A stretch of 64,000 nucleotides of DNA from NCBI GenBank assembly GCA_900110395.1, contig FODP01000007.1, positions 62,001 to 126,000 on the forward strand, given 5' to 3'. The DNA is from Rhodospirillales bacterium URHD0017. Lineage in GTDB: Bacteria > Pseudomonadota > Alphaproteobacteria > Reyranellales > Reyranellaceae. Position numbers and translations under genes: made by a program. Shown here piece by piece: positions 1-64,000 of this stretch (its first letter is position 1; every line of letters starts with the position of its first letter). The notes under the pieces are model-generated. The model saw only the letters and a list, made by a program, of their open reading frames with translations. It ran no database searches and was not told where the DNA came from.

Positions 1-1
1 G

Positions 2-1711
2 ACCAACGGCGCCTATGCCCGCCGCGACCTCGAGAAGGTCGGCACCGGCACGCTCACCATCGCCGGCACGACGAGCTACACCGGCACGACCAGCGTGCTG
101 GGTGGGCGGCTCGCGGCCAACGGCAACCTGTCGAGCTCGAGCGCGCTGTTCGTCGGGCCCGGCGGCACACTGGGCGGCACCGGTATCGTGCCCACCACCG
201 TGGTGGCGGGTACGATGGCGCCGGGCAACTCGATCGGCACGATCACGGTCAACGGCAACCTCACCTTCGATCCCGGCAGCACCTATCAGGTCGAGGTCGC
301 CGGCACGACGGCGGACCGCACCAACGTCAGCGGCACCGCGACGCTCTCGGGTACGACCCAGGCGCTGTTCGCGCCGGGGAACTTTTCGCGCAGCTACACC
401 ATCGTGTCGGCGGCGGGCGGCCTCACCGGGACCTTCCAGAACCTGACGGCATCTGGCCTGCCTGGCTTCCTGACGCCGAGCCTGGGCTACGGCACAACCG
501 ACGTGACGCTCAACCTGCAATCGACGATGACGGCGACGTCGGGCCTGGCCGGCAACCAGCTTTCGGTCGCCCGTGCGCTCGACACGGCGTTCAACGCCGG
601 ACCCGGGCTCAACGCCATGCCGGCGTTGTTCGGGCTCTCGGCCGGCCAGCTCCCGGCGGCATTGGAATTGCTGTCGGGCGACAATGCCAGCGTCGGCCAG
701 TCAATGGCCCTCGCCACCGGCGGGCAGTTCGCGGCGCTGCTGGCCAATCGCGCCACCACGCGGCGGGCCGAGGAACAGGCCGCCTGGCTCGCCGGCTGCG
801 CCACGCCGGCCGCGACCGCGTGCGATGCCGCCGACGGGCCGCGCAACTGGAGCGCCTGGGGCACGGCGTTGGGCGGCGCGCAGTGGCTCAACGCCGATCC
901 GGTGACGGGCAGCAACGGCGCCCAGCAGACGATCGGCGGCGGCGCCTTCGGCGGCGACTACCGCGTCGGCCCGCGGACGCTTCTGGGCATCGCCGTCGGC
1001 CTCAGCGAATCCAACTATTGGGTCGGCGCCACCGGCGCCAACGGCCGCGCCACCGGCGTGCATGTCGGGCTCTACGGCCAGCACGATTGGCAGAGCGTCT
1101 ACGTCAACGCGGCGCTGGCCTACAGCCGCTTCGACGGCAGCGCCATCCGCCCGATCGCCGGCATCGGCACGACCGAGACGGCGAAGTCCTACGCGATCTC
1201 CGGCCAGCTCGCCGGCCGGATCGAAGTCGGCCGGCCCTTCGAGGTCGCGCAGTTCGAGGGCGGCGCGCTCGGCCTCACGCCGTTTGCCGCCGTGCAGCCC
1301 GCCGTGCTGTGGACGCCGGGCATCGCCGAATCGAGCGTGACGGCGACCGGCGCGACCGGCGTGTTTGCGCTCAACTACCAGGCGCAGTCGACGGGCTCGC
1401 TGCCGACGTTCCTCGGCGTGCAGCTCGATGCCCGGACCGAGCTGCAGTCGCGGCCGCTGACGGGATGGCTGCGAGCCTCGTGGGTGCACGAGTTCCTGAC
1501 AAGCCGCAGCGTCGCGGCGGGCTTCACCGTGTTGCCGGGCAGCAGCTTCACCGTCGACGGCGCGCGCGCCGCCAGCGACGCCGCGCGCTTCGACTTCGGC
1601 GTCAAGTACGCGGTCGGCAACCAGACCTCGCTGTTCGCCAACGGCAATGTCGAGCTGTCCAATCGCGGCCAGAGCCTCGCCGGAACGGTCGGGCTGCGCA
1701 TCGTCTGGTGA
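2..1711 (+). CDS. Autotransporter, C-terminal part (5' end outside window)
   Basis: The reading frame is open from base 2, so the start lies upstream. The visible ~570 residues begin with the end of a passenger rich in G, T and N (autotransporter-associated beta-strand type, e.g. GTLTIAGTTSYTGTT). A linker follows, then a C-terminal beta-barrel of roughly 280 residues ending in an aromatic residue (LRIVW), as expected for BAM-inserted outer-membrane proteins. By family, the barrel anchors in the outer membrane and displays the passenger. Its last ~400 residues are clearly paralogous to the next gene (shared NWSAWG, GGGAFGGDYRVG, AGIGTTETAKS, VHEF). Two cysteines (GCATP, ATACD) precede the barrel in both proteins. 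The passenger target is unknown. Confidence 0.88.
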   Translation, partial: TNGAYARRDLEKVGTGTLTIAGTTSYTGTTSVLGGRLAANGNLSSSSALFVGPGGTLGGTGIVPTTVVAGTMAPGNSIGTITVNGNLTFDPGSTYQVEVAGTTADRTNVSGTATLSGTTQALFAPGNFSRSYTIVSAAGGLTGTFQNLTASGLPGFLTPSLGYGTTDVTLNLQSTMTATSGLAGNQLSVARALDTAFNAGPGLNAMPALFGLSAGQLPAALELLSGDNASVGQSMALATGGQFAALLANRATTRRAEEQAAWLAGCATPAATACDAADGPRNWSAWGTALGGAQWLNADPVTGSNGAQQTIGGGAFGGDYRVGPRTLLGIAVGLSESNYWVGATGANGRATGVHVGLYGQHDWQSVYVNAALAYSRFDGSAIRPIAGIGTTETAKSYAISGQLAGRIEVGRPFEVAQFEGGALGLTPFAAVQPAVLWTPGIAESSVTATGATGVFALNYQAQSTGSLPTFLGVQLDARTELQSRPLTGWLRASWVHEFLTSRSVAAGFTVLPGSSFTVDGARAASDAARFDFGVKYAVGNQTSLFANGNVELSNRGQSLAGTVGLRIVW

Positions 1712-1804
1712 CGAGGGCGATAGGCTGCAAATTTCCTAGCACTTCTCCTCAGATACAACGCAGCCAGACAATCATGCAGGATGCGTCGCGCTGCGGCGTC
1801 GCGT

Positions 1805-1849
1805 AAAAAGAAGAAGAGGAAGAAAAAGAAGAAGAAGCCCGAAACGGGC
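1805..1849 (+). other. Purine tract and short hairpin in an autotransporter leader
   Basis: A 33-base run of only A and G (1805-1837) is followed by a short stem GCCCG-AAA-CGGGC (1837-1849), about 20 bases before the start of the downstream autotransporter. The rest of the 1712-1869 gap shows no gene. The tract is polypyrimidine on the other strand and stands out sharply from the GC-rich surroundings. It could be a slippage-prone or RNA-binding leader; that is inference. Confidence 0.5.
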
Positions 1850-1869
1850 GCGTGGTTTGGGGGGAGTAC

Positions 1870-4752
1870 ATGAGTATCGGCATCGCCAGGATTCGCGCGG
1901 CGGCCTGGCTGGCTGCACCGCTTCTCTGTTCCGTCTCCACGGCAGCGCTCGCTCAGGCGCTGAACTTCACCACCTTCGGCGTCGCCGGCGCCACGGTGAC
2001 CACGGTCACCGGCATCCGCGGCAACACCATGACCGGCGACTACACTCTCGGCACCGGCGGCGCCACCGGCGGGCAGCTCTACACCTTGCCGTCGCTCACC
2101 CCGGCGCCGTATCCCACGGCGACGTCTTCAGGCGTCAACCTGACCGGCGCCACCACCAACACGCCCTATGGGCCGAGCTTCGGCTCGGCAACCGGCATCC
2201 TGCGCGTCACCGGCAGCTACAAGACGACGGCCAACGGCAGCGGCGATCTCGGCTATCTGTTCGACGGCGCCAACGCGCCCGGCCAGCAGCTCACGACCCT
2301 GATCGGCGGCCCGGGCGCCTTCAACACGATCGGCCACTCGAACTTCGGCAACCAGCTGGTCGGCAACTGGGACACCGGCAACGCCGCCGTGGGCAACGCC
2401 TTCCTCTACAACATCGCCAGCGGCTCGATGACGACCATCAACCGCCCGGGCCCCTACACCAGCACTACGGCCTACGGCGTCTACGGCAACCGCATCGCCG
2501 GCGGCTCGAGCCTGGGGCCCGGCCTGTCGCGCGCCTACATCCTCAACCAGAACACCGGCGTCTACACCGACTACGACGCGCCCGGCACCGGCACTGTGGT
2601 CACGCATTTCGAGGGCATCACCGGCGGCGGCCGCGCCAATACCTACAACCTGGTGGCCGATTCGCTCGACGCCACGGGCGCCCACGGCTGGGTCGTCCAT
2701 ATCGACGAGAACGGGGTGGCGACCTGGACCGAGCTCGCCGTGCCGGGCGCCAGCACGACCTCGGCCAATTCGATCTACGGCAGCACTGCCATCGGCGTCT
2801 ATGTCCAGAACGGCATCACCCGCGCCTTCACCACCACCATTGCCGGCATCTACAATCCGATCACCAACAACGGCACGCTGTCGACCGGCACGGCGGGTGC
2901 TGTGGCGCTGCAGGGCACCCAGGGCGACGACATCGTCAACAACGGCACGGTGACGACGGCCGGCGTGGGCAGCGTCGGCATCAACATCAACACCTACGGC
3001 GTCGCCACCAACAGCGGCACGGTCGCCGTCAGCGGCGCCGGCAGCACGGGCGTCTTGATGAGCGGCAACTTCAGCTCGCTCCTGAACTACGGCACGATCA
3101 ACGCCGCCCCCGGCACCTTCGCGATCCAGACCAGTTCGACGGCATCCGGCACCCTGGTGTTCAACACCGGCGTGATCAACGGCGCGGTCTCGATCGCCGC
3201 GGGCCCCAATGCCCGCTTCGAGAACAGTGGTTGGATGGGCATCAGCGCGGCCGGCGCCGGCGTCACCCACCAGATCAGCGGCACCTTCGCCCAGACCTCG
3301 ATGGGCACGCTGTCGCTGCGCGTTGCGCCGAACGGCGTCGCCGACCAGCTCACGGTCAATGGCGTGGCCCGGCTTGGCGGCACGATGCAGACGGTGTTCC
3401 AGTCGGGCAGCGGCTTCAGCAAGACCTACAATCTCGTGACGGCGACGGGCGGCCTCACCGGCACGTTCAGCACGCTCGCGACACAGAACCTGCCGGCATT
3501 CCTGAATGCGAGCCTGGCCTACGGCAGCAACAACGTGACGCTCAACCTGCAATCGACACTGGGCTCGATGTCCGGGCTGGGCGGCAACCAGTCCGCGGTC
3601 GGCCAGGCGCTCGATGGCGCCTTCAACAATGGCAGCGGTCTCAATGCGGTATCGGGCCTGTACGGCCTGTCGGCCGACCAGATCGGCTACGCGCTGACCG
3701 TGCTGTCGGGCAGCAATGCCAGCGTCGGGCAGTCCAACGCCGTGATCGCCGGCGGCCAGTTCGCGACGCTGCTGGCCAACCGGGCGGTGACCCGGCGGGC
3801 CCAGCCCCAAACGGCAACGTCGCCGGCGACCGCGGAACTCGCCGGTTGCGATGCCGCGGCCACGGCGTGCGATCTCGCCACCAGCAACTGGAGCGCGTGG
3901 GGCAGCGCCTTCGGCGGCGCGCAATGGCTCAATGCCGATCCGGGCACGGCCGCGCCGGCCGCACAGCAGGCGATCGGCGGCGGCGCGTTCGGCGGCGACT
4001 ATCGCGTCGGGCCGCAGACGGTGCTGGGCGTGGCGCTGGGGCTCAGCGACAACAACTATTCGGTGGGGGCGACCGGCGCCAACGGCCGCGCCACCGGCTT
4101 CCATGCCGGTCTGTACGGCATGCACGACTGGAACGGCTTCTACGCCAACGGCGCGCTAGCCTTCAGCCGCTTCGACGGCAACACCACTCGCCCGATCGCC
4201 GGCATCGGCACGACGGAGACGGCCAAGTCGCAGGCGATCGCCAGCCAGTTCGCCGCGCGCCTCGAGGTCGGCCGGCCGTTCGAGTTCAACGATCAGCCGG
4301 GCACGCGCCTCGCCGTCACGCCGTTCGCCGCCTTCCAGCCGGTGTTCCTGTGGACGCCAGCGGTCTCCGAATCGAGCGTGACCGCGACCGGCCAGCCCGG
4401 TGTGTTCGCGCTGAACTACCAGGCGCAGAACACGACCTCGCTGCCGACCTTCCTGGGCGCGCAGTTCGACGCCACCACCGAACTCGGCGGGCGGCCGTTC
4501 AGCGCCTGGCTGCGCGCCGCCTGGGTGCACGAGTTCAACACCTACCGCGGTGTGAGCGCGGGCTTCGCCGTGCTGCCCGGCACCAGCTTCGCGGTCGACG
4601 GCGCCAAGGCCGCGAGCGACGCCGCGCGCTTCGATCTCGGCGTCAAGTACGACGTCGGCAGCCAGACCTCGCTATTCCTGAACGGCAGCACCGAGCTGTC
4701 GTGGCGCGGCCAGAGCATCGCCGGCACCGCCGGGCTGCGCATCGCGTTCTGA
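1870..4752 (+). CDS. Autotransporter outer-membrane beta-barrel protein
   Basis: The product is 960 residues. I chose ATG 1870 because GGGGGAG lies just before it; an in-frame GTG at 1852 would add six residues. A signal peptide (hydrophobic AAWLAAPLLCSVSTAALA, cleavage near LAQA) is followed by a passenger of ~560 residues. Its first half has loosely repeated units with aromatic AF/AY signatures (NAFLYNI, SRAYILNQ, HGWVVHI, TRAFTTT), resembling HAF-type extracellular repeats. Its second half has NNGT/NSGT beta-helix-like repeats. The C-terminal ~280 residues form the barrel ending GLRIAF. It follows its paralogue by 158 bases, so a tandem duplication is likely. Probably a surface adhesin or similar; the ligand is unknown. 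Confidence 0.9.
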   Translation: MSIGIARIRAAAWLAAPLLCSVSTAALAQALNFTTFGVAGATVTTVTGIRGNTMTGDYTLGTGGATGGQLYTLPSLTPAPYPTATSSGVNLTGATTNTPYGPSFGSATGILRVTGSYKTTANGSGDLGYLFDGANAPGQQLTTLIGGPGAFNTIGHSNFGNQLVGNWDTGNAAVGNAFLYNIASGSMTTINRPGPYTSTTAYGVYGNRIAGGSSLGPGLSRAYILNQNTGVYTDYDAPGTGTVVTHFEGITGGGRANTYNLVADSLDATGAHGWVVHIDENGVATWTELAVPGASTTSANSIYGSTAIGVYVQNGITRAFTTTIAGIYNPITNNGTLSTGTAGAVALQGTQGDDIVNNGTVTTAGVGSVGININTYGVATNSGTVAVSGAGSTGVLMSGNFSSLLNYGTINAAPGTFAIQTSSTASGTLVFNTGVINGAVSIAAGPNARFENSGWMGISAAGAGVTHQISGTFAQTSMGTLSLRVAPNGVADQLTVNGVARLGGTMQTVFQSGSGFSKTYNLVTATGGLTGTFSTLATQNLPAFLNASLAYGSNNVTLNLQSTLGSMSGLGGNQSAVGQALDGAFNNGSGLNAVSGLYGLSADQIGYALTVLSGSNASVGQSNAVIAGGQFATLLANRAVTRRAQPQTATSPATAELAGCDAAATACDLATSNWSAWGSAFGGAQWLNADPGTAAPAAQQAIGGGAFGGDYRVGPQTVLGVALGLSDNNYSVGATGANGRATGFHAGLYGMHDWNGFYANGALAFSRFDGNTTRPIAGIGTTETAKSQAIASQFAARLEVGRPFEFNDQPGTRLAVTPFAAFQPVFLWTPAVSESSVTATGQPGVFALNYQAQNTTSLPTFLGAQFDATTELGGRPFSAWLRAAWVHEFNTYRGVSAGFAVLPGTSFAVDGAKAASDAARFDLGVKYDVGSQTSLFLNGSTELSWRGQSIAGTAGLRIAF

Positions 4753-4754
4753 TC

Positions 4755-5345
4755 CTACGGGAAGCGGCGTTCGGGAAAGACCTCGCGGATCTCCCCGATG
4801 CGGATCGAAAAGTAGGGCAGGCGGAAGCGGGCGCGCTCGACCTCGACATCCTTGAAGCTGATGCGGGCCGATTCGTAGAACGGCCCGCCATCGTCGCCGG
4901 GGAAGAAGGTGCCCGAGACCACCACCAGGGCGTCGCGCTTCAGGAGTGCGAGCGGCGCGTGCAATGGCGACTTGGGCGAGATCTCGGCCTGGCGCATGAT
5001 GGCGCCCGGCCCTGAGTTCCAGTAGGTCGGACGCACCGAGCGCGGCGCGTTCAGCTTCTCATCGAGCAGGCGCACGAAGATGCCGCCCATCGGCGTCACC
5101 TCGGTGCCGCTCAGGATCAGGTCCCAGCCATTGAAGGGAAGACCTTGGCCCAGCACCTGGCCGAGCTCGACGGCGCGCTCGGCAGCGAGAGCGCGCAGTT
5201 GGCCGAGATCGGTCTCGGCATCGGCGCGCTGATCGTATTTCACGAGCACGGCGCGAAACGCCGCCTGCACGGTCGGCTCGGCGGCCGCCGGATGCGCCGA
5301 AGCGACAGCCATCAGCGCCAGCATGACGCCCAGCACTCTCGACAC
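4755..5345 (-). CDS. Exported protein of unknown function
   Basis: The product is 196 residues starting at GTG 5345, which has AGGGGGAT upstream at suitable spacing. The N-terminus is a classical signal peptide (LGVMLALMAVASAHPAAAE), so the protein is probably periplasmic. The mature part is mixed alpha/beta with no cysteines or motif I recognise; it contains SGTEVTPMGG, FVRLLDEKL and a C-terminal SIRIGEIREVFPERRF. It lies tail to tail with the autotransporter, two bases apart, and upstream of it on the same strand is the YdcF-like gene. I cannot assign a function. No frame damage is visible, and codon use matches the neighbours. Confidence 0.75.
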   Translation of the reverse strand: MSRVLGVMLALMAVASAHPAAAEPTVQAAFRAVLVKYDQRADAETDLGQLRALAAERAVELGQVLGQGLPFNGWDLILSGTEVTPMGGIFVRLLDEKLNAPRSVRPTYWNSGPGAIMRQAEISPKSPLHAPLALLKRDALVVVSGTFFPGDDGGPFYESARISFKDVEVERARFRLPYFSIRIGEIREVFPERRFP

Positions 5346-5369
5346 GTCCCATCCCCCTGCAGCGTTTTC

Positions 5370-5933
5370 CTAGGGCCAATCGGCGATGAAGCCCTGTGCT
5401 TTATAGGGGGCGATCTGGGCATATTCGGTGAGAACGCGGTGACGAAACACCGGGTCGGTGTGCCACTGCTCGACGGGCACGGCATAGGGATTGACCGTCA
5501 CCAGCATCTTGGCGACCTCGGGCCAGTGGCGCTGCAGGGTCATGGGATAGCGCCGCGCCGTGCAGATCTTGCCGAGGCAGATCACGCTCCCGATATTCTG
5601 CCGGCCGAACGCGGCGTCGATCAGCGGCAGCGAGAACACCACGTTCTCACCGGTGTTGGTGGCGCGATGCTCTTCGAGGATCAGCCCGGCCGGCACGCCG
5701 CCTGCCACCATGCCGTCCTTGATGATGGAGCATTCGGTCTGCGGATTGCCTTGCGTTGCCCCGCCGCTCACGATGGCGTGGCGGAACAGCCCGCGCTGCC
5801 ACAGCTCGACCGCCTTCTCGGCGATCAGCCGGTCGCCGCGGCGTTGGCCGAACACGAACAGCAGGTCGGCTGGTTCGAGTGGCGTCGATATCAGATGCTC
5901 GGCGTTAATACGCGCGATCTCGGTTTCGGTCAT
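5370..5933 (-). CDS. YdcF/DUF218-family protein
   Basis: The 187-residue product has the DUF218 layout: an early hydrophobic strand LLFVFGQRRGDRL, the family's SGG turn in AIVSGGATQG, an acidic E at TECSIIKDGMV, and a later ...EEHRATNTGENVVFS segment, where the T-x-E-N pattern is characteristic. Family members are small Rossmann-like proteins, some binding S-adenosylmethionine or acting in envelope metabolism; the reaction is not established. No transmembrane helix is present, so this is the soluble form. The start ATG is only five bases from a palindromic repeat (5938-6011) that replaces any normal ribosome-binding site, which may affect expression. Confidence 0.8.
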   Translation of the reverse strand: MTETEIARINAEHLISTPLEPADLLFVFGQRRGDRLIAEKAVELWQRGLFRHAIVSGGATQGNPQTECSIIKDGMVAGGVPAGLILEEHRATNTGENVVFSLPLIDAAFGRQNIGSVICLGKICTARRYPMTLQRHWPEVAKMLVTVNPYAVPVEQWHTDPVFRHRVLTEYAQIAPYKAQGFIADWP

Positions 5934-5937
5934 TGCC

Positions 5938-6011
5938 GGGAGCGCGCCACTCCGTGGCGCTCATGGAATGTGTGACCAGCAACAAGAAGCGCCACGGAGT
6001 GGCGCGCTCCC
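5938..6011. repeat. Palindromic intergenic element, CTCCAG family, copy A
   Basis: Two perfectly complementary 23-base arms (5938-5960 and 5989-6011) flank a 28-base loop. Each arm is itself a small hairpin (GCGCCAC-TCC-GTGGCGC). Both arms lack the same base at the centre (TCCG instead of TCCAG). The element fills the gap between the alpha/beta hydrolase and the ydcF-like gene and abuts the latter's start codon. Confidence 0.85.
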
Positions 6012-6015
6012 AGCA

Positions 6016-7410
6016 TCAATTCAAGAACTCGGCCACCACCAGGTGGTTTTCCTTCACCGGCCAGGTGCGGGCGGGAATCGTCTCGTTGTTGAACACCGCG
6101 AGCACGGTGCGCGGGCCGGACTCGAAGGTGAGCTTGCCGGTCGAGACACCCGGCACGCCGTCGGTGATGCCGGGCGGCACCTTGCCGTCGAGGCTGAACT
6201 TGTCGCGGCCGACGCCGAAATAGCCTCTGGGCCGGCTCATGGTGACGACGGCCGCCGCGGTCTCGTCGCCCTTGGCGAACGCGGCCGGCCTGAGATGCAC
6301 CACGTCGCTCGAGCGCAGGAACGGCGAGCGGTAGGTATGGGTGATGGGCTGCGCCGCCATGCGCAGCACGAACTCGTAGTAGGCATCGGACTTGCCGACG
6401 AACGGGCCCCACACGCCGTTCTCGCCCGTCACCTTGCGATGCACCGGCGTGGTGGTCTTGCGCTCGCCGGTCTTGGCGTCGACCTCGAAGATCTCGACCT
6501 CGGCATCGGCCACCGCGAGGTTGGTGTAGGCGCCGCCGTCGGCCACGCCGGTCACCTTGCCGTTCAGCACCGGCAACGGCTCCTGGGTGATGAACAGGTT
6601 GCCCGCAGGCTTGCCGGTGATGAACTCGAACATGGCGCCGAAGGCGAGCTTGTGGAACGCCACCTCGCGATGGTCGAGACCGTCGAGGATGACGTTCCTG
6701 GTGCCGCGCAGCCCGGAGGAATCGTAGCCGACGCCCGTCGGCTTGCCGGGCGCGCCGACGAAGCGGCCGTCGGGCTGCGAGAACTTGTCGTTGGTGTCGG
6801 AGCGGATCGCCAACATCTCGACGCCGGGAATGAGATCGTCCGGACCGGCGTTGAGTTCCTTGAGGAAGGTATAGGCGCCGTTGAATTCGCTGCCGACCAG
6901 AAGGCTGTCGGAATTGACGACGCCCTTGTTCGGCGTGCCGCACAACACGGCGTGGCTCACGTACTGAGCGCCGCCGCCGTTCTTCAGGAACGAGCGGATG
7001 GCGTTGCCGCCGCGCGAGGAGCCGACAAGCGCCACCTTGCGCCGACCTGTCGCCTTCAGTGCCTGGGCCACGAAACCAGCCAGCTCCTTCATCTGCTCTT
7101 CGGCCGACGACCGGAAGAGCTCGGGCTTGGCGTCCTCGCGGCGCGCGCTGGGATAGGCGAAGTCGATGGCGAAGAGCTGGCTGCGCTTGTAGCCGTTGGC
7201 CTCGAAACGCCAGATGTTGTTGATCCAGAGCGCGCTCGAATCGCCGTTGCCGTGGACGAACACCACGATCGGCGGGCCGCCGTCGGCTGGCTGCTGCTGG
7301 CGGCGCGGCGGCGCCGGTTGCTGCTGGGCGAGCGCCATCGCCGGCGCAAGCGCGGCGATACCGCCGAGCACGGCGCGTCGTGTGGCCTTCTTTTTATCTC
7401 CCCCGGACAT
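6016..7410 (-). CDS. Tat-exported alpha/beta hydrolase
   Basis: The product is 464 residues starting at ATG 7410, with TAGGGG six bases upstream. The N-terminus carries a twin-arginine-like signal (KATRRAVLGG, then a hydrophobic stretch ending ALAQQ). The hydrolase core shows an oxyanion strand VVFVHGNGD, a lid region beginning with the WINNIWRFEANGY segment, and the nucleophile elbow GSSRGG (serine in G-x-S-x-G). The second half (from about residue 300) is beta-rich and looks like an accessory domain. Families with this plan include extracellular lipases and polyester depolymerases; the substrate cannot be read here. It diverges directly from the methyltransferase gene, with the two coding regions separated by about 48 bases. 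Confidence 0.85.
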   Translation of the reverse strand: MSGGDKKKATRRAVLGGIAALAPAMALAQQQPAPPRRQQQPADGGPPIVVFVHGNGDSSALWINNIWRFEANGYKRSQLFAIDFAYPSARREDAKPELFRSSAEEQMKELAGFVAQALKATGRRKVALVGSSRGGNAIRSFLKNGGGAQYVSHAVLCGTPNKGVVNSDSLLVGSEFNGAYTFLKELNAGPDDLIPGVEMLAIRSDTNDKFSQPDGRFVGAPGKPTGVGYDSSGLRGTRNVILDGLDHREVAFHKLAFGAMFEFITGKPAGNLFITQEPLPVLNGKVTGVADGGAYTNLAVADAEVEIFEVDAKTGERKTTTPVHRKVTGENGVWGPFVGKSDAYYEFVLRMAAQPITHTYRSPFLRSSDVVHLRPAAFAKGDETAAAVVTMSRPRGYFGVGRDKFSLDGKVPPGITDGVPGVSTGKLTFESGPRTVLAVFNNETIPARTWPVKENHLVVAEFLN

Positions 7411-7458
7411 ATGGCCCCTACATTGGCAAAAGCCGGTGGCCGACGCTACGCTCGGTTC

Positions 7459-7923
7459 ATGACGATTTGTTACGTCGACAGCCCGGTCGGCCGCCTCGCC
7501 ATCGAGGCGGATCACGACGCCGTGACCGCCGTGCGCTGGGCCAGCCCGGGCGAGGGCACGCGCGACAAGGCTGATGACCCCGTGCTGAAGGAGGCGGCGC
7601 GCCAGCTCGATCGCTACTTTGCCAGGAAGCTGAAACGCTTCGACCTGCCGCTCGCCCAGAAGGGTACCGACTTCCAGAAGCGGGTGTGGGCGGCGATGCG
7701 CGACATCCCCTACGGCGAGACCGCGACCTATGGCGGCATGGCGATGGCCCTGGGCTCGGGCCCGCGGCCGGTCGGCATGGCCTGCGCCCGCAATCCCATC
7801 CCCATCATCGTGCCCTGCCACCGGGTGCTGGGCAGCGGCGGCAAGGAAGGCGGCTTCTCCGGCGGCAAGGGGCTGCCGACCAAGCGGCAACTGTTGGCAC
7901 TGGAAGGCGTCGTTCTTCTTTAG
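7459..7923 (+). CDS. ogt: Methylated-DNA--protein-cysteine methyltransferase
   Basis: The 154-residue product repairs O6-alkylguanine by suicidal transfer of the alkyl group to its own cysteine. The active-site motif IVPCHRVLG is intact, followed by the GGFSGGKGLPTKRQLLALE tail typical of Ogt/MGMT proteins. The DNA-binding helix region FQKRVWAAMRDIPYGETATYG is also present. I chose ATG 7459 because MTICYVDSPVG is the usual N-terminus; an in-frame ATG at 7411 would abut the divergent hydrolase start. Neither start has a clear ribosome-binding site. No Ada-type regulatory domain is fused, so this is the constitutive form. Confidence 0.93.
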   Translation: MTICYVDSPVGRLAIEADHDAVTAVRWASPGEGTRDKADDPVLKEAARQLDRYFARKLKRFDLPLAQKGTDFQKRVWAAMRDIPYGETATYGGMAMALGSGPRPVGMACARNPIPIIVPCHRVLGSGGKEGGFSGGKGLPTKRQLLALEGVVLL

Positions 7924-8001
7924 GCTGGGGGCGCGCGACTCCAGTCGCGCGTCATGCACTAGCGACCAAAGACCGCGCCACTGGAGTGGCGCGCCCCCAG
8001 C
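7924..8001. repeat. Palindromic intergenic element, CTCCAG family, copy B
   Basis: 27-base arms (7924-7950 and 7975-8001) match at 25 of 27 positions. The two mismatches between arms are compensatory within each arm: one arm has a GCGCGAC/GTCGCGC stem and the other GCGCCAC/GTGGCGC, around CTCCAG or CTGGAG centres. It sits just after the methyltransferase stop and may also terminate transcription. Confidence 0.85.
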
Positions 8002-8040
8002 GCCATTGCGTCCGCTGACGACGCCAGCTACGGAGAGCCC

Positions 8041-9939
8041 ATGCGCGTGCTGATCATCCGGCCCGAACGTGAGGCGACCGCGTTGGCCACGGCGCTTGCC
8101 GAGCGCGGCCACACGCCGGTGATCGCGCCCTTGTTCCGGCTGGAATTCCTGCATCCGCCGGCGGAGTTCTCCGCGGCGCTGGCCAGCTGCCAGGCGGTGC
8201 TGCTGACCAGCGCCAACGGCGCGCGCGCCCTGGCCGAAGCGAGCGAGCAGCGCGGCCGGCCGATCCTGGCGGTGGGCGACACCACGGCGAGCACGGCCGA
8301 AGGGCTGGGGTTCAGCGCCGTCACCTCGGCATCGGGCGATGGCGCGGCCCTGACCGAGCTGGTGCGCGAGCGCCTAAGACCTGCGGACGGCCCCCTGCTG
8401 CACGTGTCGGGCCGCGAGGTCGCGGCCGATCTCGGGGAACTGCTGCGGCCGGCGGGCTTCGAGGTGAAGCGCCTTGCGCTCTACGATGCGCGCGAGGAGA
8501 CCGCTTTGCCGGATTCGGCGCGTGCGGCGCTCGAGGCGCGCGCGCTAGACGTCATCACCTTCTTCTCGCCGCGCGCGGCGTCGGTGTTCGCCTCCATGGT
8601 CGAGGATGCGGGCCTGGCCACCAACCTGCATGACGTCACCGCTGTTGCCATAAGCCCGGCCGCGCTGGCGCCGGCGGCAGGCCTGCCGTTCAAGGCGGTC
8701 GTGGCCGCCGAGCGGCCGAGCCGGCAGGCCGTGCTCGACGAGATCGACCGACTGGCCGAAGCCCCTGTACAAGGACAGGCGACCATGAGCGACACAAGCG
8801 AACCCGTTCCTCCGCCCTCTGCTCCGCCGCCGGCTCAGACGGTGATCATGCGGCGCGGCCTGGGCGTGGTCGGCGCCTTCGTGGTCGGCGTGCTGGCCGC
8901 GGTGATCGTGCTGGCGGGTGCGCTGATCTCGCTGCCCTTCTGGCCGCAACAGGCGCGCGATATGTGGCGCGGCCATGTCGCGGCGATCCCGCCGGCGCCC
9001 GGCATCGACCTGCAGGCAGTGCGGGCCGACGCCAGCGCCGTCGCTACCGCGGCCGTCGATGCGGCACGCAAGGACCTCACGGCGCGGCTGGACGATCTCG
9101 AGAAGCGCCTGCGGGCGGTCTCGGCAACGGCCGCGGAACGACCGGCAGCAGCACCCGGCGGTCCCGATCCCGCCGTCGCCGACTTGAAGAGCCGCGTCGA
9201 AGCGCTCGAGCAGCGCCCCGCCGCCAGCGGCGCGGCGCCCGCGCCGAACAACGTCGAGGCCGAAAAGGAGATCGCTGTCCTGACGCGCGAGATCGCGGCC
9301 CTGCGCGCGACGCTGGGCGCTCTCGACCAGGCCGTCGCCAACCAGCGCGACCAGGCCAAGGCGCTGAGCGACGCGGTCGGCGCCAGGAACAGTGGCGAGC
9401 AGAAAGCGCTCGTGGCGGCACGCGCGTCGGCCGTGATCGGCGTGGCCGCGCGGCTGGCGGGCTCGATCGACGCCGGCGTGCCGTTCGCGTCGGAGCTCAA
9501 TCTTCTCCTTCCGCTGGTCCAGGGCGACGGCAAGCTCACCGAGATCATCGCCGCGCTGCAGCCCTACGCGCAGACCGGTGTGGCCTCGCGCGCCGCCCTC
9601 GAAGCCGAATTCCCCGCCGTGGCCAAGGCGGCGCTGGCCGAGGACGTGGCCGACGATTCCTACGGCGAGCGACTGATGGGCAAGCTGCGCGGCCTGGTCT
9701 CGCTGCGCCGCGTCGGCGACGTGCCGGGCGACACCACCGAGGCCAAGCTCGCCCGCGCCGAGCAGGCGCTGCATGCCGGCGACGTTGGCAAGGCGGCCGA
9801 GCTGGTGAAGTCGCTGCCGGCGTCGACCAGCAAGGCGACGGCGGCGTGGCTCGCCAAGGCCGACGCCCATCTCGCCGCCAAGCGCAGCCTCGACCAGCTC
9901 GCAGCCTACGCCGTCAACCTCCTCGGGACGGCGCGCTGA
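8041..9939 (+). CDS. hemD: Uroporphyrinogen-III synthase fused to mitofilin-like membrane domain
   Basis: This is one uninterrupted 632-codon frame. Residues 1 to ~240 are HemD, which cyclises hydroxymethylbilane to uroporphyrinogen III (MRVLIIRPEREATALA, LLTSANGARAL, LLHVSGRE, ITFFSPRAASVFASM). A Pro-rich linker, one transmembrane helix (about 272-300, ending SLPFWPQQ), a coiled coil (about 330-450) and an alpha-helical C-terminal region follow, resembling the mitofilin/COG4223 proteins found beside hemD in alphaproteobacteria. An internal ATG at 8785 (residue 249) is preceded by AAGGACAGG, so the membrane part may also be made separately. HemY follows four bases downstream. The second half would place the synthase at the inner membrane. 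Confidence 0.88.
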   Translation: MRVLIIRPEREATALATALAERGHTPVIAPLFRLEFLHPPAEFSAALASCQAVLLTSANGARALAEASEQRGRPILAVGDTTASTAEGLGFSAVTSASGDGAALTELVRERLRPADGPLLHVSGREVAADLGELLRPAGFEVKRLALYDAREETALPDSARAALEARALDVITFFSPRAASVFASMVEDAGLATNLHDVTAVAISPAALAPAAGLPFKAVVAAERPSRQAVLDEIDRLAEAPVQGQATMSDTSEPVPPPSAPPPAQTVIMRRGLGVVGAFVVGVLAAVIVLAGALISLPFWPQQARDMWRGHVAAIPPAPGIDLQAVRADASAVATAAVDAARKDLTARLDDLEKRLRAVSATAAERPAAAPGGPDPAVADLKSRVEALEQRPAASGAAPAPNNVEAEKEIAVLTREIAALRATLGALDQAVANQRDQAKALSDAVGARNSGEQKALVAARASAVIGVAARLAGSIDAGVPFASELNLLLPLVQGDGKLTEIIAALQPYAQTGVASRAALEAEFPAVAKAALAEDVADDSYGERLMGKLRGLVSLRRVGDVPGDTTEAKLARAEQALHAGDVGKAAELVKSLPASTSKATAAWLAKADAHLAAKRSLDQLAAYAVNLLGTAR

Positions 9940-9943
9940 TCCG

Positions 9944-11302
9944 ATGACAACGCTGCGCGTCCTCATCTGGTTCGCGATCGCCGCCGTGGCGATGCTTCTG
10001 GCCGTCTGGCTGGCCGAGCGGCCGGGCTCGGTCACCGCTGAATGGCACGGCTGGCGGCTCGACAGCAGCGTCGGCGTGCTGCTGGTCGCCGTTCTCGTCC
10101 TGATAGGCCTCTGCATCGGCGGCTGGCTGCTCTATCGCTGGATCGTCGGTGCGCCGTTCGCCCTGCTCGAAGGCTGGGGCGAGAGCCGCAAGAAGCGCGG
10201 CTATCGCGAGCTGACGCAGGGCCTGGCCGCAGTCGCCGCCGGCGACGCCAACGAAGCGCAGAGGCACGCCCGCAAGGCCGAGCAGCTTCTGGCCGAGCCG
10301 CCGATTACGTTGCTGTTGTCGGCGCAGGCCGCCCAGCTCGCGGGCGACCGCGACGGCGCCAACCGCGCCTTCACCGCCATGCTCGAGGACGAGCACACCG
10401 CCTTCCTCGGGCTGCGCGGCCTGATCGGCCAGGCGCTGCGCGAGGGCGACCAGTCCAAGGCGCTGGCCTATGCCGAGCGCGCCTTCAAGCTCAAGCCGCA
10501 GACGCCGTGGGTGGTGCATTCGCTGTTCGACATGCAGGCGCAGGTCGGCCAGTGGAAGGCGGCCCAGGAGACGCTGGAGACCGGCCAGCGCCGCAAGGTC
10601 GTCGCCGCCGACAAGGGTCGCACCTTGAAGGCCCTGCTGCTGGTCGAGCGCAGCCGCGCCGCCGATCGCGACGGCAATATCAACGACGCGCTGGCCCTGG
10701 CACGCGAGGCCTTCGGTCTCGCGCCCGAGCGCATCGCCGTCACCCAGCACTTTGCCGGACTGCAGATCAAGGCGCGCGATGCCAAGCGTGCGCAGAAGAC
10801 CTTGGAGCGAGGCTGGGCGCTGGCGCCGCATCCTGATCTCGCCATGCTCTATCTCGAGGCGTCAGGCGAAAGCGATCCGCTGAAGCGCATCGGCGTCATT
10901 CGCCGGCTGGTGTCGCACAACGAGAACGACATCGAGAGCCATCTGGCGATGGCCCAGGCCTCGCTCGAGGCCAGCCTGTGGGGCGAGGCACGACGGCATC
11001 TCGAGATCGCCGGCGGCACCAGCCCGCCGGTACGCGTCTGCCGTCTGATGGCCGAGGTCGAGGAGCGGTCGGGGGCAGAGCAGGCCAAGGTGCACGATTG
11101 GCTGGCCCGCGCCGCCGATGCGCCCGCCGACCGCGCCTGGCGCTGCACGGCGTGCAGCGCCCAGCATGAGACCTGGCGCTCGGTGTGCGAGAGCTGCGGC
11201 GCCTTCGGCACCCTGCAATGGCGCGCGCCCGGGACGTTCGGCCACGTGCTGCCGCCGGAGACCCGTGCCGAACTGGAGTTCGCCAGTAACGGAAAGAAGT
11301 AG
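9944..11302 (+). CDS. hemY: HemY-like TPR membrane protein
   Basis: The 452-residue product starts four bases after the hemD stop, indicating co-transcription. Two N-terminal transmembrane helices (about 4-22 and 40-62) are followed by the HemY N-domain (HGWRLDSSVG), then helical TPR-like repeats to about residue 390. The C-terminus has a CTAC...CESCG pair of CxxC motifs, a probable zinc ribbon, followed by a short tail. This HemY belongs to the hemX/hemY class linked to heme biosynthesis; it is not protoporphyrinogen oxidase. Its precise role is not established, although association with heme-pathway enzymes at the membrane is commonly proposed. Confidence 0.87.
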   Translation: MTTLRVLIWFAIAAVAMLLAVWLAERPGSVTAEWHGWRLDSSVGVLLVAVLVLIGLCIGGWLLYRWIVGAPFALLEGWGESRKKRGYRELTQGLAAVAAGDANEAQRHARKAEQLLAEPPITLLLSAQAAQLAGDRDGANRAFTAMLEDEHTAFLGLRGLIGQALREGDQSKALAYAERAFKLKPQTPWVVHSLFDMQAQVGQWKAAQETLETGQRRKVVAADKGRTLKALLLVERSRAADRDGNINDALALAREAFGLAPERIAVTQHFAGLQIKARDAKRAQKTLERGWALAPHPDLAMLYLEASGESDPLKRIGVIRRLVSHNENDIESHLAMAQASLEASLWGEARRHLEIAGGTSPPVRVCRLMAEVEERSGAEQAKVHDWLARAADAPADRAWRCTACSAQHETWRSVCESCGAFGTLQWRAPGTFGHVLPPETRAELEFASNGKK

Positions 11303-11333
11303 AACGACAAGAGTGGACGGGAAGGAAACGCGG

Positions 11334-12350
11334 ATGTTCGAGACGACGCTGGCAGGCAGCCTGCCCAAGCCTTCGTGGCTCGCCACGCCCAACGTCCTGT
11401 GGGCGCCCTGGACGCTCACTGGCGCGCCGTTGCTGGAAGCCAAGGACGACGCCACCGCGCTCGCCATCCGCCGCCAGGAAGAGGCTGGCATCGACATCGT
11501 GAGCGATGGCGAGCAGGCGCGGCAGCATTTCGTGCACGGCTTCCTGGCCGAGGTCGACGGCGTCGACTTCGACAAGAAGGTGCGTATGGGGATCCGCAAC
11601 AACCGCTACGACGCCGACTGCCCGACCGTGACCTCGGCCTTGAAGCGCCGCAAGTTCGTGCATGAGCGCGAGGCGCGCGTCGCCCGCGCTGCGACCAGCC
11701 GCAAACTCAAGTTCACCCTGCCCGGGCCGATGACTCTCATCGATACCCTGGCCGACGGCTTTTATGGCGACCGGGTGAAGATGGCCTTCGCCTTCGCCGA
11801 GCTTCTGAACCAGGAGGCCAAGGATCTCGAGAAGGCGGGCGTCGACGTCGTGCAGTTCGACGAGCCCGCCTTCAACGTCTATCTCGACGAAACCGTCGAC
11901 TGGGGCGTGCCGGCGCTGGAGAAGGCGGCCGAAGGGCTGAAGTGCACGACGGCGGTGCACATCTGCTACGGCTACGGCATCGAGGCCAACATCAAGTGGA
12001 AGGAGACGCTGGGCGGGAGCTGGCGGCAGTACGAGAAGACCTTCCCCGCGCTCGACCGCAGCCGGATCCAGCAGGTCTCGCTGGAATGCCGGGAGAGCCA
12101 CGTGCCGCCCGAACTCATGAAGCTGCTGCCCAACAAGACCGTGCTGGTGGGCGCGATCGATGTCGCCTCGGACAAGATCGAGACGCCGGAAGAAGTTGCG
12201 GCGACACTGAAGCTCGCGACCAAGTTCGTCGATCCCGAGCGCATCCAGGCCTGCACCAACTGCGGCATGGCGCCGATGACGCTCGCGACGGCCTACGGCA
12301 AGCTCAGGGCGCTGGCCGAGGGTGCGGCGCTGGCACGGAAGACGCTGTAA
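11334..12350 (+). CDS. MetE-core methyltransferase (cobalamin-independent methionine synthase family)
   Basis: The product is 338 residues, about the length of only the C-terminal catalytic barrel of MetE. ATG 11334 has GGAAGGAAA upstream. The zinc ligands of the family are visible: H209 and C211 (VHICYGYG), E251 (VSLECRES) and C310 (CTNCGM). An LPGPMT strand and VDVVQFDEPAFN match the barrel. The family transfers a methyl group to homocysteine; short core forms may use a donor other than 5-methyltetrahydrofolate, such as a methylated corrinoid or other carrier. No MetE N-terminal domain or partner corrinoid protein is nearby, so the methyl donor is unknown. No riboswitch is visible upstream. 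Confidence 0.85.
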   Translation: MFETTLAGSLPKPSWLATPNVLWAPWTLTGAPLLEAKDDATALAIRRQEEAGIDIVSDGEQARQHFVHGFLAEVDGVDFDKKVRMGIRNNRYDADCPTVTSALKRRKFVHEREARVARAATSRKLKFTLPGPMTLIDTLADGFYGDRVKMAFAFAELLNQEAKDLEKAGVDVVQFDEPAFNVYLDETVDWGVPALEKAAEGLKCTTAVHICYGYGIEANIKWKETLGGSWRQYEKTFPALDRSRIQQVSLECRESHVPPELMKLLPNKTVLVGAIDVASDKIETPEEVAATLKLATKFVDPERIQACTNCGMAPMTLATAYGKLRALAEGAALARKTL

Positions 12351-12353
12351 CCG

Positions 12354-12395
12354 CCTCATGTCCCTCTCCCCCGCTAGGGGGAGAGGAGCATGAGG
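12354..12395. terminator. Palindrome after the MetE-core gene, CTCTCCCCC family
   Basis: A hairpin starting three bases after the stop codon has outer arms CCTCATG/CATGAGG and inner arms CCTCTCCCCC/GGGGGAGAGG around GCTA. There is no T-run. The same inner sequence recurs at 44981-45069, so this is a dispersed repeat that may act as a terminator or stabiliser. Confidence 0.6.
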
Positions 12396-12453
12396 TCGTT
12401 GCACAGCCCCTGCTGCACCAATTGAAACATTGCGCCCATGGCGCGTGGTGGCG

Positions 12454-12477
12454 CGGGCCATACACTTGTATGGCCCG
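12454..12477 (+). promoter_or_regulatory. Perfect hairpin in leader of membrane-protein gene
   Basis: CGGGCCATAC-ACTT-GTATGGCCCG forms a 10-bp perfect stem with a 4-base loop, ending 14 bases before ATG 12492 and next to the AGAGGA ribosome-binding site. A weaker hairpin, GCGCC-CAT-GGCGC, lies just upstream. The rest of the gap 12396-12453 shows nothing. Translational control is inference. Confidence 0.45.
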
Positions 12478-12491
12478 TAGAGGACCACCCC

Positions 12492-13211
12492 ATGGCCGCA
12501 CTGTCTGCTCTGCACTTCTGGTCCCGCCGCCAAGGGATATTCTGGCTGATGACCCTGCCGATCACCGGCCTTGCCGCGGCGGTCGCCTATGTGCTCGACA
12601 CCCGTCGCGAGTTCGTCGAGTGGCAGAATCATTGGGGCTGGGATTTCCTGTTCGCGCTGCTCTACGCCATGTTCATCGATCGCTGGATCAAGGAGGCGCT
12701 GCTCGAGGATGCGCTGCCGTGCGACGAGGTCGACGAGATGCGCCGCTCGACCATCGCCGTGCGCTTCCTGACGTTTGCCGCCTCGATCTGCCTGCTCGCG
12801 ATCATGGTGGCGCCTTGCCCTTACGTCGAGCTCAACGCCGTGGCCTGTGCCGCGGCGGCCTCGGTGTTCGTCATGCTGCTGCCGGCTCTCGCCGCGCACC
12901 GGCCGATCAGCCTTTACGAGGCCTTCCAGCTGGGACGGCCGGTGCAGGCGCATCTCTTCCTGCTGATCGGTGGCGCGATCCTGGTGTCGCTGCTGACCGG
13001 GCTCGGCCTCAGCCTGGTCGCGATGCTGCTGCCCGCCAAGCCATGGGTCGTGGCGATGGTCGCGGGCCTGCATCGGCTGGTCGACTGCCTGCTGCTGGCG
13101 GGCGTGGGCTATGGCCTGGCGGCGATCTTCCGCAGCCTCACCGACTGGCAGCAGCCGGAGCCGGAAGACCGCCCGTTCCGCGGCATGCGGCTCAGCACGC
13201 GCAAGGCGTAA
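12492..13211 (+). CDS. Polytopic inner-membrane protein of unknown function
   Basis: The 239-residue product starts at ATG 12492, preceded by AGAGGA. About six hydrophobic segments are visible: the first at residues 17-34 (WLMTLPITGLAAAVAYV), others around WDFLFALLYAMF, FAASICLLAIMVAP, VACAAAASVFVMLLPAL, LFLLIGGAILVSLLTGLGLSLVAML, and a final one near RLVDCLLLAGVGYGLAAIF. Acidic loops (ALLEDALPCDEVDEM) and a charged tail lie outside the membrane. I do not recognise a family. It stands alone between the MetE-core gene and a convergent beta-helix gene. Confidence 0.72.
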   Translation: MAALSALHFWSRRQGIFWLMTLPITGLAAAVAYVLDTRREFVEWQNHWGWDFLFALLYAMFIDRWIKEALLEDALPCDEVDEMRRSTIAVRFLTFAASICLLAIMVAPCPYVELNAVACAAAASVFVMLLPALAAHRPISLYEAFQLGRPVQAHLFLLIGGAILVSLLTGLGLSLVAMLLPAKPWVVAMVAGLHRLVDCLLLAGVGYGLAAIFRSLTDWQQPEPEDRPFRGMRLSTRKA

Positions 13212-13236
13212 CCGAGAGAGCGGCGCGTGTTGCGCC

Positions 13237-14310
13237 TTACACCACCTTCGCAGTGATCTCGCCGGACATCTCGAGACCGGAAAGCTGCCCCGAATCACGA
13301 AGCGTGACTGTGCCCTTACCGCTGATCTTGCCCAGTTTGGTCTTGCCTTCGAAGCCGGAGAAGCCCTCGGTCCGGCAGCCGTCGATGACCATTTCGCCGT
13401 TGTTCAGGAAGGCCTTCACCAGATAGGGCTGGAGGCCGTGAGTGCTGCCTTGGCAGTCGGTCAGACGGCCATGGTTCATCATGTTGATGCCGTAGCCGCC
13501 GTTGTTGATGAAGCCGCAGCCCTCGGCCCTCGAAAAGCCAGCGACCGCGTTCAGGCCAGGTCCCTTGTTCTCGACGAAGTAGGTCTGTCGAATATTGAGG
13601 TCGTGCGGCTCGCGATAGGCGATGGCGCTTTGCGTCTCGATGCCGGCATTGCCGTTCTTTCGCATCTGGCCGCCGAAGATGCTGACGGCCGAGATGAGTC
13701 CGCTATCCTCCTTTATTCCGTCGTGCCGGAAGGTGATGCCGTTGCGACCGTTGCTCGCGCAGGTGACGGCGTGCAGCTCGCCTTCGAAGACGTTGCCGCT
13801 GACGAACAGCCCATCCCGCGAGAACTGCTCGATGTCGAGGTTCATGATCTTCCAGCTGTTAATCCAGCTGTGGTTCGCCAAGCAAAGCAGGCCAAGGGCA
13901 TCGAGCGCCGGGCTGTCGGCAATCAACGTGCCGTTGAAGACCTTCAGGCCGCGGACCGAGACATTCTTGAAGGCGGGAGGGATCCGTATGGTGATCGCCC
14001 GTTGGGTGGGATCGTTGAAATCGGCGATCACCTTGGCGCCGTTGAGATCGACCCCCGGCCCCACCATGCTTTGCGTCACATCGATATGGATGGGGCGTTT
14101 CAACCGCACGGTGCCGCCTGTCCAGTTCAGGACGTCACCCGTCGCGAACTTCGCCCGCAGCGCGGCCTCGAAGCCCGTGGAGTCCGCTGCCGCCGCCACA
14201 AGCGTCGGTGCGGCAACAGCATGCTTGTTCTGGCTCAGCGCAGCCGACGACGTTGCCGCCAGCGCAAGGACCGAAGCACCACTCACAACACCGCGTCTTT
14301 TGAGTTTCAT
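13237..14310 (-). CDS. Exported right-handed beta-helix protein
   Basis: The 357-residue product starts at ATG 14310, with GGGAGG eight bases upstream. An N-terminal signal (MKLKRRGVVSG then ALAATSSAALS) sends it out of the cytoplasm. The body shows short repeating strands typical of parallel beta-helices: GVDLNGAKVIAD, VSVRGLKVFNGT, NLDIEQFSRDGLFVSGN, NGRNGITFRHDG, GNAGIETQS, NGGYGINMMNHG. Proteins with this fold include pectate lyases, polysaccharide epimerases and phage tailspikes. I cannot point to a catalytic triad, so polysaccharide binding or cleavage is only a possibility. No polysaccharide genes are adjacent. Confidence 0.75.
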   Translation of the reverse strand: MKLKRRGVVSGASVLALAATSSAALSQNKHAVAAPTLVAAAADSTGFEAALRAKFATGDVLNWTGGTVRLKRPIHIDVTQSMVGPGVDLNGAKVIADFNDPTQRAITIRIPPAFKNVSVRGLKVFNGTLIADSPALDALGLLCLANHSWINSWKIMNLDIEQFSRDGLFVSGNVFEGELHAVTCASNGRNGITFRHDGIKEDSGLISAVSIFGGQMRKNGNAGIETQSAIAYREPHDLNIRQTYFVENKGPGLNAVAGFSRAEGCGFINNGGYGINMMNHGRLTDCQGSTHGLQPYLVKAFLNNGEMVIDGCRTEGFSGFEGKTKLGKISGKGTVTLRDSGQLSGLEMSGEITAKVV

Positions 14311-14444
14311 GGATTGCCTCCCGCCGGTCGACCGGCAGGCCATACGACGATGGACATGGCTGGCTGTCGAATGATCAACCAATGACACGGCCGTCGGTCA
14401 TCGACCGATCACAGCGACGGTCGTGCAGCGCCTGTCATCGCCGC

Positions 14445-17144
14445 TCAGTCGCGACGTTGCAGGCTGCGTGTGCGCAAGGCGTAGACGAGCTCCAGCGCCT
14501 GGCGCGGAGACAGCTCGTCGGGATTGATCTCGGAGAGCGCCTTTTCGACTTCCGACTCCTGAGCCTTGACCAGGCCGGCCGGGCGCGTCGGTGCGGCAGC
14601 GAACAGCGGCAGGTCGTCGGCGAGCCGCGTCACCGCGCCCGACTGCTCGCCCTTCTCCAAGGCCGCCAGCACCTGCTCGGCGCGCGCCACGACGGCCGCC
14701 GGGAGGCCGGCGAGCTGCGCCACGTGGATACCGTAGGAGCGGTCGGCCGCGCCCGGCGCCACCTCGTGCAGGAACACCACTTCATTCTGCCATTCCTTGA
14801 CGCGCATGGTGTAGGGCGCGAGGGCGGCCAGCCGTTCCTTGAGCGCACCCAGCTCGTGGAAGTGGGTGGCGAAGAGGGCGCGGCAGCGGTTGATGTCGTG
14901 CAGATGCTCCAGGGTCGCCCAGGCGATCGACAGGCCATCGAAAGTCGCCGTGCCGCGGCCGATCTCGTCCAGGATGACCAGGCTTCTCGCCGTCGCCTGG
15001 TTCAGGATCGCCGCGGTCTCGACCATCTCGACCATGAAGGTCGAGCGGCCGCGCGCCAGGTCGTCGGCCGCACCGACGCGGCTGAACAGGCGATCGACGA
15101 TGCCGATGGTCGCGGACTTGGCCGGCACGAAGGAGCCGGCCTGCGCCATGATGGCGATAAGCGCGTTCTGGCGCAGGAAGGTCGACTTGCCGGCCATGTT
15201 GGGGCCGGTCAGCAGCCACAGCCGCCGCGCTTCGCCCAGGTCGCAGTCGTTGGGCACAAAACCGGCGCCGCCACCCCCGCTACTTTGGCGCACCAGCGCG
15301 GCTTCGACGACAGGATGACGGCCGCCTTCGATGGTGAAGGCGGGCTCCTCGCTCAATGCCGGACGGACGTAGTTCTCGCCCGCCGCGAGCTCGGCGAGTG
15401 CCGCGGCGACATCGAGCGAGGCGAGCGCCCGGCCGGCAGCGGCGACGTTGGCCGACACGGCCATTGCCTTGGCGACCAGCTCGTCGAAGATCGCGAGCTC
15501 GAGCGCCAGCGCGCGGTCGGCGGCGCGGCCGATGCGGGTTTCGAGATCGGCGAGATCGGCGGTGCTGAAGCGCGTGGCATTGGCCATCGACTGGCGGCGC
15601 GTGAAGCCGAGCGTCGCCAGATCGAGCTTGTCGGCGTGCGTCGCCGTCACCTCGATGTGGTAGCCGATCATGTTGTTGTGCCGGATCTTCAGCGACGGCA
15701 CGCCTGCCGACGCCTTGTACTTGGCTTCGAGCGCCGCCACCGTCCTGCGGCTGTCGTCGCGCAAGGTGCGCTGCTCGTCGAGTTCGCTGCGATAGCCTTG
15801 CCGGATGAAGCCGCCGTCGCGCGCGAACAGAGGCGGCTCGTCGGCCAATGCCTCGGCGAGCGCGGCGATGAGTGGGCGATGGTCGGAGCAGGCCGCGACG
15901 ATGGCGGCCAGCGGGGCCGGCGGCGGCGCCAATGCCTCGGGCTCGGCGTGCAGCATCGCGGCCAGCGCTTCGGCCGACTCAAGACCATCGCGCAGCGCCA
16001 GAAGATCGCGCGGGCCGCCGCGGCCGACCGACAGGCGCTGCAGGGCGCGCTCGATGTCGGGTGTGCGGCGCAGCGCTTCGCGCACGCGCTCGCGCACGGC
16101 CGGGCGCTCGACGAAGAGCTGCACCAGGTCGAGACGGCGCTCGATCTCGGCACGATCGGTCAAAGGCGCGGCGATCCGTTCGGCCAGAAGGCGGGCGCCA
16201 GGGCCGGTCAGGGTGCGGTCGATGGTGGCTAAAAGGCTGCCGTCGCGCCGGCCGTCGAGGCCGCGCACCAGCTCGAGGTTACGGCGCGTGGCGGGATCGA
16301 TCTCCATCGTGCCGTCGGCGCGCACGCGATGCGGCGGCGCCAGCGCCGGCAGCTTGCCGGCTTGCGTCAGCTCGACGTAGTCGAGGAGGGCGCCGCAGGC
16401 CGCGACCTCAGCGCGCGAGAAGGCGCCGAAGCTGTCGAGCGCCGCGACCTTGAAGGCCGACTGCAGGCGCTTGCGGGCATTGTCGCTGTCGAAGCGCGCC
16501 GAGGGCAGCGGCGTCAGCACGGCATTCCACTCTTCCAGCGCAGCCTTCACCGGCTCGCGCGCCAGCAGCCGGTCGGGCACCAGAAGCTCGCCCGGCGCCA
16601 GCCGCGCCAGCGCCGCCGCGAGCTGGCCTGCGTCCAGAGGCTGGGCGGCGAAGTCGGCGGTCGAGAGGTCGAGCCAGGCCAGCGCCAGCTCGCCCTGGGC
16701 CTCCGCGACGGCGGCAAGGTAATTGTGGCTGCGCGCATCGAGCAATGAGTCTTCGGTCAAGGTGCCCGGCGTGATCACCCGCACCACGGCGCGCTCGACC
16801 ACCGACTTGGCGCCACGCTTCTTGGCTTCGGCCGGGTCCTCGACCTGCTCGCAGACGGCGACCTTGAAGCCCTGCCGGATCAGGCGCGACAGGTAGGCCT
16901 CGTGGCTGTGCACCGGCACGCCGCACATCTTGATGTCTTCGCCGAGGTGCTGGCCGCGCTTGGTCAGCGCGATGTCGAGCGCGGCCGAGGCCTTCACGGC
17001 ATCGTCGAAGAACAACTCGTAGAAATCGCCCATCCGGTAGAACACCAGATGCCCGGGATGCGCCGCCTTGATCGCCAGGTACTGGCGCATCATGGGCGTG
17101 GCGTCGGCCGGGATGGCGGTTGTGGTCATGCTACTGTCGGGCAC
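14445..17144 (-). CDS. mutS: DNA mismatch repair protein MutS
   Basis: The 899-residue product is the mismatch-recognition ATPase. Domain I has the mismatch-wedging F-x-E motif ([12 protein letters not shown]). Connector, lever and clamp domains follow. The ATPase has Walker [10 protein letters not shown] (lysine near residue 653), the [12 protein letters not shown] segment, Walker [12 protein letters not shown] and the H-loop FATHFHEL. The length is normal for bacterial MutS. The C-terminal region [15 protein letters not shown] is the usual tetramerisation/MutL-interaction part. ATG 17129 is an alternative start five codons downstream. It is divergent from a TRAP permease gene; the 134-base gap downstream (14311-14444) shows nothing. 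Confidence 0.97.
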
Positions 17145-17204
17145 GAAGTCGGTTTAGCATGGCGTCGCCTCCAGAGATTGGGGGCCAATTGGGGGAAATC
17201 GAAG

Positions 17205-17684
17205 GTGCACTGGCTGGACGGGGTCGATCGCGCGGTGGGGCGCCTGGTCGAGGCAGGGCGCTGGCTGGTCCTGCCGGTGGCGCTGATCCTGTTCCTGCAA
17301 TGGCCATTGCGCGATTTCGTGCGGGCCTATTCGCGTGAGGCCAACGATCTCGGCCAGTGGATCTTCGCCCTCTATGTCAGCCTCGCCATGACCTTTGCCA
17401 CCCGTGAGCGCACGCACCTGGCCGTCGACGCCATCGCCCATGGCTACAGTGCGCGGTTGCGCGGCCTGACCGCCCGCTGGGGCGGCTTCGCCTGCGTGGC
17501 GCCGTGGGCCGCCTTCATGATCTGGGCCATCTGGCCCACCGTGCAACGCTCGGTCGGGGTGCTGGAGAAATTCCCCGACACCAACAACGCCGGCTACTTC
17601 GTGGTGAAGGTCGCGGCCCTTCTGCTGGCGGTGCTGGCACTGCTGCAGGCGATCATCGACCTGCTGCGACCGGCCAAGGACTGA
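17205..17684 (+). CDS. TRAP transporter small permease (DctQ type)
   Basis: The 159-residue product starts at GTG 17205, chosen because GGGGGAAAT precedes it. It shows four hydrophobic helices and the DctQ hallmark between helices 2 and 3 (ATRERTHLAVDAIAHGYSARLRGLT, where R-x-R-x-H-L is typical). It pairs with the large permease three bases downstream to form the sodium-driven membrane unit of a tripartite ATP-independent periplasmic transporter. No periplasmic DctP receptor is encoded beside it, which is unusual. The stop codon and the next GTG are nearly adjacent, indicating translational coupling. Confidence 0.85.
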   Translation: MHWLDGVDRAVGRLVEAGRWLVLPVALILFLQWPLRDFVRAYSREANDLGQWIFALYVSLAMTFATRERTHLAVDAIAHGYSARLRGLTARWGGFACVAPWAAFMIWAIWPTVQRSVGVLEKFPDTNNAGYFVVKVAALLLAVLALLQAIIDLLRPAKD

Positions 17685-17687
17685 GCG

Positions 17688-19121
17688 GTGGAGCAAGCCG
17701 GCCTGTGGATGCTGCTGGCCGTCGCGGTCGTGCTGCTGGCGACCGGACTGCCGGCCTATGCCGTGCTGATGGGCGTGTCGGTGCTGTTCGGCGTGGTCGG
17801 CCTGGCGGTGGGGACGCTCGACTTCGGACTTTTGACCGCGCTGCCCGGCCGCATCATTGGCCTCCTGGAAAACGACCTTCTGCAGGCGTTGCCGCTCTAC
17901 GTCCTGATGGGCTCGCTGCTCAACCGCCTGCCGCTCGCCGACCGGCTGTTCCGGTGCGGCGTGGCGCTCGGCGGCAAATCCAGCGCCGCGCCGGCGTTGG
18001 CGACGCTCGGGCTCGGCGCGCTGCTGGCGCCGATGAACGGCTCGGTCGGCGCCAGCGTCGCCATGCTCTCGCGCAGCGTGGCGCCCAAGCTCGACGCGCG
18101 CGGCGTGCCCGCCAGCGAAAGCACGGCGCTGGTCTGTGTCGCCAGTACGCTCGGCGTGGTGATCCCGCCGTCGCTGGTTCTGATCCTGCTGGGCGACGCC
18201 ATGATGCGCGCCCACACCGAAGCGACCAACGTCACCAAGGCGATGGTGCGCATCGTCAACACCCAGGACATCTTCCGCGGCGCGCTGGTGCCGGCGGCGC
18301 TCTTCCTCGGGCTCTGCCTGCTGGTGGCGTGGCTGCTCGGCCGGCGCACGCCGGCACGGGCGCCCAGCGAACGGCCGCGCCTGGAGGAATGGGCAACGGC
18401 GATCATCGCCGCGCTGTTCGTCGTTGGCCTGCTGGCCGGCGTCGCGGCCGGCTACTTCTATGCCGTGGAGGCCGCCGCCATGGGCGGCTCGGTGCTGCTG
18501 CTGTTCGGCCTCTTGAGCGGCGGCCTGCGGGCCGGCGCCTTCGGCGCGGTGCTGCGCGACACCATGGCGGTGAGCGGCGCGCTGTTCGCCCTGTTCGTCG
18601 CCGCCACCACCTTCACGCTCCTGTTCCGCGCCTTCGGCACCGACCGCCTGCTCGATGGCTGGATGACCCTGGTGCCGGGCGGCGCCACGGGAGCGGCGAT
18701 CGCCGTGCTGGTCGTGTTCGCGCTGTCGGCCTTCGTGCTCGACGCCTTCGAGATTGTGTTCGTGATCGTGCCCATCGTCATGCCGTCGGTACTGACGCGC
18801 GCGCCCGACGCCGTCTGGATCTCGGTGCTGGCCCTGCTGGCCCTGCAGGCCTCCTTCCTGGTGCCGCCGACCGGCTATGCGGTGATGATGGCGAGGAGCG
18901 CCATGGCCACCAAGACGGCTGTGCGGCCGCTGGCCAGGGCGCTGGCGCCCTACCTCGCGGCCCAGCTCGTCGTGCTGGCGCTGGTCGTGGCCCTGCCGCG
19001 CATTGCCCATCTCGCGGAACCTGCCAAACCCGCCGGATCGGAGGCGCCGCAGCTCGATGACGACGCGGCGCGAAGGCGCTTCAACGACATGCTGAAATTA
19101 CCATCGCCAACGCAGGAATAG
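17688..19121 (+). CDS. TRAP transporter large permease (DctM type)
   Basis: The product is 477 residues from GTG 17688, with 12 or more hydrophobic segments in the DctM arrangement: ALPLYVLMGSLLNR, a LGALLAPMNGSVGASVAML loop, CVASTLGVVIPPSLVLILLGDAM, and a second inverted half ending LVPPTGYAVMMARSAM. The longer cytoplasmic insertion after about residue 190 (AHTEATNVTKAMVRIVNTQD) and a 35-residue polar C-terminal tail set it apart from the other DctM here. It catalyses solute uptake coupled to sodium. Malic enzyme follows 90 bases downstream, so a C4-dicarboxylate or similar acid is a reasonable but unproven substrate. Confidence 0.88.
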   Translation: MEQAGLWMLLAVAVVLLATGLPAYAVLMGVSVLFGVVGLAVGTLDFGLLTALPGRIIGLLENDLLQALPLYVLMGSLLNRLPLADRLFRCGVALGGKSSAAPALATLGLGALLAPMNGSVGASVAMLSRSVAPKLDARGVPASESTALVCVASTLGVVIPPSLVLILLGDAMMRAHTEATNVTKAMVRIVNTQDIFRGALVPAALFLGLCLLVAWLLGRRTPARAPSERPRLEEWATAIIAALFVVGLLAGVAAGYFYAVEAAAMGGSVLLLFGLLSGGLRAGAFGAVLRDTMAVSGALFALFVAATTFTLLFRAFGTDRLLDGWMTLVPGGATGAAIAVLVVFALSAFVLDAFEIVFVIVPIVMPSVLTRAPDAVWISVLALLALQASFLVPPTGYAVMMARSAMATKTAVRPLARALAPYLAAQLVVLALVVALPRIAHLAEPAKPAGSEAPQLDDDAARRRFNDMLKLPSPTQE

Positions 19122-19211
19122 CCGCCAGCTCTGCGTTGCAGCGCGGCATGGCCGTCTGGCCCCGTTCCTTGATTGTCGCCAATATGCCCTCTCAATCGGG
19201 AGAGTAACGCA

Positions 19212-21518
19212 ATGGCGAGTAGCGGCTCGGAAGCAATGGTCAGCAACGAAATGGGCGATCTCGACGGCGATTCGCTGGTCATGCATCGCACCGGCCGGCC
19301 GGGGAAGATCGAGATCATCGCCACCAAGCCGCTGGTCACCCAGCGCGACTTGGCGCTGGCCTACTCGCCGGGCGTCGCCGCGCCCTGCCTGGAGATCGAA
19401 AAGGATCCCAACACCGCCTACGACTACACCGCCCGCGGCAACCTGGTGGCGGTGATCTCCAACGGCACCGCGGTGCTGGGCCTGGGCGACATCGGGGCGC
19501 TCGCCAGCAAGCCGGTGATGGAGGGCAAGGCGGTCCTGTTCAAGCGCTTCGCCGACGTCGACTGCATGGACATCGAGGTCGACACCAAGGACGTCGACCA
19601 GTTCATCAACTGCGTGCGCTATCTCGGGCCGACCTTCGGCGGCATCAACCTCGAAGACATCAAGGCGCCCGAGTGCTTCATCATCGAGCAGCGCCTGCGC
19701 GAATTGATGGACATCCCGATCTTCCACGACGACCAGCACGGCACGGCGATCGTGTCGGCCGCCGGCCTGATCAATGCGCTGCATCTCACCGGCCGCAGCA
19801 TCAAGGACGTCAAGATGGTGGTGAACGGCGCCGGCGCCGCGTCGATCGCCTGCATCGAGCTCATCAAGGCAATGGGCATGCCGCACGAGAACGCCATCCT
19901 GTGCGACACCAAAGGCGTGATCTGGCAGGGCCGCACCGAGGGCATGAACCAGTGGAAGAGCGCCCACGCCGTGCGCACCAAGGCGCGCACGCTGGAAGAG
20001 GCGATGAAGGGCGCCGACGTCTTCTTCGGCCTGTCGGTCAAGGGGGCGGTGACCAAGGCGATGGTGAAGTCGATGGCCGACAAGCCGATCATCTTCGCCA
20101 TGGCCAATCCCGACCCCGAGATCACGCCGGAGGACGTCCGCTCGGTACGCAAGGACGCCATCATCGCCACCGGCCGCAGCGACTATCCCAACCAGATCAA
20201 CAACGTGCTGGGCTTTCCCTACATCTTCCGCGGCGCGCTCGACGTGCGCGCCCGCACCATCAACGAGGCGATGAAGGTGGCAGCGGCCGAGGCGCTGGCC
20301 AAGCTCGCCCGCGAGGACGTGCCCGACGAGGTCGACCGCGCCTATTCTGGCCGGCGGCTGCGCTATGGTCCTGAATACGTCATGCCGGTGCCGTTCGATC
20401 CGCGGCTGATCTCGACGGTGTCGGTAGCGGTGGCGCAGGCGGCCATGGATTCGGGCGTCGCCCGCCGCCCGATCCCCGACATGGCGGAGTACAAGCGCGC
20501 CCTCTCCGGCCGCCTCGATCCGACCAGCCACTGGCTGCAGAGCCTGTTCGAGCAGGTCAAGGCCAACCCGCAGCGCATCGTCTTCGCCGAGGGCGAGGAG
20601 GAGCGCACCATCCGCGCCGCCGTGGTGTTCCGCGACAACGGCTACGGCACGCCGATCCTGATCGGCCGCGAGGAGCTGGTGCGCGAGACCATGAAGGGCC
20701 TGGGCATCACCGACGCGACCGGCATGGAGATCCACAATGCGCGGCTCAGTACGCGCAACGCGCCCTACACCGACCTGATCTACAAGCGCCTGCAGCGCGA
20801 CGGCTATCTGCGCCGCGACGTGCAGCGCATGGTCAACCAGGGCCGCAACGTGTTCGGCGCCAGCATGGTGGCGATGGGCGACGCCGCCGGCATGGTGACC
20901 GGCATCACGCGGCGCTTCCCCGAATGCTACGGCGACATCAAGAACGTGATCGACGAGGAGCCGGGCAAGGTGCCGATCGGCTATTCGATCGTGGTGGCGC
21001 GCCACGGCACGGTGTTCCTGGCCGACACCTCGATCAACGAGACGCCGAGTCCCGAGCAGCTCGCCACCATCGCCAAGCAGATGGTGCGCAATGCCCGCAC
21101 CATGGGGCATGAGCCGCGCGTGGCGTTCCTCTCCTTCTCCAACTTCGGCAGCCGCGAGATCGAGCGAATCGACCGCATCCGCAAGGCGATCAGGCTCCTG
21201 GACGCCGAGAAGGTCGACTTCGAGTACGACGGCGAGATGCAGGCCGACATGGCGCTCGACTACGAGCTGTTGCGCGAGACCTATCCGTTCTGCCGCCTGA
21301 CCGGGCCGGCCAACGTGCTGATCATGCCGGGCCTGCACTCGGCGCATATATCGTCGCGCCTGATGCAGAGACTGGGCGGCGTCACGGTGATAGGTCCTGT
21401 GATCGACGGCCTGCACAAGCCCATGCAGATCGTGCAGATGGGCGCCACGGTGAGCGACCTGGTGAATCACGCAGCACTTGCCGCCTACGGCGCGCTGAAG
21501 AACGGACGGAGGGAATAA
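19212..21518 (+). CDS. maeB: NADP-dependent malic enzyme with phosphotransacetylase-like C-terminal domain
   Basis: The product is 768 residues from ATG 19212 with GGGAGAG upstream. The N-terminal ~430 residues are malic enzyme (oxidative decarboxylation of malate to pyruvate): [43 protein letters not shown], the NAD(P) loop [15 protein letters not shown], and [14 protein letters not shown]. The C-terminal ~330 residues match phosphate acetyltransferase ([28 protein letters not shown], ...[14 protein letters not shown]), usually a regulatory, acetyl-CoA-sensing domain in MaeB proteins. The stop TAA overlaps the next ATG by one base, suggesting an operon with the amidohydrolase. Confidence 0.95.
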
Positions 21519-23236
21519 TGGTCGATCTCGTCATCCGCGGCGCCACCGTCGTCGACGGCCTGGGCAACGACCCCAAGCGCGCCGACGTCGCGGTGAAGGA
21601 CGGCAAGATCGTCGCCATCGGTTCGGTGAGCGACAAGGGTAACGAGACGATCGATGGCGGCGGGCTGGTGCTGGCGCCCGGCATCGTCGACGTGCACACG
21701 CACTACGACGCGCAGGTCACCTGGGATGCCACGCTCTCGCCCTCGCCATCGCTCGGCGTCACCACCGCGGTGATCGGCAATTGCGGCTTCGGCATCGTGC
21801 CGGCGCCGCCAGCGGTGCGCGATCTCGTCATCCGCAATCTCTCGGTGGTCGAGGGCATGGACCTCGACGCCCTGCGCGCCGGCATCAAGTGGGACTTCGA
21901 AAGCTTCGCTGAGTACATGGGCATGCTGCGCCGCAAGGGCGCCTACGCCAACATGGCGGTGCTGGCCGGCCATTCGACCATCCGCACCGCGGTGATGGGC
22001 GAGGACGCCTCGCAACGCAAGGATGCGACGCCCGAGGAGCTGGCGAAGATGAAGGCCATGGTGGCCGACGCCATGGCGAACGGCGCGATCGGTCTCGGCG
22101 CCTCCTATTCGTTGAACCACTCGGGCTATGGCGGCGTGCCCATGCCGTCGACGATCGCGCCGATGTCGGAGCTCGAGGCGCTGGTCGGCGCCATGGGGCC
22201 GCGCGGCAAGGGCGTGGTCGAGATCGCCTCGGGCGTGAAGACGCCGCAGGAGCTGGAGCCGATGGCCGCCAAGTACGGCAGGCCGTTTTTCCAGGGCACC
22301 GGTGTGGCGATGTACAACGAGCAGGAGCCCAACCGGTCGCTCAAGATGTTCGAGGATTCCGCGGCCGCGATCCGCCGCGGCGTCGGGCTCTACATCCAGA
22401 TCCCCTGCCAGCCGCTGTCGTTCGACTTCACGATGGCCAACGCCTATCCGTTCTACAGCCATTCGTCGTTCGACCCGATCAAGGCCTACTCGCCCGAGCA
22501 GCTCAAGGTCGTGTTCCGCGATCATTCGTGGCGCGAGAAGTTCCGCGAGAATGCCAGGAATCCGAAGCCGGGCATGATCTTCCAGGGCAACTGGGATCGC
22601 GTGATGGTGGCGGTGGCGCAGAAGCCGGCCAACGCCAAGTACGTCAACCGATACGCCGCCGAGATCGCCAAGACCGAGCATCGCGATCCGCTCGACGTCA
22701 TGCTCGACCTCGCGCTCGACGAGAACCTGGAGACCGCCTTCCTCGGCCGCTTCCTCAATGTCGGCGACGAGGGCGTGGCGCGTCTCCTGAAGCACGAGGC
22801 CGGCGTGGTGGCGCTCTCCGATGCCGGCGCTCACCTTATCTATATGTGCGACGCGGGCTTTGGCCTGCACTTCCTGGCGCACTGGGTGCGCGAACGCCGC
22901 GACTTCACCATCCAGGAAGGCATCCGCCGCCTCACCAGCCATCCCGCCGATCTCTACGGCATCCCCAACCGCGGTCGCCTCGCCGTCGGCGCGCAGGCCG
23001 ACATGCTGCTCTTCGATCCCGCGACGGTGGGCATCAGCCCGGCCGAGCGCGTCGCCGACCTGCCGGGCGGCGGCCGCCGCACCATCCGCCGCCCGACCGG
23101 CGTGCATGGCGTGTTCTGCAACGGCATCAAGACGTTCGACGGCAAGACCTACGTCAAGCACGCCAAGGGCCCGGGCCACGTGCTCGATCGGTTCAACAAC
23201 TCGCAGGGCGGACACACGTTGCTCGCCGCGCAATGA
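21518..23236 (+). CDS. D-aminoacylase-family amidohydrolase
   Basis: The product is 572 residues. The metal site begins with PGIVDVHTHYDAQVTWD, the HTHYD signature of N-acyl-D-amino-acid deacylases. Family features continue with GNCGFGIVPA, GASYSLNHSGYGG, ALSDAGAHLIYMCDAG and the C-terminal GRLAVGAQADMLLFDP, where the protein returns to the small beta-sandwich composite domain. By family it hydrolyses N-acyl-D-amino acids or related cyclic amides; exact specificity cannot be assigned. It overlaps the malic enzyme stop (TAATG) and its own TGA overlaps the start of the decayed LysE gene (ATGA), so all three once formed an operon. Confidence 0.88.
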   Translation: MVDLVIRGATVVDGLGNDPKRADVAVKDGKIVAIGSVSDKGNETIDGGGLVLAPGIVDVHTHYDAQVTWDATLSPSPSLGVTTAVIGNCGFGIVPAPPAVRDLVIRNLSVVEGMDLDALRAGIKWDFESFAEYMGMLRRKGAYANMAVLAGHSTIRTAVMGEDASQRKDATPEELAKMKAMVADAMANGAIGLGASYSLNHSGYGGVPMPSTIAPMSELEALVGAMGPRGKGVVEIASGVKTPQELEPMAAKYGRPFFQGTGVAMYNEQEPNRSLKMFEDSAAAIRRGVGLYIQIPCQPLSFDFTMANAYPFYSHSSFDPIKAYSPEQLKVVFRDHSWREKFRENARNPKPGMIFQGNWDRVMVAVAQKPANAKYVNRYAAEIAKTEHRDPLDVMLDLALDENLETAFLGRFLNVGDEGVARLLKHEAGVVALSDAGAHLIYMCDAGFGLHFLAHWVRERRDFTIQEGIRRLTSHPADLYGIPNRGRLAVGAQADMLLFDPATVGISPAERVADLPGGGRRTIRRPTGVHGVFCNGIKTFDGKTYVKHAKGPGHVLDRFNNSQGGHTLLAAQ

Positions 23237-23859
23237 CCCTCGAGACCTGGTGGCTCTATCTCGGCGCCGTCGTCCTGATCGCCAGCACGCGGGTCCCAAC
23301 GTTCTCTACGTCACCACGCGCAGCATCCGTTTCGGCTTCGGCGCCGCCATGACCGGCATGGCGGGCTGCCTGCTGGCACTGGCTTTGATGCTCTCGGGCT
23401 CGGCCGCTGGCGTCGGCGCCTTCATGCTCGCCGTGCCGACCGCCTTCGAGGTGCTGTGATACGCCGGCGCGGCCTATCTGATCTTTCTCGGCATCCAGAT
23501 GTGGCGCACGCCGGTCGACGACAATCTCCCCAACACGACATCGCGCCGTGAAACCGCAAGCCGCGTGGCGCTGCTTCGCGGCGGCTTCCTGGTCGGCATC
23601 AGCAATCCCAAGCTGCTGATCTTCGCCGCCGCCTTCTTCCCGCAATTCATCGCGCCCTCCGCACCGTTGGCCCCGCAGTTCGGCCTTCTGGTCGCGACGT
23701 TCCTGGCAGTCGAGTCGTTCTTCTACATGACCTACGCGCTCGGCGGCCGTCGCCTGGCGACATATCTTCACCAGAAGTGAGTGGCTACGGCGCTTCAACC
23801 GCATGAGCGCCGTGATTTTCGCCGGATTCGGCTGCGCCCTGCTGCGTTATCGGCCGTAA
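23233..23859 (+). pseudogene. LysE-family amino-acid exporter, decayed
   Basis: A full-length LysE/RhtB exporter can be followed over 209 codons, but only by changing frame twice. It begins MTLETWWLYLGAVVLIAS, shifts by +2 near 23285 where the family's TPGPNVLY motif should stand, and continues as GPNVLYVTTRSIRFGFG. It hits a TGA at 23457 (probably CGA before a C-to-T change), resumes with YAGAAYLIFLGIQMWR and ISNPKLLIFAAAFFPQF, then shifts by +1 near 23772 to the ordinary tail WLRRFNRMSAVIFAGFG and TAA 23857. The two shifts cancel. Three independent lesions argue for a true pseudogene rather than a read error. Confidence 0.85.
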
Positions 23860-23925
23860 CGCTTCCCACTGCCGGCGATGGCAGTTTAAGATTTAATCAA
23901 CCATTCGCCTGGGAGGGCGCGCCCG

Positions 23926-24960
23926 ATGTCGACGATCATGAAAATCAGCAGCCGGAATCTCGCTTCGGTGCGCCGCCGCGCCCTCGTGAAGGGCGGCATG
24001 GCCGGCATCATCGCCAGCGGCCTTGCGCCCAGCTTCGCGCACGCCCAGGCCAAGAAGCTCGTCATGGCCCATCTCAACGCCATCCCCGAATCGGCGGCCA
24101 TCGCCTTCGACTGGCAGGCGGCCGAGGTGCGCAAGCGCTCCAACGGCGAGCTCGACATGCAGTTCTTCGGCGGCACCTTGCTCAACAAGGAGCTCGAGAT
24201 CATGAACGCCGTGAAGTCGGGCAACATCGCCATTGGCAATCCCGGCGGCGCGGCGGCGACGGTGTTCCCCGAGATGGGCGTGTTCCTGGTGCCCTACCTC
24301 GTGCAGAGCTACGACCAGGCCTACAAGATGTTCAACGGCAAGATCGGCGATACGCTCGATCAGCAGTTCCAGGAGAAGTACAAGCTCAAGACCCTGTGCT
24401 TCTTCGACTACGGCTTCCGCCACTTCTGGACGTCGAAGAAGGCGATCGTCGAACCCAAGGACCTGCGCGGCGCCAAGATCCGCGTGCAGCAGGCCAAGGT
24501 GTTCGGCGACACCATCAATGGGCTGGGCGGCAATGCCGTGCCGATGGCGTGGGGCGAGGTGATCTCGGCCGCCAAGTCGGGCGTGATCGACGGCGGCGAC
24601 CTGCCGATCGTCAACCAGATCGCGCTCAAGATCTACGAGGTCTCGAAGTACTGCTCGATGACCTTCCACAATTACGGGCCCACCCTCAACACCATGAACC
24701 TCGCGGTGTGGGAGAGCTTGAGCGAACCGCAGAAGAAGCTGATGCTCGACACCAGCCGCGAGGCCCAGGCCAAGTGCCGCGAGCTCACCGAATCGGTCGA
24801 CAATCTCGCCGCCGCCAAGGCGGCGCTCGAGCCCAAGGGCATGACGGTGGTCCAGGGCAACGTCGATGCCTTCCGCAAGGTGGCGCAGGAGAAGATCTGG
24901 CCGGCCTACAAGCAGCAATATGCCGGCCTGTGGGAACAGATCGTGGAGTTCAAGGCATAG
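23926..24960 (+). CDS. TRAP transporter periplasmic receptor (DctP type)
   Basis: The 344-residue product has a Tat-like signal (SVRRRALVKGGMAG, hydrophobic run, cleavage after SFAHA). GGGAGG lies upstream of ATG 23926. DctP features include HLNAIPESAAIAFDWQAA, MNAVKSGNIAIG, the KDLRGAKIRVQQAKVF motif carrying the conserved arginine that clamps the substrate carboxylate, and AWGEVISAAKSGVIDGGD. It captures an organic acid in the periplasm and delivers it to the DctQM pair just downstream. The substrate is not readable. A 66-base gap separates it from the LysE remnant. Confidence 0.92.
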   Translation: MSTIMKISSRNLASVRRRALVKGGMAGIIASGLAPSFAHAQAKKLVMAHLNAIPESAAIAFDWQAAEVRKRSNGELDMQFFGGTLLNKELEIMNAVKSGNIAIGNPGGAAATVFPEMGVFLVPYLVQSYDQAYKMFNGKIGDTLDQQFQEKYKLKTLCFFDYGFRHFWTSKKAIVEPKDLRGAKIRVQQAKVFGDTINGLGGNAVPMAWGEVISAAKSGVIDGGDLPIVNQIALKIYEVSKYCSMTFHNYGPTLNTMNLAVWESLSEPQKKLMLDTSREAQAKCRELTESVDNLAAAKAALEPKGMTVVQGNVDAFRKVAQEKIWPAYKQQYAGLWEQIVEFKA

Positions 24961-24977
24961 GGGCGGGCGCCGCTCCG

Positions 24978-25472
24978 ATGTTCAAATTCATCGTCAACAT
25001 CCCGAAAGTCGTCGTCGCCCTGCTGCTGGTCGCCGCCATCGTCAACCTGCTGGTCGGCGTCTTCTTGCGCTACGTCATGCTCGAAGTGACGGACTGGCTC
25101 GACGTCGATCCGATCCGCTTCACCTGGGTCGAGGAGGTGGGCGAGATGATGCTGGCCTGGCTCACCTTGATCGGGGCGGCGATCGGCGTGCGCGAGCGCT
25201 CGCACTTCACCCTGCATGTCTTGCAGTTCTCGCCGGCGACGCAGGGCGTGGTCGACCGCATCCACTACGTGCTGGTCGCGGCCGTCGGCATCCTGGCGAG
25301 CTACTACGGGGTCAAGCTCTGCCTCTTGAACCGCACGCTGGTAACACCGGGGCTGGAGATCAACCTGGCGCTGCTCTATGGCTCCGCCGCCGTCGGCGGC
25401 GCGCTGCTGGTCGTCTACGCCCTATCGATGGTCGTATCGCCGCCGCCGCGCGATCCTGACGCCGTTCACTGA
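24978..25472 (+). CDS. TRAP transporter small permease (DctQ type)
   Basis: The 164-residue product starts at ATG 24978, 17 bases after the receptor gene. Four hydrophobic segments are visible: VVVALLLVAAIVNLLVGVFLRYV at the N-terminus, FTWVEEVGEMMLAWLTLIGAAIGV, YVLVAAVGILASYYGV and ALLYGSAAVGGALLVVYALSMVV. The RERSHFTLHVL loop after helix 2 is the usual DctQ signature. It works with the DctM protein encoded 13 bases downstream. The receptor-small permease-large permease order is complete and intact, unlike the orphan pair at 17205-19121. Confidence 0.9.
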   Translation: MFKFIVNIPKVVVALLLVAAIVNLLVGVFLRYVMLEVTDWLDVDPIRFTWVEEVGEMMLAWLTLIGAAIGVRERSHFTLHVLQFSPATQGVVDRIHYVLVAAVGILASYYGVKLCLLNRTLVTPGLEINLALLYGSAAVGGALLVVYALSMVVSPPPRDPDAVH

Positions 25473-25485
25473 AGGGCCGCCCGGC

Positions 25486-26769
25486 ATGCTGCTGATCACC
25501 GTGGCGGCGATCTTCATCGTCCTCATCCTGTTCTCGATGCCGATCGTCTTTGCGCTGGGCGTCGCCGGAGTCGCGGGTCTGGCGCTCGGCGGCTACGACC
25601 TGCAGATGCTGTCGTCGAGCATGGTGTCGGGCTCGCAGAGCTGGGTGCTGCTCGCCATCCCGGCCTTCGTCTTCGCCGGCGGCCTGATGGAAAAGTGCGG
25701 CATGAGCCACGCCCTGGTCGACTTCGCCCGCGCCCTGGTCGGCTGGGTCAAGGGCGGGCTCGGCATGTCGGTGATCGTCGTCGCCTATTTCTTCTCCGAC
25801 ATCTGCGGCTCGAAGATGGCCGAGGTCTCGGCCCTCGGCTCGACCCTGATGCCGCCGCTCACCAAGGCGGGCTACAAGCGCGAGGATTCGGCCTCGCTGA
25901 TCGCCGCCGGCACCGCCATGGGCATGCTGGTGCCGCCCGCCATCTTCATGATCGTGATCGCCCAGGTGACCAACACCTCGGCGGTGGCGCTGTTCCTCGG
26001 CGGCTTCATTCCGGCCGCGACCATCATGGTCTGCCTGATGGTGCTGGTGTACTTCCGCGCCCGCAAATACGACTGGCCGGTCGATTCCAATCCCAGCGTG
26101 GCGCGCATCCTCAGCACCGGCCGCAGCGCCGCCGTGCCGCTGGTCATCCCCATCGTCATCCTGGGCGGGTTCTTCCTCGGCGTCTTCACCGCCACCGAGG
26201 CGGGCGCCGTCGTCGCGGGCTACGCGTTCCTGGCGGCTCGCCTGTATTACCGCAATGTCAGCTACAAGCAGATGATGCGGCTGGCCTACGACAGCGCCAT
26301 CCTGACCGCGGCGGTGATCTTCCTGCTGGCCGTCGCCTCGGTGTTCCAATACCTGATGGGTGTCTCGGGCGTGCCGAAACTGCTGGCCGAGGTGCTGCAT
26401 CCGCTGCGCGACGCGCCGTGGCTGTTCCTGCTGGTCACGGCGCTCATCACCATGATGTTCGGCATGGTGCTGGAAGGCCTGCCCGCCGCGGTGGTGCTGA
26501 TCCCAGTGGTGTTTCCGATCGCCGAGGAGATGGGCATAGACCCCATCCACTTCAACATCGTGCAGACGGCGGCGGTCGGCATCGGACTTTTCCTGCCGCC
26601 GATGGGCGTGGGGCTGCTGATGGCGCTGAAATTCGCCAATCTCACGGTCGGCCAGCACTGGCGCTCCTACCTGCCCTACATCGCCGCCCTGCTGATCGGG
26701 CTGATGCTGATCATCCTGTTCCCGCAGCTCTCGCTGTTCCTGCCCAAGAGCGCCGGGCTCATCAAGTAG
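25486..26769 (+). CDS. TRAP transporter large permease (DctM type)
   Basis: The 427-residue product has the standard DctM length and about 12 membrane segments. Typical stretches are LLAIPAFVFAGGLMEKCGM, the FFSDICGSKMAEVSALGSTLMPPL loop, AGTAMGMLVPPAIFMIVIAQ and, in the second half, VQTAAVGIGLFLPPMGVGLLMAL. It is the transport channel driven by the sodium gradient. A short polar C-terminus closes the operon, and a convergent rnk gene begins three bases after the stop. The DctM encoded at 17688 is a distant paralogue, not a recent copy. Confidence 0.92.
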   Translation: MLLITVAAIFIVLILFSMPIVFALGVAGVAGLALGGYDLQMLSSSMVSGSQSWVLLAIPAFVFAGGLMEKCGMSHALVDFARALVGWVKGGLGMSVIVVAYFFSDICGSKMAEVSALGSTLMPPLTKAGYKREDSASLIAAGTAMGMLVPPAIFMIVIAQVTNTSAVALFLGGFIPAATIMVCLMVLVYFRARKYDWPVDSNPSVARILSTGRSAAVPLVIPIVILGGFFLGVFTATEAGAVVAGYAFLAARLYYRNVSYKQMMRLAYDSAILTAAVIFLLAVASVFQYLMGVSGVPKLLAEVLHPLRDAPWLFLLVTALITMMFGMVLEGLPAAVVLIPVVFPIAEEMGIDPIHFNIVQTAAVGIGLFLPPMGVGLLMALKFANLTVGQHWRSYLPYIAALLIGLMLIILFPQLSLFLPKSAGLIK

Positions 26770-26771
26770 GC

Positions 26772-27170
26772 TTAGTTCTTCACCTTCTCGACGGTGAGCT
26801 CATGGCGGCGGCCATCGCGCGCCGTCCACGAGATCGACTGGCCCTCGCCCAGGCCGATCAGCGCGGCGCCGACCGGCGTCATCACCGAGATGCGATGCTC
26901 GTCGAGGCTCTCCTCCGCCGGGTAGACCAGCTTCAGCGTGCGGGTGTTGCCGTCGTCGGACCTGAAGGTGATGGTCGAGCCCATGCGCACGACGTCGGCC
27001 GGGACGCTGCCGTCCTGCACGACCTTGGCGCGGTCCATTTCCGACAGAAGTTCGTTCGCGACCTCAGGCAGCCGTTCGAGCGACGCGGTGGCGAGATCGG
27101 TGAGCCGTTCGTAGTCAGCATTGCTGACGATGATCTGGGGAACCGAGCGGGTACGAACGACGTCGCGCAT
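26772..27170 (-). CDS. rnk: Rnk-like nucleoside diphosphate kinase regulator (GreA/GreB C-terminal fold)
   Basis: The 132-residue product has an N-terminal helical part (PQIIVSNADYERLTDLATA) and a C-terminal FKBP-like GreA/GreB domain (VRMGSTITFRSDDGNTRTLKLVYP, ISVMTPVGAALIGLGEGQSISW). Rnk proteins bind RNA polymerase near the secondary channel but lack the Gre cleavage coiled coil, which is also absent here. ATG 27170 has AGGAGA upstream. It is convergent with the TRAP operon. Confidence 0.88.
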   Translation of the reverse strand: MRDVVRTRSVPQIIVSNADYERLTDLATASLERLPEVANELLSEMDRAKVVQDGSVPADVVRMGSTITFRSDDGNTRTLKLVYPAEESLDEHRISVMTPVGAALIGLGEGQSISWTARDGRRHELTVEKVKN

Positions 27171-27212
27171 GACGATCTCCTGATGAGCACTCCGATTGTC
27201 TTAGAGGGTTGG

Positions 27213-27268
27213 GCTTCGTCCCAGACGAAGCGTGCGCCCCCAGGTCGGGCGCAGCAAGGCCGGACCTG
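27213..27268. other. Cluster of short hairpins between panE and rnk
   Basis: GCTTCGTC-CCA-GACGAAGC (27213-27231) is followed by a 7-bp stem pairing TGCGCCC (27233-27239) with GGGCGCA (27247-27253). The loop of the second (CAGGTC, 27241-27246) can instead pair with GACCTG at 27263-27268, so the second and third stems exclude each other. The rest of 27171-27370 shows only a small CCCAA-CAA-TTGGG dyad near 27336. No T-run follows. They may end the panE transcript or lie in the rnk leader. Confidence 0.4.
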
Positions 27269-27370
27269 AGATTACGCTCGGGCGCCCGGTTTGTTCCGTC
27301 GCGCCACCAACAAATGTGCGGCCGTTTTCCTCATACCCAACAATTGGGGTCTGAGGCGGCAAGGTCAAGC

Positions 27371-28318
27371 CTAGAGGGCGGGCTTGCCGATGCCCCCGCG
27401 GGCGCGGCGCGCCAGATAGACCTGCAAATGAGCATAGGCCATGCGCAGGTTGGGCGTGGCGATGCCCGCCTTCTTCGCGCGGGCGATCATGTCGCCGACG
27501 ATGTGGTCGGCCTCGACCATTGAAGCCTTCTCAAGGTCGTGCAGCATCGAGGCGGCAAAGCGCGAGCCCTTCTGCGTGAGATAGCCGGCGACGGTCTGCA
27601 TGCCCTTCTCGCCGGGATCGCCGCCCGCCGAGGCCGCGACCTTGCGGCACTCCTCGACGGTCTCGAGCATGATCGCCTGGCCTTCGCCCGCCTCGAGGAT
27701 GTCGCCCACCGTGCCGCGCATCAGGCACGACATCGCCGCCAGCGAACACAGCATGATCCATTTGTCCCAGAGATCCTGGACGATGTTCTTGTGCAGGCCG
27801 CCATCGATGCCGCTCTTCTTGATCGCGGCGTCGAGCTCGACCAGCGCGGCGCGCGCAGGCCCAGAACCGCGCTCGCCGAAGGAGATGGCGGCGAACGGGC
27901 TGGTGTGCAGGATCGCCCCGTCGGGCGACAGCGTCACACCGACGCGCGCCAAGCCACCCACGACCTTGGCGTCGCCAAACGTCGCCGCCAGAACATCGAT
28001 GTGGCGCATGCCGTTCAGCAGCGGCACGACGGTGGTGGCGGCGCCGACCGCCGGGGCGATGGCCTCGATCGCCGAATCGAGATCGTAGGCCTTGCAGGTC
28101 AGCAGCACGACGTCGTACGGCCCGCCTTCGCTGCCCTTGAGGACAGTCTTCACCTTCTGCGTGATGTCGCCCTTGGTGCTCTTGATCACCAGGCCGTCGC
28201 GCTCGAGCCGCTCGCGCCGCGGCGCACGGACCAGGAAGGTGACGTCGGCGCCGCTCTGCTGCAGGCGCCCTCCGACATAGCCGCCGATCGAGCCGGCACC
28301 CAGGATCAGAACCTTCAT
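27371..28318 (-). CDS. 2-dehydropantoate 2-reductase family protein (PanE paralogue 1)
   Basis: The product is 315 residues. The N-terminal Rossmann fold shows LILGAGSIGGYVGGRL, and the strand-end LLTCKAYDLDSAI carries the family lysine in TCKA. The NGMRH segment (usual NG), the LWDKWIML helix and a C-terminal all-helical domain complete the fold. Canonical PanE reduces ketopantoate with NADPH in pantothenate synthesis, but this family has many members with other 2-oxo-acid substrates. Its ATG overlaps the stop of the upstream paralogue (ATGA), making a three-gene operon with the HAD nucleotidase. Having two copies side by side makes a housekeeping role for both unlikely. Confidence 0.85.
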   Translation of the reverse strand: MKVLILGAGSIGGYVGGRLQQSGADVTFLVRAPRRERLERDGLVIKSTKGDITQKVKTVLKGSEGGPYDVVLLTCKAYDLDSAIEAIAPAVGAATTVVPLLNGMRHIDVLAATFGDAKVVGGLARVGVTLSPDGAILHTSPFAAISFGERGSGPARAALVELDAAIKKSGIDGGLHKNIVQDLWDKWIMLCSLAAMSCLMRGTVGDILEAGEGQAIMLETVEECRKVAASAGGDPGEKGMQTVAGYLTQKGSRFAASMLHDLEKASMVEADHIVGDMIARAKKAGIATPNLRMAYAHLQVYLARRARGGIGKPAL

Positions 28319-29247
28319 TTCAATCCACTCCGGGCGCGGCGCGCCTCATAGGCTTGCAGATGGGCATAGGCGAAGCGCAGGTTGGGCGCGCTGAGCCCGG
28401 CCTTGCGGGCGCGCATCAGCATGTCGCCCACGATCGATCGGGCCTCCACGGCGCCGCCTTTCTCCATGTCGCCCAGGATCGAGGCCACGGACTTTCCACC
28501 CGGCTGCGTCAGGCCGGTCTCGATGCCCGACCGCACCTTGTCGCTGGGCGCATGCCCCGCGGCCGCGGCAACGCGGCAGCATTCTTCCAGGGTCTCGCGC
28601 ATCAGGGCCGCGCCATCCTCGGCGGCGACGATGTCGCCCACCGTGCCGCGCATGGCCGCGCACATCGAAGCGATGGTGCCCAGCATCACCCACTTGTCCC
28701 ACAGATCCTGGTTGATGTCGGGGTTGATACCGCCATCGATGCCGGCCTTCTTGCAGGCCGCGTCGAGCTCGACCAGCGTCTTGCGCACGGTCTTGCCGTC
28801 GCGCTCGCCGAACGAGACGCCCGAGGCACCGCTGTGCAGGATCTCGCCGTTGGGGCCCAGCATGCCGGAGATGCGCGCCAGGCCGCCGGCGACGCGAGCT
28901 GCGCCGAAGCGGGCATCCAGCGCGGCGAAATGGGCGTGGCCGTTCAGCATGGGAACGATGGTCGTGTCGGGCCCGACCGCAGGCGCGATGGAGTCCATCG
29001 CCGAGTCGAGGTCATAGCCCTTGCAAGCCAGGATCACGACATCGTACGGGCCGCCTTCGGCGCCGCTCGTCACCACCTTGACCGGCACGGTGAAGTCGCC
29101 CTTGGGACTCTTCACCACCAGACCGCTACGCCGCACCAGCTCGGCGCGCTTCTCGCGCAGCAGGAAGGTGGTGTCGATGCCCGCCTGTGTCAGGCGCGCA
29201 CCCCAATAGCCGCCGACCGCGCCGGCGCCCAGGATCAGGATCTTCAC
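28315..29247 (-). CDS. 2-dehydropantoate 2-reductase family protein (PanE paralogue 2)
   Basis: The 310-residue product starts at GTG 29247, which overlaps the stop of the HAD gene (GTGA). It is clearly homologous to its neighbour (LILGAGAVGGYWGARL, LACKGYDLDSAMDSIAPAVG, LWDKWVML, MRGTVGDIV, NLRFAYAHLQAYEARRAR) but diverged enough to suggest an old duplication. The TCKA lysine is kept as ACKG. It is expected to bind NADPH and reduce a 2-oxo acid. Alternative: one paralogue is PanE and the other has a changed substrate; nothing in the sequence decides which. Confidence 0.85.
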   Translation of the reverse strand: MKILILGAGAVGGYWGARLTQAGIDTTFLLREKRAELVRRSGLVVKSPKGDFTVPVKVVTSGAEGGPYDVVILACKGYDLDSAMDSIAPAVGPDTTIVPMLNGHAHFAALDARFGAARVAGGLARISGMLGPNGEILHSGASGVSFGERDGKTVRKTLVELDAACKKAGIDGGINPDINQDLWDKWVMLGTIASMCAAMRGTVGDIVAAEDGAALMRETLEECCRVAAAAGHAPSDKVRSGIETGLTQPGGKSVASILGDMEKGGAVEARSIVGDMLMRARKAGLSAPNLRFAYAHLQAYEARRARSGLK

Positions 29248-29924
29248 TTCTGGATTTTCCTTTCGGCGATCCACTCGGCGAGCCAGGTGGCGAGATCGTC
29301 GGTCTCGTGGTGGATGTGGCTGAGATCGAGGTCGCCGGCGCGCTTCACGCTCTCTTCGGTGCGGATCCACACCGTGCGCATGCCCATGTCGCCGGCGGGC
29401 TTGAGGTTGACGGCGATATCGTCGGCCATGCAGGCGCGCGTCGGATCGACGCCGTGCTTCACGATAAGCTTCTCGTAGATCTGCTTGTGCGGCTTCGGCC
29501 AATAGTCGCCGGCGGCGATGTCGAAGATCGCCTCGAAGTGGTGCGCCACGCCCAGCCGCTCCATGACGCGCTCGGCATGCGGCACGTCGCCCGCGGTGAA
29601 GATGATCTTGCGGCCGGGCAGCGCCCTGAGCGACGCCTCGAGCGCCGGACTGGCCTCGACCGGCGAGTAGTCGATGTCGTGCACGAAATCGAGGAAATGC
29701 GTGGGGTCGACGCCGTGCAGGGTCATCATGCCGCGCAAGGAGGTGCCGTGCTCTCGCCAGTACTGTTTCTGCACGCGCCGCGCCTCCTCGGCATCGACCT
29801 TGAGCAGGTCGGCGACATAGCGGCCGATGCGCACGTCGATCTGGGCGAACAGGTTGCAGCGCGCCGGATAGAGCGTGTTGTCGAGGTCGAACAGCCAGAC
29901 GTCGGGGTCGTGTTTTGGTGGCAT
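29244..29924 (-). CDS. HAD-family pyrimidine 5'-nucleotidase
   Basis: The 226-residue product opens with the HAD nucleophile motif VWLFDLDNTLYPA, the usual start of SDT1/pyrimidine 5'-nucleotidase-like phosphatases. Motif II is IIFTAGD and motif III/IV lies around GDYWPKPHKQIYEKL ... CMADDIAVNLKPAGDMGM. The helical cap follows motif I (RIGRYVADLLKVDAEEARRVQKQY). The enzyme would remove phosphate from nucleoside monophosphates or similar small molecules. It is first in an operon with two PanE-like reductases through 4-base overlaps, so its physiological substrate may lie in a salvage or coenzyme route; that is inference. Confidence 0.85.
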   Translation of the reverse strand: MPPKHDPDVWLFDLDNTLYPARCNLFAQIDVRIGRYVADLLKVDAEEARRVQKQYWREHGTSLRGMMTLHGVDPTHFLDFVHDIDYSPVEASPALEASLRALPGRKIIFTAGDVPHAERVMERLGVAHHFEAIFDIAAGDYWPKPHKQIYEKLIVKHGVDPTRACMADDIAVNLKPAGDMGMRTVWIRTEESVKRAGDLDLSHIHHETDDLATWLAEWIAERKIQK

Positions 29925-29984
29925 TGTTGATGGATTAGCCGCCGTCCGTGCGCTTGTCGAGCCGAGGGCTTATAAGGGCTGCCA

Positions 29985-31085
29985 ATGGATCTTTTGACGA
30001 TCACCCTTCTAGCCATTGTCGTGCTGCTGGGCGTGGCACTGGCCGTCATCCTGCTGCGCCAGGGCGAGTCTCGGCAGGACAGAGGGCGCGATGCGGAGCA
30101 GATGCGCCAGCAGCTCGCTTTGGCGATGAGCCAGCAGGCCGAGACCGTGCAGCGGGTCGAGCGTTCGCTGCGCGAGCAGGAGCAGGCGCTTGCCAAGGCG
30201 GTCGGCGAGCGGCTCGACCGCACCGAGAAGGCGACCGGCCAGATCGTCACCGACCTGCGCGAGCGGCTGGTGCGCATCGACGAGGCGCAGAAGAAGATCG
30301 GCGATCTCTCGACCCAGGTCGTCAGCCTGCAGGAGGTGCTCTCCAACAAGCAGGCGCGCGGCGCCTTTGGCGAGGTCCAGCTCAACGACCTGGTGCAGAG
30401 CGCCCTGCCGCCGCAGGCCTACGCGTTCCAGCACACGCTCTCCTCGGGAGCGCGCGCCGACTGCGTGCTCCACCTGCCCAATCCGCCGGGCTCGATCGCC
30501 ATCGACGCCAAGTTCCCCTTGGAAAGCTACAGCGCACTGCGGGCCGTGCCGGCGGGCGATGCGCCGGCGCTGCTGGTGGCGCAGCGCGCCTTCCAGCAGG
30601 CCATCCGCAAGCACATCGGCGATATCCGCGACAAGTACATCGTGGCCGGCGAGACCGCCGAATCGGCGCTGATGTTCCTGCCGTCCGAAGCGGTCTATGC
30701 CGAGCTGCACGCCAACTTCACCGGCCTGGTCGAGGAAAGCTACCGCGCCCGCGTCTGGATCGTGTCGCCCACGACCATGATGGCCACCCTCAACACCGTG
30801 CGCGCCGTGCTGAAGGACGTGCGCATGCGCGAGCAGGCCGGCGAGATCCAGAAGACGGTCGGCCTGCTCCTGGAAGACGTGAAGCGGCTCGACGATCGCG
30901 TCGATAGGCTGAAGACGCACTTCGCCCAGACCGAGAAGGACCTGCGCGACATCGATACGTCGGCCGACCGCATCACCAAGCGCGGCCAGCGCATTCTCGA
31001 CGTCGACCTCGGCGAGGAGCCGGAGCTGCCCAAGCCTCGGGAAGAAGCACTCCCCTTCACGGAGAACGGAAAGGCGAGAAAGTAG
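29985..31085 (+). CDS. rmuC: DNA recombination protein RmuC
   Basis: The 366-residue product has one N-terminal transmembrane helix (LLTITLLAIVVLLGVALAVILL), a long coiled coil (about residues 25-115) and the RmuC nuclease-like domain: LSNKQARGAFGEVQLNDLV, IAIDAKFPLESY, ESALMFLPSEAVYAELH, WIVSPTTMMATLNTVR. RmuC limits inversions at short inverted repeats in E. coli, and its PD-(D/E)xK-like core (DAKFPLE) is visible. It is transcribed away from the HAD gene across a 60-base gap. A long palindromic repeat lies just after the stop. Confidence 0.93.
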   Translation: MDLLTITLLAIVVLLGVALAVILLRQGESRQDRGRDAEQMRQQLALAMSQQAETVQRVERSLREQEQALAKAVGERLDRTEKATGQIVTDLRERLVRIDEAQKKIGDLSTQVVSLQEVLSNKQARGAFGEVQLNDLVQSALPPQAYAFQHTLSSGARADCVLHLPNPPGSIAIDAKFPLESYSALRAVPAGDAPALLVAQRAFQQAIRKHIGDIRDKYIVAGETAESALMFLPSEAVYAELHANFTGLVEESYRARVWIVSPTTMMATLNTVRAVLKDVRMREQAGEIQKTVGLLLEDVKRLDDRVDRLKTHFAQTEKDLRDIDTSADRITKRGQRILDVDLGEEPELPKPREEALPFTENGKARK

Positions 31086-31100
31086 GCAGCAGCGTCTTGC

Positions 31101-31156
31101 CGGAGCGCGGACCTCCAGGTCCGCAATCATGAGCGGACCTGGAGGTCCGCGCTCCG
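31101..31156. repeat. Palindromic intergenic element, CTCCAG family, copy C
   Basis: Perfectly complementary 24-base arms (31101-31124 and 31133-31156) are separated by 8 bases. Each arm folds as GCGGACCT-CC-AGGTCCGC or its complement. The sequence TTGC precedes the left arm, as in other copies. It fills the space between convergent rmuC and htpX and could terminate both. Confidence 0.85.
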
Positions 31157-31160
31157 ATGA

Positions 31161-32102
31161 TCAGCCCCAGGGACCGCGGCGAGGCGCCTGCGGCGCAGGA
31201 TTGGCCCACGGACCATTCGGCGACATCTGCGGCCGCGCCGGCGCGCGCGCCGGGATCCCGCCGGCCATCGCCTCGAGGCGCGCGATGCGTTCCTCCATCG
31301 GCGGATGGGTCGAGAACAGGCCGCGCAGGCCGCCGGCCGACAACGGGTTGGCGATGTAGAGATGCGCCGTCGCCGGGTTGGCCTCGGCCACCTGGTTGGG
31401 GATCTGCTGCGTGCCGGCGTGCAGCTTGGCGAGCGCCGAGGCGAGCCACAGCGGCTGGCCGGAGATCTCGGCACCCGCGCGGTCGGCCTCGTACTCGCGG
31501 CTGCGGCTGATCGCCATCTGCACCAGCGAGGCGGCGAGCGGCGCCAGGATCATCATGGCGATGGCGGCGATCGGGTTCATCATCGGCCGGCCGTTCTCGT
31601 CGCGGCCGCCGCCCATCAGGCCGCCGAAGCTGGCCAGCATGCCGATGGCGCCCGACAGGGTCGCGGCGATGGTCATGGTGAGCGTGTCGCGGTGGCGGAC
31701 ATGGCTCAGCTCATGCGCCATCACGCCGGTGATCTCCTCGCGGCTCAGGTGGCGCAGCAGGCCGGTCGTTGCGGCGACGGCAGCGTGCTCGGGATCGCGG
31801 CCGGTGGCGAAGGCGTTGGGTTGCTCCTCGTCAATGATGTAGACGCGCGGCATGGGCAGGCCGCCCTTCTGGGCGAGGTCCTGCACGATGCCGAAGAGCT
31901 CGGGCGCGTCGTTGGGCCCGATCTCCTGCGCGTTGCTCATGCGCAGCACCATCTTGTCCGAGTTCCAGTAGGCGAACAGGTTCATGCCCAGCGCCACGAC
32001 GAACGCCAGGATGAGGCCGGCCTGGCCACCCAGGAGATAGCCGACGGCCAGGAAAAAGCCGGTCAGGGCAGCCAGGAGAAGGGCGGTGCGAAAGTAGTTC
32101 AT
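31161..32102 (-). CDS. htpX: Membrane metalloprotease HtpX
   Basis: The 313-residue product is an M48 zinc protease for quality control of inner-membrane proteins. Two N-terminal transmembrane helices (about 5-45) precede the catalytic HELSH motif (H130, E131, H134). The third ligand is in SREYEAD (E203). Two further hydrophobic segments flank the [11 protein letters not shown] region. The C-terminus is Pro-rich, as in alphaproteobacterial homologues ([11 protein letters not shown]). The gene is convergent with rmuC and divergent from the SDHAF4-like gene. No CpxR-type or heat-shock promoter could be recognised by eye. Confidence 0.95.
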
Positions 32103-32161
32103 GGCCGGAAAGATGGTCAGCGACTGTGGCGAATCAAGGCAGGGGGCGGCATCATGCGGCC

Positions 32162-32326
32162 ATGACCGATATCAAGAAGACCGAGGCCGAAAAGGCCAAA
32201 GCCGAGCCCGAAAAGCCCGTTCCGCCCGCCCCGCCCAAGAAGGTCGAGGAGATCGGCGGACCGCCCGGTCCCGAGCCGACCCGCTACGGCGACTGGCAGT
32301 TCAACGGCAAGGTGACGGACTTCTAG
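32162..32326 (+). CDS. SDHAF4-like small protein (DUF1674)
   Basis: The 54-residue product has a Lys/Glu/Pro-rich N-terminal half and a C-terminal block [16 protein letters not shown] followed by a short tail ending VTDF, the diagnostic signature of DUF1674/SDHAF4. In mitochondria SDHAF4 binds flavinylated SdhA and helps assemble succinate dehydrogenase; bacterial members are presumed to do the same. It starts at ATG 32162 and ends two bases before the FAD-oxidase ATG. No sdh genes are in this window. Confidence 0.88.
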
Positions 32327-32328
32327 CC

Positions 32329-33660
32329 ATGGTGCCCGGTAAAGAAATCTTCCATCCCGACTTCAAGGCGGCTCCCTGGTGGTGGGAGGCGTGGACGCCC
32401 AACAACGCGCTGTCGCAGGACCCGCCGGCGAAAGCCGACGTCGTGATCGTGGGTGCGGGTTACGGCGGCCTGTCGACGGCGCTCGAGCTGCGCCGCAACG
32501 GCGTCGGCGCCGTCGTGCTGGAGCGTGGCGACTTCGGCATCGGCGCCTCGACGCGCAACGGCGGCATGATCTCGGGCGGCACCAACCTCGGCAAGGGACT
32601 GGGCGGCAAGAGCCCGATCGCCGAGGAGTTCGAGCGCAAGAAGGCCGAGCTGATGGGCGCCGGCGCGGACTCGCTCACCGTGCTGGAAGACATCATCGCC
32701 CGCGAGAAGATCGAGTGCGGCCTGCATCGCAACGGCCGTTTCGTCGGCGCCTGGACGCCGCGCCATTACGACGACCTCGCGAGCAAGGTCGAGATCTACA
32801 ACAAGTACGCCGACGCCGGCTCGAGCATGGTGCCGCGCGAGCGTCAGCGCGAGTTCATCGCGTCGGACTACTACTATGGCGGCATGCATGCGACGCGCGC
32901 CGGGCACCTGCATCCCGCGCTCTACTACAAGGGCCTGCTGGAAGCGGCCCATCGCGCCGGCGCCATCCTGTGCGCCAGGGTCGAGGCCGAGCGCACCGAG
33001 AAGACGGCGACCGGCTGGCGCGTGCTGACCGCCAAGGGCCCGATCGAAGCCAAGGAGGTCGTGGTCGCGACCAACGGCTATACCGGCGATCTCACGCCGC
33101 GGCTGAAGCGGCGCGTCGTGCCGGTGGCGAGCCACATCATCGCCACCGAGGACCTGCCCGAGCCGGCCGACAAGATGCTGATCCCCGGCATGCGCGCCAT
33201 CGGCGACACCAAGCGGGTGCTGACCTATTACCGGCCCTCGCCCGACGGCAAGCGGCTGATCTTCGGCGGCCGGGCGCGCTTCACGGCGGCGCCGCCGGAA
33301 GTGAGCGCGCCGGCGCTCTACCAGTACATGACCGATCGCTTCCCGCAGCTCAAAGGCATCCGCATCACCCATGCCTGGACGGGCAACGTCGCCTTCGCCC
33401 TCGACTACATGCCGCACATGGGCATGGACCAGGGGCTGCACTATCTGCTCGCCTGCAACGGCAACGGCGTGGCCATGATGACCTATCTCGGGACGCAGAC
33501 CGCCAAGAAGATCGCCGGCGGCAGCAACGCCCCGGTCAATCCGCTGGACGGCCGCGATTTCCCCGAGCACGCGCTCTACAACGGCGAGCCGTGGTTCCTG
33601 CCCATGATCGGCGCCTGGTATCGCACGCGCGACTGGATCGACCGCCGCCTGGCTGCTTAA
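32329..33660 (+). CDS. FAD-dependent amine/amino-acid oxidoreductase (DAO fold)
   Basis: The 443-residue product has an N-terminal extension with PWWWEAWTP, typical of the gamma-glutamylputrescine oxidase-like branch. The FAD-binding motif is VVIVGAGYGGLSTALELRRNG, followed by VLERGDFGIGASTRNGGMISGG, where the S-x-R-N-G-G motif is typical of DAO enzymes. The substrate cap and the C-terminal FAD segment (ACNGNGVAMMTYLG) are intact. It probably oxidises a secondary amine or N-alkyl amino acid to an imine with release of hydrogen peroxide. Threonine dehydratase follows 12 bases downstream, suggesting an amino-acid catabolic operon. Confidence 0.88.
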   Translation: MVPGKEIFHPDFKAAPWWWEAWTPNNALSQDPPAKADVVIVGAGYGGLSTALELRRNGVGAVVLERGDFGIGASTRNGGMISGGTNLGKGLGGKSPIAEEFERKKAELMGAGADSLTVLEDIIAREKIECGLHRNGRFVGAWTPRHYDDLASKVEIYNKYADAGSSMVPRERQREFIASDYYYGGMHATRAGHLHPALYYKGLLEAAHRAGAILCARVEAERTEKTATGWRVLTAKGPIEAKEVVVATNGYTGDLTPRLKRRVVPVASHIIATEDLPEPADKMLIPGMRAIGDTKRVLTYYRPSPDGKRLIFGGRARFTAAPPEVSAPALYQYMTDRFPQLKGIRITHAWTGNVAFALDYMPHMGMDQGLHYLLACNGNGVAMMTYLGTQTAKKIAGGSNAPVNPLDGRDFPEHALYNGEPWFLPMIGAWYRTRDWIDRRLAA

Positions 33661-33672
33661 GAGGGCGGCGTG

Positions 33673-34896
33673 ATGCAGAAGCTTCCCGTCACCCTCGAGG
33701 ACGTCGAGCACGCCGCCGCGCGCATCGGCGATGCCGTGGTACACACGCCCTGCCTGCGCAGCGAGACCCTGTCGCGCATCGCCAAGGCCGACGTCTGGGT
33801 GAAGTTCGAGAACCTGCAGTTCACCGCGTCGTTCAAGGAGCGCGGGGCGCTCAACACGCTGCTGCAGCTCACCGAGGCGGAGAAGAAGCGCGGCGTGATC
33901 GCCATGTCGGCCGGCAACCATGCCCAGGGCGTGGCCTATCACGCGGGCCGCCTCGGCATCCCGGCCACCATCGTCATGCCGTCCTTCACGCCCAACACCA
34001 AGGTCGAGCATACGCGGGCCCACGGCGCGCGCGTCGTCCTGCACGGCGACACGCTCGCCGAGGCGGCGACGGAGGCGCATCGCCTGGCCGACGCGGAAAA
34101 GCTCTCCTTCGTCCATCCCTATGACGATGCGCGCATCATCGCGGGCCAGGGCACGATTGCGCTGGAGATGCTGCAGGATGCACCCGAGATCGACACGATC
34201 GTGGCGCCGGTGGGCGGCGGCGGCATGATCGCGGGCTGCGCCGTGGCGGCGCGCGGGCTGAAACCCGACATCAAGGTGATCGGCGTCGAGACCACGAGCT
34301 TCTCGGCCATGCACCAGCTCCTCGCCGGCGAGGAAGTGACGGCAGGCGGCGACACCATCGCCGAGGGCATCGCGGTGCGCGACATCGGCAAGACGTCGCT
34401 TGCCATCGCCAAGGCCCTGCTCGACCAGGTGCTGACGGTCGACGAGGTGGCGATCGAGCGCGCCATCGCGCTGTTCCTCGAGGTCGAGAAGACGGTGGCC
34501 GAGGGTGCGGGCGCCGCGGGCCTCGCGGCCCTGCTCTCCCATCCGCAACATTTCGTCGGCCGCAAGGTCGGCCTGGTGCTGTCGGGCGGCAACATCGACA
34601 CACGCCTGCTCGCCTCGGTGCTGCTGCGCGGCCTGGTGCGCGACGGCCGCATCGTGCGGCTGCGGCTGATGATCGGCGACCTGCCCGGCCAGCTCGCTCG
34701 CGTCGCCGGCCTGATCGGCAAGGCGGGCGGCAACATCGTCGAAGTGCAGCACCAGCGGCTGTTCGGCGCCGTGGTGGCCAAGCGGACCGAGCTCGACGTC
34801 ACGGTGGAGACGCGCGGCCGCGACCATGCCCGTGAGCTGGTGGCGGCGCTGTCGGCCGAGGGCTTCAAGGTGCGGGTCCTGGAGGGGGCCGATTGA
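33673..34896 (+). CDS. ilvA: Threonine ammonia-lyase with ACT domain
   Basis: The 407-residue product deaminates threonine (or serine) to 2-oxobutyrate. The PLP lysine is K55 in TASFKERGA, the SAGNHAQGVA loop binds substrate, and GGGGMIAG is the phosphate-binding loop. The C-terminal ~75 residues form one ACT domain (LRLMIGDLPGQLARVAGLIGK), as in the catabolic or single-ACT class rather than long biosynthetic IlvA. ATG 33673 is preferred over the adjacent GTG 33670 because GAGGG sits seven bases before it. It follows the FAD oxidase closely and abuts a truncated epimerase remnant. Confidence 0.92.
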   Translation: MQKLPVTLEDVEHAAARIGDAVVHTPCLRSETLSRIAKADVWVKFENLQFTASFKERGALNTLLQLTEAEKKRGVIAMSAGNHAQGVAYHAGRLGIPATIVMPSFTPNTKVEHTRAHGARVVLHGDTLAEAATEAHRLADAEKLSFVHPYDDARIIAGQGTIALEMLQDAPEIDTIVAPVGGGGMIAGCAVAARGLKPDIKVIGVETTSFSAMHQLLAGEEVTAGGDTIAEGIAVRDIGKTSLAIAKALLDQVLTVDEVAIERAIALFLEVEKTVAEGAGAAGLAALLSHPQHFVGRKVGLVLSGGNIDTRLLASVLLRGLVRDGRIVRLRLMIGDLPGQLARVAGLIGKAGGNIVEVQHQRLFGAVVAKRTELDVTVETRGRDHARELVAALSAEGFKVRVLEGAD

Positions 34897-34899
34897 TCG

Positions 34900-35082
34900 T
34901 CACCACAGGTCGGGTTTGGCGACCATCAGCAGGAAGATGGCGAAGGCCTCGACCGCGGGAAACCTGCGACGCATGGGTTGCGGATTGCGGACGGCTGCGA
35001 CGACCTCGTGGTTTCGTGCCCAAAGTCCGGCCAGCAACTGACTTCCGATGAAACCATTTGCGCCGGTCAACAATATCCGCAC
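34900..35082 (-). pseudogene. N-terminal remnant of an NAD-dependent epimerase/SDR protein
   Basis: Only 60 codons remain. Residues 1-40 carry an intact Rossmann nucleotide loop (MRILLTGANGFIGSQLL) and a continuation typical of YbjT-like proteins (HEVVAAVRNP ... RRRFPAVEA). The frame then runs into unrelated hydrophobic sequence and stops three bases from the ilvA stop codon. Normal family members are about 300-450 residues, so most of the gene is missing. I read this as the surviving 5' end after a deletion or rearrangement. A short functional peptide is unlikely but not excluded. Confidence 0.65.
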
Positions 35083-35086
35083 GTTG

Positions 35087-35479
35087 CTACAATGCTCGCT
35101 TGAGATCGGTCAGTGTGAAATCATTGCCCTTGAAGAGCAGGGGCAAGTCGAGCGTCTTTGCCAGCCCATAGGCGCAGCAGTCGCCAAAGTTCAGGGCGGC
35201 GCGATGCCGACCCCTGCCGTAGCGGCGGAAGGCGTCTCGAGCTGCCTGGATGTGACCTGCTTCGAAAGCGACGACCTGCAAGGCCAGGTTGGCCACGATC
35301 CTGTCCAGCTCGCGGCAGCCGGCCTCCCCATTGCGCACCTCGGCAATCATCGACGCTTCGAGCAGATTAGGCGCGCCGATGCACGGACTGTCGGCCGCCA
35401 CGACGGCCCCGGCAAACGATGCCTTCTCGGCCTCGTCGAAATAGATTGCAAGGAGGGCGGAACTGTCGACAACGATCAA
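35087..35479 (-). CDS. vapC: VapC-family PIN-domain toxin
   Basis: The 130-residue product is a PIN-domain ribonuclease. The four expected acidic residues are present: D5 (IVVDSSALLAI), E41 (NLLEASMIAE), D100 (LNFGDCCAYGLA) and D120 (FKGNDFTLTD). The target is probably a structured RNA such as tRNA or rRNA, as for other VapC toxins. Its ATG overlaps the antitoxin stop by four bases (ATGA), the normal order and coupling of a type II toxin-antitoxin pair. The catalytic residues look intact, so the toxin is probably active. Confidence 0.93.
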   Translation of the reverse strand: MIVVDSSALLAIYFDEAEKASFAGAVVAADSPCIGAPNLLEASMIAEVRNGEAGCRELDRIVANLALQVVAFEAGHIQAARDAFRRYGRGRHRAALNFGDCCAYGLAKTLDLPLLFKGNDFTLTDLKRAL

Positions 35480-35730
35480 TCGTAGGTGCCCTGGTCGTTG
35501 TAGCCAAGGATCTCGTCCTCGCTGGCCGTCGACAAGACGGGCAACGCTTTGACGCGCTTCACGATCTCATCGATCTTGCGCAGCCTTCTCTCACGGTCCT
35601 TTTTGGCGTCGATTTCCTTGAGCTTGCCATCCGCCAGCTCAATGACGGTCGCCGTCATGCTCTTGCCGAGCAAGCGCGATACCCGCCGCAGCTTGCGCTC
35701 GGCCTCGGTGCTCTTGATGCTGACGCCCAT
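35476..35730 (-). CDS. vapB: VapB-type antitoxin (PSK/Rv0623-like)
   Basis: The 84-residue product begins MGVSIKSTEAERKLRRVSRLLGKSMTATV, a ribbon-helix-helix-like DNA-binding N-terminus of the Rv0623 class, followed by a charged helical region and a C-terminal tail that would wrap the toxin. AGGA lies about seven bases before ATG 35730. It should neutralise the VapC toxin and repress their shared promoter. The upstream region is unusually AT-rich and contains a TCTAGA dyad that may be its operator. Confidence 0.9.
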   Translation of the reverse strand: MGVSIKSTEAERKLRRVSRLLGKSMTATVIELADGKLKEIDAKKDRERRLRKIDEIVKRVKALPVLSTASEDEILGYNDQGTYD

Positions 35731-35744
35731 ACAACGGTCCTGTG

Positions 35745-35785
35745 TCTAGAATTTGAAATATAATCTAGAAAATGGGCTCTTACAA
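35745..35785 (-). promoter_or_regulatory. vapBC promoter with candidate TCTAGA dyad operator
   Basis: On the minus strand TTGTAA (plus 35780-35785) and TATATT (plus 35757-35762) are spaced by 17 bases, a good sigma-70-type promoter. Two TCTAGA hexamers (35745-35750 and 35764-35769) flank the -10 element and form an imperfect dyad, fitting autoregulation by the VapBC complex. This AT-rich patch contrasts with its GC-rich surroundings. Confidence 0.6.
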
Positions 35786-35815
35786 CGCACCGCGGCGAGG
35801 GCTATAGAGCCCGCC

Positions 35816-37429
35816 ATGTCCGCATCTCCGCGTTATGTCCCCTCGCCCACGCCCGATCTCGCACGCGTCGAACGGGCGCTGATCTCCGTCTCCGACAAAA
35901 AAGGTCTGATCGACCTCGGTAAAGCCCTGGCCGAGCACGGTGTCGAAATCCTGTCGACCGGCGGCTCAGCCAAGGCCTTGCGCGATGCCGGCCTGAAGGT
36001 GGTCGAGGTGAGCGACCACACGGGCTTCCCCGAGATCATGGACGGGCGGGTAAAAACCCTGCAGCCCGCGATCCATGGCGGCATCCTGGCCCGCCGCACA
36101 GACGCTGGACACAAGAAGGCGATGGTCGACCACAAGATCGCGGGCATCGATCTCGTGGTCTCGAATCTCTATCCCTTCGAGGCGACGGTGGCGCGCGGCG
36201 CCGACTTCCCGACCTGCGTCGAGAACATCGACATCGGCGGGCCGGCGCTGATCCGCGCCTCGGCGAAGAACCATGATTTCGTGACCATCGTCGTCGATCC
36301 CGCCGACTACGCCGCGGTGATCGCCGAGATGAAAGCGCATCAGGGCGCCACGACTCTCGCGCTGCGCCGCAAGCTTGCGGCCAAGGCTTATGCGCGCACG
36401 GCGTCGTATGACGCGGCGATCGCGAGCTGGTTCGCCAGGCAGGAGGGCGAGGCCTTCCCCGAGCGGCTCACCATCACCGCCCAACGCGTGCAGACCCTGC
36501 GCTATGGCGAGAACCCCCATCAGCAGGCCGCCTTCTATTCCGACGGCAGCAAGCGGCCGGGCGTCGCCACGGCGCGCATGGTCCAGGGCAAGGAGCTTTC
36601 CTACAACAACATCGGCGACACCGAGGCGGCCTACGAATGCGTCGCCGAGTTCAAGGAGCCGGCGGTCGTCGTGGTCAAGCACGCCAATCCCTGCGGCGTC
36701 GCCATCGGTGCCGACCAGTACAGCGCCTACCTGAAAGCCTATGCCTGCGATCCCGTGTCGATCTACGGCGGCATCGTCGCCCTCAACACGACCCTGGAAG
36801 CCAAGACCGCCGAGGACCTCAACAAGCGCTTCCTGGAAGTCGTGATCGCGCCCGACGCGACGGCGGAAGCGCTGGCCGTGCTGGCCAAACGGCCGAACGT
36901 GCGCGTGCTGCTGGCGGGCAAGCTGCCTGATCCGCACGCTGACGGCATGACCATGAAGAGCGTGGCCGGCGGCTACCTGCTGCAAAGCCGCGACAACGGG
37001 CACGTCGCCCGCAGCGACCTCAAGGTCGTGACCAAGCGCGCGCCGACGGCCAAGGAGCTCGACGATCTCCTGTTCGCCTTCACGGTCTGCAAGCACGTGA
37101 AGTCGAACGCCATCGTCTACGCCAAGGACGGCGCCACCGTGGGTGTGGGTGCGGGCCAGATGAACCGCCGCGATTCTTCGCGCATCGCCGCGATTCGCGC
37201 CGCCGAATCAGGCGAGGCGGCCAAGCTGCCTCAAAGCCCGGCGATCGGCAGTGTCGTGGCGTCGGATGCCTTCTTCCCCTTCGCCGACGGCCTTTTAGCC
37301 GCGGCCGAAGCCGGCGCGACGGCAATCATTCAGCCGGGCGGCTCGATGCGCGACAAGGAAGTGATCGAAGCGGCCGACGAGAAGGGGCTGGCGATGGTCT
37401 TCACCGGCATGCGCCACTTCAGGCACTAA
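35816..37429 (+). CDS. purH: Bifunctional AICAR formyltransferase/IMP cyclohydrolase
   Basis: The 537-residue product catalyses the last two steps of purine synthesis. The N-terminal ~200 residues are IMP cyclohydrolase ([48 protein letters not shown]). The rest is AICAR transformylase with the catalytic Lys-His in [13 protein letters not shown], plus [14 protein letters not shown] and the C-terminal [15 protein letters not shown] and [11 protein letters not shown]. The protein is full length. ATG 35816 starts MSASPRY; an upstream in-frame extension would cross the vapBC promoter and is unlikely. Confidence 0.97.
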
Positions 37430-37475
37430 AGCGGAATCCGGTCAGCTGACTACAGCTGGGTGGATTGTGCTTTAG
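37426..37475. terminator. Bidirectional palindrome between purH and the RcnB-like gene
   Basis: CTAAAGC (37426-37432) pairs with GCTTTAG (37469-37475), AATCC with GGATT inside, and AGCTGACTACAGCT lies at the centre. It overlaps the purH stop codon and ends two bases before the convergent gene's stop, so it probably terminates transcription from both sides. Confidence 0.65.
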
Positions 37476-37476
37476 C

Positions 37477-37959
37477 TCAGTCGAGGCCGAGACTGTCGTA
37501 GCTGCTGAGGTCGTTGACGACGTCGGCGACCATGCGGTTGGTCATGTCCATCAGGAGCACGTCGTCGTCGACGCGGACGTACTCGTAGCCCGGCGGAACG
37601 GGCGCGAGTTGCTGCACCACGGCAGGCGGCACGGGCTGGTAGACGACGGCGGGCGGCAGCGGCTGGCCGACGACCCAGAGCTTCTTCGCCTGGCCCGGCG
37701 GCAGGCAGCCGTTGCCCTTCTTCGCCAAGCCCGGCGGGCAGCGGCCGGCGGAGTATTCGGTGCGGTAATACTGGTAGACGACGGTGCGGTCCCGGTCGGG
37801 CACGACCACGCGGACCGGCTGGACGACGACGGCCGGGCCGCCGCGATCACCATGGCCGTGGTTGCCTTTGCCGCCCTTGTCTTTGTCCTTCTCGGCTAAG
37901 GCCGGTGACGCGAGGCCCAACAAGAGGGCCGGAATGACCAGAGCCAGTGCACGGCGCAT
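37477..37959 (-). CDS. RcnB-like periplasmic protein
   Basis: The 160-residue product has a signal peptide (LALVIPALLLGLASPALA), then a Lys/Gly/His-rich stretch (KDKDKGGKGNHGHGD) that could bind metal. The RcnB-type repeat follows: CPPGLAKKGNGCLPPGQAKKLW, PPAVVYQPVPPAV, and YEYVRVDDDVLLMDMTNRMVADVV. In E. coli, RcnB is a periplasmic factor in nickel/cobalt homeostasis; relatives in alphaproteobacteria are widespread and mostly uncharacterised. GGGAGG lies eight bases before ATG 37959. No metal-efflux gene is adjacent, so a metal role is only inferred. Confidence 0.8.
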   Translation of the reverse strand: MRRALALVIPALLLGLASPALAEKDKDKGGKGNHGHGDRGGPAVVVQPVRVVVPDRDRTVVYQYYRTEYSAGRCPPGLAKKGNGCLPPGQAKKLWVVGQPLPPAVVYQPVPPAVVQQLAPVPPGYEYVRVDDDVLLMDMTNRMVADVVNDLSSYDSLGLD

Positions 37960-37998
37960 GAAAGAGCCTCCCTGCGCCTTTCTGAACGCGGCGCCTGC

Positions 37999-38015
37999 CT
38001 AAACGTTCCGTTTAG
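37999..38015 (-). terminator. Short hairpin at the end of the lipid kinase gene
   Basis: CTAAACG-TTC-CGTTTAG overlaps the lipid kinase stop codon and lies before the RcnB-like gene on the same strand. There is no T-run beyond the stem, so terminator function is uncertain. Confidence 0.4.
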
Positions 38016-38944
38016 ACCGTCCCGACCCGGAAGGCCTGTGGCAGTACGGTGACCTCGAGCGGCAGGCGGCCCACCATCTCGCCGTCAAGGTCGACGAGGG
38101 TCTCCACGCCACCCGAGTCGAAGCGGAAGGAGGTGCCGCGGGCCGTCCGCACCTTGGGATGGTGGACGTGGGCGCCGCTGTAGAGCTTGGGCAGGATGGT
38201 CGTCAGGATTTCCAGCCGCGAGACGCCGCCGGCATCGACCAGGTCGAGGACGCCGTCGTCGAAGCGCGCGCCGGGCAACAGCTTCATGCCGCCGCCGCCA
38301 TTCTCGGTGTTGCCGACCATGGCCGTGTACAGCCGACGGGTGCCGGCCGGCACGCCGTCGACCTCCATCGAGATGTCGCGCTGGCGGTAGGCGAGCGTCA
38401 CGCCGGGCGTCATCAGGAGATAGGCTACTTCGCCCAGCGTCTTCAGCCAGCGCGACTGTGACGTGCGATGGCTGATGGTGGCCGCCAGGCCCAGTGACAC
38501 GATCAGATAGCCGAAGCGGTCGACCGGCCGGCCGTCGAGTCCGCTGCAGCGCACCCGCATCAGGTCGAGGGCCTGGGTGCGCGGGCTCGCGGCCGCGTCG
38601 AAGGCGCGGCCAGCCGTCGCCAGATGGCCGAGCGCCCGGCAGAGCTCGTTGGCCGTGCCCGCCGGCACGGGACAGAGCACGGCGTCGGGCTCGATCAGCC
38701 GCCCCGACGGGTCGAGCAGGCCGTTCAGGGTCTCGTTGACGGTGCCGTCGCCGCCCACGGCCACGAAGCGGCGCACGCCCCGGGCAAGGGCATTGCGGGC
38801 GAGGTGAGTGGCGTGGCCGGGCGCCTCGGTGAACATCGGCTCGACCGGACCCAGGCGCCTGGCGAGCTCGGCCTCGATGGCGGGCCAGCGGGCCAGCGCC
38901 CCGCCCTTGCGGGCGGCCGGGTTGACGATCACGGCGACGCGCAT
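38012..38944 (-). CDS. Diacylglycerol/lipid kinase family protein (YegS/BmrU type)
   Basis: The 310-residue product starts MRVAVIVNPAARKGGA with AGGAG before ATG 38944. It has the kinase signature FVAVGGDGTVNETLNGLL and CPVPAGTANELCRAL, where the nucleotide-binding GGDGT is intact. The C-terminal beta-sandwich includes YTAMVGNTENGGGGMKLLPGARFDDGVLDLV, the usual G-G-G-M-x-x-x-P-x-A segment. The enzyme phosphorylates a lipid alcohol with ATP at the membrane face; the substrate may be diacylglycerol or another lipid. It diverges from the WYL regulator across a 55-base region carrying a CTGTCA/TGACAG dyad. Confidence 0.88.
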   Translation of the reverse strand: MRVAVIVNPAARKGGALARWPAIEAELARRLGPVEPMFTEAPGHATHLARNALARGVRRFVAVGGDGTVNETLNGLLDPSGRLIEPDAVLCPVPAGTANELCRALGHLATAGRAFDAAASPRTQALDLMRVRCSGLDGRPVDRFGYLIVSLGLAATISHRTSQSRWLKTLGEVAYLLMTPGVTLAYRQRDISMEVDGVPAGTRRLYTAMVGNTENGGGGMKLLPGARFDDGVLDLVDAGGVSRLEILTTILPKLYSGAHVHHPKVRTARGTSFRFDSGGVETLVDLDGEMVGRLPLEVTVLPQAFRVGTV

Positions 38945-38959
38945 GATGCTCCTGTCACT

Positions 38960-38980
38960 ACTGCCATAAACTGACAGCAG
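38960..38980 (+). promoter_or_regulatory. Candidate operator upstream of the WYL regulator
   Basis: This site contains CATAAACTGACAGC and matches 17 of 21 bases with a site upstream of the EVE gene (39807-39827). A CTGTCA at 38952-38957 makes a dyad with the TGACAG inside it. It lies 20 bases before GTG 39000 in the space shared with the divergent lipid kinase. Autoregulation by the WYL protein is inferred. Confidence 0.5.
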
Positions 38981-38999
38981 ACCCCTGTAGGAGGGTAGC

Positions 39000-39698
39000 G
39001 TGTCGCGCGCCCAACGTCTTCTCGACTTGATCCAGGTGCTGCGCCGCCATCGCCATCCGGTGAGCGGCGCCACGCTTGCCGAGGCGACCGGCGTGTCGCT
39101 GCGCACCCTCTATCGCGACATCGAGCTGTTGAAAGCCGAGGGCGCCCACATCGATGGCGAGGCCGGCGTGGGCTACGTGCTGCGGCCGGGCTTCATGCTG
39201 CCGCCGCTGATGTTCAGCGAAGAGGAGATCGAGGCGCTGGTGCTGGGCTCGCGCTGGGTCCATCAGCGCGCCGACCGCGCCCTGGCCGATGCCGCCGCCA
39301 ACGTCTTGGCCAAGATCGGCGCCGTCCTGCCGAAGGACCTGCGTGACACCTTGGATGAATCCGGCCTGCTGATCGGACCAGGCGATCCCATCGCCGCGGG
39401 CGATGCGCAGCTGCCCAAGATCCGCCAGGCCATCCGCACCGAGCGCAAGATCGGACTCTCCTATCGCGACAACAACGGCGCCGACAGCAAGCGCACCATC
39501 TGGCCGTTCGCGCTCAGCTTCTTCGAGAAGGTGCGCGTAGTCGTGGGCTGGTGCGAGTTGCGCGAGGACTATCGCCATTTCCGCACCGACCGCATCGTCG
39601 TGCTGAACATGACCGAGAAACGCTATCCACGCCGCCGCCAGGCGATGCTCAAAGAGTGGCGCGAACGTGAGCTGACGAAGGACGCCAGCGAGAAATAG
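39000..39698 (+). CDS. YafY-type HTH/WYL-domain transcriptional regulator
   Basis: The 232-residue product starts at GTG 39000, preceded by GGAGGG. A DeoR-like winged helix-turn-helix occupies about residues 1-60 (AQRLLDLIQVLRRHRHPVSGATLAEATGVSLRTLYRDIELL). The WYL-like domain covers about 130-215 (ISYR-type strand IGLSYRDNNGADSKRTIWPFALSF, VVGWCELREDYRHFRTDRI). WYL domains sense nucleic acids or other ligands and often control stress or defence genes. The EVE-domain gene lies just downstream, and both share a candidate operator, so that gene is its likely target. Confidence 0.88.
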   Translation: MSRAQRLLDLIQVLRRHRHPVSGATLAEATGVSLRTLYRDIELLKAEGAHIDGEAGVGYVLRPGFMLPPLMFSEEEIEALVLGSRWVHQRADRALADAAANVLAKIGAVLPKDLRDTLDESGLLIGPGDPIAAGDAQLPKIRQAIRTERKIGLSYRDNNGADSKRTIWPFALSFFEKVRVVVGWCELREDYRHFRTDRIVVLNMTEKRYPRRRQAMLKEWRERELTKDASEK

Positions 39699-39700
39699 CG

Positions 39701-39789
39701 CCTCGCTCGTCTGCGAGGTGCGTCTCGAAGGGAGGCAACCCGCCTTGATGTTGCCGGCCCACGCGCGGTTTACCGCGCGCATTCGAGAC
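39701..39789. other. Highly structured intergenic segment (hairpin plus three-way-junction-like fold)
   Basis: CCTCGC-TCGTCT-GCGAGG (39701-39718) is followed by an outer stem GTCTCGAA (39722-39729) with TTCGAGAC (39782-39789). The outer stem encloses two inner hairpins: GGCAAC/GTTGCC (39734-39755) and CGCGCGG-TTTA-CCGCGCG (39762-39779). Together they could fold as a branched RNA or cruciform. CGTCTCGAAGG resembles dispersed repeats I know from alphaproteobacteria, so a decayed repeat is possible. Confidence 0.45.
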
Positions 39790-39806
39790 CCGTATCCGGA
39801 TCTGAT

Positions 39807-39827
39807 GCTGACATAATCTGACAGCTG
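39807..39827 (+). promoter_or_regulatory. Candidate operator upstream of the EVE gene
   Basis: It contains CATAATCTGACAGC, matching 17 of 21 bases with the site before the WYL regulator. An extra CTGACA overlaps its left side, giving a short direct repeat. It lies 41 bases before ATG 39868. Confidence 0.5.
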
Positions 39828-39867
39828 CCAGGCTTATGGTCCTCTCCCAACGATCGAGGAGAACCCC

Positions 39868-40329
39868 ATGAGCAGGAACTGGTTGGCGGTCGCATCCGCC
39901 GAGCATGTCGAGATCGGGCGCAACGGGGGCTTCATGCAGGTCAACCACGGCAAGGCGACGCCGCTGCGTCGCATCCAGCCCGGCGACCGCATCGTCTACT
40001 ATTCGCCCAACCGCACCTACACGCCGAGCCACGCCCAGCGCGGCAAGGATCGGCTACAGGCCTTCACGGCCATCGGCACGGTCAGGCAGGGCAAGCCCTA
40101 CCAGGCCGACATGGGCTTCGGCTTCAAGCCGTTCCGGCGCGAGGTCGCCTGGCACGAGGCCGAGGCCATGGCGCTCGTCACGCTGCAGGGCCAGCTCGCC
40201 TTCACCCAGGAGAAGAACTGGGGCTACCGGCTGCGCCAGGGCCTGATCGAGATCAGCGACGCCGACATGACCTTGATCGCCGAGGCGATGTTCACAGCCG
40301 GGGCAGAACCTCATCGGCTAGCAGCCTGA
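39868..40329 (+). CDS. EVE-domain protein
   Basis: The 153-residue product is a stand-alone EVE domain of the PUA-like superfamily ([72 protein letters not shown]). EVE domains bind modified bases or nucleic acids and occur in restriction and other defence settings as well as in RNA regulation. GGAG precedes ATG 39868. The WYL regulator upstream and the shared operator suggest a small regulated unit. Its 3' end overlaps the convergent monooxygenase gene by 38 bases. Confidence 0.85.
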
Positions 40330-41287
40330 AGGTGTCGCGGCTGAGCGGGGCGCACATCAGGTAGTTGAGCCCGATCTCCTCCTTCAGCTTGGAGATCTGC
40401 TCAACCACAGAAGCCGGCGTCCCGTGCAGGATAACGCTGTCGAGGTAGTGCTGCACGGGCTCCTTGCCGTCGTAGGTCCGCTGCGCGTGCATGGTCTTCT
40501 GACTGGCATGCTGCGGACCCGCGTAGGAATCGACCAGCCATTGCGCGCCGCGGCGCGCAATGGCTTCGGCGTCGGCCTGGGTCGACGCCAGCGCCAGCAG
40601 CCGCGCCATCGGAATGTCGCGGCCGCTATCCTCGAAGCCCGCTTCGGCGAGCTTGTCGTGATAACGCCGGCGCTTGGCGCCGAGCTCCTTCGTCGAGGAG
40701 TGCGGATCCATCAGGATGGAAAAGCCGCGGCTTGCCGCCCAATCGATGGCGGGCTCCGAGGTCGCCGCCATCCAGACCGGAGGATGCGGCCGCTGCAGGG
40801 GCTTGGGCAGGAGCTCGACGTCGTCGAAGGAGAAGTGCCGGCCCTTGTAGGTGATGCGCTCCTCGGTCCATGCCTTGAGCACGATCTCCACGGCTTCGCG
40901 GAAACGGTCGGCACTCTCCTCCGGCGGCACGCCGAAAGCGTTGAATTCCGAACGGGCAAAGCCGCGCCCCGCCCCCCAGTTGACGCGGCCGCCGGACAAC
41001 AGGTCGAGCAGCGCCACTTCCTCGGCCAGGCGCAGTGGATGATAGAGCGCGGCCAGCGACACCGCCGTGCCGATGCGCAGGCGCTTGGTCCGCGCCGCGG
41101 CCAGCGTGCCCACCATATGCACCGAGGGACAGACGCTGTAGGTCGTGAAGTGATGCTCGGCCAGCCACACCGCATCGAAGCCGGTGCGGTCCATGATCTC
41201 GATGCGCTCCAGCGCGCGCGCATAGACCTCTTCCAGCGGGCCATGGCGGCCAGGCCAGCTGAAGAATTGCAGAACGCCCAGTTTCAT
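40292..41287 (-). CDS. Luciferase-like (LLM) flavin-dependent monooxygenase
   Basis: The 331-residue product starts at ATG 41287, overlapping the Bug-receptor stop (ATGA). The bacterial luciferase TIM barrel is evident: [74 protein letters not shown], and a late [25 protein letters not shown]. Such enzymes use reduced FMN and oxygen to hydroxylate or cleave organic substrates. Coupling to a solute receptor suggests that the receptor supplies or senses the substrate. No flavin reductase is nearby. Confidence 0.88.
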
Positions 41288-42267
41288 TCGCCTTTGATCC
41301 CCGCGGCTTTGACGATGGGCCACCACTTCTCGATCTCGGCCTTCTGCCAGGCACCGAGCGCCTGCGGCGTGAGCTGGTCGGCGGACGGGATGTCCTGGCC
41401 GAGCGCGGCGAGCTTTTCCCTGGTGGCGGGCTCGGCCAGCGACTTCACCACGGACGCGTTCAGCTTGGCGATGATGTCGGGCGCCGTGCCCTTGGGGCCC
41501 CACAGGCCATGCCACACCGAGACATGCAGGTCGGGCAGGCCCGCTTCATCGACGGTCGGCACCTCGGGCGCCGAGGCCAGCCGCTCCTTGGCGGTGACGG
41601 CGAAGGCCTTGATGGTGCCGGCGCGCAGCTGCGGCAGCACGTTCGAGGCCTGGTCGAGCATGATGTCGATCTGGCCGGCCAGAAGATCGCGCATCGCCGG
41701 GGCGGTGCCGCGATAGGGCACGAACTGGAAGCGCGTGTCGGTCAGCTTTTGGAAGAAGATGCCGGAGATGTGCCCCGGGGCGCCGACGCCGCCGGTGCCG
41801 GCCGTCGCCTTCTCAGGGTTGGCTTTCAGCCAGGCGATCAGGCCCTTCATGTCGTTGGCCGGCAGGTCCTTGCGGCTCACGATCAGCATCGGCCCGGTGA
41901 CGAGCAGGGCGACCGGCGCGAAGTCGGCGAGCAGGTCGTACTGCAAGGCGTAGGTGGCGCCGTTCAGGACGTAGTGGCTCCACTGGCCGATGCCCAGCGT
42001 GTAGCCGTCGGGCGCGGCGCGCGCGACCTTGCCGACGCCGATCGAGCCGCCGGCACCCGCCACGTTGTCGACCAGCACGGTGCCGCCGAGATTGGCGGTC
42101 ATGCGCTCGGACATCACGCGGGCGATCGCATCGGTCGGTCCACCGGCCGAAGCCGGCACGATCATGGTGACGGGGCGCGACGGATACGGTTGCGCGGTGG
42201 CCGGAACTGCCGCGAACACTGCGGCGACGCTCGCGGCCACGAAAAGCCATCGACGCGACGGGTTCAT
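41284..42267 (-). CDS. Bug-family tripartite tricarboxylate transporter receptor
   Basis: The 327-residue product has a signal peptide (SRRWLFVAASVAAVFAAVPATAQ) and the Bug/TctC opening YPSRPVTMIVPASAGGPTDAIARVM. It continues with NVAGAGGSIGVGKVARAAPDGYTL and IDIMLDQASNVLPQLRAGTIKAFAVTAKER. GGAGGA precedes ATG 42267. These receptors bind carboxylates in the periplasm; many lack a local TctAB permease, as here. The next gene overlaps by four bases and encodes a flavin monooxygenase, so a shared organic-acid or aromatic substrate is possible. Confidence 0.9.
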   Translation of the reverse strand: MNPSRRWLFVAASVAAVFAAVPATAQPYPSRPVTMIVPASAGGPTDAIARVMSERMTANLGGTVLVDNVAGAGGSIGVGKVARAAPDGYTLGIGQWSHYVLNGATYALQYDLLADFAPVALLVTGPMLIVSRKDLPANDMKGLIAWLKANPEKATAGTGGVGAPGHISGIFFQKLTDTRFQFVPYRGTAPAMRDLLAGQIDIMLDQASNVLPQLRAGTIKAFAVTAKERLASAPEVPTVDEAGLPDLHVSVWHGLWGPKGTAPDIIAKLNASVVKSLAEPATREKLAALGQDIPSADQLTPQALGAWQKAEIEKWWPIVKAAGIKGE

Positions 42268-42315
42268 TGTTTCCTCCGGCGAGGAGTAGAGCATGTTGCT
42301 GGGATGGTTGAAACG

Positions 42316-42439
42316 TTCCTCCCCAGGCGAAGCGTGGGGAGGTGGCCCGCAGGGCCGGAGGGGTCATGGGCAACTGTACTGCTGCTCATGACCCTTCCAT
42401 CCGCTTCGCGGACACCTCCCCAGCTTCGCTGGGGAGGAA
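42316..42439. repeat. Palindromic intergenic element, CCTCCCCAG family
   Basis: TTCCTCCCCAG...AAGCGTGGGGAGG at the left and CCTCCCCAGC-TTC-GCTGGGGAGGAA at the right form nested inverted repeats. GGGGTCATG and CATGACCC lie inside. It separates the Bug gene from the ABC permease and reaches to four bases from the permease stop. This family differs from the CTCCAG copies. Confidence 0.75.
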
Positions 42440-42443
42440 TGCT

Positions 42444-43400
42444 CTACCGCCGCGCCCGGCGTTCGCGCAGTCGCGTGAGCTGCTGGTCGGCCACGACGCC
42501 GATCAGGATCACGCCGCCCATGACCGCGAAGTTGAGCGAGCTCGGGATGCCGAGCAGGTTCACCAGGTTCTGCAGGATCTGCAGCAGGATGGCGCCCAGC
42601 ACGATGCCGAGGATCGAGCCCTCGCCGCCGCGCAGCGAGCAGCCGCCGAGGACGGCGGCGGCGATGCCGTAGAGCTCGTAGAAATTGCCGTGACTGGCCG
42701 GCGAGATCGAGCGCGTGTACATCGCCAGGTAAATCGCCGACAGGCCGGCCAGCCCGCCGCTGATGATGTAGGCCGCCGCCACCACGCGCTCGGTGCGGAT
42801 GCCCGAATAGCGTGCCGCCTCCTCGTTCTTGCCGACGGCGAACAGGTAGCGGCCGAACACCGAGCGATGCAGCACCAGTCCCATCACCGCGGCCACCACC
42901 ACGAACATGATGAAGGAATGGGGCACGCCCAAGGTCCGCCCCGCCGTCAGCCATTCGAGCGTCGGGAAGGACTGGCCGTACTCGAAGCCCGCGGTGCCGT
43001 CGTTGGTGTAGTAGCGGGCGATGCCGCGATAGATCAGCAGGCCGCACAGGGTGACGATGAAGGGTTGCAGATGGAGCCGGGTGATCAGGAAGCCGTGGAT
43101 CGCCCCGATCACCACGCCGCCCAGGACGACCACGATCGTGGCCAGCCACCAGCTCACCTGCCAGCCGACCAGCAGGTCGATATAGACGACGCCCAGCAGG
43201 GCGAACACCGAGCCGACCGAGAGGTCGATGCCGCCGGTGATGATGACGATGCCGGCGCCGATCGAGAACAGGCCGAACAGGCCGATGAGGTTCGCGGTGT
43301 TGCCGAGATTGATCGGCGACAGGAAGCGCGGGTTCAGGATGGAGACGACCAGCCCGACCACCAGGATCAACACCAGCAGCCCGAGATCCTTCTTCAGCAC
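42444..43400 (-). CDS. Sugar ABC transporter permease (RbsC type)
   Basis: The 318-residue product starts at GTG 43400 with GGAGG upstream, overlapping the ATPase gene by seven bases. It has about nine membrane helices and the RbsC/BPD-2 hallmark GAGIVIITGGIDLSVGSVFAL. The cytoplasmic coupling loop AVGKNEEAARYSGIRTERVVAAAYIISGGLAGLSA is present, and a second motif lies in AAAVLGGCSLRGGEGSILGIVLGAI. It forms the membrane channel with the RbsA-type ATPase for a ribose- or sugar-like solute. The basic C-terminus (RLRERRARR) is normal. Confidence 0.92.
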   Translation of the reverse strand: MLKKDLGLLVLILVVGLVVSILNPRFLSPINLGNTANLIGLFGLFSIGAGIVIITGGIDLSVGSVFALLGVVYIDLLVGWQVSWWLATIVVVLGGVVIGAIHGFLITRLHLQPFIVTLCGLLIYRGIARYYTNDGTAGFEYGQSFPTLEWLTAGRTLGVPHSFIMFVVVAAVMGLVLHRSVFGRYLFAVGKNEEAARYSGIRTERVVAAAYIISGGLAGLSAIYLAMYTRSISPASHGNFYELYGIAAAVLGGCSLRGGEGSILGIVLGAILLQILQNLVNLLGIPSSLNFAVMGGVILIGVVADQQLTRLRERRARR

Positions 43401-44923
43401 GATACGGCCTCCGCCTGCTGCAGGTCGCGCAGGCCGACGGCCAGCCGCATCACGTTCTCCTCGCTGAACTCGCTACGCTCGAGGAAGCCCGCGATGCGGC
43501 CCTCGCGCATGACGACGATGCGATCGCTGACGCCCACCACCTCCTCCATGTCGCTCGAGATCATGAGGACGGCGACGCCGGCATCGGCCAGGCTCCGCAT
43601 CAGCTTGTAGATTTCGGACTTCGAGCCGACATCGATGCCGCGCGTCGGCTCGTCGAAGATCACGACCCGCGGCGTCATCGACAGCCATTTCGCCAAGACC
43701 ACCTTCTGCTGGTTGCCGCCCGACAGGGTGCCGACCAGGGTGTCGACCGAGGCCGTGCGGATGTCGAGCGCGGCGCGGCGCTCATCGGCGTTGCGGCGCT
43801 CTGCTCTCCGGCGGACGATCAGGCCTGCGGCGAAGGCTTTCAGGTTGGCCAGCGACACGTTCTCGGTCACCGAGAAATCGAGCACCAGGCCCGAGCGCTT
43901 GCGGTCCTCGGGCACCAGGAAGATGCCGTGATCGATGGCATCGCGCGGCGAGGCGATGGCGATGCTGCGGCCATCGAGGCTGAGCGCGCCGCCCAGCGGC
44001 CGGTCGATGCCGAAGATGGCCCGGGCAAGCTCGGTGCGGCCGGCGCCGACCAGTCCCGCCATGCCCAGGATCTCGCCGGTACGCAGGGTGAGATCGAGGG
44101 GATGCTCGGCATGTGCGGGCGTCCGAAAGCCCGCGATCTCCAGCACCGCGCCGCCCGGTGCGCGTTCGGCGGGGACGTGCAGGGATTTGAGGTCGCGGCC
44201 GATCATCATGCGGATCATGGCGTCGTGGTCGATCTCGGCCCTCTCCAGCTCGCCGACGACGGCGCCGTCGCGCAGCACCACGACGCGGTCGGCGCAGTGC
44301 TCGACCTCGACCAGGCGGTGCGAGATGAAGATCACGGCCACGCCGCCCGCCCGGAGTTCGGCGATCACCTTCAGGAGCCGCGCCGTCTCGGAGGCCGTCA
44401 GGCTCGAGGTCGGCTCGTCCATGATCACGATGCGCGCCTCGAGCGACAGCGCCTTGGCGATCTCGACGAGCTGGCGCTGGGCGAGCGACAGCCGGGCGAC
44501 CGGCGTGTCGGCGTCGAAATCGACGCCGAGCCGCTGCAGCAGCGGCGTCACCTTGGCCGCGAGCGCCGCCCGGTCGATGAGTTTAAAGGGCCCGGCGAAG
44601 ACCGGCTCGCGCCCGATCATGACGTTGGCCGCGACGTCGAGATTGTCGAACAGGTTCAGCTCCTGGTGCACGAAGGCGATGCCGGCCGCCATGGAACCGG
44701 CGACGGTGAGGGCGCGATGCGGGGAGCCGTCGATGCGTATCGCCCCTTCGCTCGGCTCGACGACGCCGCCCAGGATCTTCATCAGGGTCGACTTGCCGGC
44801 GCCGTTCTCGCCGATCAGCGCCAGCACCTCGCCGCGCTCGACCCTGAGGTCCACGCGATCGAGCGCCTTCACGCCGGGATAGGTCTTGCTGACCGAGGCG
44901 AGCTCGAGGAGCGGTGGGGTCAC
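43394..44923 (-). CDS. Sugar ABC transporter ATP-binding protein, duplicated domain (RbsA type)
   Basis: The product is 509 residues from GTG 44923. The first ATPase domain has Walker A GENGAGKST, signature LSLAQRQLVEIAKAL and Walker B IVIMDEPTSSL. The second has the degenerate Walker A GLVGAGRTEL usual for RbsA, then LSGGNQQKVVLAKWL and VVIFDEPTRGIDVG. It powers uptake with the permease encoded downstream and the receptor encoded about 200 bases upstream. The receptor and ATPase genes are separated by a nested repeat block, which is unusual inside such an operon and may set the ratio of the proteins. Confidence 0.93.
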   Translation of the reverse strand: MTPPLLELASVSKTYPGVKALDRVDLRVERGEVLALIGENGAGKSTLMKILGGVVEPSEGAIRIDGSPHRALTVAGSMAAGIAFVHQELNLFDNLDVAANVMIGREPVFAGPFKLIDRAALAAKVTPLLQRLGVDFDADTPVARLSLAQRQLVEIAKALSLEARIVIMDEPTSSLTASETARLLKVIAELRAGGVAVIFISHRLVEVEHCADRVVVLRDGAVVGELERAEIDHDAMIRMMIGRDLKSLHVPAERAPGGAVLEIAGFRTPAHAEHPLDLTLRTGEILGMAGLVGAGRTELARAIFGIDRPLGGALSLDGRSIAIASPRDAIDHGIFLVPEDRKRSGLVLDFSVTENVSLANLKAFAAGLIVRRRAERRNADERRAALDIRTASVDTLVGTLSGGNQQKVVLAKWLSMTPRVVIFDEPTRGIDVGSKSEIYKLMRSLADAGVAVLMISSDMEEVVGVSDRIVVMREGRIAGFLERSEFSEENVMRLAVGLRDLQQAEAVSC

Positions 44924-44942
44924 GGGCGCAGTCTAGCCTTGC

Positions 44943-45118
44943 CGGACCGCGGGCCTCCAGGCCCGCTCATGATTCAGGTTCCTCTCCCCCGCTAGGGGGA
45001 GAGGTTAGGTGAGGGGGAATCGACGTGCATAGCCCCCTCACCCAGCCTCTCCCCCTAACGGGGGAGAGGAGCATGACGAAGAGCATGAGCATGAGCGGGC
45101 CTGGAGGCCCGCGGTCCG
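44943..45118. repeat. Palindromic intergenic element, CTCCAG family, copy D, with nested insert
   Basis: Perfectly complementary 28-base arms (44943-44970 and 45091-45118) contain GGGCCTCCAGGCCC and its complement. The loop is 120 bases because it holds another palindrome family at 44981-45069. TTG precedes the left arm, as in other copies. It lies between the receptor and ATPase genes of the ABC operon. Confidence 0.85.
44981..45069. repeat. CTCTCCCCC palindrome inside copy D
   Basis: 37-base arms (44981-45017 and 45033-45069) match at 34 of 37 positions. Each arm carries CCTCTCCCCC-(G)YTA-GGGGGAGAGG, the same unit as the single hairpin at 12354-12395. It occupies most of the loop of the outer CTCCAG element. 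Confidence 0.8.
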
Positions 45119-45126
45119 CATGACTG

Positions 45127-46080
45127 CTACTTCTTGCCCTGCCTATCCTTCAGCTCGGTCCAGAAGGCATCGACGTTGCTCTTGTCGATGATCTTGGTCG
45201 GCACAATGATCAGCTTGTTGGCCGGGATGAACGACTTGTCGCCCTCGAGGTACTTCGCCAGGTCCTTCATGCCCTGGTAGCCCCACTCGTAGGGCTGCTG
45301 CACGACGGTGCCGACGATGGTGCCGTCCTTCACACCGCCCAGGGTGATCGGGTCCTCGTCGAAGCCGATGATCGTCACCTTGCCGATCTTGCCGGCATCT
45401 TTCAGCGCCTCGTAGATGCGCGGGGTGTTGTAGGAATAGAAGCCGACCATGCAGTTGATCTCGGGACGCGCCGTGATCGTGTCCTCGACGTTGCGCTTGG
45501 CGCGCGTCTGGTCGATGTCGTCGGCGCGCACGTCGACAAGCTCGATCTTGGAACCCTTGATGGTCTCCTTGACGCCCTCGATGCGCTCGCGCGCATTGTC
45601 GGCGCCGGGCAGGCCGACGAAGCCCATGCACTTGCCGCCGTTGGGCATCGCCTTCAGCATCAGCTGGCCAGCCTGCTTGCCGGCATCGACGTTCGAGGAG
45701 CCGATATAGACCACGCGCTTGCTGTTGGGCGCGTCGCTGTCGGTGGTGAACAGGGCGACCTGGCCGCCGACGCGGTTCAGCGCGTCGCCCATGGTCTTGG
45801 GATCGACCGCACTCACCATGATGCCGGCGACGCCGGCCGCGACGAGGTCGTCCATGATGCGGGTCTGGATGGCCGCCGACGATTGCTCGGGATACTTGAA
45901 CACCAGGGTGTAGTTCGGCAGCTCGGTCTGCGCCTTCTTCACGCCGGCCTCGGCCGCCTTCCAGAAATCGGAGGCGCCGTTGACCACGAAGGCCAGGGTC
46001 TTCTTGTTCTGCGATTGCGTGGTGCCGGCAAGGCCCAGCAGGGCGGCGGTGACGGCAGCGGTAGCCAACAGCTTTTTCAC
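45127..46080 (-). CDS. Sugar ABC transporter periplasmic receptor (RbsB type)
   Basis: The 317-residue product starts at GTG 46080 with GGGAGGAC upstream. A signal peptide (LLATAAVTAALLGLAGTTQS) precedes a type I periplasmic binding fold: TLAFVVNGASDFWKAAEAGVKKAQ, GIMVSAVDPKTMGDALNRV, and GKVTIIGFDEDPITLGGVKDGTIVGTVVQQPYEWGYQG, the last being the usual hinge and C-lobe segment. It delivers a sugar or sugar-like ligand to the RbsAC complex. It is first in the operon; the 104-base region upstream carries no other gene that I accept. Confidence 0.9.
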   Translation of the reverse strand: MKKLLATAAVTAALLGLAGTTQSQNKKTLAFVVNGASDFWKAAEAGVKKAQTELPNYTLVFKYPEQSSAAIQTRIMDDLVAAGVAGIMVSAVDPKTMGDALNRVGGQVALFTTDSDAPNSKRVVYIGSSNVDAGKQAGQLMLKAMPNGGKCMGFVGLPGADNARERIEGVKETIKGSKIELVDVRADDIDQTRAKRNVEDTITARPEINCMVGFYSYNTPRIYEALKDAGKIGKVTIIGFDEDPITLGGVKDGTIVGTVVQQPYEWGYQGMKDLAKYLEGDKSFIPANKLIIVPTKIIDKSNVDAFWTELKDRQGKK

Positions 46081-46183
46081 GATCGTCCTCCCTCTCTCTG
46101 TTTCAGCAGGTCGAGCTTTTCGGACGCCGATGAGACCGTCAATCCGCCGGGACAGGAGGGGAGATATGCAGACGAGGACTTCA

Positions 46184-46537
46184 CTAGAGCTGATAGTACA
46201 GTCCGCCGCAGAGGCCGATCGCCATCAGGCCGAGGCCGAAAAACTTGAAGAAGCGGGCCGACTGGATCGCCAGTGACTGCTCGTGGCGAACGGACTGGCG
46301 TTGCTCGGCCGTGAGGTCTTGCTGTGCCCTGAGCTGCGCGCCGAGGAAGCTGGTCGCGAGACTGCTGCCGACCGGCCGATCGCCATCGAGCTCGAACTGG
46401 GCGCCGACATAGCAGATGACGAGGCCGATGAAGGCCACGCCGAAGAAGCTCAGGTAGGCGACGATGAAAAAGGCAACGACCGCCGCCAGCAGCCAGGCTG
46501 AAAGGGCGATGGCCATGAGGATCGATCGAGCGGACAC
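46184..46537 (-). CDS. Small membrane protein of unknown function
   Basis: The 117-residue product starts at GTG 46537; ATG 46516 is an alternative seven codons downstream, and neither has a strong ribosome-binding site. Two N-terminal transmembrane helices (about 5-25 and 28-46), a polar middle with a possible short coiled coil (QLRAQQDLTAEQRQSVRHEQ) and a C-terminal helix (FFKFFGLGLMAIGLCGGLYY) are visible. I do not recognise a family. It sits between the ABC receptor and the aminotransferase on the same strand. Confidence 0.6.
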   Translation of the reverse strand: MSARSILMAIALSAWLLAAVVAFFIVAYLSFFGVAFIGLVICYVGAQFELDGDRPVGSSLATSFLGAQLRAQQDLTAEQRQSVRHEQSLAIQSARFFKFFGLGLMAIGLCGGLYYQL

Positions 46538-46561
46538 GCCCGATCGTATCCGGGATGGTTG

Positions 46562-47885
46562 CTAAGCCAAAGCGTCGTCCAGCGCGCTGCCCAGGCGATC
46601 GACGATCTCGCCGATCTCGGCTTCGGTGACGATGAAGGGCGGCGCCAGCAGCACATGGTCGCCCTGTGTGCCGTCGATCGTGCCCCCCCATGGGATAGAC
46701 CATCAGGCCGCGCGCCATGGCCGCCTTCTTGACCCGTGCATGGAGCTTTTTAGCCGGATCGAACGGGGCCTTAGTTGAACGCTCTTCGACGAGCTCGATC
46801 GCCTGGAACAGGCCGCGGCCGCGGATGTCGCCGACATGCGGGTGATTGCCGAAGCGCTCGCCGAGCCGGCGGCGCAGCAGCGCACCCTGGATGCGCACAT
46901 TGGCCAAAAGGTTGTCGCGCCGGATCGTCTCCTGCACGGCGAGACCGGCGGCGCAGGCCATGGGATGGCCCATGTAGGTGTGGCCGTGCTGGAAGAAGCC
47001 GCTGCCGTTCGCGAACGATTCGTAGATATGCCGGCCCAGCAGCACGGCGCCGATCGGCTCGTAGCCGCCGCCCAGGCCTTTTGCGATCGTCATGAGGTCC
47101 GGCGCCATGCCTTCCTGCTCGCAGGCATGCAGGGTGCCGGTGCGGCCCATGCCGCACATCACCTCGTCGAGGATCAGCAGCACGCCGTGGCGATCACAGA
47201 TCTCGCGGATGCGCTTGAAGTAGCCCTTGGCCGCCGGCACGGTGCCGGCGGTGGCGCCGACGACGGTCTCGGCGACGAAGGCCATCACCGTGCCTTCGCC
47301 CAGCTCGAGGATCCTGGCTTCGAGCGCGTTGGCGGCGCGACGGCCATACGCCTCTTCGCTTTCGCCCGGCTCCTGGAAACGGTAGGCGAAGCAGGGCGCG
47401 ATGTGGTGCGTCTCGATCAGCAGCGGCGAGAAGGGCGCGCGGCGCCATTCGTTGCCGCCGGCCGCGAGCGCGCCCAGCGTGTTGCCGTGATAGCTCTGGC
47501 GGCGGGCGATGACGTGGCGGCGCTTGGGCTCGCCGCGCTCGATGAAGTACTGCCGCGCCATTTTCAACGCGGCCTCGATCGCCTCGGAGCCGCCGCTCAC
47601 CAGGTAGGCGTGGCTGATGCCTTGGGGGGCGTCGGCGATCAGCCGGTCGGCGAGCTTTTCCGCGACCTCGGTGGTGAAGAAGCCGGTGTGGGCGTAGGCG
47701 AGGCGGTCGAGCTGCTCGTGCAGCGCGGCCGTCACCGCCGGATGGCCGTGGCCGAGGCAGGACACCCCCGCGCCGCCCGAGGCATCGAGGTAGCGCTTGC
47801 CCGTACTGTCGACGATCTCGAGGCCGCTGCCGCCCGCGGCGACAGGAAGCGTGCCGCCGATCTGGCGGTGCAGGATGTGGGTCAT
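46562..47885 (-). pseudogene. Class III aminotransferase, frameshifted in a G7 tract
   Basis: PLP-dependent omega-aminotransferase of about 440 residues. From ATG 47885 the fold is intact: GGSGLEIVDSTGKRYLDASGGAGVSCLGHGHP, LVSGGSEAIEAALKMARQ, LILDEVMCGMGRTGT and the PLP lysine in MTIAKGLGGGYEPIG. After GLMVYPMGG, a run of seven G on the coding strand (46683-46689 complement) shifts the frame. With six G it would continue GTIDGTQGDHVLLAPPFIVTE and end at TAG 46562. As it stands the frame runs far past. It may be a pseudogene, a slippage switch or a read error. An RpiR regulator lies upstream on the same strand. Confidence 0.75.
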
Positions 47886-47889
47886 GTCA

Positions 47890-48020
47890 TTGCCGGGAGC
47901 GCGGCACTCCAGTGCCGCTCATGGGGTGTTGGATGAGAGAGATGATGCGCCACTGGACCTGCCTGCGCGAAGCCGAAGCGGCTTCGCTTCGGCGAAGGCA
48001 GGGTGGCGCGCTCCCGGCAA
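47890..48020. repeat. Palindromic intergenic element, CTCCAG family, copy E, interrupted
   Basis: The left arm TTGCCGGGAGCGC... (47890-47923) matches a right arm ending ...GCGCTCCCGGCAA at 48020. The right arm is split by a 45-base palindrome at 47958-48002; removing it restores GCGCCACTGGAGTGGCGC exactly. The left arm carries GCGGCACTCCAGTGCCGC, so one base pair differs between arms in a compensatory way. It lies between the RpiR regulator and the aminotransferase. Confidence 0.85.
47958..48002. repeat. 45-base palindrome inserted at the tip of a CTGGAG hairpin
   Basis: The insert begins CCTGCC and ends GGCAGG, with inner GAAGCCGAAGC/GCTTCGCTTCGGC pairing. It interrupts copy E between CACTGGA and GTGGCGCG, with no target-site duplication and no lost base. 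Confidence 0.75.
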
Positions 48021-48030
48021 AGAAACATGA

Positions 48031-48915
48031 TCAGCGTCCGTTGCGGCGGGGCAGGTGGACGCCGAAGGCAGCGAGCTGCGCCTCGGTGTGCTCCAGCGCG
48101 GCCAGCGCCTTGGCGCCGCCGCGGCCGGCCACGAGCGCGGCCAGGATCTCAGCCACGGCCAGGAGCGGCGTCATCGTGTGGAAGAAGGACGGGCTCGCCG
48201 TCGCCACCAGGATCGTGTTGCTGGCGATCTGGGCAAGCGGCGAGACCTCCGAATCGGTGAGCGCCACGACCGGCACGTCGCGCTCGGCCGCGTAACGCGC
48301 CGCCTCGATGGTGGCGCGGGCGTAAGGCTCGACGCTGGCGACCAGCAGGGCGTCCGCCTTGCCGGCATCGCGGATGGCGTCGAGGCCGGTGCCGCCGGCA
48401 TCGTCCAGCATCACCGTCTTGTCGCCGAGAAGCGACAGCATGTAGTGGAAATGCCAGGCGGCGGCGTGGCACGACCGCAGGCCGAGGCAATAGACGCGCC
48501 GCGCCTCGTGCAAGCGGCTCGCCGCGTCGGCCAGGCGATCGAGCGCCGCCGGCTCGGCCAGTGCCGCGATCTGGCGCGACAGTGCGGTCGCCATCTCGGC
48601 CGCCAGCGCGCGCTCGCCATGCAGGGCCTGCGCCTCGACCTGCACGCCCGCCTTGCCGGCAAAGCCCAAGGTGCCGGCGCGCACCGCCCCGGCATAGAGC
48701 TCGCGCACGGTGTCGTAGCCGTCGAGGCCGAGTCGCTTGGCCAGCCGCGTCATGGTGGCGGGCGGCACGCCGGCGCGCCGCGCCTGCTCGCGCATCGACA
48801 AGAGCGCCACGTCGTCGGGACGGTCGAGCATGTAGCGCGCGGCCGTCTGCAGCTGCGGCGGCAGGAGGTCGAACGCCTCGACGATCGAGGCGTTGAGCGG
48901 GCCCTTGGGTTCCAT
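48031..48915 (-). CDS. MurR/RpiR-family transcriptional regulator
   Basis: The 294-residue product starts at ATG 48915 because GGAGA lies about eight bases upstream; ATG 48930 is a longer alternative. An N-terminal helix-turn-helix (residues about 1-80: DVALLSMREQARRAGVPPATMTRLAKRLGLDGYDTVRELY) is followed by a SIS sugar-phosphate-binding domain (RRVYCLGLRSCHAAAWHFHYML, ALLVASVEPYARATIEAARYA, VPVVALTDSEVSPLAQIASNTILV). It probably senses a phosphorylated sugar or amino sugar. The aminotransferase and ribose-type ABC operon lie on the same side, making them plausible targets. Confidence 0.9.
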   Translation of the reverse strand: MEPKGPLNASIVEAFDLLPPQLQTAARYMLDRPDDVALLSMREQARRAGVPPATMTRLAKRLGLDGYDTVRELYAGAVRAGTLGFAGKAGVQVEAQALHGERALAAEMATALSRQIAALAEPAALDRLADAASRLHEARRVYCLGLRSCHAAAWHFHYMLSLLGDKTVMLDDAGGTGLDAIRDAGKADALLVASVEPYARATIEAARYAAERDVPVVALTDSEVSPLAQIASNTILVATASPSFFHTMTPLLAVAEILAALVAGRGGAKALAALEHTEAQLAAFGVHLPRRNGR

Positions 48916-48938
48916 GCCCCTGTTCTCCATCCCGCGCC

Positions 48939-49967
48939 TCAGCGTAGCGGGATGGGGTACATCAGGCCACCCTTGGTCCACAGGCCATTGAGGCCGCGCG
49001 CCAGCTTGAGCGGGCTGCCCATGCCGACATTGCGCTCGTAGCTCTCGCCGTAGTTCCCGACCAGTTTGACGATGTTGTAGGCCCACTTCTCGTCGAGCTG
49101 CAGGGCCTTGCCGTTGCCCGGCTTCACGCCGAGGAAGCGCTGGACCAGCGCGTCGGTCGACTTCAGCTGTTCGTCGACATTGGCGGTGGTGATGCCGCGC
49201 TCCTCGGCCTCGAGCATGGCGAACAGCGTCCAGCGCACGACCGCGTTCCAGACATCGTCGCCGCGGCGCACGAACGGACCCAGCGGCTCCTTGGAGATCA
49301 GCTCGGACAGGATCATGTAGTCGCCCTGGCGGCCGCGCGTGGCCAGCGCCGACGCGAGTGCCGAGGAGTCCTGCGTGATGGCATCGCAGCGGCCGGCGAA
49401 GAACGCCTCGTACATCACGTCCTGGCTTTCGAACACGACCGGCTTGAAGGTCATGTTGCGGCTGCGGAACCAGCTCGCGACGTTGAACTCATGCGTCGTG
49501 CCCTGGGCGACGCAGATCGTGGCGTTGTTGAGCTCGGCGAGCCCCTTCACGCCGAGCTTCTTGGACACCATGAAGCCCTGGCCGTCGTAGAAGTTGATGC
49601 CGGAATATTGCAGGCCGAGCCCGGCGTCGCGCTCGAGGGTGATGGTCGAGTTGCGCACCAGCATGTCGATCTCGCCCGACTGCAGGGCGAGGAAGCGCTG
49701 CTGGGCCGACAGCGGCACGTACTTGGCCTTGGTCGCATCGCCGAACACGGCGGCGGCCACGGCGTTGCACATGTCGATGTCGAGGCCTGACCACCTGCCC
49801 TGGCTGTCAGGCAGCGAGAACCCGCCCAAGCCGACATTGACGCCGCAGATCACCTGGCCGCGCTTCTTCACGGCCTCAAGGGTCGAGGGCGTCTGGGCCG
49901 AGGCGGTGGTGAAAGTGAAGGCGCCCAGCAGGGCGCCGGCGACGAGCAGGCGTTTGAGGATGGTCAT
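48939..49967 (-). CDS. Amino-acid ABC transporter periplasmic receptor (AapJ type)
   Basis: The 342-residue product has a signal peptide (LLVAGALLGAFTFTTASAQ) and a type II periplasmic binding fold in the general L-amino-acid receptor branch: TLEAVKKRGQVICGVNVGLGGFSLPD, WSGLDIDMCNAVAAAVFGD, AQQRFLALQSGEIDMLVRNSTITLERD. The C-terminus NYGESYERNVGMGSPLKLARGLNGLWTKGGLMYPIP is the usual AapJ tail. No permease or ATPase follows, so it is an orphan receptor. It is transcribed ahead of the RpiR gene with a 23-base gap. Confidence 0.92.
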   Translation of the reverse strand: MTILKRLLVAGALLGAFTFTTASAQTPSTLEAVKKRGQVICGVNVGLGGFSLPDSQGRWSGLDIDMCNAVAAAVFGDATKAKYVPLSAQQRFLALQSGEIDMLVRNSTITLERDAGLGLQYSGINFYDGQGFMVSKKLGVKGLAELNNATICVAQGTTHEFNVASWFRSRNMTFKPVVFESQDVMYEAFFAGRCDAITQDSSALASALATRGRQGDYMILSELISKEPLGPFVRRGDDVWNAVVRWTLFAMLEAEERGITTANVDEQLKSTDALVQRFLGVKPGNGKALQLDEKWAYNIVKLVGNYGESYERNVGMGSPLKLARGLNGLWTKGGLMYPIPLR

Positions 49968-50040
49968 GGGCTTTTCCCCTGGAAGAACTAGCCATTCGTA
50001 GCGCCGAAGCCCCAGATTTGCAACAAATGAATCCTACTGA

Positions 50041-50068
50041 TGATATTTGATCCATTTGGCTCATATCA
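50041..50068. promoter_or_regulatory. TGATAT/ATATCA dyad in a divergent promoter region
   Basis: In the AT-rich 199-base gap between the divergent amino-acid receptor and RND adaptor genes, TGATAT (50041-50046) and ATATCA (50063-50068) form an inverted repeat around TTGATCCA. It is a candidate operator. I see no regulator gene for the efflux pump nearby. Confidence 0.35.
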
Positions 50069-50166
50069 GCCACGATGTCTCCTATGGTTACTCCTGACGG
50101 AATTGAAACCAGCCGCTGCTACAACCACATGTGCCGCGCCGCAAAACGTTCGCGGGGGAGTACCTG

Positions 50167-51324
50167 TTGTCCTTACATCGCCGCCTGCTGGCTGCTACCG
50201 GCCTCGTCTTCCTTTTCACTTCATCGGCGGCGTTCGCCCAGGGCGGTCCCCCGGCCATGCCCGTCACCATCTCCCCGCCGATCGCCAAGCGGGTGACGCA
50301 GTGGGACGAGTTCTCCGGGCGCTTCGAGGCGGTCGCCTCGGTCGAGGTGCGGGCGCGGGTCTCGGGCTTCATCGACAAGCTGCATTTCCGTGACGGCCAG
50401 ATCGTCAATGTCGGCGACCTCCTGTTCACCATCGACAAGCGGCCGTTCGAGATCGCGGTCCAAAGTGCCGAGGCCGAGGTCGCGCGCAACAAGGCGCAGG
50501 TCGACATCGCCGAGCTGCAGGTCGAGCGCGGCGCGGCGCTGGTCAAGTCCAAGAACATTCCCGACGCCGAGTACGACCAGCGTAAGGCCAACCTCGCCGT
50601 CGCCCGTGCCCAGCTCAAGACGGCCGAGGCGGCCGTGCGCAATGCCGAGCTCAACCTCGACTGGACCGATGTCCGGGCGCCGCTGGCCGGCCGCATCTCC
50701 GACCGCAAGGTCGATGCCGGCAACCTGATACAGGGCGGTCAGCAGGGCGCGACCCTGCTCGCCACCATCGTCACGCTCGATCCCATCCGCTTCGTGTTCG
50801 ACGTCTCGGAATCGGACTACCTGCGCTACACGCGCCTGTTCCTGTCGGGCGCGATGGCGTCGTCGCGCGATTCGGTGAACCCGGTGCGCATCCGTCTCGC
50901 CGACGAGACCGACTGGACGCGCAACGGCAAGGTCGACTTCGTCGACAACACGCTGAGCGCCCGCTCCGGCACCATCCGCACGCGCGCCATCGTCGAGAAC
51001 AAGAACCAGCTTCTGACACCCGGCATCTTCGGCCGCGTGCAGCTGTTCGGCGGCGAGTACGACGCCCTGCTGGTCCCTGACACCGCGATCGTCTCCGACC
51101 AGTCGCGCAAGATCGTGTTCACGGTCAACAAGGACAACGTCGTGCAGGGCAAGCCCGTGACCCTGGGACCGCTGGTCGACGGGCTGCGCGTGGTGCGCGA
51201 CGGCCTGGCGGCGACCGACAACGTCGTGCTCGACGGCCTCGCCAACCCGATGGTGCGGCCGGGCGCCAAGGTCCAGCCGCAGAAAGGCGAGATCAAGACC
51301 GCCGACGCCAAGCCCAAGCAATAG
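50167..51324 (+). CDS. RND efflux periplasmic adaptor subunit
   Basis: The product is 385 residues. I chose TTG 50167 because GGGGGAG lies six bases before it; GTG 50131 would add twelve residues ahead of the signal peptide. The signal (LLAATGLVFLFTSSAAFAQ) precedes the membrane-fusion-protein layout: lipoyl half-motif VSGFIDKLHFRDGQIVNVGDLLFTIDKRPFE, an alpha-hairpin coiled coil (AEAEVARNKAQVDIAELQVERG), the second lipoyl half WTDVRAPLAGRISDRKVDAGNLI, then beta-barrel and membrane-proximal domains. No lipobox is present. It links the RND pump encoded 133 bases downstream to an outer-membrane channel that is not encoded here. Confidence 0.92.
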   Translation: MSLHRRLLAATGLVFLFTSSAAFAQGGPPAMPVTISPPIAKRVTQWDEFSGRFEAVASVEVRARVSGFIDKLHFRDGQIVNVGDLLFTIDKRPFEIAVQSAEAEVARNKAQVDIAELQVERGAALVKSKNIPDAEYDQRKANLAVARAQLKTAEAAVRNAELNLDWTDVRAPLAGRISDRKVDAGNLIQGGQQGATLLATIVTLDPIRFVFDVSESDYLRYTRLFLSGAMASSRDSVNPVRIRLADETDWTRNGKVDFVDNTLSARSGTIRTRAIVENKNQLLTPGIFGRVQLFGGEYDALLVPDTAIVSDQSRKIVFTVNKDNVVQGKPVTLGPLVDGLRVVRDGLAATDNVVLDGLANPMVRPGAKVQPQKGEIKTADAKPKQ

Positions 51325-51338
51325 TTTGACACGCCTCG

Positions 51339-51427
51339 CTGTCATCCCGAGCGCAGCGAGGGACCTTTCCTGATCCCGAAAGGCCCCTCGCTTCGGTAAG
51401 TGCGGGGTAACCCGCACCGGGTGACAG
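51339..51427. repeat. Palindromic intergenic element, TCATCCCGAG family
   Basis: CTGTCATCCCGAGCGCAGCG at the left pairs imperfectly with a right end ...ACCGGGTGACAG, with GGGACCTTTC/GAAAGGCCCCTC inside. This type is common between genes in alphaproteobacteria. It separates the RND adaptor and pump genes and may set their expression ratio. Confidence 0.7.
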
Positions 51428-51458
51428 TTACCAGCCCAGCAGCCCAGTTACCAGCCCA
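51425..51458 (+). repeat. Tandem direct repeat at the RND pump start
   Basis: CAGTTACCAGCCCA occurs at 51425-51438 and 51445-51458 (period 20). The second copy ends at the A of the pump's ATG, and no ribosome-binding site is visible before it. Confidence 0.6.
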
Positions 51459-54400
51459 TGCGTTTTTCCCATTTCTTCATCGACCGGCCGATCTTCGCCT
51501 CGGTCCTGTCGATCATCATCCTGATCGTGGGCGGCATCGCCCAGTTCGGCCTGCCGGTCGCGGAATATCCCGAGATCGCCCCGCCCACGGTCAACGTCAC
51601 CGCGACCTACCCCGGCGCCTCGGCCGAGGTGATCGCCCAGACGGTCGCCACGCCGCTCGAGATCGAGATCAACGGCGTCGACGACATGCTCTACATCAAC
51701 TCGCAGTCGACCGGTGACGGGCGGCTGTCGATCAACGTCGTGTTCAAGCCCGGCACCAACATCGACCAGGCGCAGGTCAACGTGCAGAACCGCGTCGCCG
51801 TCGCCCAGCCGCGCCTGCCCGAAGACGTGCAGCGGCTCGGCATCGTCGTGCGCAAGGCCTCGCCCGACCTGATGATGGTCGTGCACATGACGTCGCCCGA
51901 CGGCAGCCGCGACCAGCAGTACATCTCGAACTACGCCACGCTCTACGTGAAGGACGTGCTGGGCCGCATCGACGGCGTCGGCAACGTGCTGGTGTTCGGC
52001 GCGCGCGACTATTCCATGCGCGTCTGGCTCGATCCCGCCCGTGTCGCCGCCCGCAACCTGACGGCCGGCGAAGTGATGCTGGCGATGCGCGCGGCCAACC
52101 TGCAGGTCGCCGCCGGCGCCATCAACCAGGCGCCGGCCGTGTCGCCGGGCGCCTTCACGCTCTCGGTACAGACCCTGGGCCGGCTCACGGCGCCCGAGGA
52201 GTTCGGCAACATCGTGCTGCGCGCCGAGCCCGACGGCTCGGTGACGCGCCTGCGTGACGTCGCCCGCATCGAACTGGGCGCGCAGGACTACACGCTGAAC
52301 GCCTATCTCGACAACAAGAACGCCACCGCGCTCGGCATCTTCCAGCGCCCCGGCTCCAACGCCATCGCCACCTCGAACCAGATCAAGGCGACGATGGAGC
52401 GGCTGAAGAAGGACTTCCCGACCGGGCTGGACTATTCGGTGGTCTATAACCCGACTGAGTTCATCCAGGCCTCGGTCGACGCGGTGATCGAGACGCTGTT
52501 CGAGGCGCTGCTGCTGGTCGTGATCGTGGTGATCGTGTTCCTGCAGACCTGGCGGGCGGCGATCATCCCCCTGCTTGCCATCCCGGTGTCGCTGATCGGC
52601 TCGTTTGCGGTGATGGCCGCGGTCGGCGTGTCGTTCAACACCCTGTCGCTGTTCGGCCTGGTGCTGGCGATCGGCATCGTCGTCGACGACGCCATCGTCG
52701 TGGTCGAGAACGTCGAGCGCTACCTGACCCAAGGCATGTCGCCCAAGGCGGCGGCGCACAAGACCATGGACGAGGTCGGCGGTGCGCTGATCGCGATCTC
52801 CCTGGTGCTGATCGCGGTGTTCCTGCCGACCGCCTTCATCACCGGCCTGCAGGGCACCTTCTACAAGCAGTTCGCCATCACCATCGCCGCCTCGACGGCG
52901 ATCTCCGCCTTCGTTTCGCTGACCCTGTCGCCCGCCATGGCGGCGCTGCTGCTCAAGAGCCACGCGCTGTCGCATGTCGAGAAGCCCAGGCCCTCGCTGC
53001 TCGACCGGCTGATGTGGCCGATCAACACGTTCTTCCGGTTGTTCAACCGCGGCTTCGAAGGACTGTCGAACTTCTATGGCCGGGCCACGGCGCGGCTGAT
53101 CCGCTGGACGACCATCGTGCTGGTCATCTACGCGGGCCTGCTGGTGCTGACCGGCAACATCCTGGTCAACACGCCGACCGGCCTGGTGCCGCAGCTCGAC
53201 CGCTCCTACCTGATCGCCGCCATGCAGCTTCCGGCCGGCTCGACGCTCGAGCGCGCCGACCGCTTGGTGAAGCAGGCGTCGGAGATGATCATGGCGACGC
53301 CCGGCGTCGAGCATGCCGTGTCCTTCGTCGGCTTCGACGGCGCCACCTTCACCAACGCGCCCAACACCGGCGTGATCTTCGTCACCCTGAAGCCCTTCGA
53401 GCAGCGTCGCGACCTGCCGATGTCCAAGATCCTGGGCGACTTGCGCGGCAAGATGTTCTCCTTGCGCGAGGCTTTCGTGTTCGTGCTCGAGCCGCCCTCG
53501 GTGCCGGGCATCGGCACCGGCGGCGGCCTCAAGGGCTATGTGCAGGATCGCGCCGCCCGCGGGCTGCCGGCGCTCGAGGGCGCCACCTGGGCGCTGGCCG
53601 GCGCGGCCGGCCAGACGCCGGGCCTCACCCAGGCCTTCACGCTCTTCAGCACGCGTACGCCGCAGATCTGGGCCGAGATCGACCGCACCAAGGCCGAGCA
53701 GCTCGGCGTGCCGATCGCGCGGGTGTTCGAGACGCTGTCGGTCTACATGGGCTCGGGCTACGTCAACGACTTCAACATCCTTGGTCGCACCTATCGCGTG
53801 ACGGCGCAGGCCGACGATCCCTATCGCCTGACCGTGCGCGACGTCGGCAACCTGAAGACCCGCTCGGCCAGCGGCGAGATGGTGCCGATCGGCTCGGTCG
53901 CCACCTTCTCCGACACGACCGGTCCCTATCGCGTGGCCCGCTACAATCTCTATCCCGCGGCCGAGATGCAGGTCGCCCTGAAGCCCGGCTTCTCGTCGGG
54001 CCAGGGCATCCGCGCCATCGAGGGCCTGTCCGAGAAGGTGCTGCCCTCGGGCTTCGGCTTCGAATGGACCGAGATCGCCCTGCAGGAGAAGCTTGCGGGC
54101 GACACCGCGGTCCTCGCCTTCGGCCTCGCCGTGATCTTCGTGTTCCTGCTGCTGGCGGCGCTCTATGAGAGCTGGTTGCTGCCGCTCGCCGTCATCCTGA
54201 TCGTGCCGATGTGCGTGCTGGCGGCGATGGCGGGCGTCGTCCTGCGCGGCCTCGACCGCAACATCCTGGTCGAGATCGGCCTGGTGGTGCTGGTGGGCCT
54301 CGCGGCCAAGAACGCGATCCTGATCGTGGAGTTCGCCAAGCAGGCGCACGAGGCCGGCATGAACCGCTTCGACGCCGCCATCAGCGCCGCCAAGACGCGG

Positions 54401-54655
54401 CTGCGGCCCATCCTCATGACCTCGCTTGCCTTCATCCTGGGCGTGGTGCCGCTGGTCGTGAGCTTCGGCGCCGGTGCGGAGATGCGCCAGGCGCTGGGCA
54501 CGGCGGTGTTCTTCGGCATGCTGGGCGTCACCGTCTTCGGCCTGGCGTTCACCCCGGTGTTCTATGTCGTGAGCACCGGCCTCTCCGAGCTGCGCTTCAG
54601 GTGGCGCAAGCCCGAGGTGCCGCCCGAGCCGACGTTCAAGCCGGACCAGATCTGA
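51458..54655 (+). CDS. RND efflux pump inner-membrane permease (HAE1/AcrB type)
   Basis: The 1065-residue product starts with the canonical MRFSHFFIDRPIFASVLSII. Twelve transmembrane helices and two large periplasmic loops are present. The proton-relay aspartates are visible in GLVLAIGIVVDDAIVVVENVE (D410, D411), and the TM10 region carries VLVGLAAKNAILIVEFAKQ with its lysine. It exports hydrophobic drugs or toxic compounds with proton import. The adaptor is encoded upstream; no TolC-like gene is in the window. The start codon is fixed by homology rather than by a ribosome-binding site, because the upstream bases are repeat sequence. Confidence 0.96.
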   Translation: MRFSHFFIDRPIFASVLSIIILIVGGIAQFGLPVAEYPEIAPPTVNVTATYPGASAEVIAQTVATPLEIEINGVDDMLYINSQSTGDGRLSINVVFKPGTNIDQAQVNVQNRVAVAQPRLPEDVQRLGIVVRKASPDLMMVVHMTSPDGSRDQQYISNYATLYVKDVLGRIDGVGNVLVFGARDYSMRVWLDPARVAARNLTAGEVMLAMRAANLQVAAGAINQAPAVSPGAFTLSVQTLGRLTAPEEFGNIVLRAEPDGSVTRLRDVARIELGAQDYTLNAYLDNKNATALGIFQRPGSNAIATSNQIKATMERLKKDFPTGLDYSVVYNPTEFIQASVDAVIETLFEALLLVVIVVIVFLQTWRAAIIPLLAIPVSLIGSFAVMAAVGVSFNTLSLFGLVLAIGIVVDDAIVVVENVERYLTQGMSPKAAAHKTMDEVGGALIAISLVLIAVFLPTAFITGLQGTFYKQFAITIAASTAISAFVSLTLSPAMAALLLKSHALSHVEKPRPSLLDRLMWPINTFFRLFNRGFEGLSNFYGRATARLIRWTTIVLVIYAGLLVLTGNILVNTPTGLVPQLDRSYLIAAMQLPAGSTLERADRLVKQASEMIMATPGVEHAVSFVGFDGATFTNAPNTGVIFVTLKPFEQRRDLPMSKILGDLRGKMFSLREAFVFVLEPPSVPGIGTGGGLKGYVQDRAARGLPALEGATWALAGAAGQTPGLTQAFTLFSTRTPQIWAEIDRTKAEQLGVPIARVFETLSVYMGSGYVNDFNILGRTYRVTAQADDPYRLTVRDVGNLKTRSASGEMVPIGSVATFSDTTGPYRVARYNLYPAAEMQVALKPGFSSGQGIRAIEGLSEKVLPSGFGFEWTEIALQEKLAGDTAVLAFGLAVIFVFLLLAALYESWLLPLAVILIVPMCVLAAMAGVVLRGLDRNILVEIGLVVLVGLAAKNAILIVEFAKQAHEAGMNRFDAAISAAKTRLRPILMTSLAFILGVVPLVVSFGAGAEMRQALGTAVFFGMLGVTVFGLAFTPVFYVVSTGLSELRFRWRKPEVPPEPTFKPDQI

Positions 54656-54665
54656 AGGAGCTGCC

Positions 54666-55523
54666 ATGACGTCCCATCCCGCTCTCGCTGCCGGTCGCGT
54701 CGCTGTCGTCACGGGGGCCGCGAGCGGGATCGGCCTGGCTGCGGCGCGCCGCTTCGCGTCGATGGGCCTGAAAGTCTGCCTGGCCGATCTGTCGGCCGAG
54801 GCACTCGATCGGGCCGCCGGCGAGGTGGCAGCCGCCGCTCCGGCCGGACGCGCCAACGTCATCGCCGTGCCGACCGATGTCAGCAAGCTCGAGAGCGTGC
54901 AGGCCCTGAAGGACAAGGCCTACGCGGCGTTCGGCGAAGTCGCCGTGCTGATGAACAACGCCGGCACCGCGCCGGGCGGCGGGCCATGGGATCATTACGA
55001 GCGCTGGCAGCGTGTGCTCGGCGTCAACCTGTGGGGCGTGATCAACGGGGTGCAGACTTTCAGCCCGGCCATGCTGGCGCAGAAGACGGCAGGCGCCATC
55101 ATCAACACCGGCTCCAAGCAGGGCATCACCTGCCCGCCCGGCGACACCGCCTACAACGTCAGCAAGGCCGGCGTGAAGGTGCTGACCGAGGCGCTGGCGC
55201 ACAGCCTGCGCAACGAAGAGGGCAGCCGCATCTCGGCGCATCTGCTGGTCCCGGGCTCGACCTTCACCGGCATGACGGCGCGCGGCCGCAGCGAGAAGCC
55301 GGCCGGCGCCTGGACGCCCGACCAGGTCGTCGACATGCTGATCGAGAGCATGGGCAAGGGCTCCTTCTACATCATCTGCCCCGACAATGAGGTCACGCGC
55401 GAGGTCGACAATCGCCGTATCCTGTGGGCCGCCCAGGACATCACCGAGGACCGGCCGCCGCTGTCGCGCTGGCATGCCGACTACAAGGACGCGTTCAACG
55501 CCTTTCTCACCGCGGAGAAGTGA
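54666..55523 (+). CDS. Short-chain dehydrogenase/reductase (classical SDR)
   Basis: The 285-residue product has AAGGAG before ATG 54666. The NAD(P) motif is VVTGAASGIGLAAARRF, NNAGTAPGG supplies the NNAG strand, and the catalytic Tyr-Lys is in TAYNVSKAG with the serine in NTGSKQG. D at CLADLSAEAL favours NAD over NADP. The C-terminal segment (AFLTAEK end) is longer than minimal SDRs. The substrate is unknown; it lies 10 bases after the RND pump and two bases before msrA, so it is probably co-transcribed. Confidence 0.9.
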   Translation: MTSHPALAAGRVAVVTGAASGIGLAAARRFASMGLKVCLADLSAEALDRAAGEVAAAAPAGRANVIAVPTDVSKLESVQALKDKAYAAFGEVAVLMNNAGTAPGGGPWDHYERWQRVLGVNLWGVINGVQTFSPAMLAQKTAGAIINTGSKQGITCPPGDTAYNVSKAGVKVLTEALAHSLRNEEGSRISAHLLVPGSTFTGMTARGRSEKPAGAWTPDQVVDMLIESMGKGSFYIICPDNEVTREVDNRRILWAAQDITEDRPPLSRWHADYKDAFNAFLTAEK

Positions 55524-55525
55524 CG

Positions 55526-56230
55526 ATGACCCGATGGTTTTCCCTCGCCCTGATCGGCGGCGCGCTCGCCGCGGCGGCGATCGGCATTGGCATCCTGCCG
55601 TCCTCGGCCGAAAGCGCCAAGGTTGTGCCCCCGCCTGCCGTCGATGCATCGGGCGGACAGTCGGCGCCGGCAGTCTTGGTCCTGGCGGGCGGCTGCTTCT
55701 GGGGCGTGCAGGGCGTGTTCCAGCATGTCGACGGTGTCACCAGCGCGGTGTCCGGCTATGCCGGCGGCGCCAAGGACACGGCGCAGTACGACAAGGTCAC
55801 CTCCGGCCGCACCGGCCACGCCGAGGCCGTGCGTATCACCTACGATCCGGGCAAGGTCAGTCTCGGTCGCTTGCTGCAAATCTATTTCTCGGTGGCGCAC
55901 GATCCCACGCAGCTCAATCGTCAGGGCCCCGACGTCGGCACCCAGTACCGGTCGACGATCTTCCCGACGAATGACGAGCAGGCGCGTTTGGCCAAGGCCT
56001 ATATCGAGCAGCTCGACCAGGCTCGCGTCTACGGCGCCAAGGTCGTGACCACGATCGAGCCCGGGCAGGCCTTCTATCCGGCCGAGGGCTATCACCAGGA
56101 CTACATGACGCTCCATCCGCGCCAGCCCTACATCGCCATGCACGACCTGCCGAAGGTCGACGCTCTCAAGCGGCTGTTCCCTCAGGCGTATCGCACCGAG
56201 CCGGCGCTGGTCTCCAAGACCGGCATGTGA
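55526..56230 (+). CDS. msrA: Exported peptide-methionine (S)-S-oxide reductase
   Basis: The 234-residue product has an N-terminal signal or anchor (FSLALIGGALAAAAIGIGILP) and then MsrA. The catalytic cysteine is C57 in LAGGCFWGVQ. SGYAGGAKDTAQYDKVTSGRTGHAEAV, VGTQYRSTIF and the YHQDYMTLHP segment complete the active site. It reduces methionine S-sulfoxide; export implies repair of oxidised periplasmic proteins. No MsrB domain is fused. The tail after residue ~200 (YIAMHDLPKVDALKRLFP) is usual in exported MsrA. Confidence 0.93.
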   Translation: MTRWFSLALIGGALAAAAIGIGILPSSAESAKVVPPPAVDASGGQSAPAVLVLAGGCFWGVQGVFQHVDGVTSAVSGYAGGAKDTAQYDKVTSGRTGHAEAVRITYDPGKVSLGRLLQIYFSVAHDPTQLNRQGPDVGTQYRSTIFPTNDEQARLAKAYIEQLDQARVYGAKVVTTIEPGQAFYPAEGYHQDYMTLHPRQPYIAMHDLPKVDALKRLFPQAYRTEPALVSKTGM

Positions 56231-56235
56231 GCCGA

Positions 56236-57459
56236 TCAGGCCGTCGCCGGCCGCGGTGGCGGACGCAACAGGGCGAAGCTCACCTGGACGATGCCGGCGG
56301 TGAGCCCAAGCGCCACGCCGAACCGCCACGCCAGGTCGTAGGACCCGAATCGCTCGTAGATCAGCCCGCCGCCGAAGGCGCCCAGGAAGCTGCCGAGCTG
56401 GTGGCTCATGAAGGCGACGCCCTGGATCATCGCCTGCCAGCGCAGGCCGAACATCTCGGCCACCGAACCCGCGACCAGCGGACCGACACCCAACCACAGG
56501 AAGCCCATGGCCGAGGCGAAGACGAGCGTGCCGAGCGGTGTCGGCGGCAGCACGAAATACCAGCCGACCACCAGCGAGCGGGCGATGTAGATGCCGCCCA
56601 GAAGGCCGAGCTTGGACCAGCGGCCGCCGGCCCAGCCGAAGAAAAGTCCGCCGAACACGTTGAACAGGCCGATCGCCGCCAGCGCCTGGGCGCTGAGAGC
56701 GGGATCCATGCCGCAGATCGCGAGATAGGCCGGCAGATGGGTGGCGATGAACAGGAGCTGCATGCCGCAGACGAAGTAGGCGGCGGTCATCACCAGGAAG
56801 GACGGGCTTTTGAAGGCGAGCCTCAACGCGTCCTTGGCCGAGTCTTGCCGAAGTCCGGTGGAACCGGCCGGCAGCGGCAGGTGATCGACGCGGCCGGCGA
56901 TCCAGGCCGCCGGCAGCATGCCGAGCGCCAGCACCAGGAAGCCCAGCACGCCGGCGCGCCAGCCGAAGTCGATGGCGAGCCACTGCCCGAGCGGCGCGGA
57001 GAGCAATGCGCCCAGCGAGCCCGAAGCGGTGATGGCGCCCAGCACCAGGCTGCGCGAGCCGCTGGGCACGGCGCGCGACCCGACGGCGAGCGCGATGGCC
57101 GAGGCGGTGCAGGCGAGCGCCACGCCGATCAGCACACCGGCGCCCAGCATCACGCCCACCATGCCGTCCGCCAGGGCGAACAGGAGCATGCCGGCGAGGT
57201 AGAGGACGCTACCCACCAGCATCACCGGGCGGAAACCGACGCGAACGGCGAGCGCGCCGGCGACCGGCTGCAGGAACCCCCAGGCCAGGTTCTGCACCGA
57301 CATGGCGAGCGCGAAATCGGAGACGCTGACGGCGATGTCGCGGGTGAGCGGCGGCATGATCAGGCCGAAGCTCTGGCGAATGCCCATGGCCAGGCTCAGC
57401 ATGGTCGCCGCGCCGAGCAGGATCGGCAGGGTCGGACGCAGCTCTTTCAGGAGGCTCAT
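56236..57459 (-). CDS. Major facilitator superfamily transporter
   Basis: The 407-residue product has 12 transmembrane helices in two halves, with a central cytoplasmic loop (HLPLPAGSTGLRQDSAKDALRLAFKS). An N-terminal IRQSFGLIMPPL segment and the MFS-type LAVRVGFRPVMLVGSVLYLAG between helices 2 and 3 fit the YnfM/YbfB or NreB-like region of the superfamily. The substrate cannot be read. It is divergent from a TetR regulator, and two copies of a TetR-type operator lie between them, so it is likely an inducible exporter. Confidence 0.9.
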   Translation of the reverse strand: MSLLKELRPTLPILLGAATMLSLAMGIRQSFGLIMPPLTRDIAVSVSDFALAMSVQNLAWGFLQPVAGALAVRVGFRPVMLVGSVLYLAGMLLFALADGMVGVMLGAGVLIGVALACTASAIALAVGSRAVPSGSRSLVLGAITASGSLGALLSAPLGQWLAIDFGWRAGVLGFLVLALGMLPAAWIAGRVDHLPLPAGSTGLRQDSAKDALRLAFKSPSFLVMTAAYFVCGMQLLFIATHLPAYLAICGMDPALSAQALAAIGLFNVFGGLFFGWAGGRWSKLGLLGGIYIARSLVVGWYFVLPPTPLGTLVFASAMGFLWLGVGPLVAGSVAEMFGLRWQAMIQGVAFMSHQLGSFLGAFGGGLIYERFGSYDLAWRFGVALGLTAGIVQVSFALLRPPPRPATA

Positions 57460-57475
57460 GGGGTTCGCCCTTGAT

Positions 57476-57491
57476 TACACAGGTCTGTGTA
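57476..57491. promoter_or_regulatory. TetR operator, copy 1 (MFS side)
   Basis: TACACAGGTCTGTGTA is a 7-bp dyad around GT, 16 bases upstream of the MFS start. It is nearly identical to the copy at 57527-57542. Confidence 0.75.
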
Positions 57492-57526
57492 CCTTAGGCT
57501 CGGCAGACGGGCGGTCAACCAAAAAG

Positions 57527-57542
57527 TAAACAGGTCTGTGTA
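57527..57542. promoter_or_regulatory. TetR operator, copy 2 (tetR side)
   Basis: TAAACAGGTCTGTGTA matches copy 1 at 15 of 16 bases and ends four bases before the tetR ATG, where binding would block ribosome access and transcription. It is spaced about five helical turns from copy 1. Confidence 0.75.
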
Positions 57543-57546
57543 GCCA

Positions 57547-58152
57547 ATGCCCAAATCCGACGCTCGGGCCGAAACACGTTCGAACGAGATGCGTGAGCGC
57601 ATCCTCGAGACGGCCGACCGGCTGTTCTACGGCCAGGGCATCCGCGCGGTCGGCGTCGATACCGTTGCGGCCGAGATCGGCATCAGCAAGCGCACGCTCT
57701 ACAATTACTTCCCGTCGAAGGACGAGCTGATCGTGGCCTACCTGTCGCGGCGGCTGAGACCCACGCCCGTGTCCGACCTGCCGCCGCTGCAGCAGATTCT
57801 AGGCAACTTCGAGCGCCTCGAGCGCACCTTTGCCAGCGGCGTGTTCCGCGGCTGTCCGTTCGTCAATGCGGTGGCCGAGCTCAAGGAGCCGGCGCATGCC
57901 GCGAACAAGATCGCGCTCGCCTTCAAGGAGCAGCGCCGATTGTGGTTTCGCGACCTGCTGGCGCGGCTTGAGGTCGACGATCCCGACACGCTGGCCATGC
58001 AGCTGCAGATCCTGGCCGACGGTGCGATCGCGACCGCCTTGGTGCGGGGCGATCCCAAGGTCGCCCGCACGGCAGGCGAGGCCGCGCGGGTCCTGCTCAA
58101 GGCCGCCGGCGTCAGGCTGCCGGCGACTGCGCCCCGGAGCGCTCGCCGTTAA
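57547..58152 (+). CDS. TetR/AcrR-family transcriptional regulator
   Basis: The 201-residue product has an N-terminal helix-turn-helix (ERILETADRLFYGQGIRAVGVDTVAAEIGISKRTLYNYFPSKDELIVAYL) typical of TetR and a C-terminal ligand domain (GCPFVNAVAELKEP, ADGAIATALVRGD). The GCPF cysteine could be a ligand or redox contact; this is only an observation. It should repress itself and the divergent MFS gene through the paired dyads. Its stop codon shares bases with the stop of a convergent small gene within GTTAAC. Confidence 0.92.
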   Translation: MPKSDARAETRSNEMRERILETADRLFYGQGIRAVGVDTVAAEIGISKRTLYNYFPSKDELIVAYLSRRLRPTPVSDLPPLQQILGNFERLERTFASGVFRGCPFVNAVAELKEPAHAANKIALAFKEQRRLWFRDLLARLEVDDPDTLAMQLQILADGAIATALVRGDPKVARTAGEAARVLLKAAGVRLPATAPRSARR

Positions 58153-58280
58153 CGGGCGGCGCGGGAAACCAGGCGGGCGATCTCACGCACCAGGCCGGCG
58201 ACGACGGCGCCGCGCATGCGATGGGCGCGCTGGGCATAGACCTGGCGTTCGGTATGGCTGGGATAAGAGATCGAGAACAT
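58149..58280 (-). CDS. 43-residue basic small protein
   Basis: A 44-codon frame has a strong ribosome-binding site (GGAGGG, five bases before ATG 58280). The product starts MFSISYPSHTERQVYAQRAHR and ends in a basic amphipathic helix (GLVREIARLVSRAAR), with nine arginines in 43 residues. It is too short for most gene finders. It is divergent from the LysR gene across 100 bases that hold a T-N11-A dyad, so it could be a LysR target. It resembles small DUF1127-like proteins in size and charge but lacks their core motif. No function can be assigned. Confidence 0.6.
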   Translation of the reverse strand: MFSISYPSHTERQVYAQRAHRMRGAVVAGLVREIARLVSRAAR

Positions 58281-58355
58281 GGAACCCTCCAAGAGTTGGA
58301 AGTTACTTAATTCCGTTCTCGATAGAGATTAATCCCGTCTGTTTGACTATCACTC

Positions 58356-58370
58356 GTGAATATCGTTCAC
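58356..58370. promoter_or_regulatory. LysR-type box (T-N11-A dyad)
   Basis: GTGAATATCGTTCAC has 5-bp perfect arms and fits T-N11-A. It lies 10 bases before the LysR ATG and about 75 bases from the divergent small-protein start. The surrounding 58281-58380 is AT-rich, as expected for a promoter region. Confidence 0.6.
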
Positions 58371-58380
58371 TAATTGCGTA

Positions 58381-59286
58381 ATGATCGATCATGCCAGCGA
58401 GATGGCCGCCTTCGTGCGAGTCGTCGATTCCAATGGCTTTTCCGCCGCCGCGCCGGTGCTGGGCCTGAGTCCGTCGGCGGTCAGCAAGCTCGTCACCCGG
58501 CTGGAGACGCGGCTCGGCGTGCGGCTGCTGCAGCGCACGACCCGCGCGCTGCACCTCACCCAGGAGGGCGAGGTCTTCTATGCCGCCGCCAAGCGCATCG
58601 TCGGCGAGATCGAGGCGCTGGAGAACCAGATCGTGGGCGAGAGCGGCACGCCGAGCGGCGTGCTGCGGGTGACGACCTCGCTCGCCTTCGCCACCCACCA
58701 GCTCGCGCCGGTGCTGTCCGAGTTTTTGGCCCGCTATCCCCTGGTGCAGTTCGAGCTGCTGCCGACCGACCGCGTCATCGACATGGTCGACGAGGGCATC
58801 GACGTCGCCCTGCGCATCGGGCGGCTGGCCGACACCAGCTTCATGGCGCGCAAGATCGGCGAGGACAAACGCCTGATCTGCGCGGCGCCCTCCTACCTGG
58901 CACGCCACGGTACGCCGCAGCGGCCCGAGGACCTGCGCCGGCACAGTTGCATCGTGTCGCGCGACAATGCCTATCTCAACCGCTGGTCCTTCAAGGTCGA
59001 CGGCGAGATCGTCGAGATCGACGTGCGCGGCCGGGTCGCCGTCAGCGAGGGCGAGGCGCAGATGCAGCTCGCCCTGCAGGGCATCGGCATCGTGCGGCTC
59101 ACCCGGCTCACCCTCACCCAGGCGATCCGTGACGGGACGCTGGTGCCGTTGCTCGGCGCCTTTTCGGCCGAGGAGGCCGTTTCCATCCACGCCGTCTATC
59201 CCCACCGACGCCATCTCGCGCCCAAGGTGCCGGCGTTCGTCAATTTCCTGATCGAGAAGTTCACGCCGCCGCCCTGGGAGATTTGA
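58381..59286 (+). CDS. LysR-family transcriptional regulator
   Basis: The 301-residue product has an N-terminal winged helix-turn-helix (MAAFVRVVDSNGFSAAAPVLGLSPSAVSKLVTRLETRLGVRLLQRTTRALHLT), a linker helix, and an effector-binding domain of two Rossmann-like lobes (VLRVTTSLAFATHQLAPVLSEFLARYPLVQFEL, IDVALRIGRL, LALQGIGIVRL). It belongs to the branch with a C-terminal HRRHLAPKVPAFVNFL segment (CrgA/AaeR-like). The effector is unknown. A T-N11-A dyad lies before its start, and a small basic protein is encoded on the other side. Confidence 0.92.
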   Translation: MIDHASEMAAFVRVVDSNGFSAAAPVLGLSPSAVSKLVTRLETRLGVRLLQRTTRALHLTQEGEVFYAAAKRIVGEIEALENQIVGESGTPSGVLRVTTSLAFATHQLAPVLSEFLARYPLVQFELLPTDRVIDMVDEGIDVALRIGRLADTSFMARKIGEDKRLICAAPSYLARHGTPQRPEDLRRHSCIVSRDNAYLNRWSFKVDGEIVEIDVRGRVAVSEGEAQMQLALQGIGIVRLTRLTLTQAIRDGTLVPLLGAFSAEEAVSIHAVYPHRRHLAPKVPAFVNFLIEKFTPPPWEI

Positions 59287-59308
59287 TGGGGGGAGATATG
59301 ATAGCGGC

Positions 59309-59554
59309 ATGACGCTCAATCTCAGCCAGATCAGTCAGATCGAGTTCGCCGACGTCGACCGCTCCGAGGCCTTCTATGAACAGGTGATCGGGCTGCGCAA
59401 CTCACGAAGCGTGGCGCGGCTTTCGCGTCCAAGCCGCATCTCATCGCCAGGATGGGACGACCACGATCTCTGGATGGCCTTCTTCAACGTTCCCGACGGC
59501 CACACGCTGGCGCCGATGCAGGAAGCGCCCAAGGGATACACGCCGCCGACATGA
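59309..59554 (+). pseudogene. Internally deleted VOC/glyoxalase-family gene
   Basis: The N-terminus MTLNLSQISQIEFADVDRSEAFYEQVIGLR and the C-terminus DDHDLWMAFFNVPDGHTLAPMQEAPKGY are those of VOC metalloproteins, but the middle is missing. A typical member is ~125 residues; this frame has 81. Between them, an AAFASKPHLIARM-like segment appears in another frame, so at least one frameshift plus an internal deletion of about 40 codons occurred. The first metal/substrate half is lost, so no activity is expected. Confidence 0.75.
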
Positions 59555-59598
59555 TGCTAGGATCGGCCGCGCCGAAACATGAAAGTCGAGGAGGGGAT

Positions 59599-59973
59599 AT
59601 GGATCGCGACACGGACCTTTTTGTGCAGGCCTTCTGGGTCAAGTGCCGCGACGTCATCCGACCCGAGCTCGACCGCGCCGTCGACGACCTGAAGGGCGCC
59701 GGCCACGACGCCAGCGTGTCGACCCAGGAATATTCACCCGTCGCCGACCAGCTGCCCGACATCGGCCCCGTGCTCACGCTCACCGTGCATCCCAAGGGCG
59801 CGCCGGAGGGCCGCGCGCTGCAGTTCCATGGCGACGTCGCCAAGGGCAACCTGGAAGTCATCGGAGCGGGCGCCAAGGCGGCGCATCGTTACGAGCTCGC
59901 CGCTGTCGACGAGGTCGTGACCAAGCGCGAGATCGCCGACTGGCTGGCCGTGGCGCTCAACCATCATCCCTGA
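59599..59973 (+). CDS. Conserved-looking soluble protein of unknown function
   Basis: The 124-residue product starts at ATG 59599 with a strong GAGGAGGGG upstream. It is mixed alpha/beta (VQAFWVKCRDVIRPELDRAVDDLKGAGHDASVSTQEY; PVLTLTVHPKGAPEGRALQFHGDVAKGNLEVIGAG) with no signal or membrane segment. The layout suggests a small ligand-binding or enzyme subunit, but I recognise no family. An NTF2-like gene follows 18 bases downstream, probably in the same transcript. Confidence 0.7.
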   Translation: MDRDTDLFVQAFWVKCRDVIRPELDRAVDDLKGAGHDASVSTQEYSPVADQLPDIGPVLTLTVHPKGAPEGRALQFHGDVAKGNLEVIGAGAKAAHRYELAAVDEVVTKREIADWLAVALNHHP

Positions 59974-59991
59974 TCGCTCGGAGAAAGAGCC

Positions 59992-60360
59992 ATGGCCGAC
60001 GCCATCGACGACCTGTTCCGCCGCTTCGGCAAGGCCTTCAACAAGGCCGATGTCGAGGAGATCGCCGCCTGCGTGACCGATGACTTCGAATGGCGCCTGA
60101 ATGCGGGGGGCTCGCCCGGCGGTCGCGTGCTGAAGGGCAAGGACGACTTGCGTGCGCATTTCGCCGACAGGAGCCGCGCTCATCGCGAGGCGCGCTATTC
60201 GGAAGCGCGCATCCATCGCTCGGGCGACAAGCTGTTCGGCACCTTCCGCGTCACCGGCATCGACCATGCCGGCCAGCCGTTCGACCGCTACGGCATCGAT
60301 CTTTACGAGCTCAAGGACGGCAAGATCGCGCTGAAGGACAGCTACCTCAAGGCCGACTGA
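59992..60360 (+). CDS. NTF2-like/SnoaL-fold protein
   Basis: The 122-residue product has the cone-shaped NTF2-like pattern: helix IDDLFRRFGKAFNKADVEEIAACVTDDFEWRL, then strands (GGRVLKGKDDLRAHFADR, RIHRSGDKLFGTFRVTGIDHAGQPFDRYGIDLYELKDGKIALKDSYL). Such proteins are ligand binders, isomerases or scaffolds. The gene has GGAGAAAG before ATG 59992. Its 3' end overlaps the convergent M20 gene by 14 bases. A specific reaction cannot be assigned. Confidence 0.85.
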   Translation: MADAIDDLFRRFGKAFNKADVEEIAACVTDDFEWRLNAGGSPGGRVLKGKDDLRAHFADRSRAHREARYSEARIHRSGDKLFGTFRVTGIDHAGQPFDRYGIDLYELKDGKIALKDSYLKAD

Positions 60361-61492
60361 GGAAGCGGAGCGCGGCCTCGCAATACATGGCGTAGACCGG
60401 GCCGATCGAGGCGATGTGGGCCCACTCGTCGGCGGCATGCATGTTGCCGAAGCTGACGCCCGGCGCACACACCGTGGGAACCCCGCGCGCGGCCAGAAGA
60501 TTGCCGATGTTGGAGGGGCCGCAGACATCGGCGGCGAATGGCCGGCCGAAGGCGGTGCTCGCGGCCTCCGTAAAGCTCCGCACCAGGCGGTCGTCGCGCG
60601 GCACGACATAGGCCGGCCAGGAATCGACGATCTCGATGCCGGTTTGGCCATCGACGGCCCGCACGATGCCCTCGAGCCAGCGCGTGGCCGCAGCAGCATC
60701 GAAGGTGCGGGTGAGCCGGATGTCGACATGGCAGACCGCGAGGTCGGGCACGACGCTGAAGCCCTGGCCGCCTTCGATGTGCGTCACCGTCGCGGCCGGT
60801 CCGAACGGGAAGGCGGCATCGGGCAGGTCGGGAAAGACCGGTTCGCCGAGCTTGAGCGTGAAGGCGGCCGCCTTGGTGAGCGCATTGACGCCGCGACGCT
60901 CGCTGTCGCCCGAATGCGCGGCGACACCCGCGAAGCGCAGCCGGGCGCGCAGGAAGCCGCGGCTGCCGGCGACGACGCCTTCGTTGCCCGGATAGCCCAG
61001 CGAGGCGGCATCGGGCGGGCGGCCCGCGGCATCGAGATAGGCGCGCACGCCGCCGAAGCGGCCGGTGTGCTCATCGGCGTCGAACAGCACGTGCAGCGCG
61101 CCGCGCGGCAGGCCGCTTCCGGCAAAATGGCGCGCGACGTGGGCGAGGATGGCGACGCCCGCCTTGGAATCGGCGGCGCCACGGCCGAACAACCGGCCAT
61201 CGCGCACCGCGCCGGAGAAAGGCGGCGCGCTCCATTGCCCGGGATCGCCGGCCGGCGCGGTATCGATGCAGGCGTCGAGGCAGAGCACGGGTCCGGGCGC
61301 CGCACCCGGCATCTCGACCAGCACCGCCACCGGCTTGCCCGAGGGATCGTCGAGCAGGCGCGGCGCGAGGCCGTTGTTGGCGAGCCACGACTGTACCAGC
61401 GACAGCACTGGCTGCGGCGCATCGATGCCGGCGCACGACGGCGTCGCCACCAGGCGCGACGCGAGCTCAACGATGCTGTCGATGGGGATCAT
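60347..61492 (-). CDS. M20-family metallohydrolase with altered metal ligands
   Basis: The 381-residue product has the M20 (ArgE/DapE/CPG2) layout: LCLDACIDTAPAGDPGQWSAPPFSGAVRDGRLFGRGAADSKAG, then DADEHTGRFGG, a lid/dimerisation domain (GSRGFLRARLRFAGVAAHSGDSERRGVNAL), and a C-terminal ligand near GNMHAADEW. Compared with canonical enzymes, the first His is C75, the metal-binding Glu after the general base (E141) is H142, and the GEP-type Glu is Y167. D77, D108 and the last His are kept. It may use a different metal set or be a subfamily with a mono-metal site. Convergent with the NTF2-like gene. Confidence 0.82.
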   Translation of the reverse strand: MIPIDSIVELASRLVATPSCAGIDAPQPVLSLVQSWLANNGLAPRLLDDPSGKPVAVLVEMPGAAPGPVLCLDACIDTAPAGDPGQWSAPPFSGAVRDGRLFGRGAADSKAGVAILAHVARHFAGSGLPRGALHVLFDADEHTGRFGGVRAYLDAAGRPPDAASLGYPGNEGVVAGSRGFLRARLRFAGVAAHSGDSERRGVNALTKAAAFTLKLGEPVFPDLPDAAFPFGPAATVTHIEGGQGFSVVPDLAVCHVDIRLTRTFDAAAATRWLEGIVRAVDGQTGIEIVDSWPAYVVPRDDRLVRSFTEAASTAFGRPFAADVCGPSNIGNLLAARGVPTVCAPGVSFGNMHAADEWAHIASIGPVYAMYCEAALRFLSRP

Positions 61493-61519
61493 GATCCATC
61501 ATGTATAGTGCGCGGGTCG

Positions 61520-62971
61520 ATGAAAGTAACTTCGCCCCCGCCGCCCTTCGAGCTTCCCGGCTTCGAGATTTCCGACTGGGCTTTGCTTGGCGCGCTCCTG
61601 ATCGTCACCGTCGTCGGCAGCTCGCAGATGTCCCTGCTGGTGATCGACGGTGCGGGCTCCATCACCGCCGCATGGCTCGGCAATGCCTGGGCGCTGTTCT
61701 ACGACCAGGTCACCGGGCGCGCGGTTTCGACCCTGCTGGCCTTCGGTCCGGCCTGGGCGCTCAGCGGATGGGTCGACCTGCCGGCCAATGTCTTCGTCGG
61801 CGTAGCCCATGTCCTGAACTTTGCCGTGCCGCTCGTCTTCTGGCTCGCCCTGCGCGCCATCGAGCCACAGCGGATCTTCTCGCGCCTCTACCTCGCGGTG
61901 GCGCTGGTCCTGGTCTTCTTCACCTCCGAGCTGATCCCCGCCATGGGTCTCTGGATGATCTGGCTCGCCGTGCTCGACCATCCGCAGCGATCGCGGCCGG
62001 CGAAGGCGATCGCCACGATCGTGATCGCGCCGCTAGTGGTGCTGACGCATCCCGCGATCGCCATCACCAGCATCGTGTTCGCCATCGGCGGCTTGGCCCT
62101 CCGCCTGCTCGGCCGGCCCTTCCCGCGGCACCTTGCTATTGCCTCCGCAGCGATGGGCGTGCTGGTGACGGCTGGCTACTTCGCGACGTCGGCGTTGTGG
62201 CCCGCGACCAATCCGTCGCTCGCCGGCCAATTGCAGGGCGGCCAGTACAACTACGTCGATCCGCTGTGGATGCTGGGCACCTTCGGCTTCTTCCCGATGC
62301 TGGCGGTGTTCTGGTTGCTGCTGCTGGCGCCCGGGCTCGACGGCACGGCGGCGCGCTGGCGCCTGTCCAGGACCGCCCTGGTGATCCTCGCCGTCATCGG
62401 CCTGTGGTTCGCGCTGAACGGCACCAACATCCTGACATGGATCTTCGCCCGCAGCACGGCGCCGGTGGCGCTGGCCCTGGCGCTCTGCCTGGCGCTGGCC
62501 TCGCCGGCTGCGACCTGGCTGCAGGCGGCGCGCCGGCCGCTGCTGATCTTCGCGGCGATCATGGCGACGGCGGCGGTGTCCTACGGCGTCGATCTCTTCC
62601 TGTTTGGCCGCGCCTCCGACGCGCGGCTGGCGCCGCTGATTGCCGCCGGTGGCCCGGCGCCCAACATCGCGCCCATGGGGCCGCCGTCGCCGCCGCCGAC
62701 CCAGCGACCATTGCCAGTCGTCTTCAAGTGGCTGGCCGCGCCGGACTATGTGCGCGACATCATCAATCCGTATTACGGCGGCGAACGCATGACGTTCGCG
62801 TTCTACAGTTTCTTCCGCTCGGACCGGCGCGCGGTGCTGTACAAGCCGCTCGACAAGAAACGCGAATGGGTGCCCTTCATGTGCACGGCCACCGACGACG
62901 CGCTCAAGCGGCCGCGCGACGCCATCGACGTGCGCATGCTGCGCTTCATCCGCGAGCAGTACTGCGTATGA
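61520..62971 (+). CDS. Polytopic membrane protein of unknown function
   Basis: The 483-residue product starts at ATG 61520. About ten hydrophobic segments run to residue ~375, including LLGALLIVTVVGSSQM, VLNFAVPLVFWLALRAI, LYLAVALVLVFFTSELIPAMGLWMIWLAVL and APVALALALCLALA. A Pro-rich linker follows, then a soluble C-terminal domain (VFKWLAAPDYVRDIINPYYGGERMTFAFYSFFRSDRRAVLYKP). The last residues end REQYCV. I do not recognise a family. It is divergent from the M20 gene and overlaps the next membrane-protein gene tail to tail by 26 bases. Confidence 0.75.
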   Translation: MKVTSPPPPFELPGFEISDWALLGALLIVTVVGSSQMSLLVIDGAGSITAAWLGNAWALFYDQVTGRAVSTLLAFGPAWALSGWVDLPANVFVGVAHVLNFAVPLVFWLALRAIEPQRIFSRLYLAVALVLVFFTSELIPAMGLWMIWLAVLDHPQRSRPAKAIATIVIAPLVVLTHPAIAITSIVFAIGGLALRLLGRPFPRHLAIASAAMGVLVTAGYFATSALWPATNPSLAGQLQGGQYNYVDPLWMLGTFGFFPMLAVFWLLLLAPGLDGTAARWRLSRTALVILAVIGLWFALNGTNILTWIFARSTAPVALALALCLALASPAATWLQAARRPLLIFAAIMATAAVSYGVDLFLFGRASDARLAPLIAAGGPAPNIAPMGPPSPPPTQRPLPVVFKWLAAPDYVRDIINPYYGGERMTFAFYSFFRSDRRAVLYKPLDKKREWVPFMCTATDDALKRPRDAIDVRMLRFIREQYCV

Positions 62972-64000
62972 CCAGCGCCAGCAGCAGCAACAACGACAGG
63001 CCCGAGATCGCCTGACCCCAGCGCTCGATCGCCAGAGTGCCACGATCGAGCCGGGTGACGGTCTCGCCGGCCGGCGCGGTGAAGGAGACCAGGCGCAACG
63101 GCTCGCTGGCGGCGAGCGGCAGGCCGGCCTCGAGGCGCCCATCGAGGCGCCAAGCCGGGAAGAAGAAGCGGCGCAGCGTGACCGTGGTCGGCTGATCGGC
63201 AGTGACCGCAAGGCGCAGATTGCCGAAAGGCTCGTTGTCGGCGTGGCACGTCCGGGCAGCCGGCGCGCAGGAGATCACCGGCGCGTCCTTGAGCTGCTCC
63301 AGTCCGAGATCGGCATAGCGCGCGCCGGCGAACTTGTAGCCGGCGGGCTGGTATTCCTTGACGTCGTGGCGGTCGAGCGTGCCGGTCCGCGCCACGAACT
63401 CGGCGCGCGCCCGCACATCGGTCACGATCAGGACCGCGCCCGGCACCAGGGCGACGCCCGCTGCGGCAAGGACATAGACGACGCCGCGGCGAACCTCGGC
63501 AAGCGGCGTCAGGCAAAGCGCGGTCAACAGGCTGAATTCGACGACCATCAGCAGCCGCCAGGGGAACTGCACCTTGCCGACCAGCGGCAGGTCCCAGAAC
63601 CACGGCAGGAGGCCGGCAATCAGGATCAGACAGGCGAGGCTGAGCGCCACCCAGAAGCCGAGCTCGCGCCGGCCGTCCCCGTCCGGGAGCTGCAGCAGGG
63701 CAAGGCACAGGCCCGCGGCCAGCAGCGCGGCGGCGAGCACGATCGAGCCGATGACGCGCATGGTGTCGGGATCGACCCAGCGCTCGGGCGCCATCACGAA
63801 CCAGTTGCTGGCGCGGTAGAACGAGGTCCAGAGCTCGTGCGCCGAGATCCAGGATTGCAGCTCCATCGCCGGCACCAGGTAGATGGCGGCGAGGCCGATG
63901 CCCAGCACGCCGCCGGCGGCGCAGCGCAGCAGCAGCGCCCGCGCGCGCGTGGTGAACAGCACGTATGCCGGGATGATCGTGATCGAGCACAGGAGCGCGG
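62946..64000 (-). CDS. Polytopic membrane protein, YfhO/PTPS-related type (N-terminus outside window)
   Basis: The minus-strand frame is open to the window end, so the start is missing; a GTG at 63962 is internal because the frame stays open and hydrophobic before it. At least seven hydrophobic helices remain, followed by a ~150-residue extracytoplasmic beta-rich region (TCHADNEPFGNLRLAVTADQPTTVTLRRFFFPAWRLDGRLEAGLPLAASEP) and a last helix (GLSLLLLLALVIR). FPWRLLMVVEFSLLTALCL and the FFFPAWRLDG segment resemble YfhO or PTPS-related glycan membrane proteins. A role in envelope glycan modification is inference. Confidence 0.72.
   Translation of the reverse strand, partial: ALLCSITIIPAYVLFTTRARALLLRCAAGGVLGIGLAAIYLVPAMELQSWISAHELWTSFYRASNWFVMAPERWVDPDTMRVIGSIVLAAALLAAGLCLALLQLPDGDGRRELGFWVALSLACLILIAGLLPWFWDLPLVGKVQFPWRLLMVVEFSLLTALCLTPLAEVRRGVVYVLAAAGVALVPGAVLIVTDVRARAEFVARTGTLDRHDVKEYQPAGYKFAGARYADLGLEQLKDAPVISCAPAARTCHADNEPFGNLRLAVTADQPTTVTLRRFFFPAWRLDGRLEAGLPLAASEPLRLVSFTAPAGETVTRLDRGTLAIERWGQAISGLSLLLLLALVIRSTARG

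Follow-up and report, generated by a model that had tools for sequence, protein, structure and literature searches.

Small palindromes that sit inside other palindromes have been described before, and the closest systems are given here as excerpts of the cited papers present them. REPs lying within palindromes were reported in three species, GTAG-23 of T. roseum was found inside small palindromes of the form CCGSSCC(n3,4)GGSSCGG, and CGTC REPs are said to have no dedicated transposase (Di Nocera and others, PMC3733652). For the TnpAREP of E. coli, bulged palindromes are substrates and the bulge is required, the choice of cleavage site varies between systems, and the dissemination of REPs is termed poorly understood (Corneloup and others, PMC8266576). 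REPs are also the targets of IS elements, namely ISPpu9, ISPpu10, ISPsy8 and ISRm22 (Tobes and Pareja, PMC1525189), and yeast mitochondria harbour a 42-nt mobile palindrome, the GC cluster GC42 (Wu and Hao, PMC4478555). The excerpts of the literature on REPs, REP-targeting IS elements and mobile palindromes contained no description of the unit reported below, and four of its sequence strings matched no paper of the literature searched. Small dispersed repeats of cyanobacteria are reportedly the subject of work by Elhai from 2008 on very small mobile repeats in bacteria. IS200/IS605 elements, as used for comparison here, have two subterminal hairpins and a fixed target of 4-5 nt.

The stretch of DNA analysed (the window, 64,000 nt) lies in a genome of 8.18 Mb in 62 contigs from the genus group of Reyranella soli. 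As described in the first-pass annotation, which proved right in both position and sequence, a 45-nt imperfect palindrome (hereafter the unit) splits the right copy of a REP hairpin, and the features of this REPIN are as follows:

47886..48030, no strand: REPIN-holding space between the minus-strand ORFs 46077-47885 and 48031-49086 (ORF list)
47893..47923, minus strand: the REPIN's partner REP, intact, CCGGGAGCGCGGCACTCCAGTGCCGCTCATG (inverted repeat I11)
47947..47957, plus strand: 5' portion of the split REP, with arm GCGCCAC and loop TGGA (sequence; intact in L240 and L241)
47958..48002, plus strand: the 45-nt unit, very probably a mobile palindrome, a 19-bp hairpin with a 3-nt loop (sequence, DNA fold, other copies)
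48003..48018, plus strand: 3' portion of the split REP, with arm GTGGCGC and tail GCTCCCGGC (sequence; comparison with L240 and L241)

The ORFs around the REPIN are predicted frames, with overlapping plus-strand ORFs present too, and the arms of I11 span 47887-47907 and 48003-48023. The unit abuts CGCCACTGGA on its left (last base 47957) and GTGGCGCG on its right (first base 48003). Its palindrome is irregular: C17 and G34 each form a one-base bulge, and G8 and A38 are mismatched. The folding energy of the single strand is -18.4 kcal/mol (z of -4.3 against shuffles), while the host hairpin formed by the GCGCCAC arm and the TGGA loop, with the unit left out, reaches -9.0 kcal/mol in DNA folding. 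Scanning the window against Rfam at gathering scores returned no family. A further REPIN at 44943-45118 has a different palindrome in its middle (CCTCTCCCCC...GGGGGAGAGG, 44974-45076), and more REP pairs of the same host type, all intact, lie at 5934-6015, 7924-8001 and 31101-31156.

The unit had been placed exactly at the apex of the host hairpin. The hairpin is indeed interrupted, but the insertion occurred where the 4-nt loop TGGA ends on its 3' side, two bases off the geometric apex. The accompanying claim, that removing the unit restores the arm with neither target duplication nor base loss, held. I found the right REP without the unit in L240 (G039) and L241 (G027), where it reads CGCCACTGGA/GTGGCGCGCTCCCGGC, also given as CGCCACTGGA/GTGGCGCGCTCC (the slash marks the insertion point here and below), and the window carries 45 additional nt exactly at this point, with zero bases doubled and zero lost. 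Having two orthologous empty sites polarises the change as an insertion. These sites came from a DNA search with the 1.4 kb around the unit, which matched both flanks in relatives; in L242-L244 the region was absent, unalignable or occupied by other repeats. Elsewhere in the region, L240 differs by a one-base gap ~20 bases downstream, and L241 by a separate 21-nt insertion in the partner REP, which contains GGTCGCGGATTACCGCGACC, is itself palindromic and lies close to the loop of that REP. For another insertion site, L004, the counterparts L263 and L264 were also without the unit, and their repeats have diverged. Because the uninterrupted hairpin had 83 matches in the unit's own genome at up to three mismatches (none for the reversed pattern; one or more hairpins counted on both strands), the empty hairpin is the normal state.

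Searching for the unit itself gave five copies in its own genome (one mismatch at the most). Across the 65 genomes of the genus, nine held a total of 82 matches (reversed-pattern control 0; one site counted on both strands), and an exact scan of a genome contig collection gave 74 stretches. These copies contradict the possibility that the palindrome is found only at this locus. Seven genus genomes had two or more matches (range 2-24) and are the main carriers, led by the named strain R. soli NBRC 108950 with 24, and G028 and G054 had one weak match each. The 74 stretches of the exact scan fell into 22 genomes by accession prefix, six of them in the genus (46 stretches) and 16 further carriers (28 stretches), whose record titles name Pelagibius, Xanthobacteraceae, Hyphomicrobiaceae, Hyphomicrobiales, Rhodospirillaceae, Rhodospirillales, Alphaproteobacteria and Proteobacteria; 14 of these 16 are separate from the 65 genus genomes. 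Viral contigs (exact pattern), plasmids and phages gave no match to the unit. Being a small palindromic repeat with multiple copies per genome (45 nt, 2-24 per main carrier), the unit resembles a REP in this respect, and many REP families have hundreds of copies, more than this unit.

The copies were highly uniform. Among 107 non-redundant copies of 45 nt, 51 were identical to that in the window, 90 had at most one mismatch and 101 at most three, in searches that tolerated few mismatches and that more diverged copies would escape. The irregularities were kept as well, with C17 in 107 of the 107, G34 in 105 and no Watson-Crick pair at 8/38 in 104, so that the features distinguishing the unit's two strands are conserved. 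Left-end-only matches were considered as possible full-size autonomous elements ending like the unit (CCTGCCTGCGCGAAGCC...TTCGGCGAAGGCAGG), and no right end was seen in the stretches examined around them; these candidates (L091, L106, L108, L109 and L125 among the matches listed) were rejected, as they resemble truncated remnants. The unit also occurs in 75-nt versions with 30 nt at its own apex (L089, L107, L139, L126): the first three, from three genomes, lie in frame near the start of a permease gene, which I take to encode a PotI-like ABC permease, and that in L126 lies in a REP loop and has an unrelated 30-nt interior. The insertion in L033 and L109 is apparently common to two species and has decayed by deletion to ~20 nt in G025; loss is therefore imprecise.

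Insertion sites were then compared in a set of 110 non-redundant sites chosen for having both unit ends, leaving out L019 (odd context), L170 (flank reads N), truncated copies without both ends, and the 75-nt copies within the coding gene (L089, L107, L139). They fell into the following classes:

REP loops, [T]GGA/arm: 41 of 110 sites
REP foot, GGA/CCGCG: 7 of 110 sites
CATCCCGA/: 8 of 110 sites
CCTCCG/ beside a hairpin: 16 of 110 sites
Remaining genus sites: 11 of 110
Further-carrier sites: 27 of 110

The first-pass annotation had proposed counting how often the unit sits at CTGGAG or CTCCAG tips, and TGGA-type REP loops are the commonest class, but the other classes exist beside them. The targets include the hairpin CACTGGAGTG and the palindrome GTCATTCCCG/CGGGAATGAC, the latter entered dead-centre at the further-carrier site L168 (GTCATTCCCG/unit/CGGGAATGAC), and loop insertions at further-carrier sites include L186 (GCGCCCCTA/unit/TCGGGGCGC) and L213 (GCCCGCT/unit/TCGGCGGGC). 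Overall, insertion is precise, nothing being duplicated or lost, and the targets are hairpin-forming repeats already present, from many families. Its ends were exact at 107 of the 110 sites, a share partly due to selection for both ends, and 54 of the 110 insertions were intergenic against 10% expected under a crude ORF mask. In L076/L178 of R. soli, the unit and its REP now form one exact palindrome from which the TGGA loop is gone, as if arm had been copied onto arm.

Most junctions carry a GA: the dinucleotide stands directly 5' of the point at 65 of the 110 sites and TC directly 3' at 25, with either or both at 89 compared to 315/2290 in the background. Split by group, GA or TC was present at 40/41 REP loops, 36/42 of the genus sites outside REP loops and 13/27 of the further-carrier sites. 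Neither was present at 21 of the 110 sites, and there is therefore no fixed guide-type site. Orientation was fixed at REP loops, whose 3' loop edge is the insertion point: all 41 units lay one way and 0 in reverse under a mirrored rule that permits both. With GA as the reference, units at REP loops and units at CCTCCG/TCGG targets point in opposite directions. Matches indicative of a target duplication (TSD) had length zero at 84 of the 110 sites (76%, background 66%) and 4 nt at two (1.8%, background 0.2%); TSD lengths are close to background, without duplication above it. Finally, the flank had 0 bases in common with the opposite unit end at 60 of the 110 sites, and a constant core dinucleotide was absent.

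Folding the emptied targets gave z values of -1.70 for REP loops (n=41), -1.69 for other genus sites (n=42) and -1.78 for further carriers (n=26), compared to -0.05 to -0.19 for random points in the same loci and -0.15 to -0.42 for intergenic points, the latter based on the crude ORF mask. All six p-values (three groups against random and against intergenic points) were between 2e-10 and 3.4e-6, with every insertion treated as an independent event even where several hit one REP family. The possibility that most copies sit at unrelated sites with no hairpin was thus not borne out, as all three groups lie near -1.7 and the controls between -0.05 and -0.42. For the 42 other genus sites, the raw energy gain was weak (p 0.03). 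Stems of at least 7 bp centred on the point were found at 36/110 sites against 167/2290 intergenic points (Fisher 7e-14), an excess that stems from REP loops alone, which had them at 30/41 sites, compared to 3/42 and 3/27 for other genus sites and further carriers.

The exact position of the point within the fold was less uniform. In the MFE structures, it lay in a hairpin loop at 50 of the 110 sites (controls 26%, GGA/CGA points 28%), in an internal loop at 21, a stacked pair at 25, a multiloop at one and the exterior at 13, and the mean number of enclosing pairs at the points was not raised (7.9 against 9.0 in the control). The first-pass reading of a mobile palindrome that targets hairpins is supported, with the limit that fewer than half of the points lie in an apical loop. 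The pooled pairing probability, which is driven by REP loops, was 0.36-0.39 at positions -3..-1 and 0.61-0.79 at +1..+4, with the control near 0.53. REP loops went from 0.11-0.15 to 0.80-0.87, a partly circular result as the class is defined by 3-4 unpaired loop bases, and further carriers showed a dip to 0.31-0.38 at -1..+2 with paired flanks on both sides. At the 42 other genus sites, pairing was 0.36-0.40 further left, 0.62 at -1 and 0.61-0.77 on the right side, and the point therefore coincides with the beginning of a stem or lies close to it, rather than in a loop.

A gene match for an enzyme of the Y1 type (Y1_Tnp, PF01797) was present in 33 of the 65 genus genomes and in all seven main carriers, with 1-5 genes each; the chance of seven in seven is ~0.006, and carriers have larger genomes. 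The weak-match genomes had one Y1 gene (G028) and none (G054). Among the 14 further carriers, whose genome completeness is uncertain, only three had a match to Y1_Tnp or to a RAYT profile built from seven Reyranella proteins. The unit's own genome has one Y1 match (G000:C13), an open frame with NHVH that runs for 195 codons from stop to stop (L161, 1880-2467). Two perfect REP hairpins accompany it, the first lying 15 nt beyond one end of the frame and the second overlapping the other end. The recurrent flanking repeat of Y1 loci was this host REP, seen beside several Y1 genes, and both unit ends occurred within 300 nt at 0 of 50 Y1 loci (a part of the genus's Y1 genes, with some duplicates of one). 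Any RAYT moving the unit would therefore act in trans. The IS200/IS605-like mechanism that the first-pass annotation had put forward is plausible, but no enzyme was tied to the unit.

Compared to REPs and REPINs with their RAYT, which in the excerpts cited above likewise include tiny palindromes inside palindromes that also exist empty, the unit has no constant GTAG or CGTC tag, its stem reaches both ends so that the flanks come from the target, and no Y1 locus examined was flanked by the complete unit in the way a RAYT gene is flanked by its repeat. It is moreover nearly invariant across many genomes, with several unrelated target families and orthologous empty sites. With IS200/IS605 and their derivatives, the unit shares the hairpin, the absence of target duplication, a short 5' motif at many sites and, at REP loops, a fixed orientation, whereas it consists of one hairpin where those elements have two subterminal ones, enters hairpin-rich targets without a fixed 4-5 nt sequence, and has no tnpA tied to it. 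The excerpts on ISPpu9, ISPpu10, ISPsy8 and ISRm22 likewise describe REPs targeted at a preferred position, but REP-targeting IS elements have transposase genes of their own, from families IS3, IS110, IS4, IS256 and IS5 (PMC1525189). GC42 is likewise a GC-rich proliferating palindrome of ~40 nt that merges with other palindromes and whose enzyme is not known, but it is mitochondrial, has a putative AG target duplication, and a hairpin-loop target is not reported in the excerpts of that paper (PMC4478555). Insertion of palindrome into palindrome is already on record for a few REP families, but these excerpts contained no near-invariant 45-mer that spans many genomes, enters several target families and has empty sites at orthologous positions.

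The reading that I favour, at a probability of roughly 0.6, is that of a nano-MITE: the 45-mer would be a mobile element of the non-autonomous kind that targets hairpins and travels as single-stranded DNA through the action of an HUH/Y1-type enzyme. That the unit is mobile and prefers hairpin-forming targets is very probable, and the HUH/Y1 mechanism, with its enzyme deduced from genome content, is on balance probable. A Y1/HUH transposase supplied in trans, most plausibly a RAYT in the genus, would cut and join the unit's folded single strand, and the target would likewise be read as a folded single strand, either as an extruded hairpin or on the lagging-strand template. The conserved bulges would let the enzyme tell apart the strands of a near-palindrome, and recognition of the near-palindrome in either strand would account for its opposite orientations relative to GA. 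Several observations stand against this explanation: the opposite orientation at CCTCCG/TCGG would not be expected of a strictly one-stranded element, 11/14 further carriers have no detectable Y1, the 50 Y1 loci have no complete unit, the 42 genus sites outside REP loops show no unpaired dip at the point and only a weak raw energy gain, long stems centred on the point exceed the control at REP loops alone, enclosing pairs are not raised in number, and 21/110 sites carry neither GA nor TC.

A different enzyme class, such as an IS110-like DEDD recombinase or a nuclease-ligase, which would recognise double-stranded palindromes or cruciforms, is possible but doubtful: the 11/14 further carriers in which Y1 was not found (of uncertain completeness) and the known REP-targeting IS elements of IS110 and four further families (PMC1525189, in excerpt) speak for it, and an asymmetric double-stranded site could fix orientation too, but the orientation of 41 against 0 at REP loops and the conserved strand asymmetry point to single strands. 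Nor did the junctions show a core dinucleotide common to both sides, as in IS110-type elements, with 60/110 sites sharing 0 bases and TSD lengths near background. DDE-type elements are expected to leave a TSD, and neither the empty sites nor the TSD lengths show the target site duplication of a DDE-type MITE. A further reading, also possible but doubtful, is a class of selfish palindromes of ~45 nt that choose their targets by hairpin structure more than by sequence, are moved by an enzyme other than the cognate RAYT of the host REPs, perhaps not a Y1 enzyme, and stay near-invariant in several groups of Alphaproteobacteria through transfer and the demands of that enzyme.

Replication template switching needs no transposase: on stalling at a hairpin, the polymerase would use a 45-mer located elsewhere as its template and then resume at the original site. 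It would fit targets rich in hairpins and seems to occur at such hairpins, given the perfected palindrome minus its loop in L076/L178; the exact-end share is also partly a selection effect, and truncated copies exist. It is nevertheless unlikely, as the identical 45-mer and its ends recur in many genomes with unrelated flanks. Even less likely is a unit that is itself immobile, its copies being old insertions that were inherited or carried along when REPs recombined: the apparent shared descent of L033/L109 and the 75-nt form in L089, L107 and L139 agree with it, but the orthologous sites are empty in two relatives, target families are unrelated and about half of the copies are identical. An assembly or adapter artefact might be suspected of a short hairpin in genomes many of which are MAGs, but it is extremely improbable given scan titles that are alphaproteobacterial or proteobacterial only, diverged copies, the 24 matches in R. 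soli NBRC 108950 and the orthologous empty sites.

The unit offers over 100 mapped insertions, a pair of empty sites at orthologous positions and a preference in its targets that is testable in vitro. If hairpins are the target, these natural insertions record palindromes exposed as hairpins in living cells, which are otherwise hard to measure. In L013, near 1648 on the minus strand, a 51-nt stretch of other sequence, palindromic at its ends (GGGACCTTCTCTC...GAGAGAAGGTCCC), follows GGA within a short stem and is perhaps another element with a similar habit, or chance.
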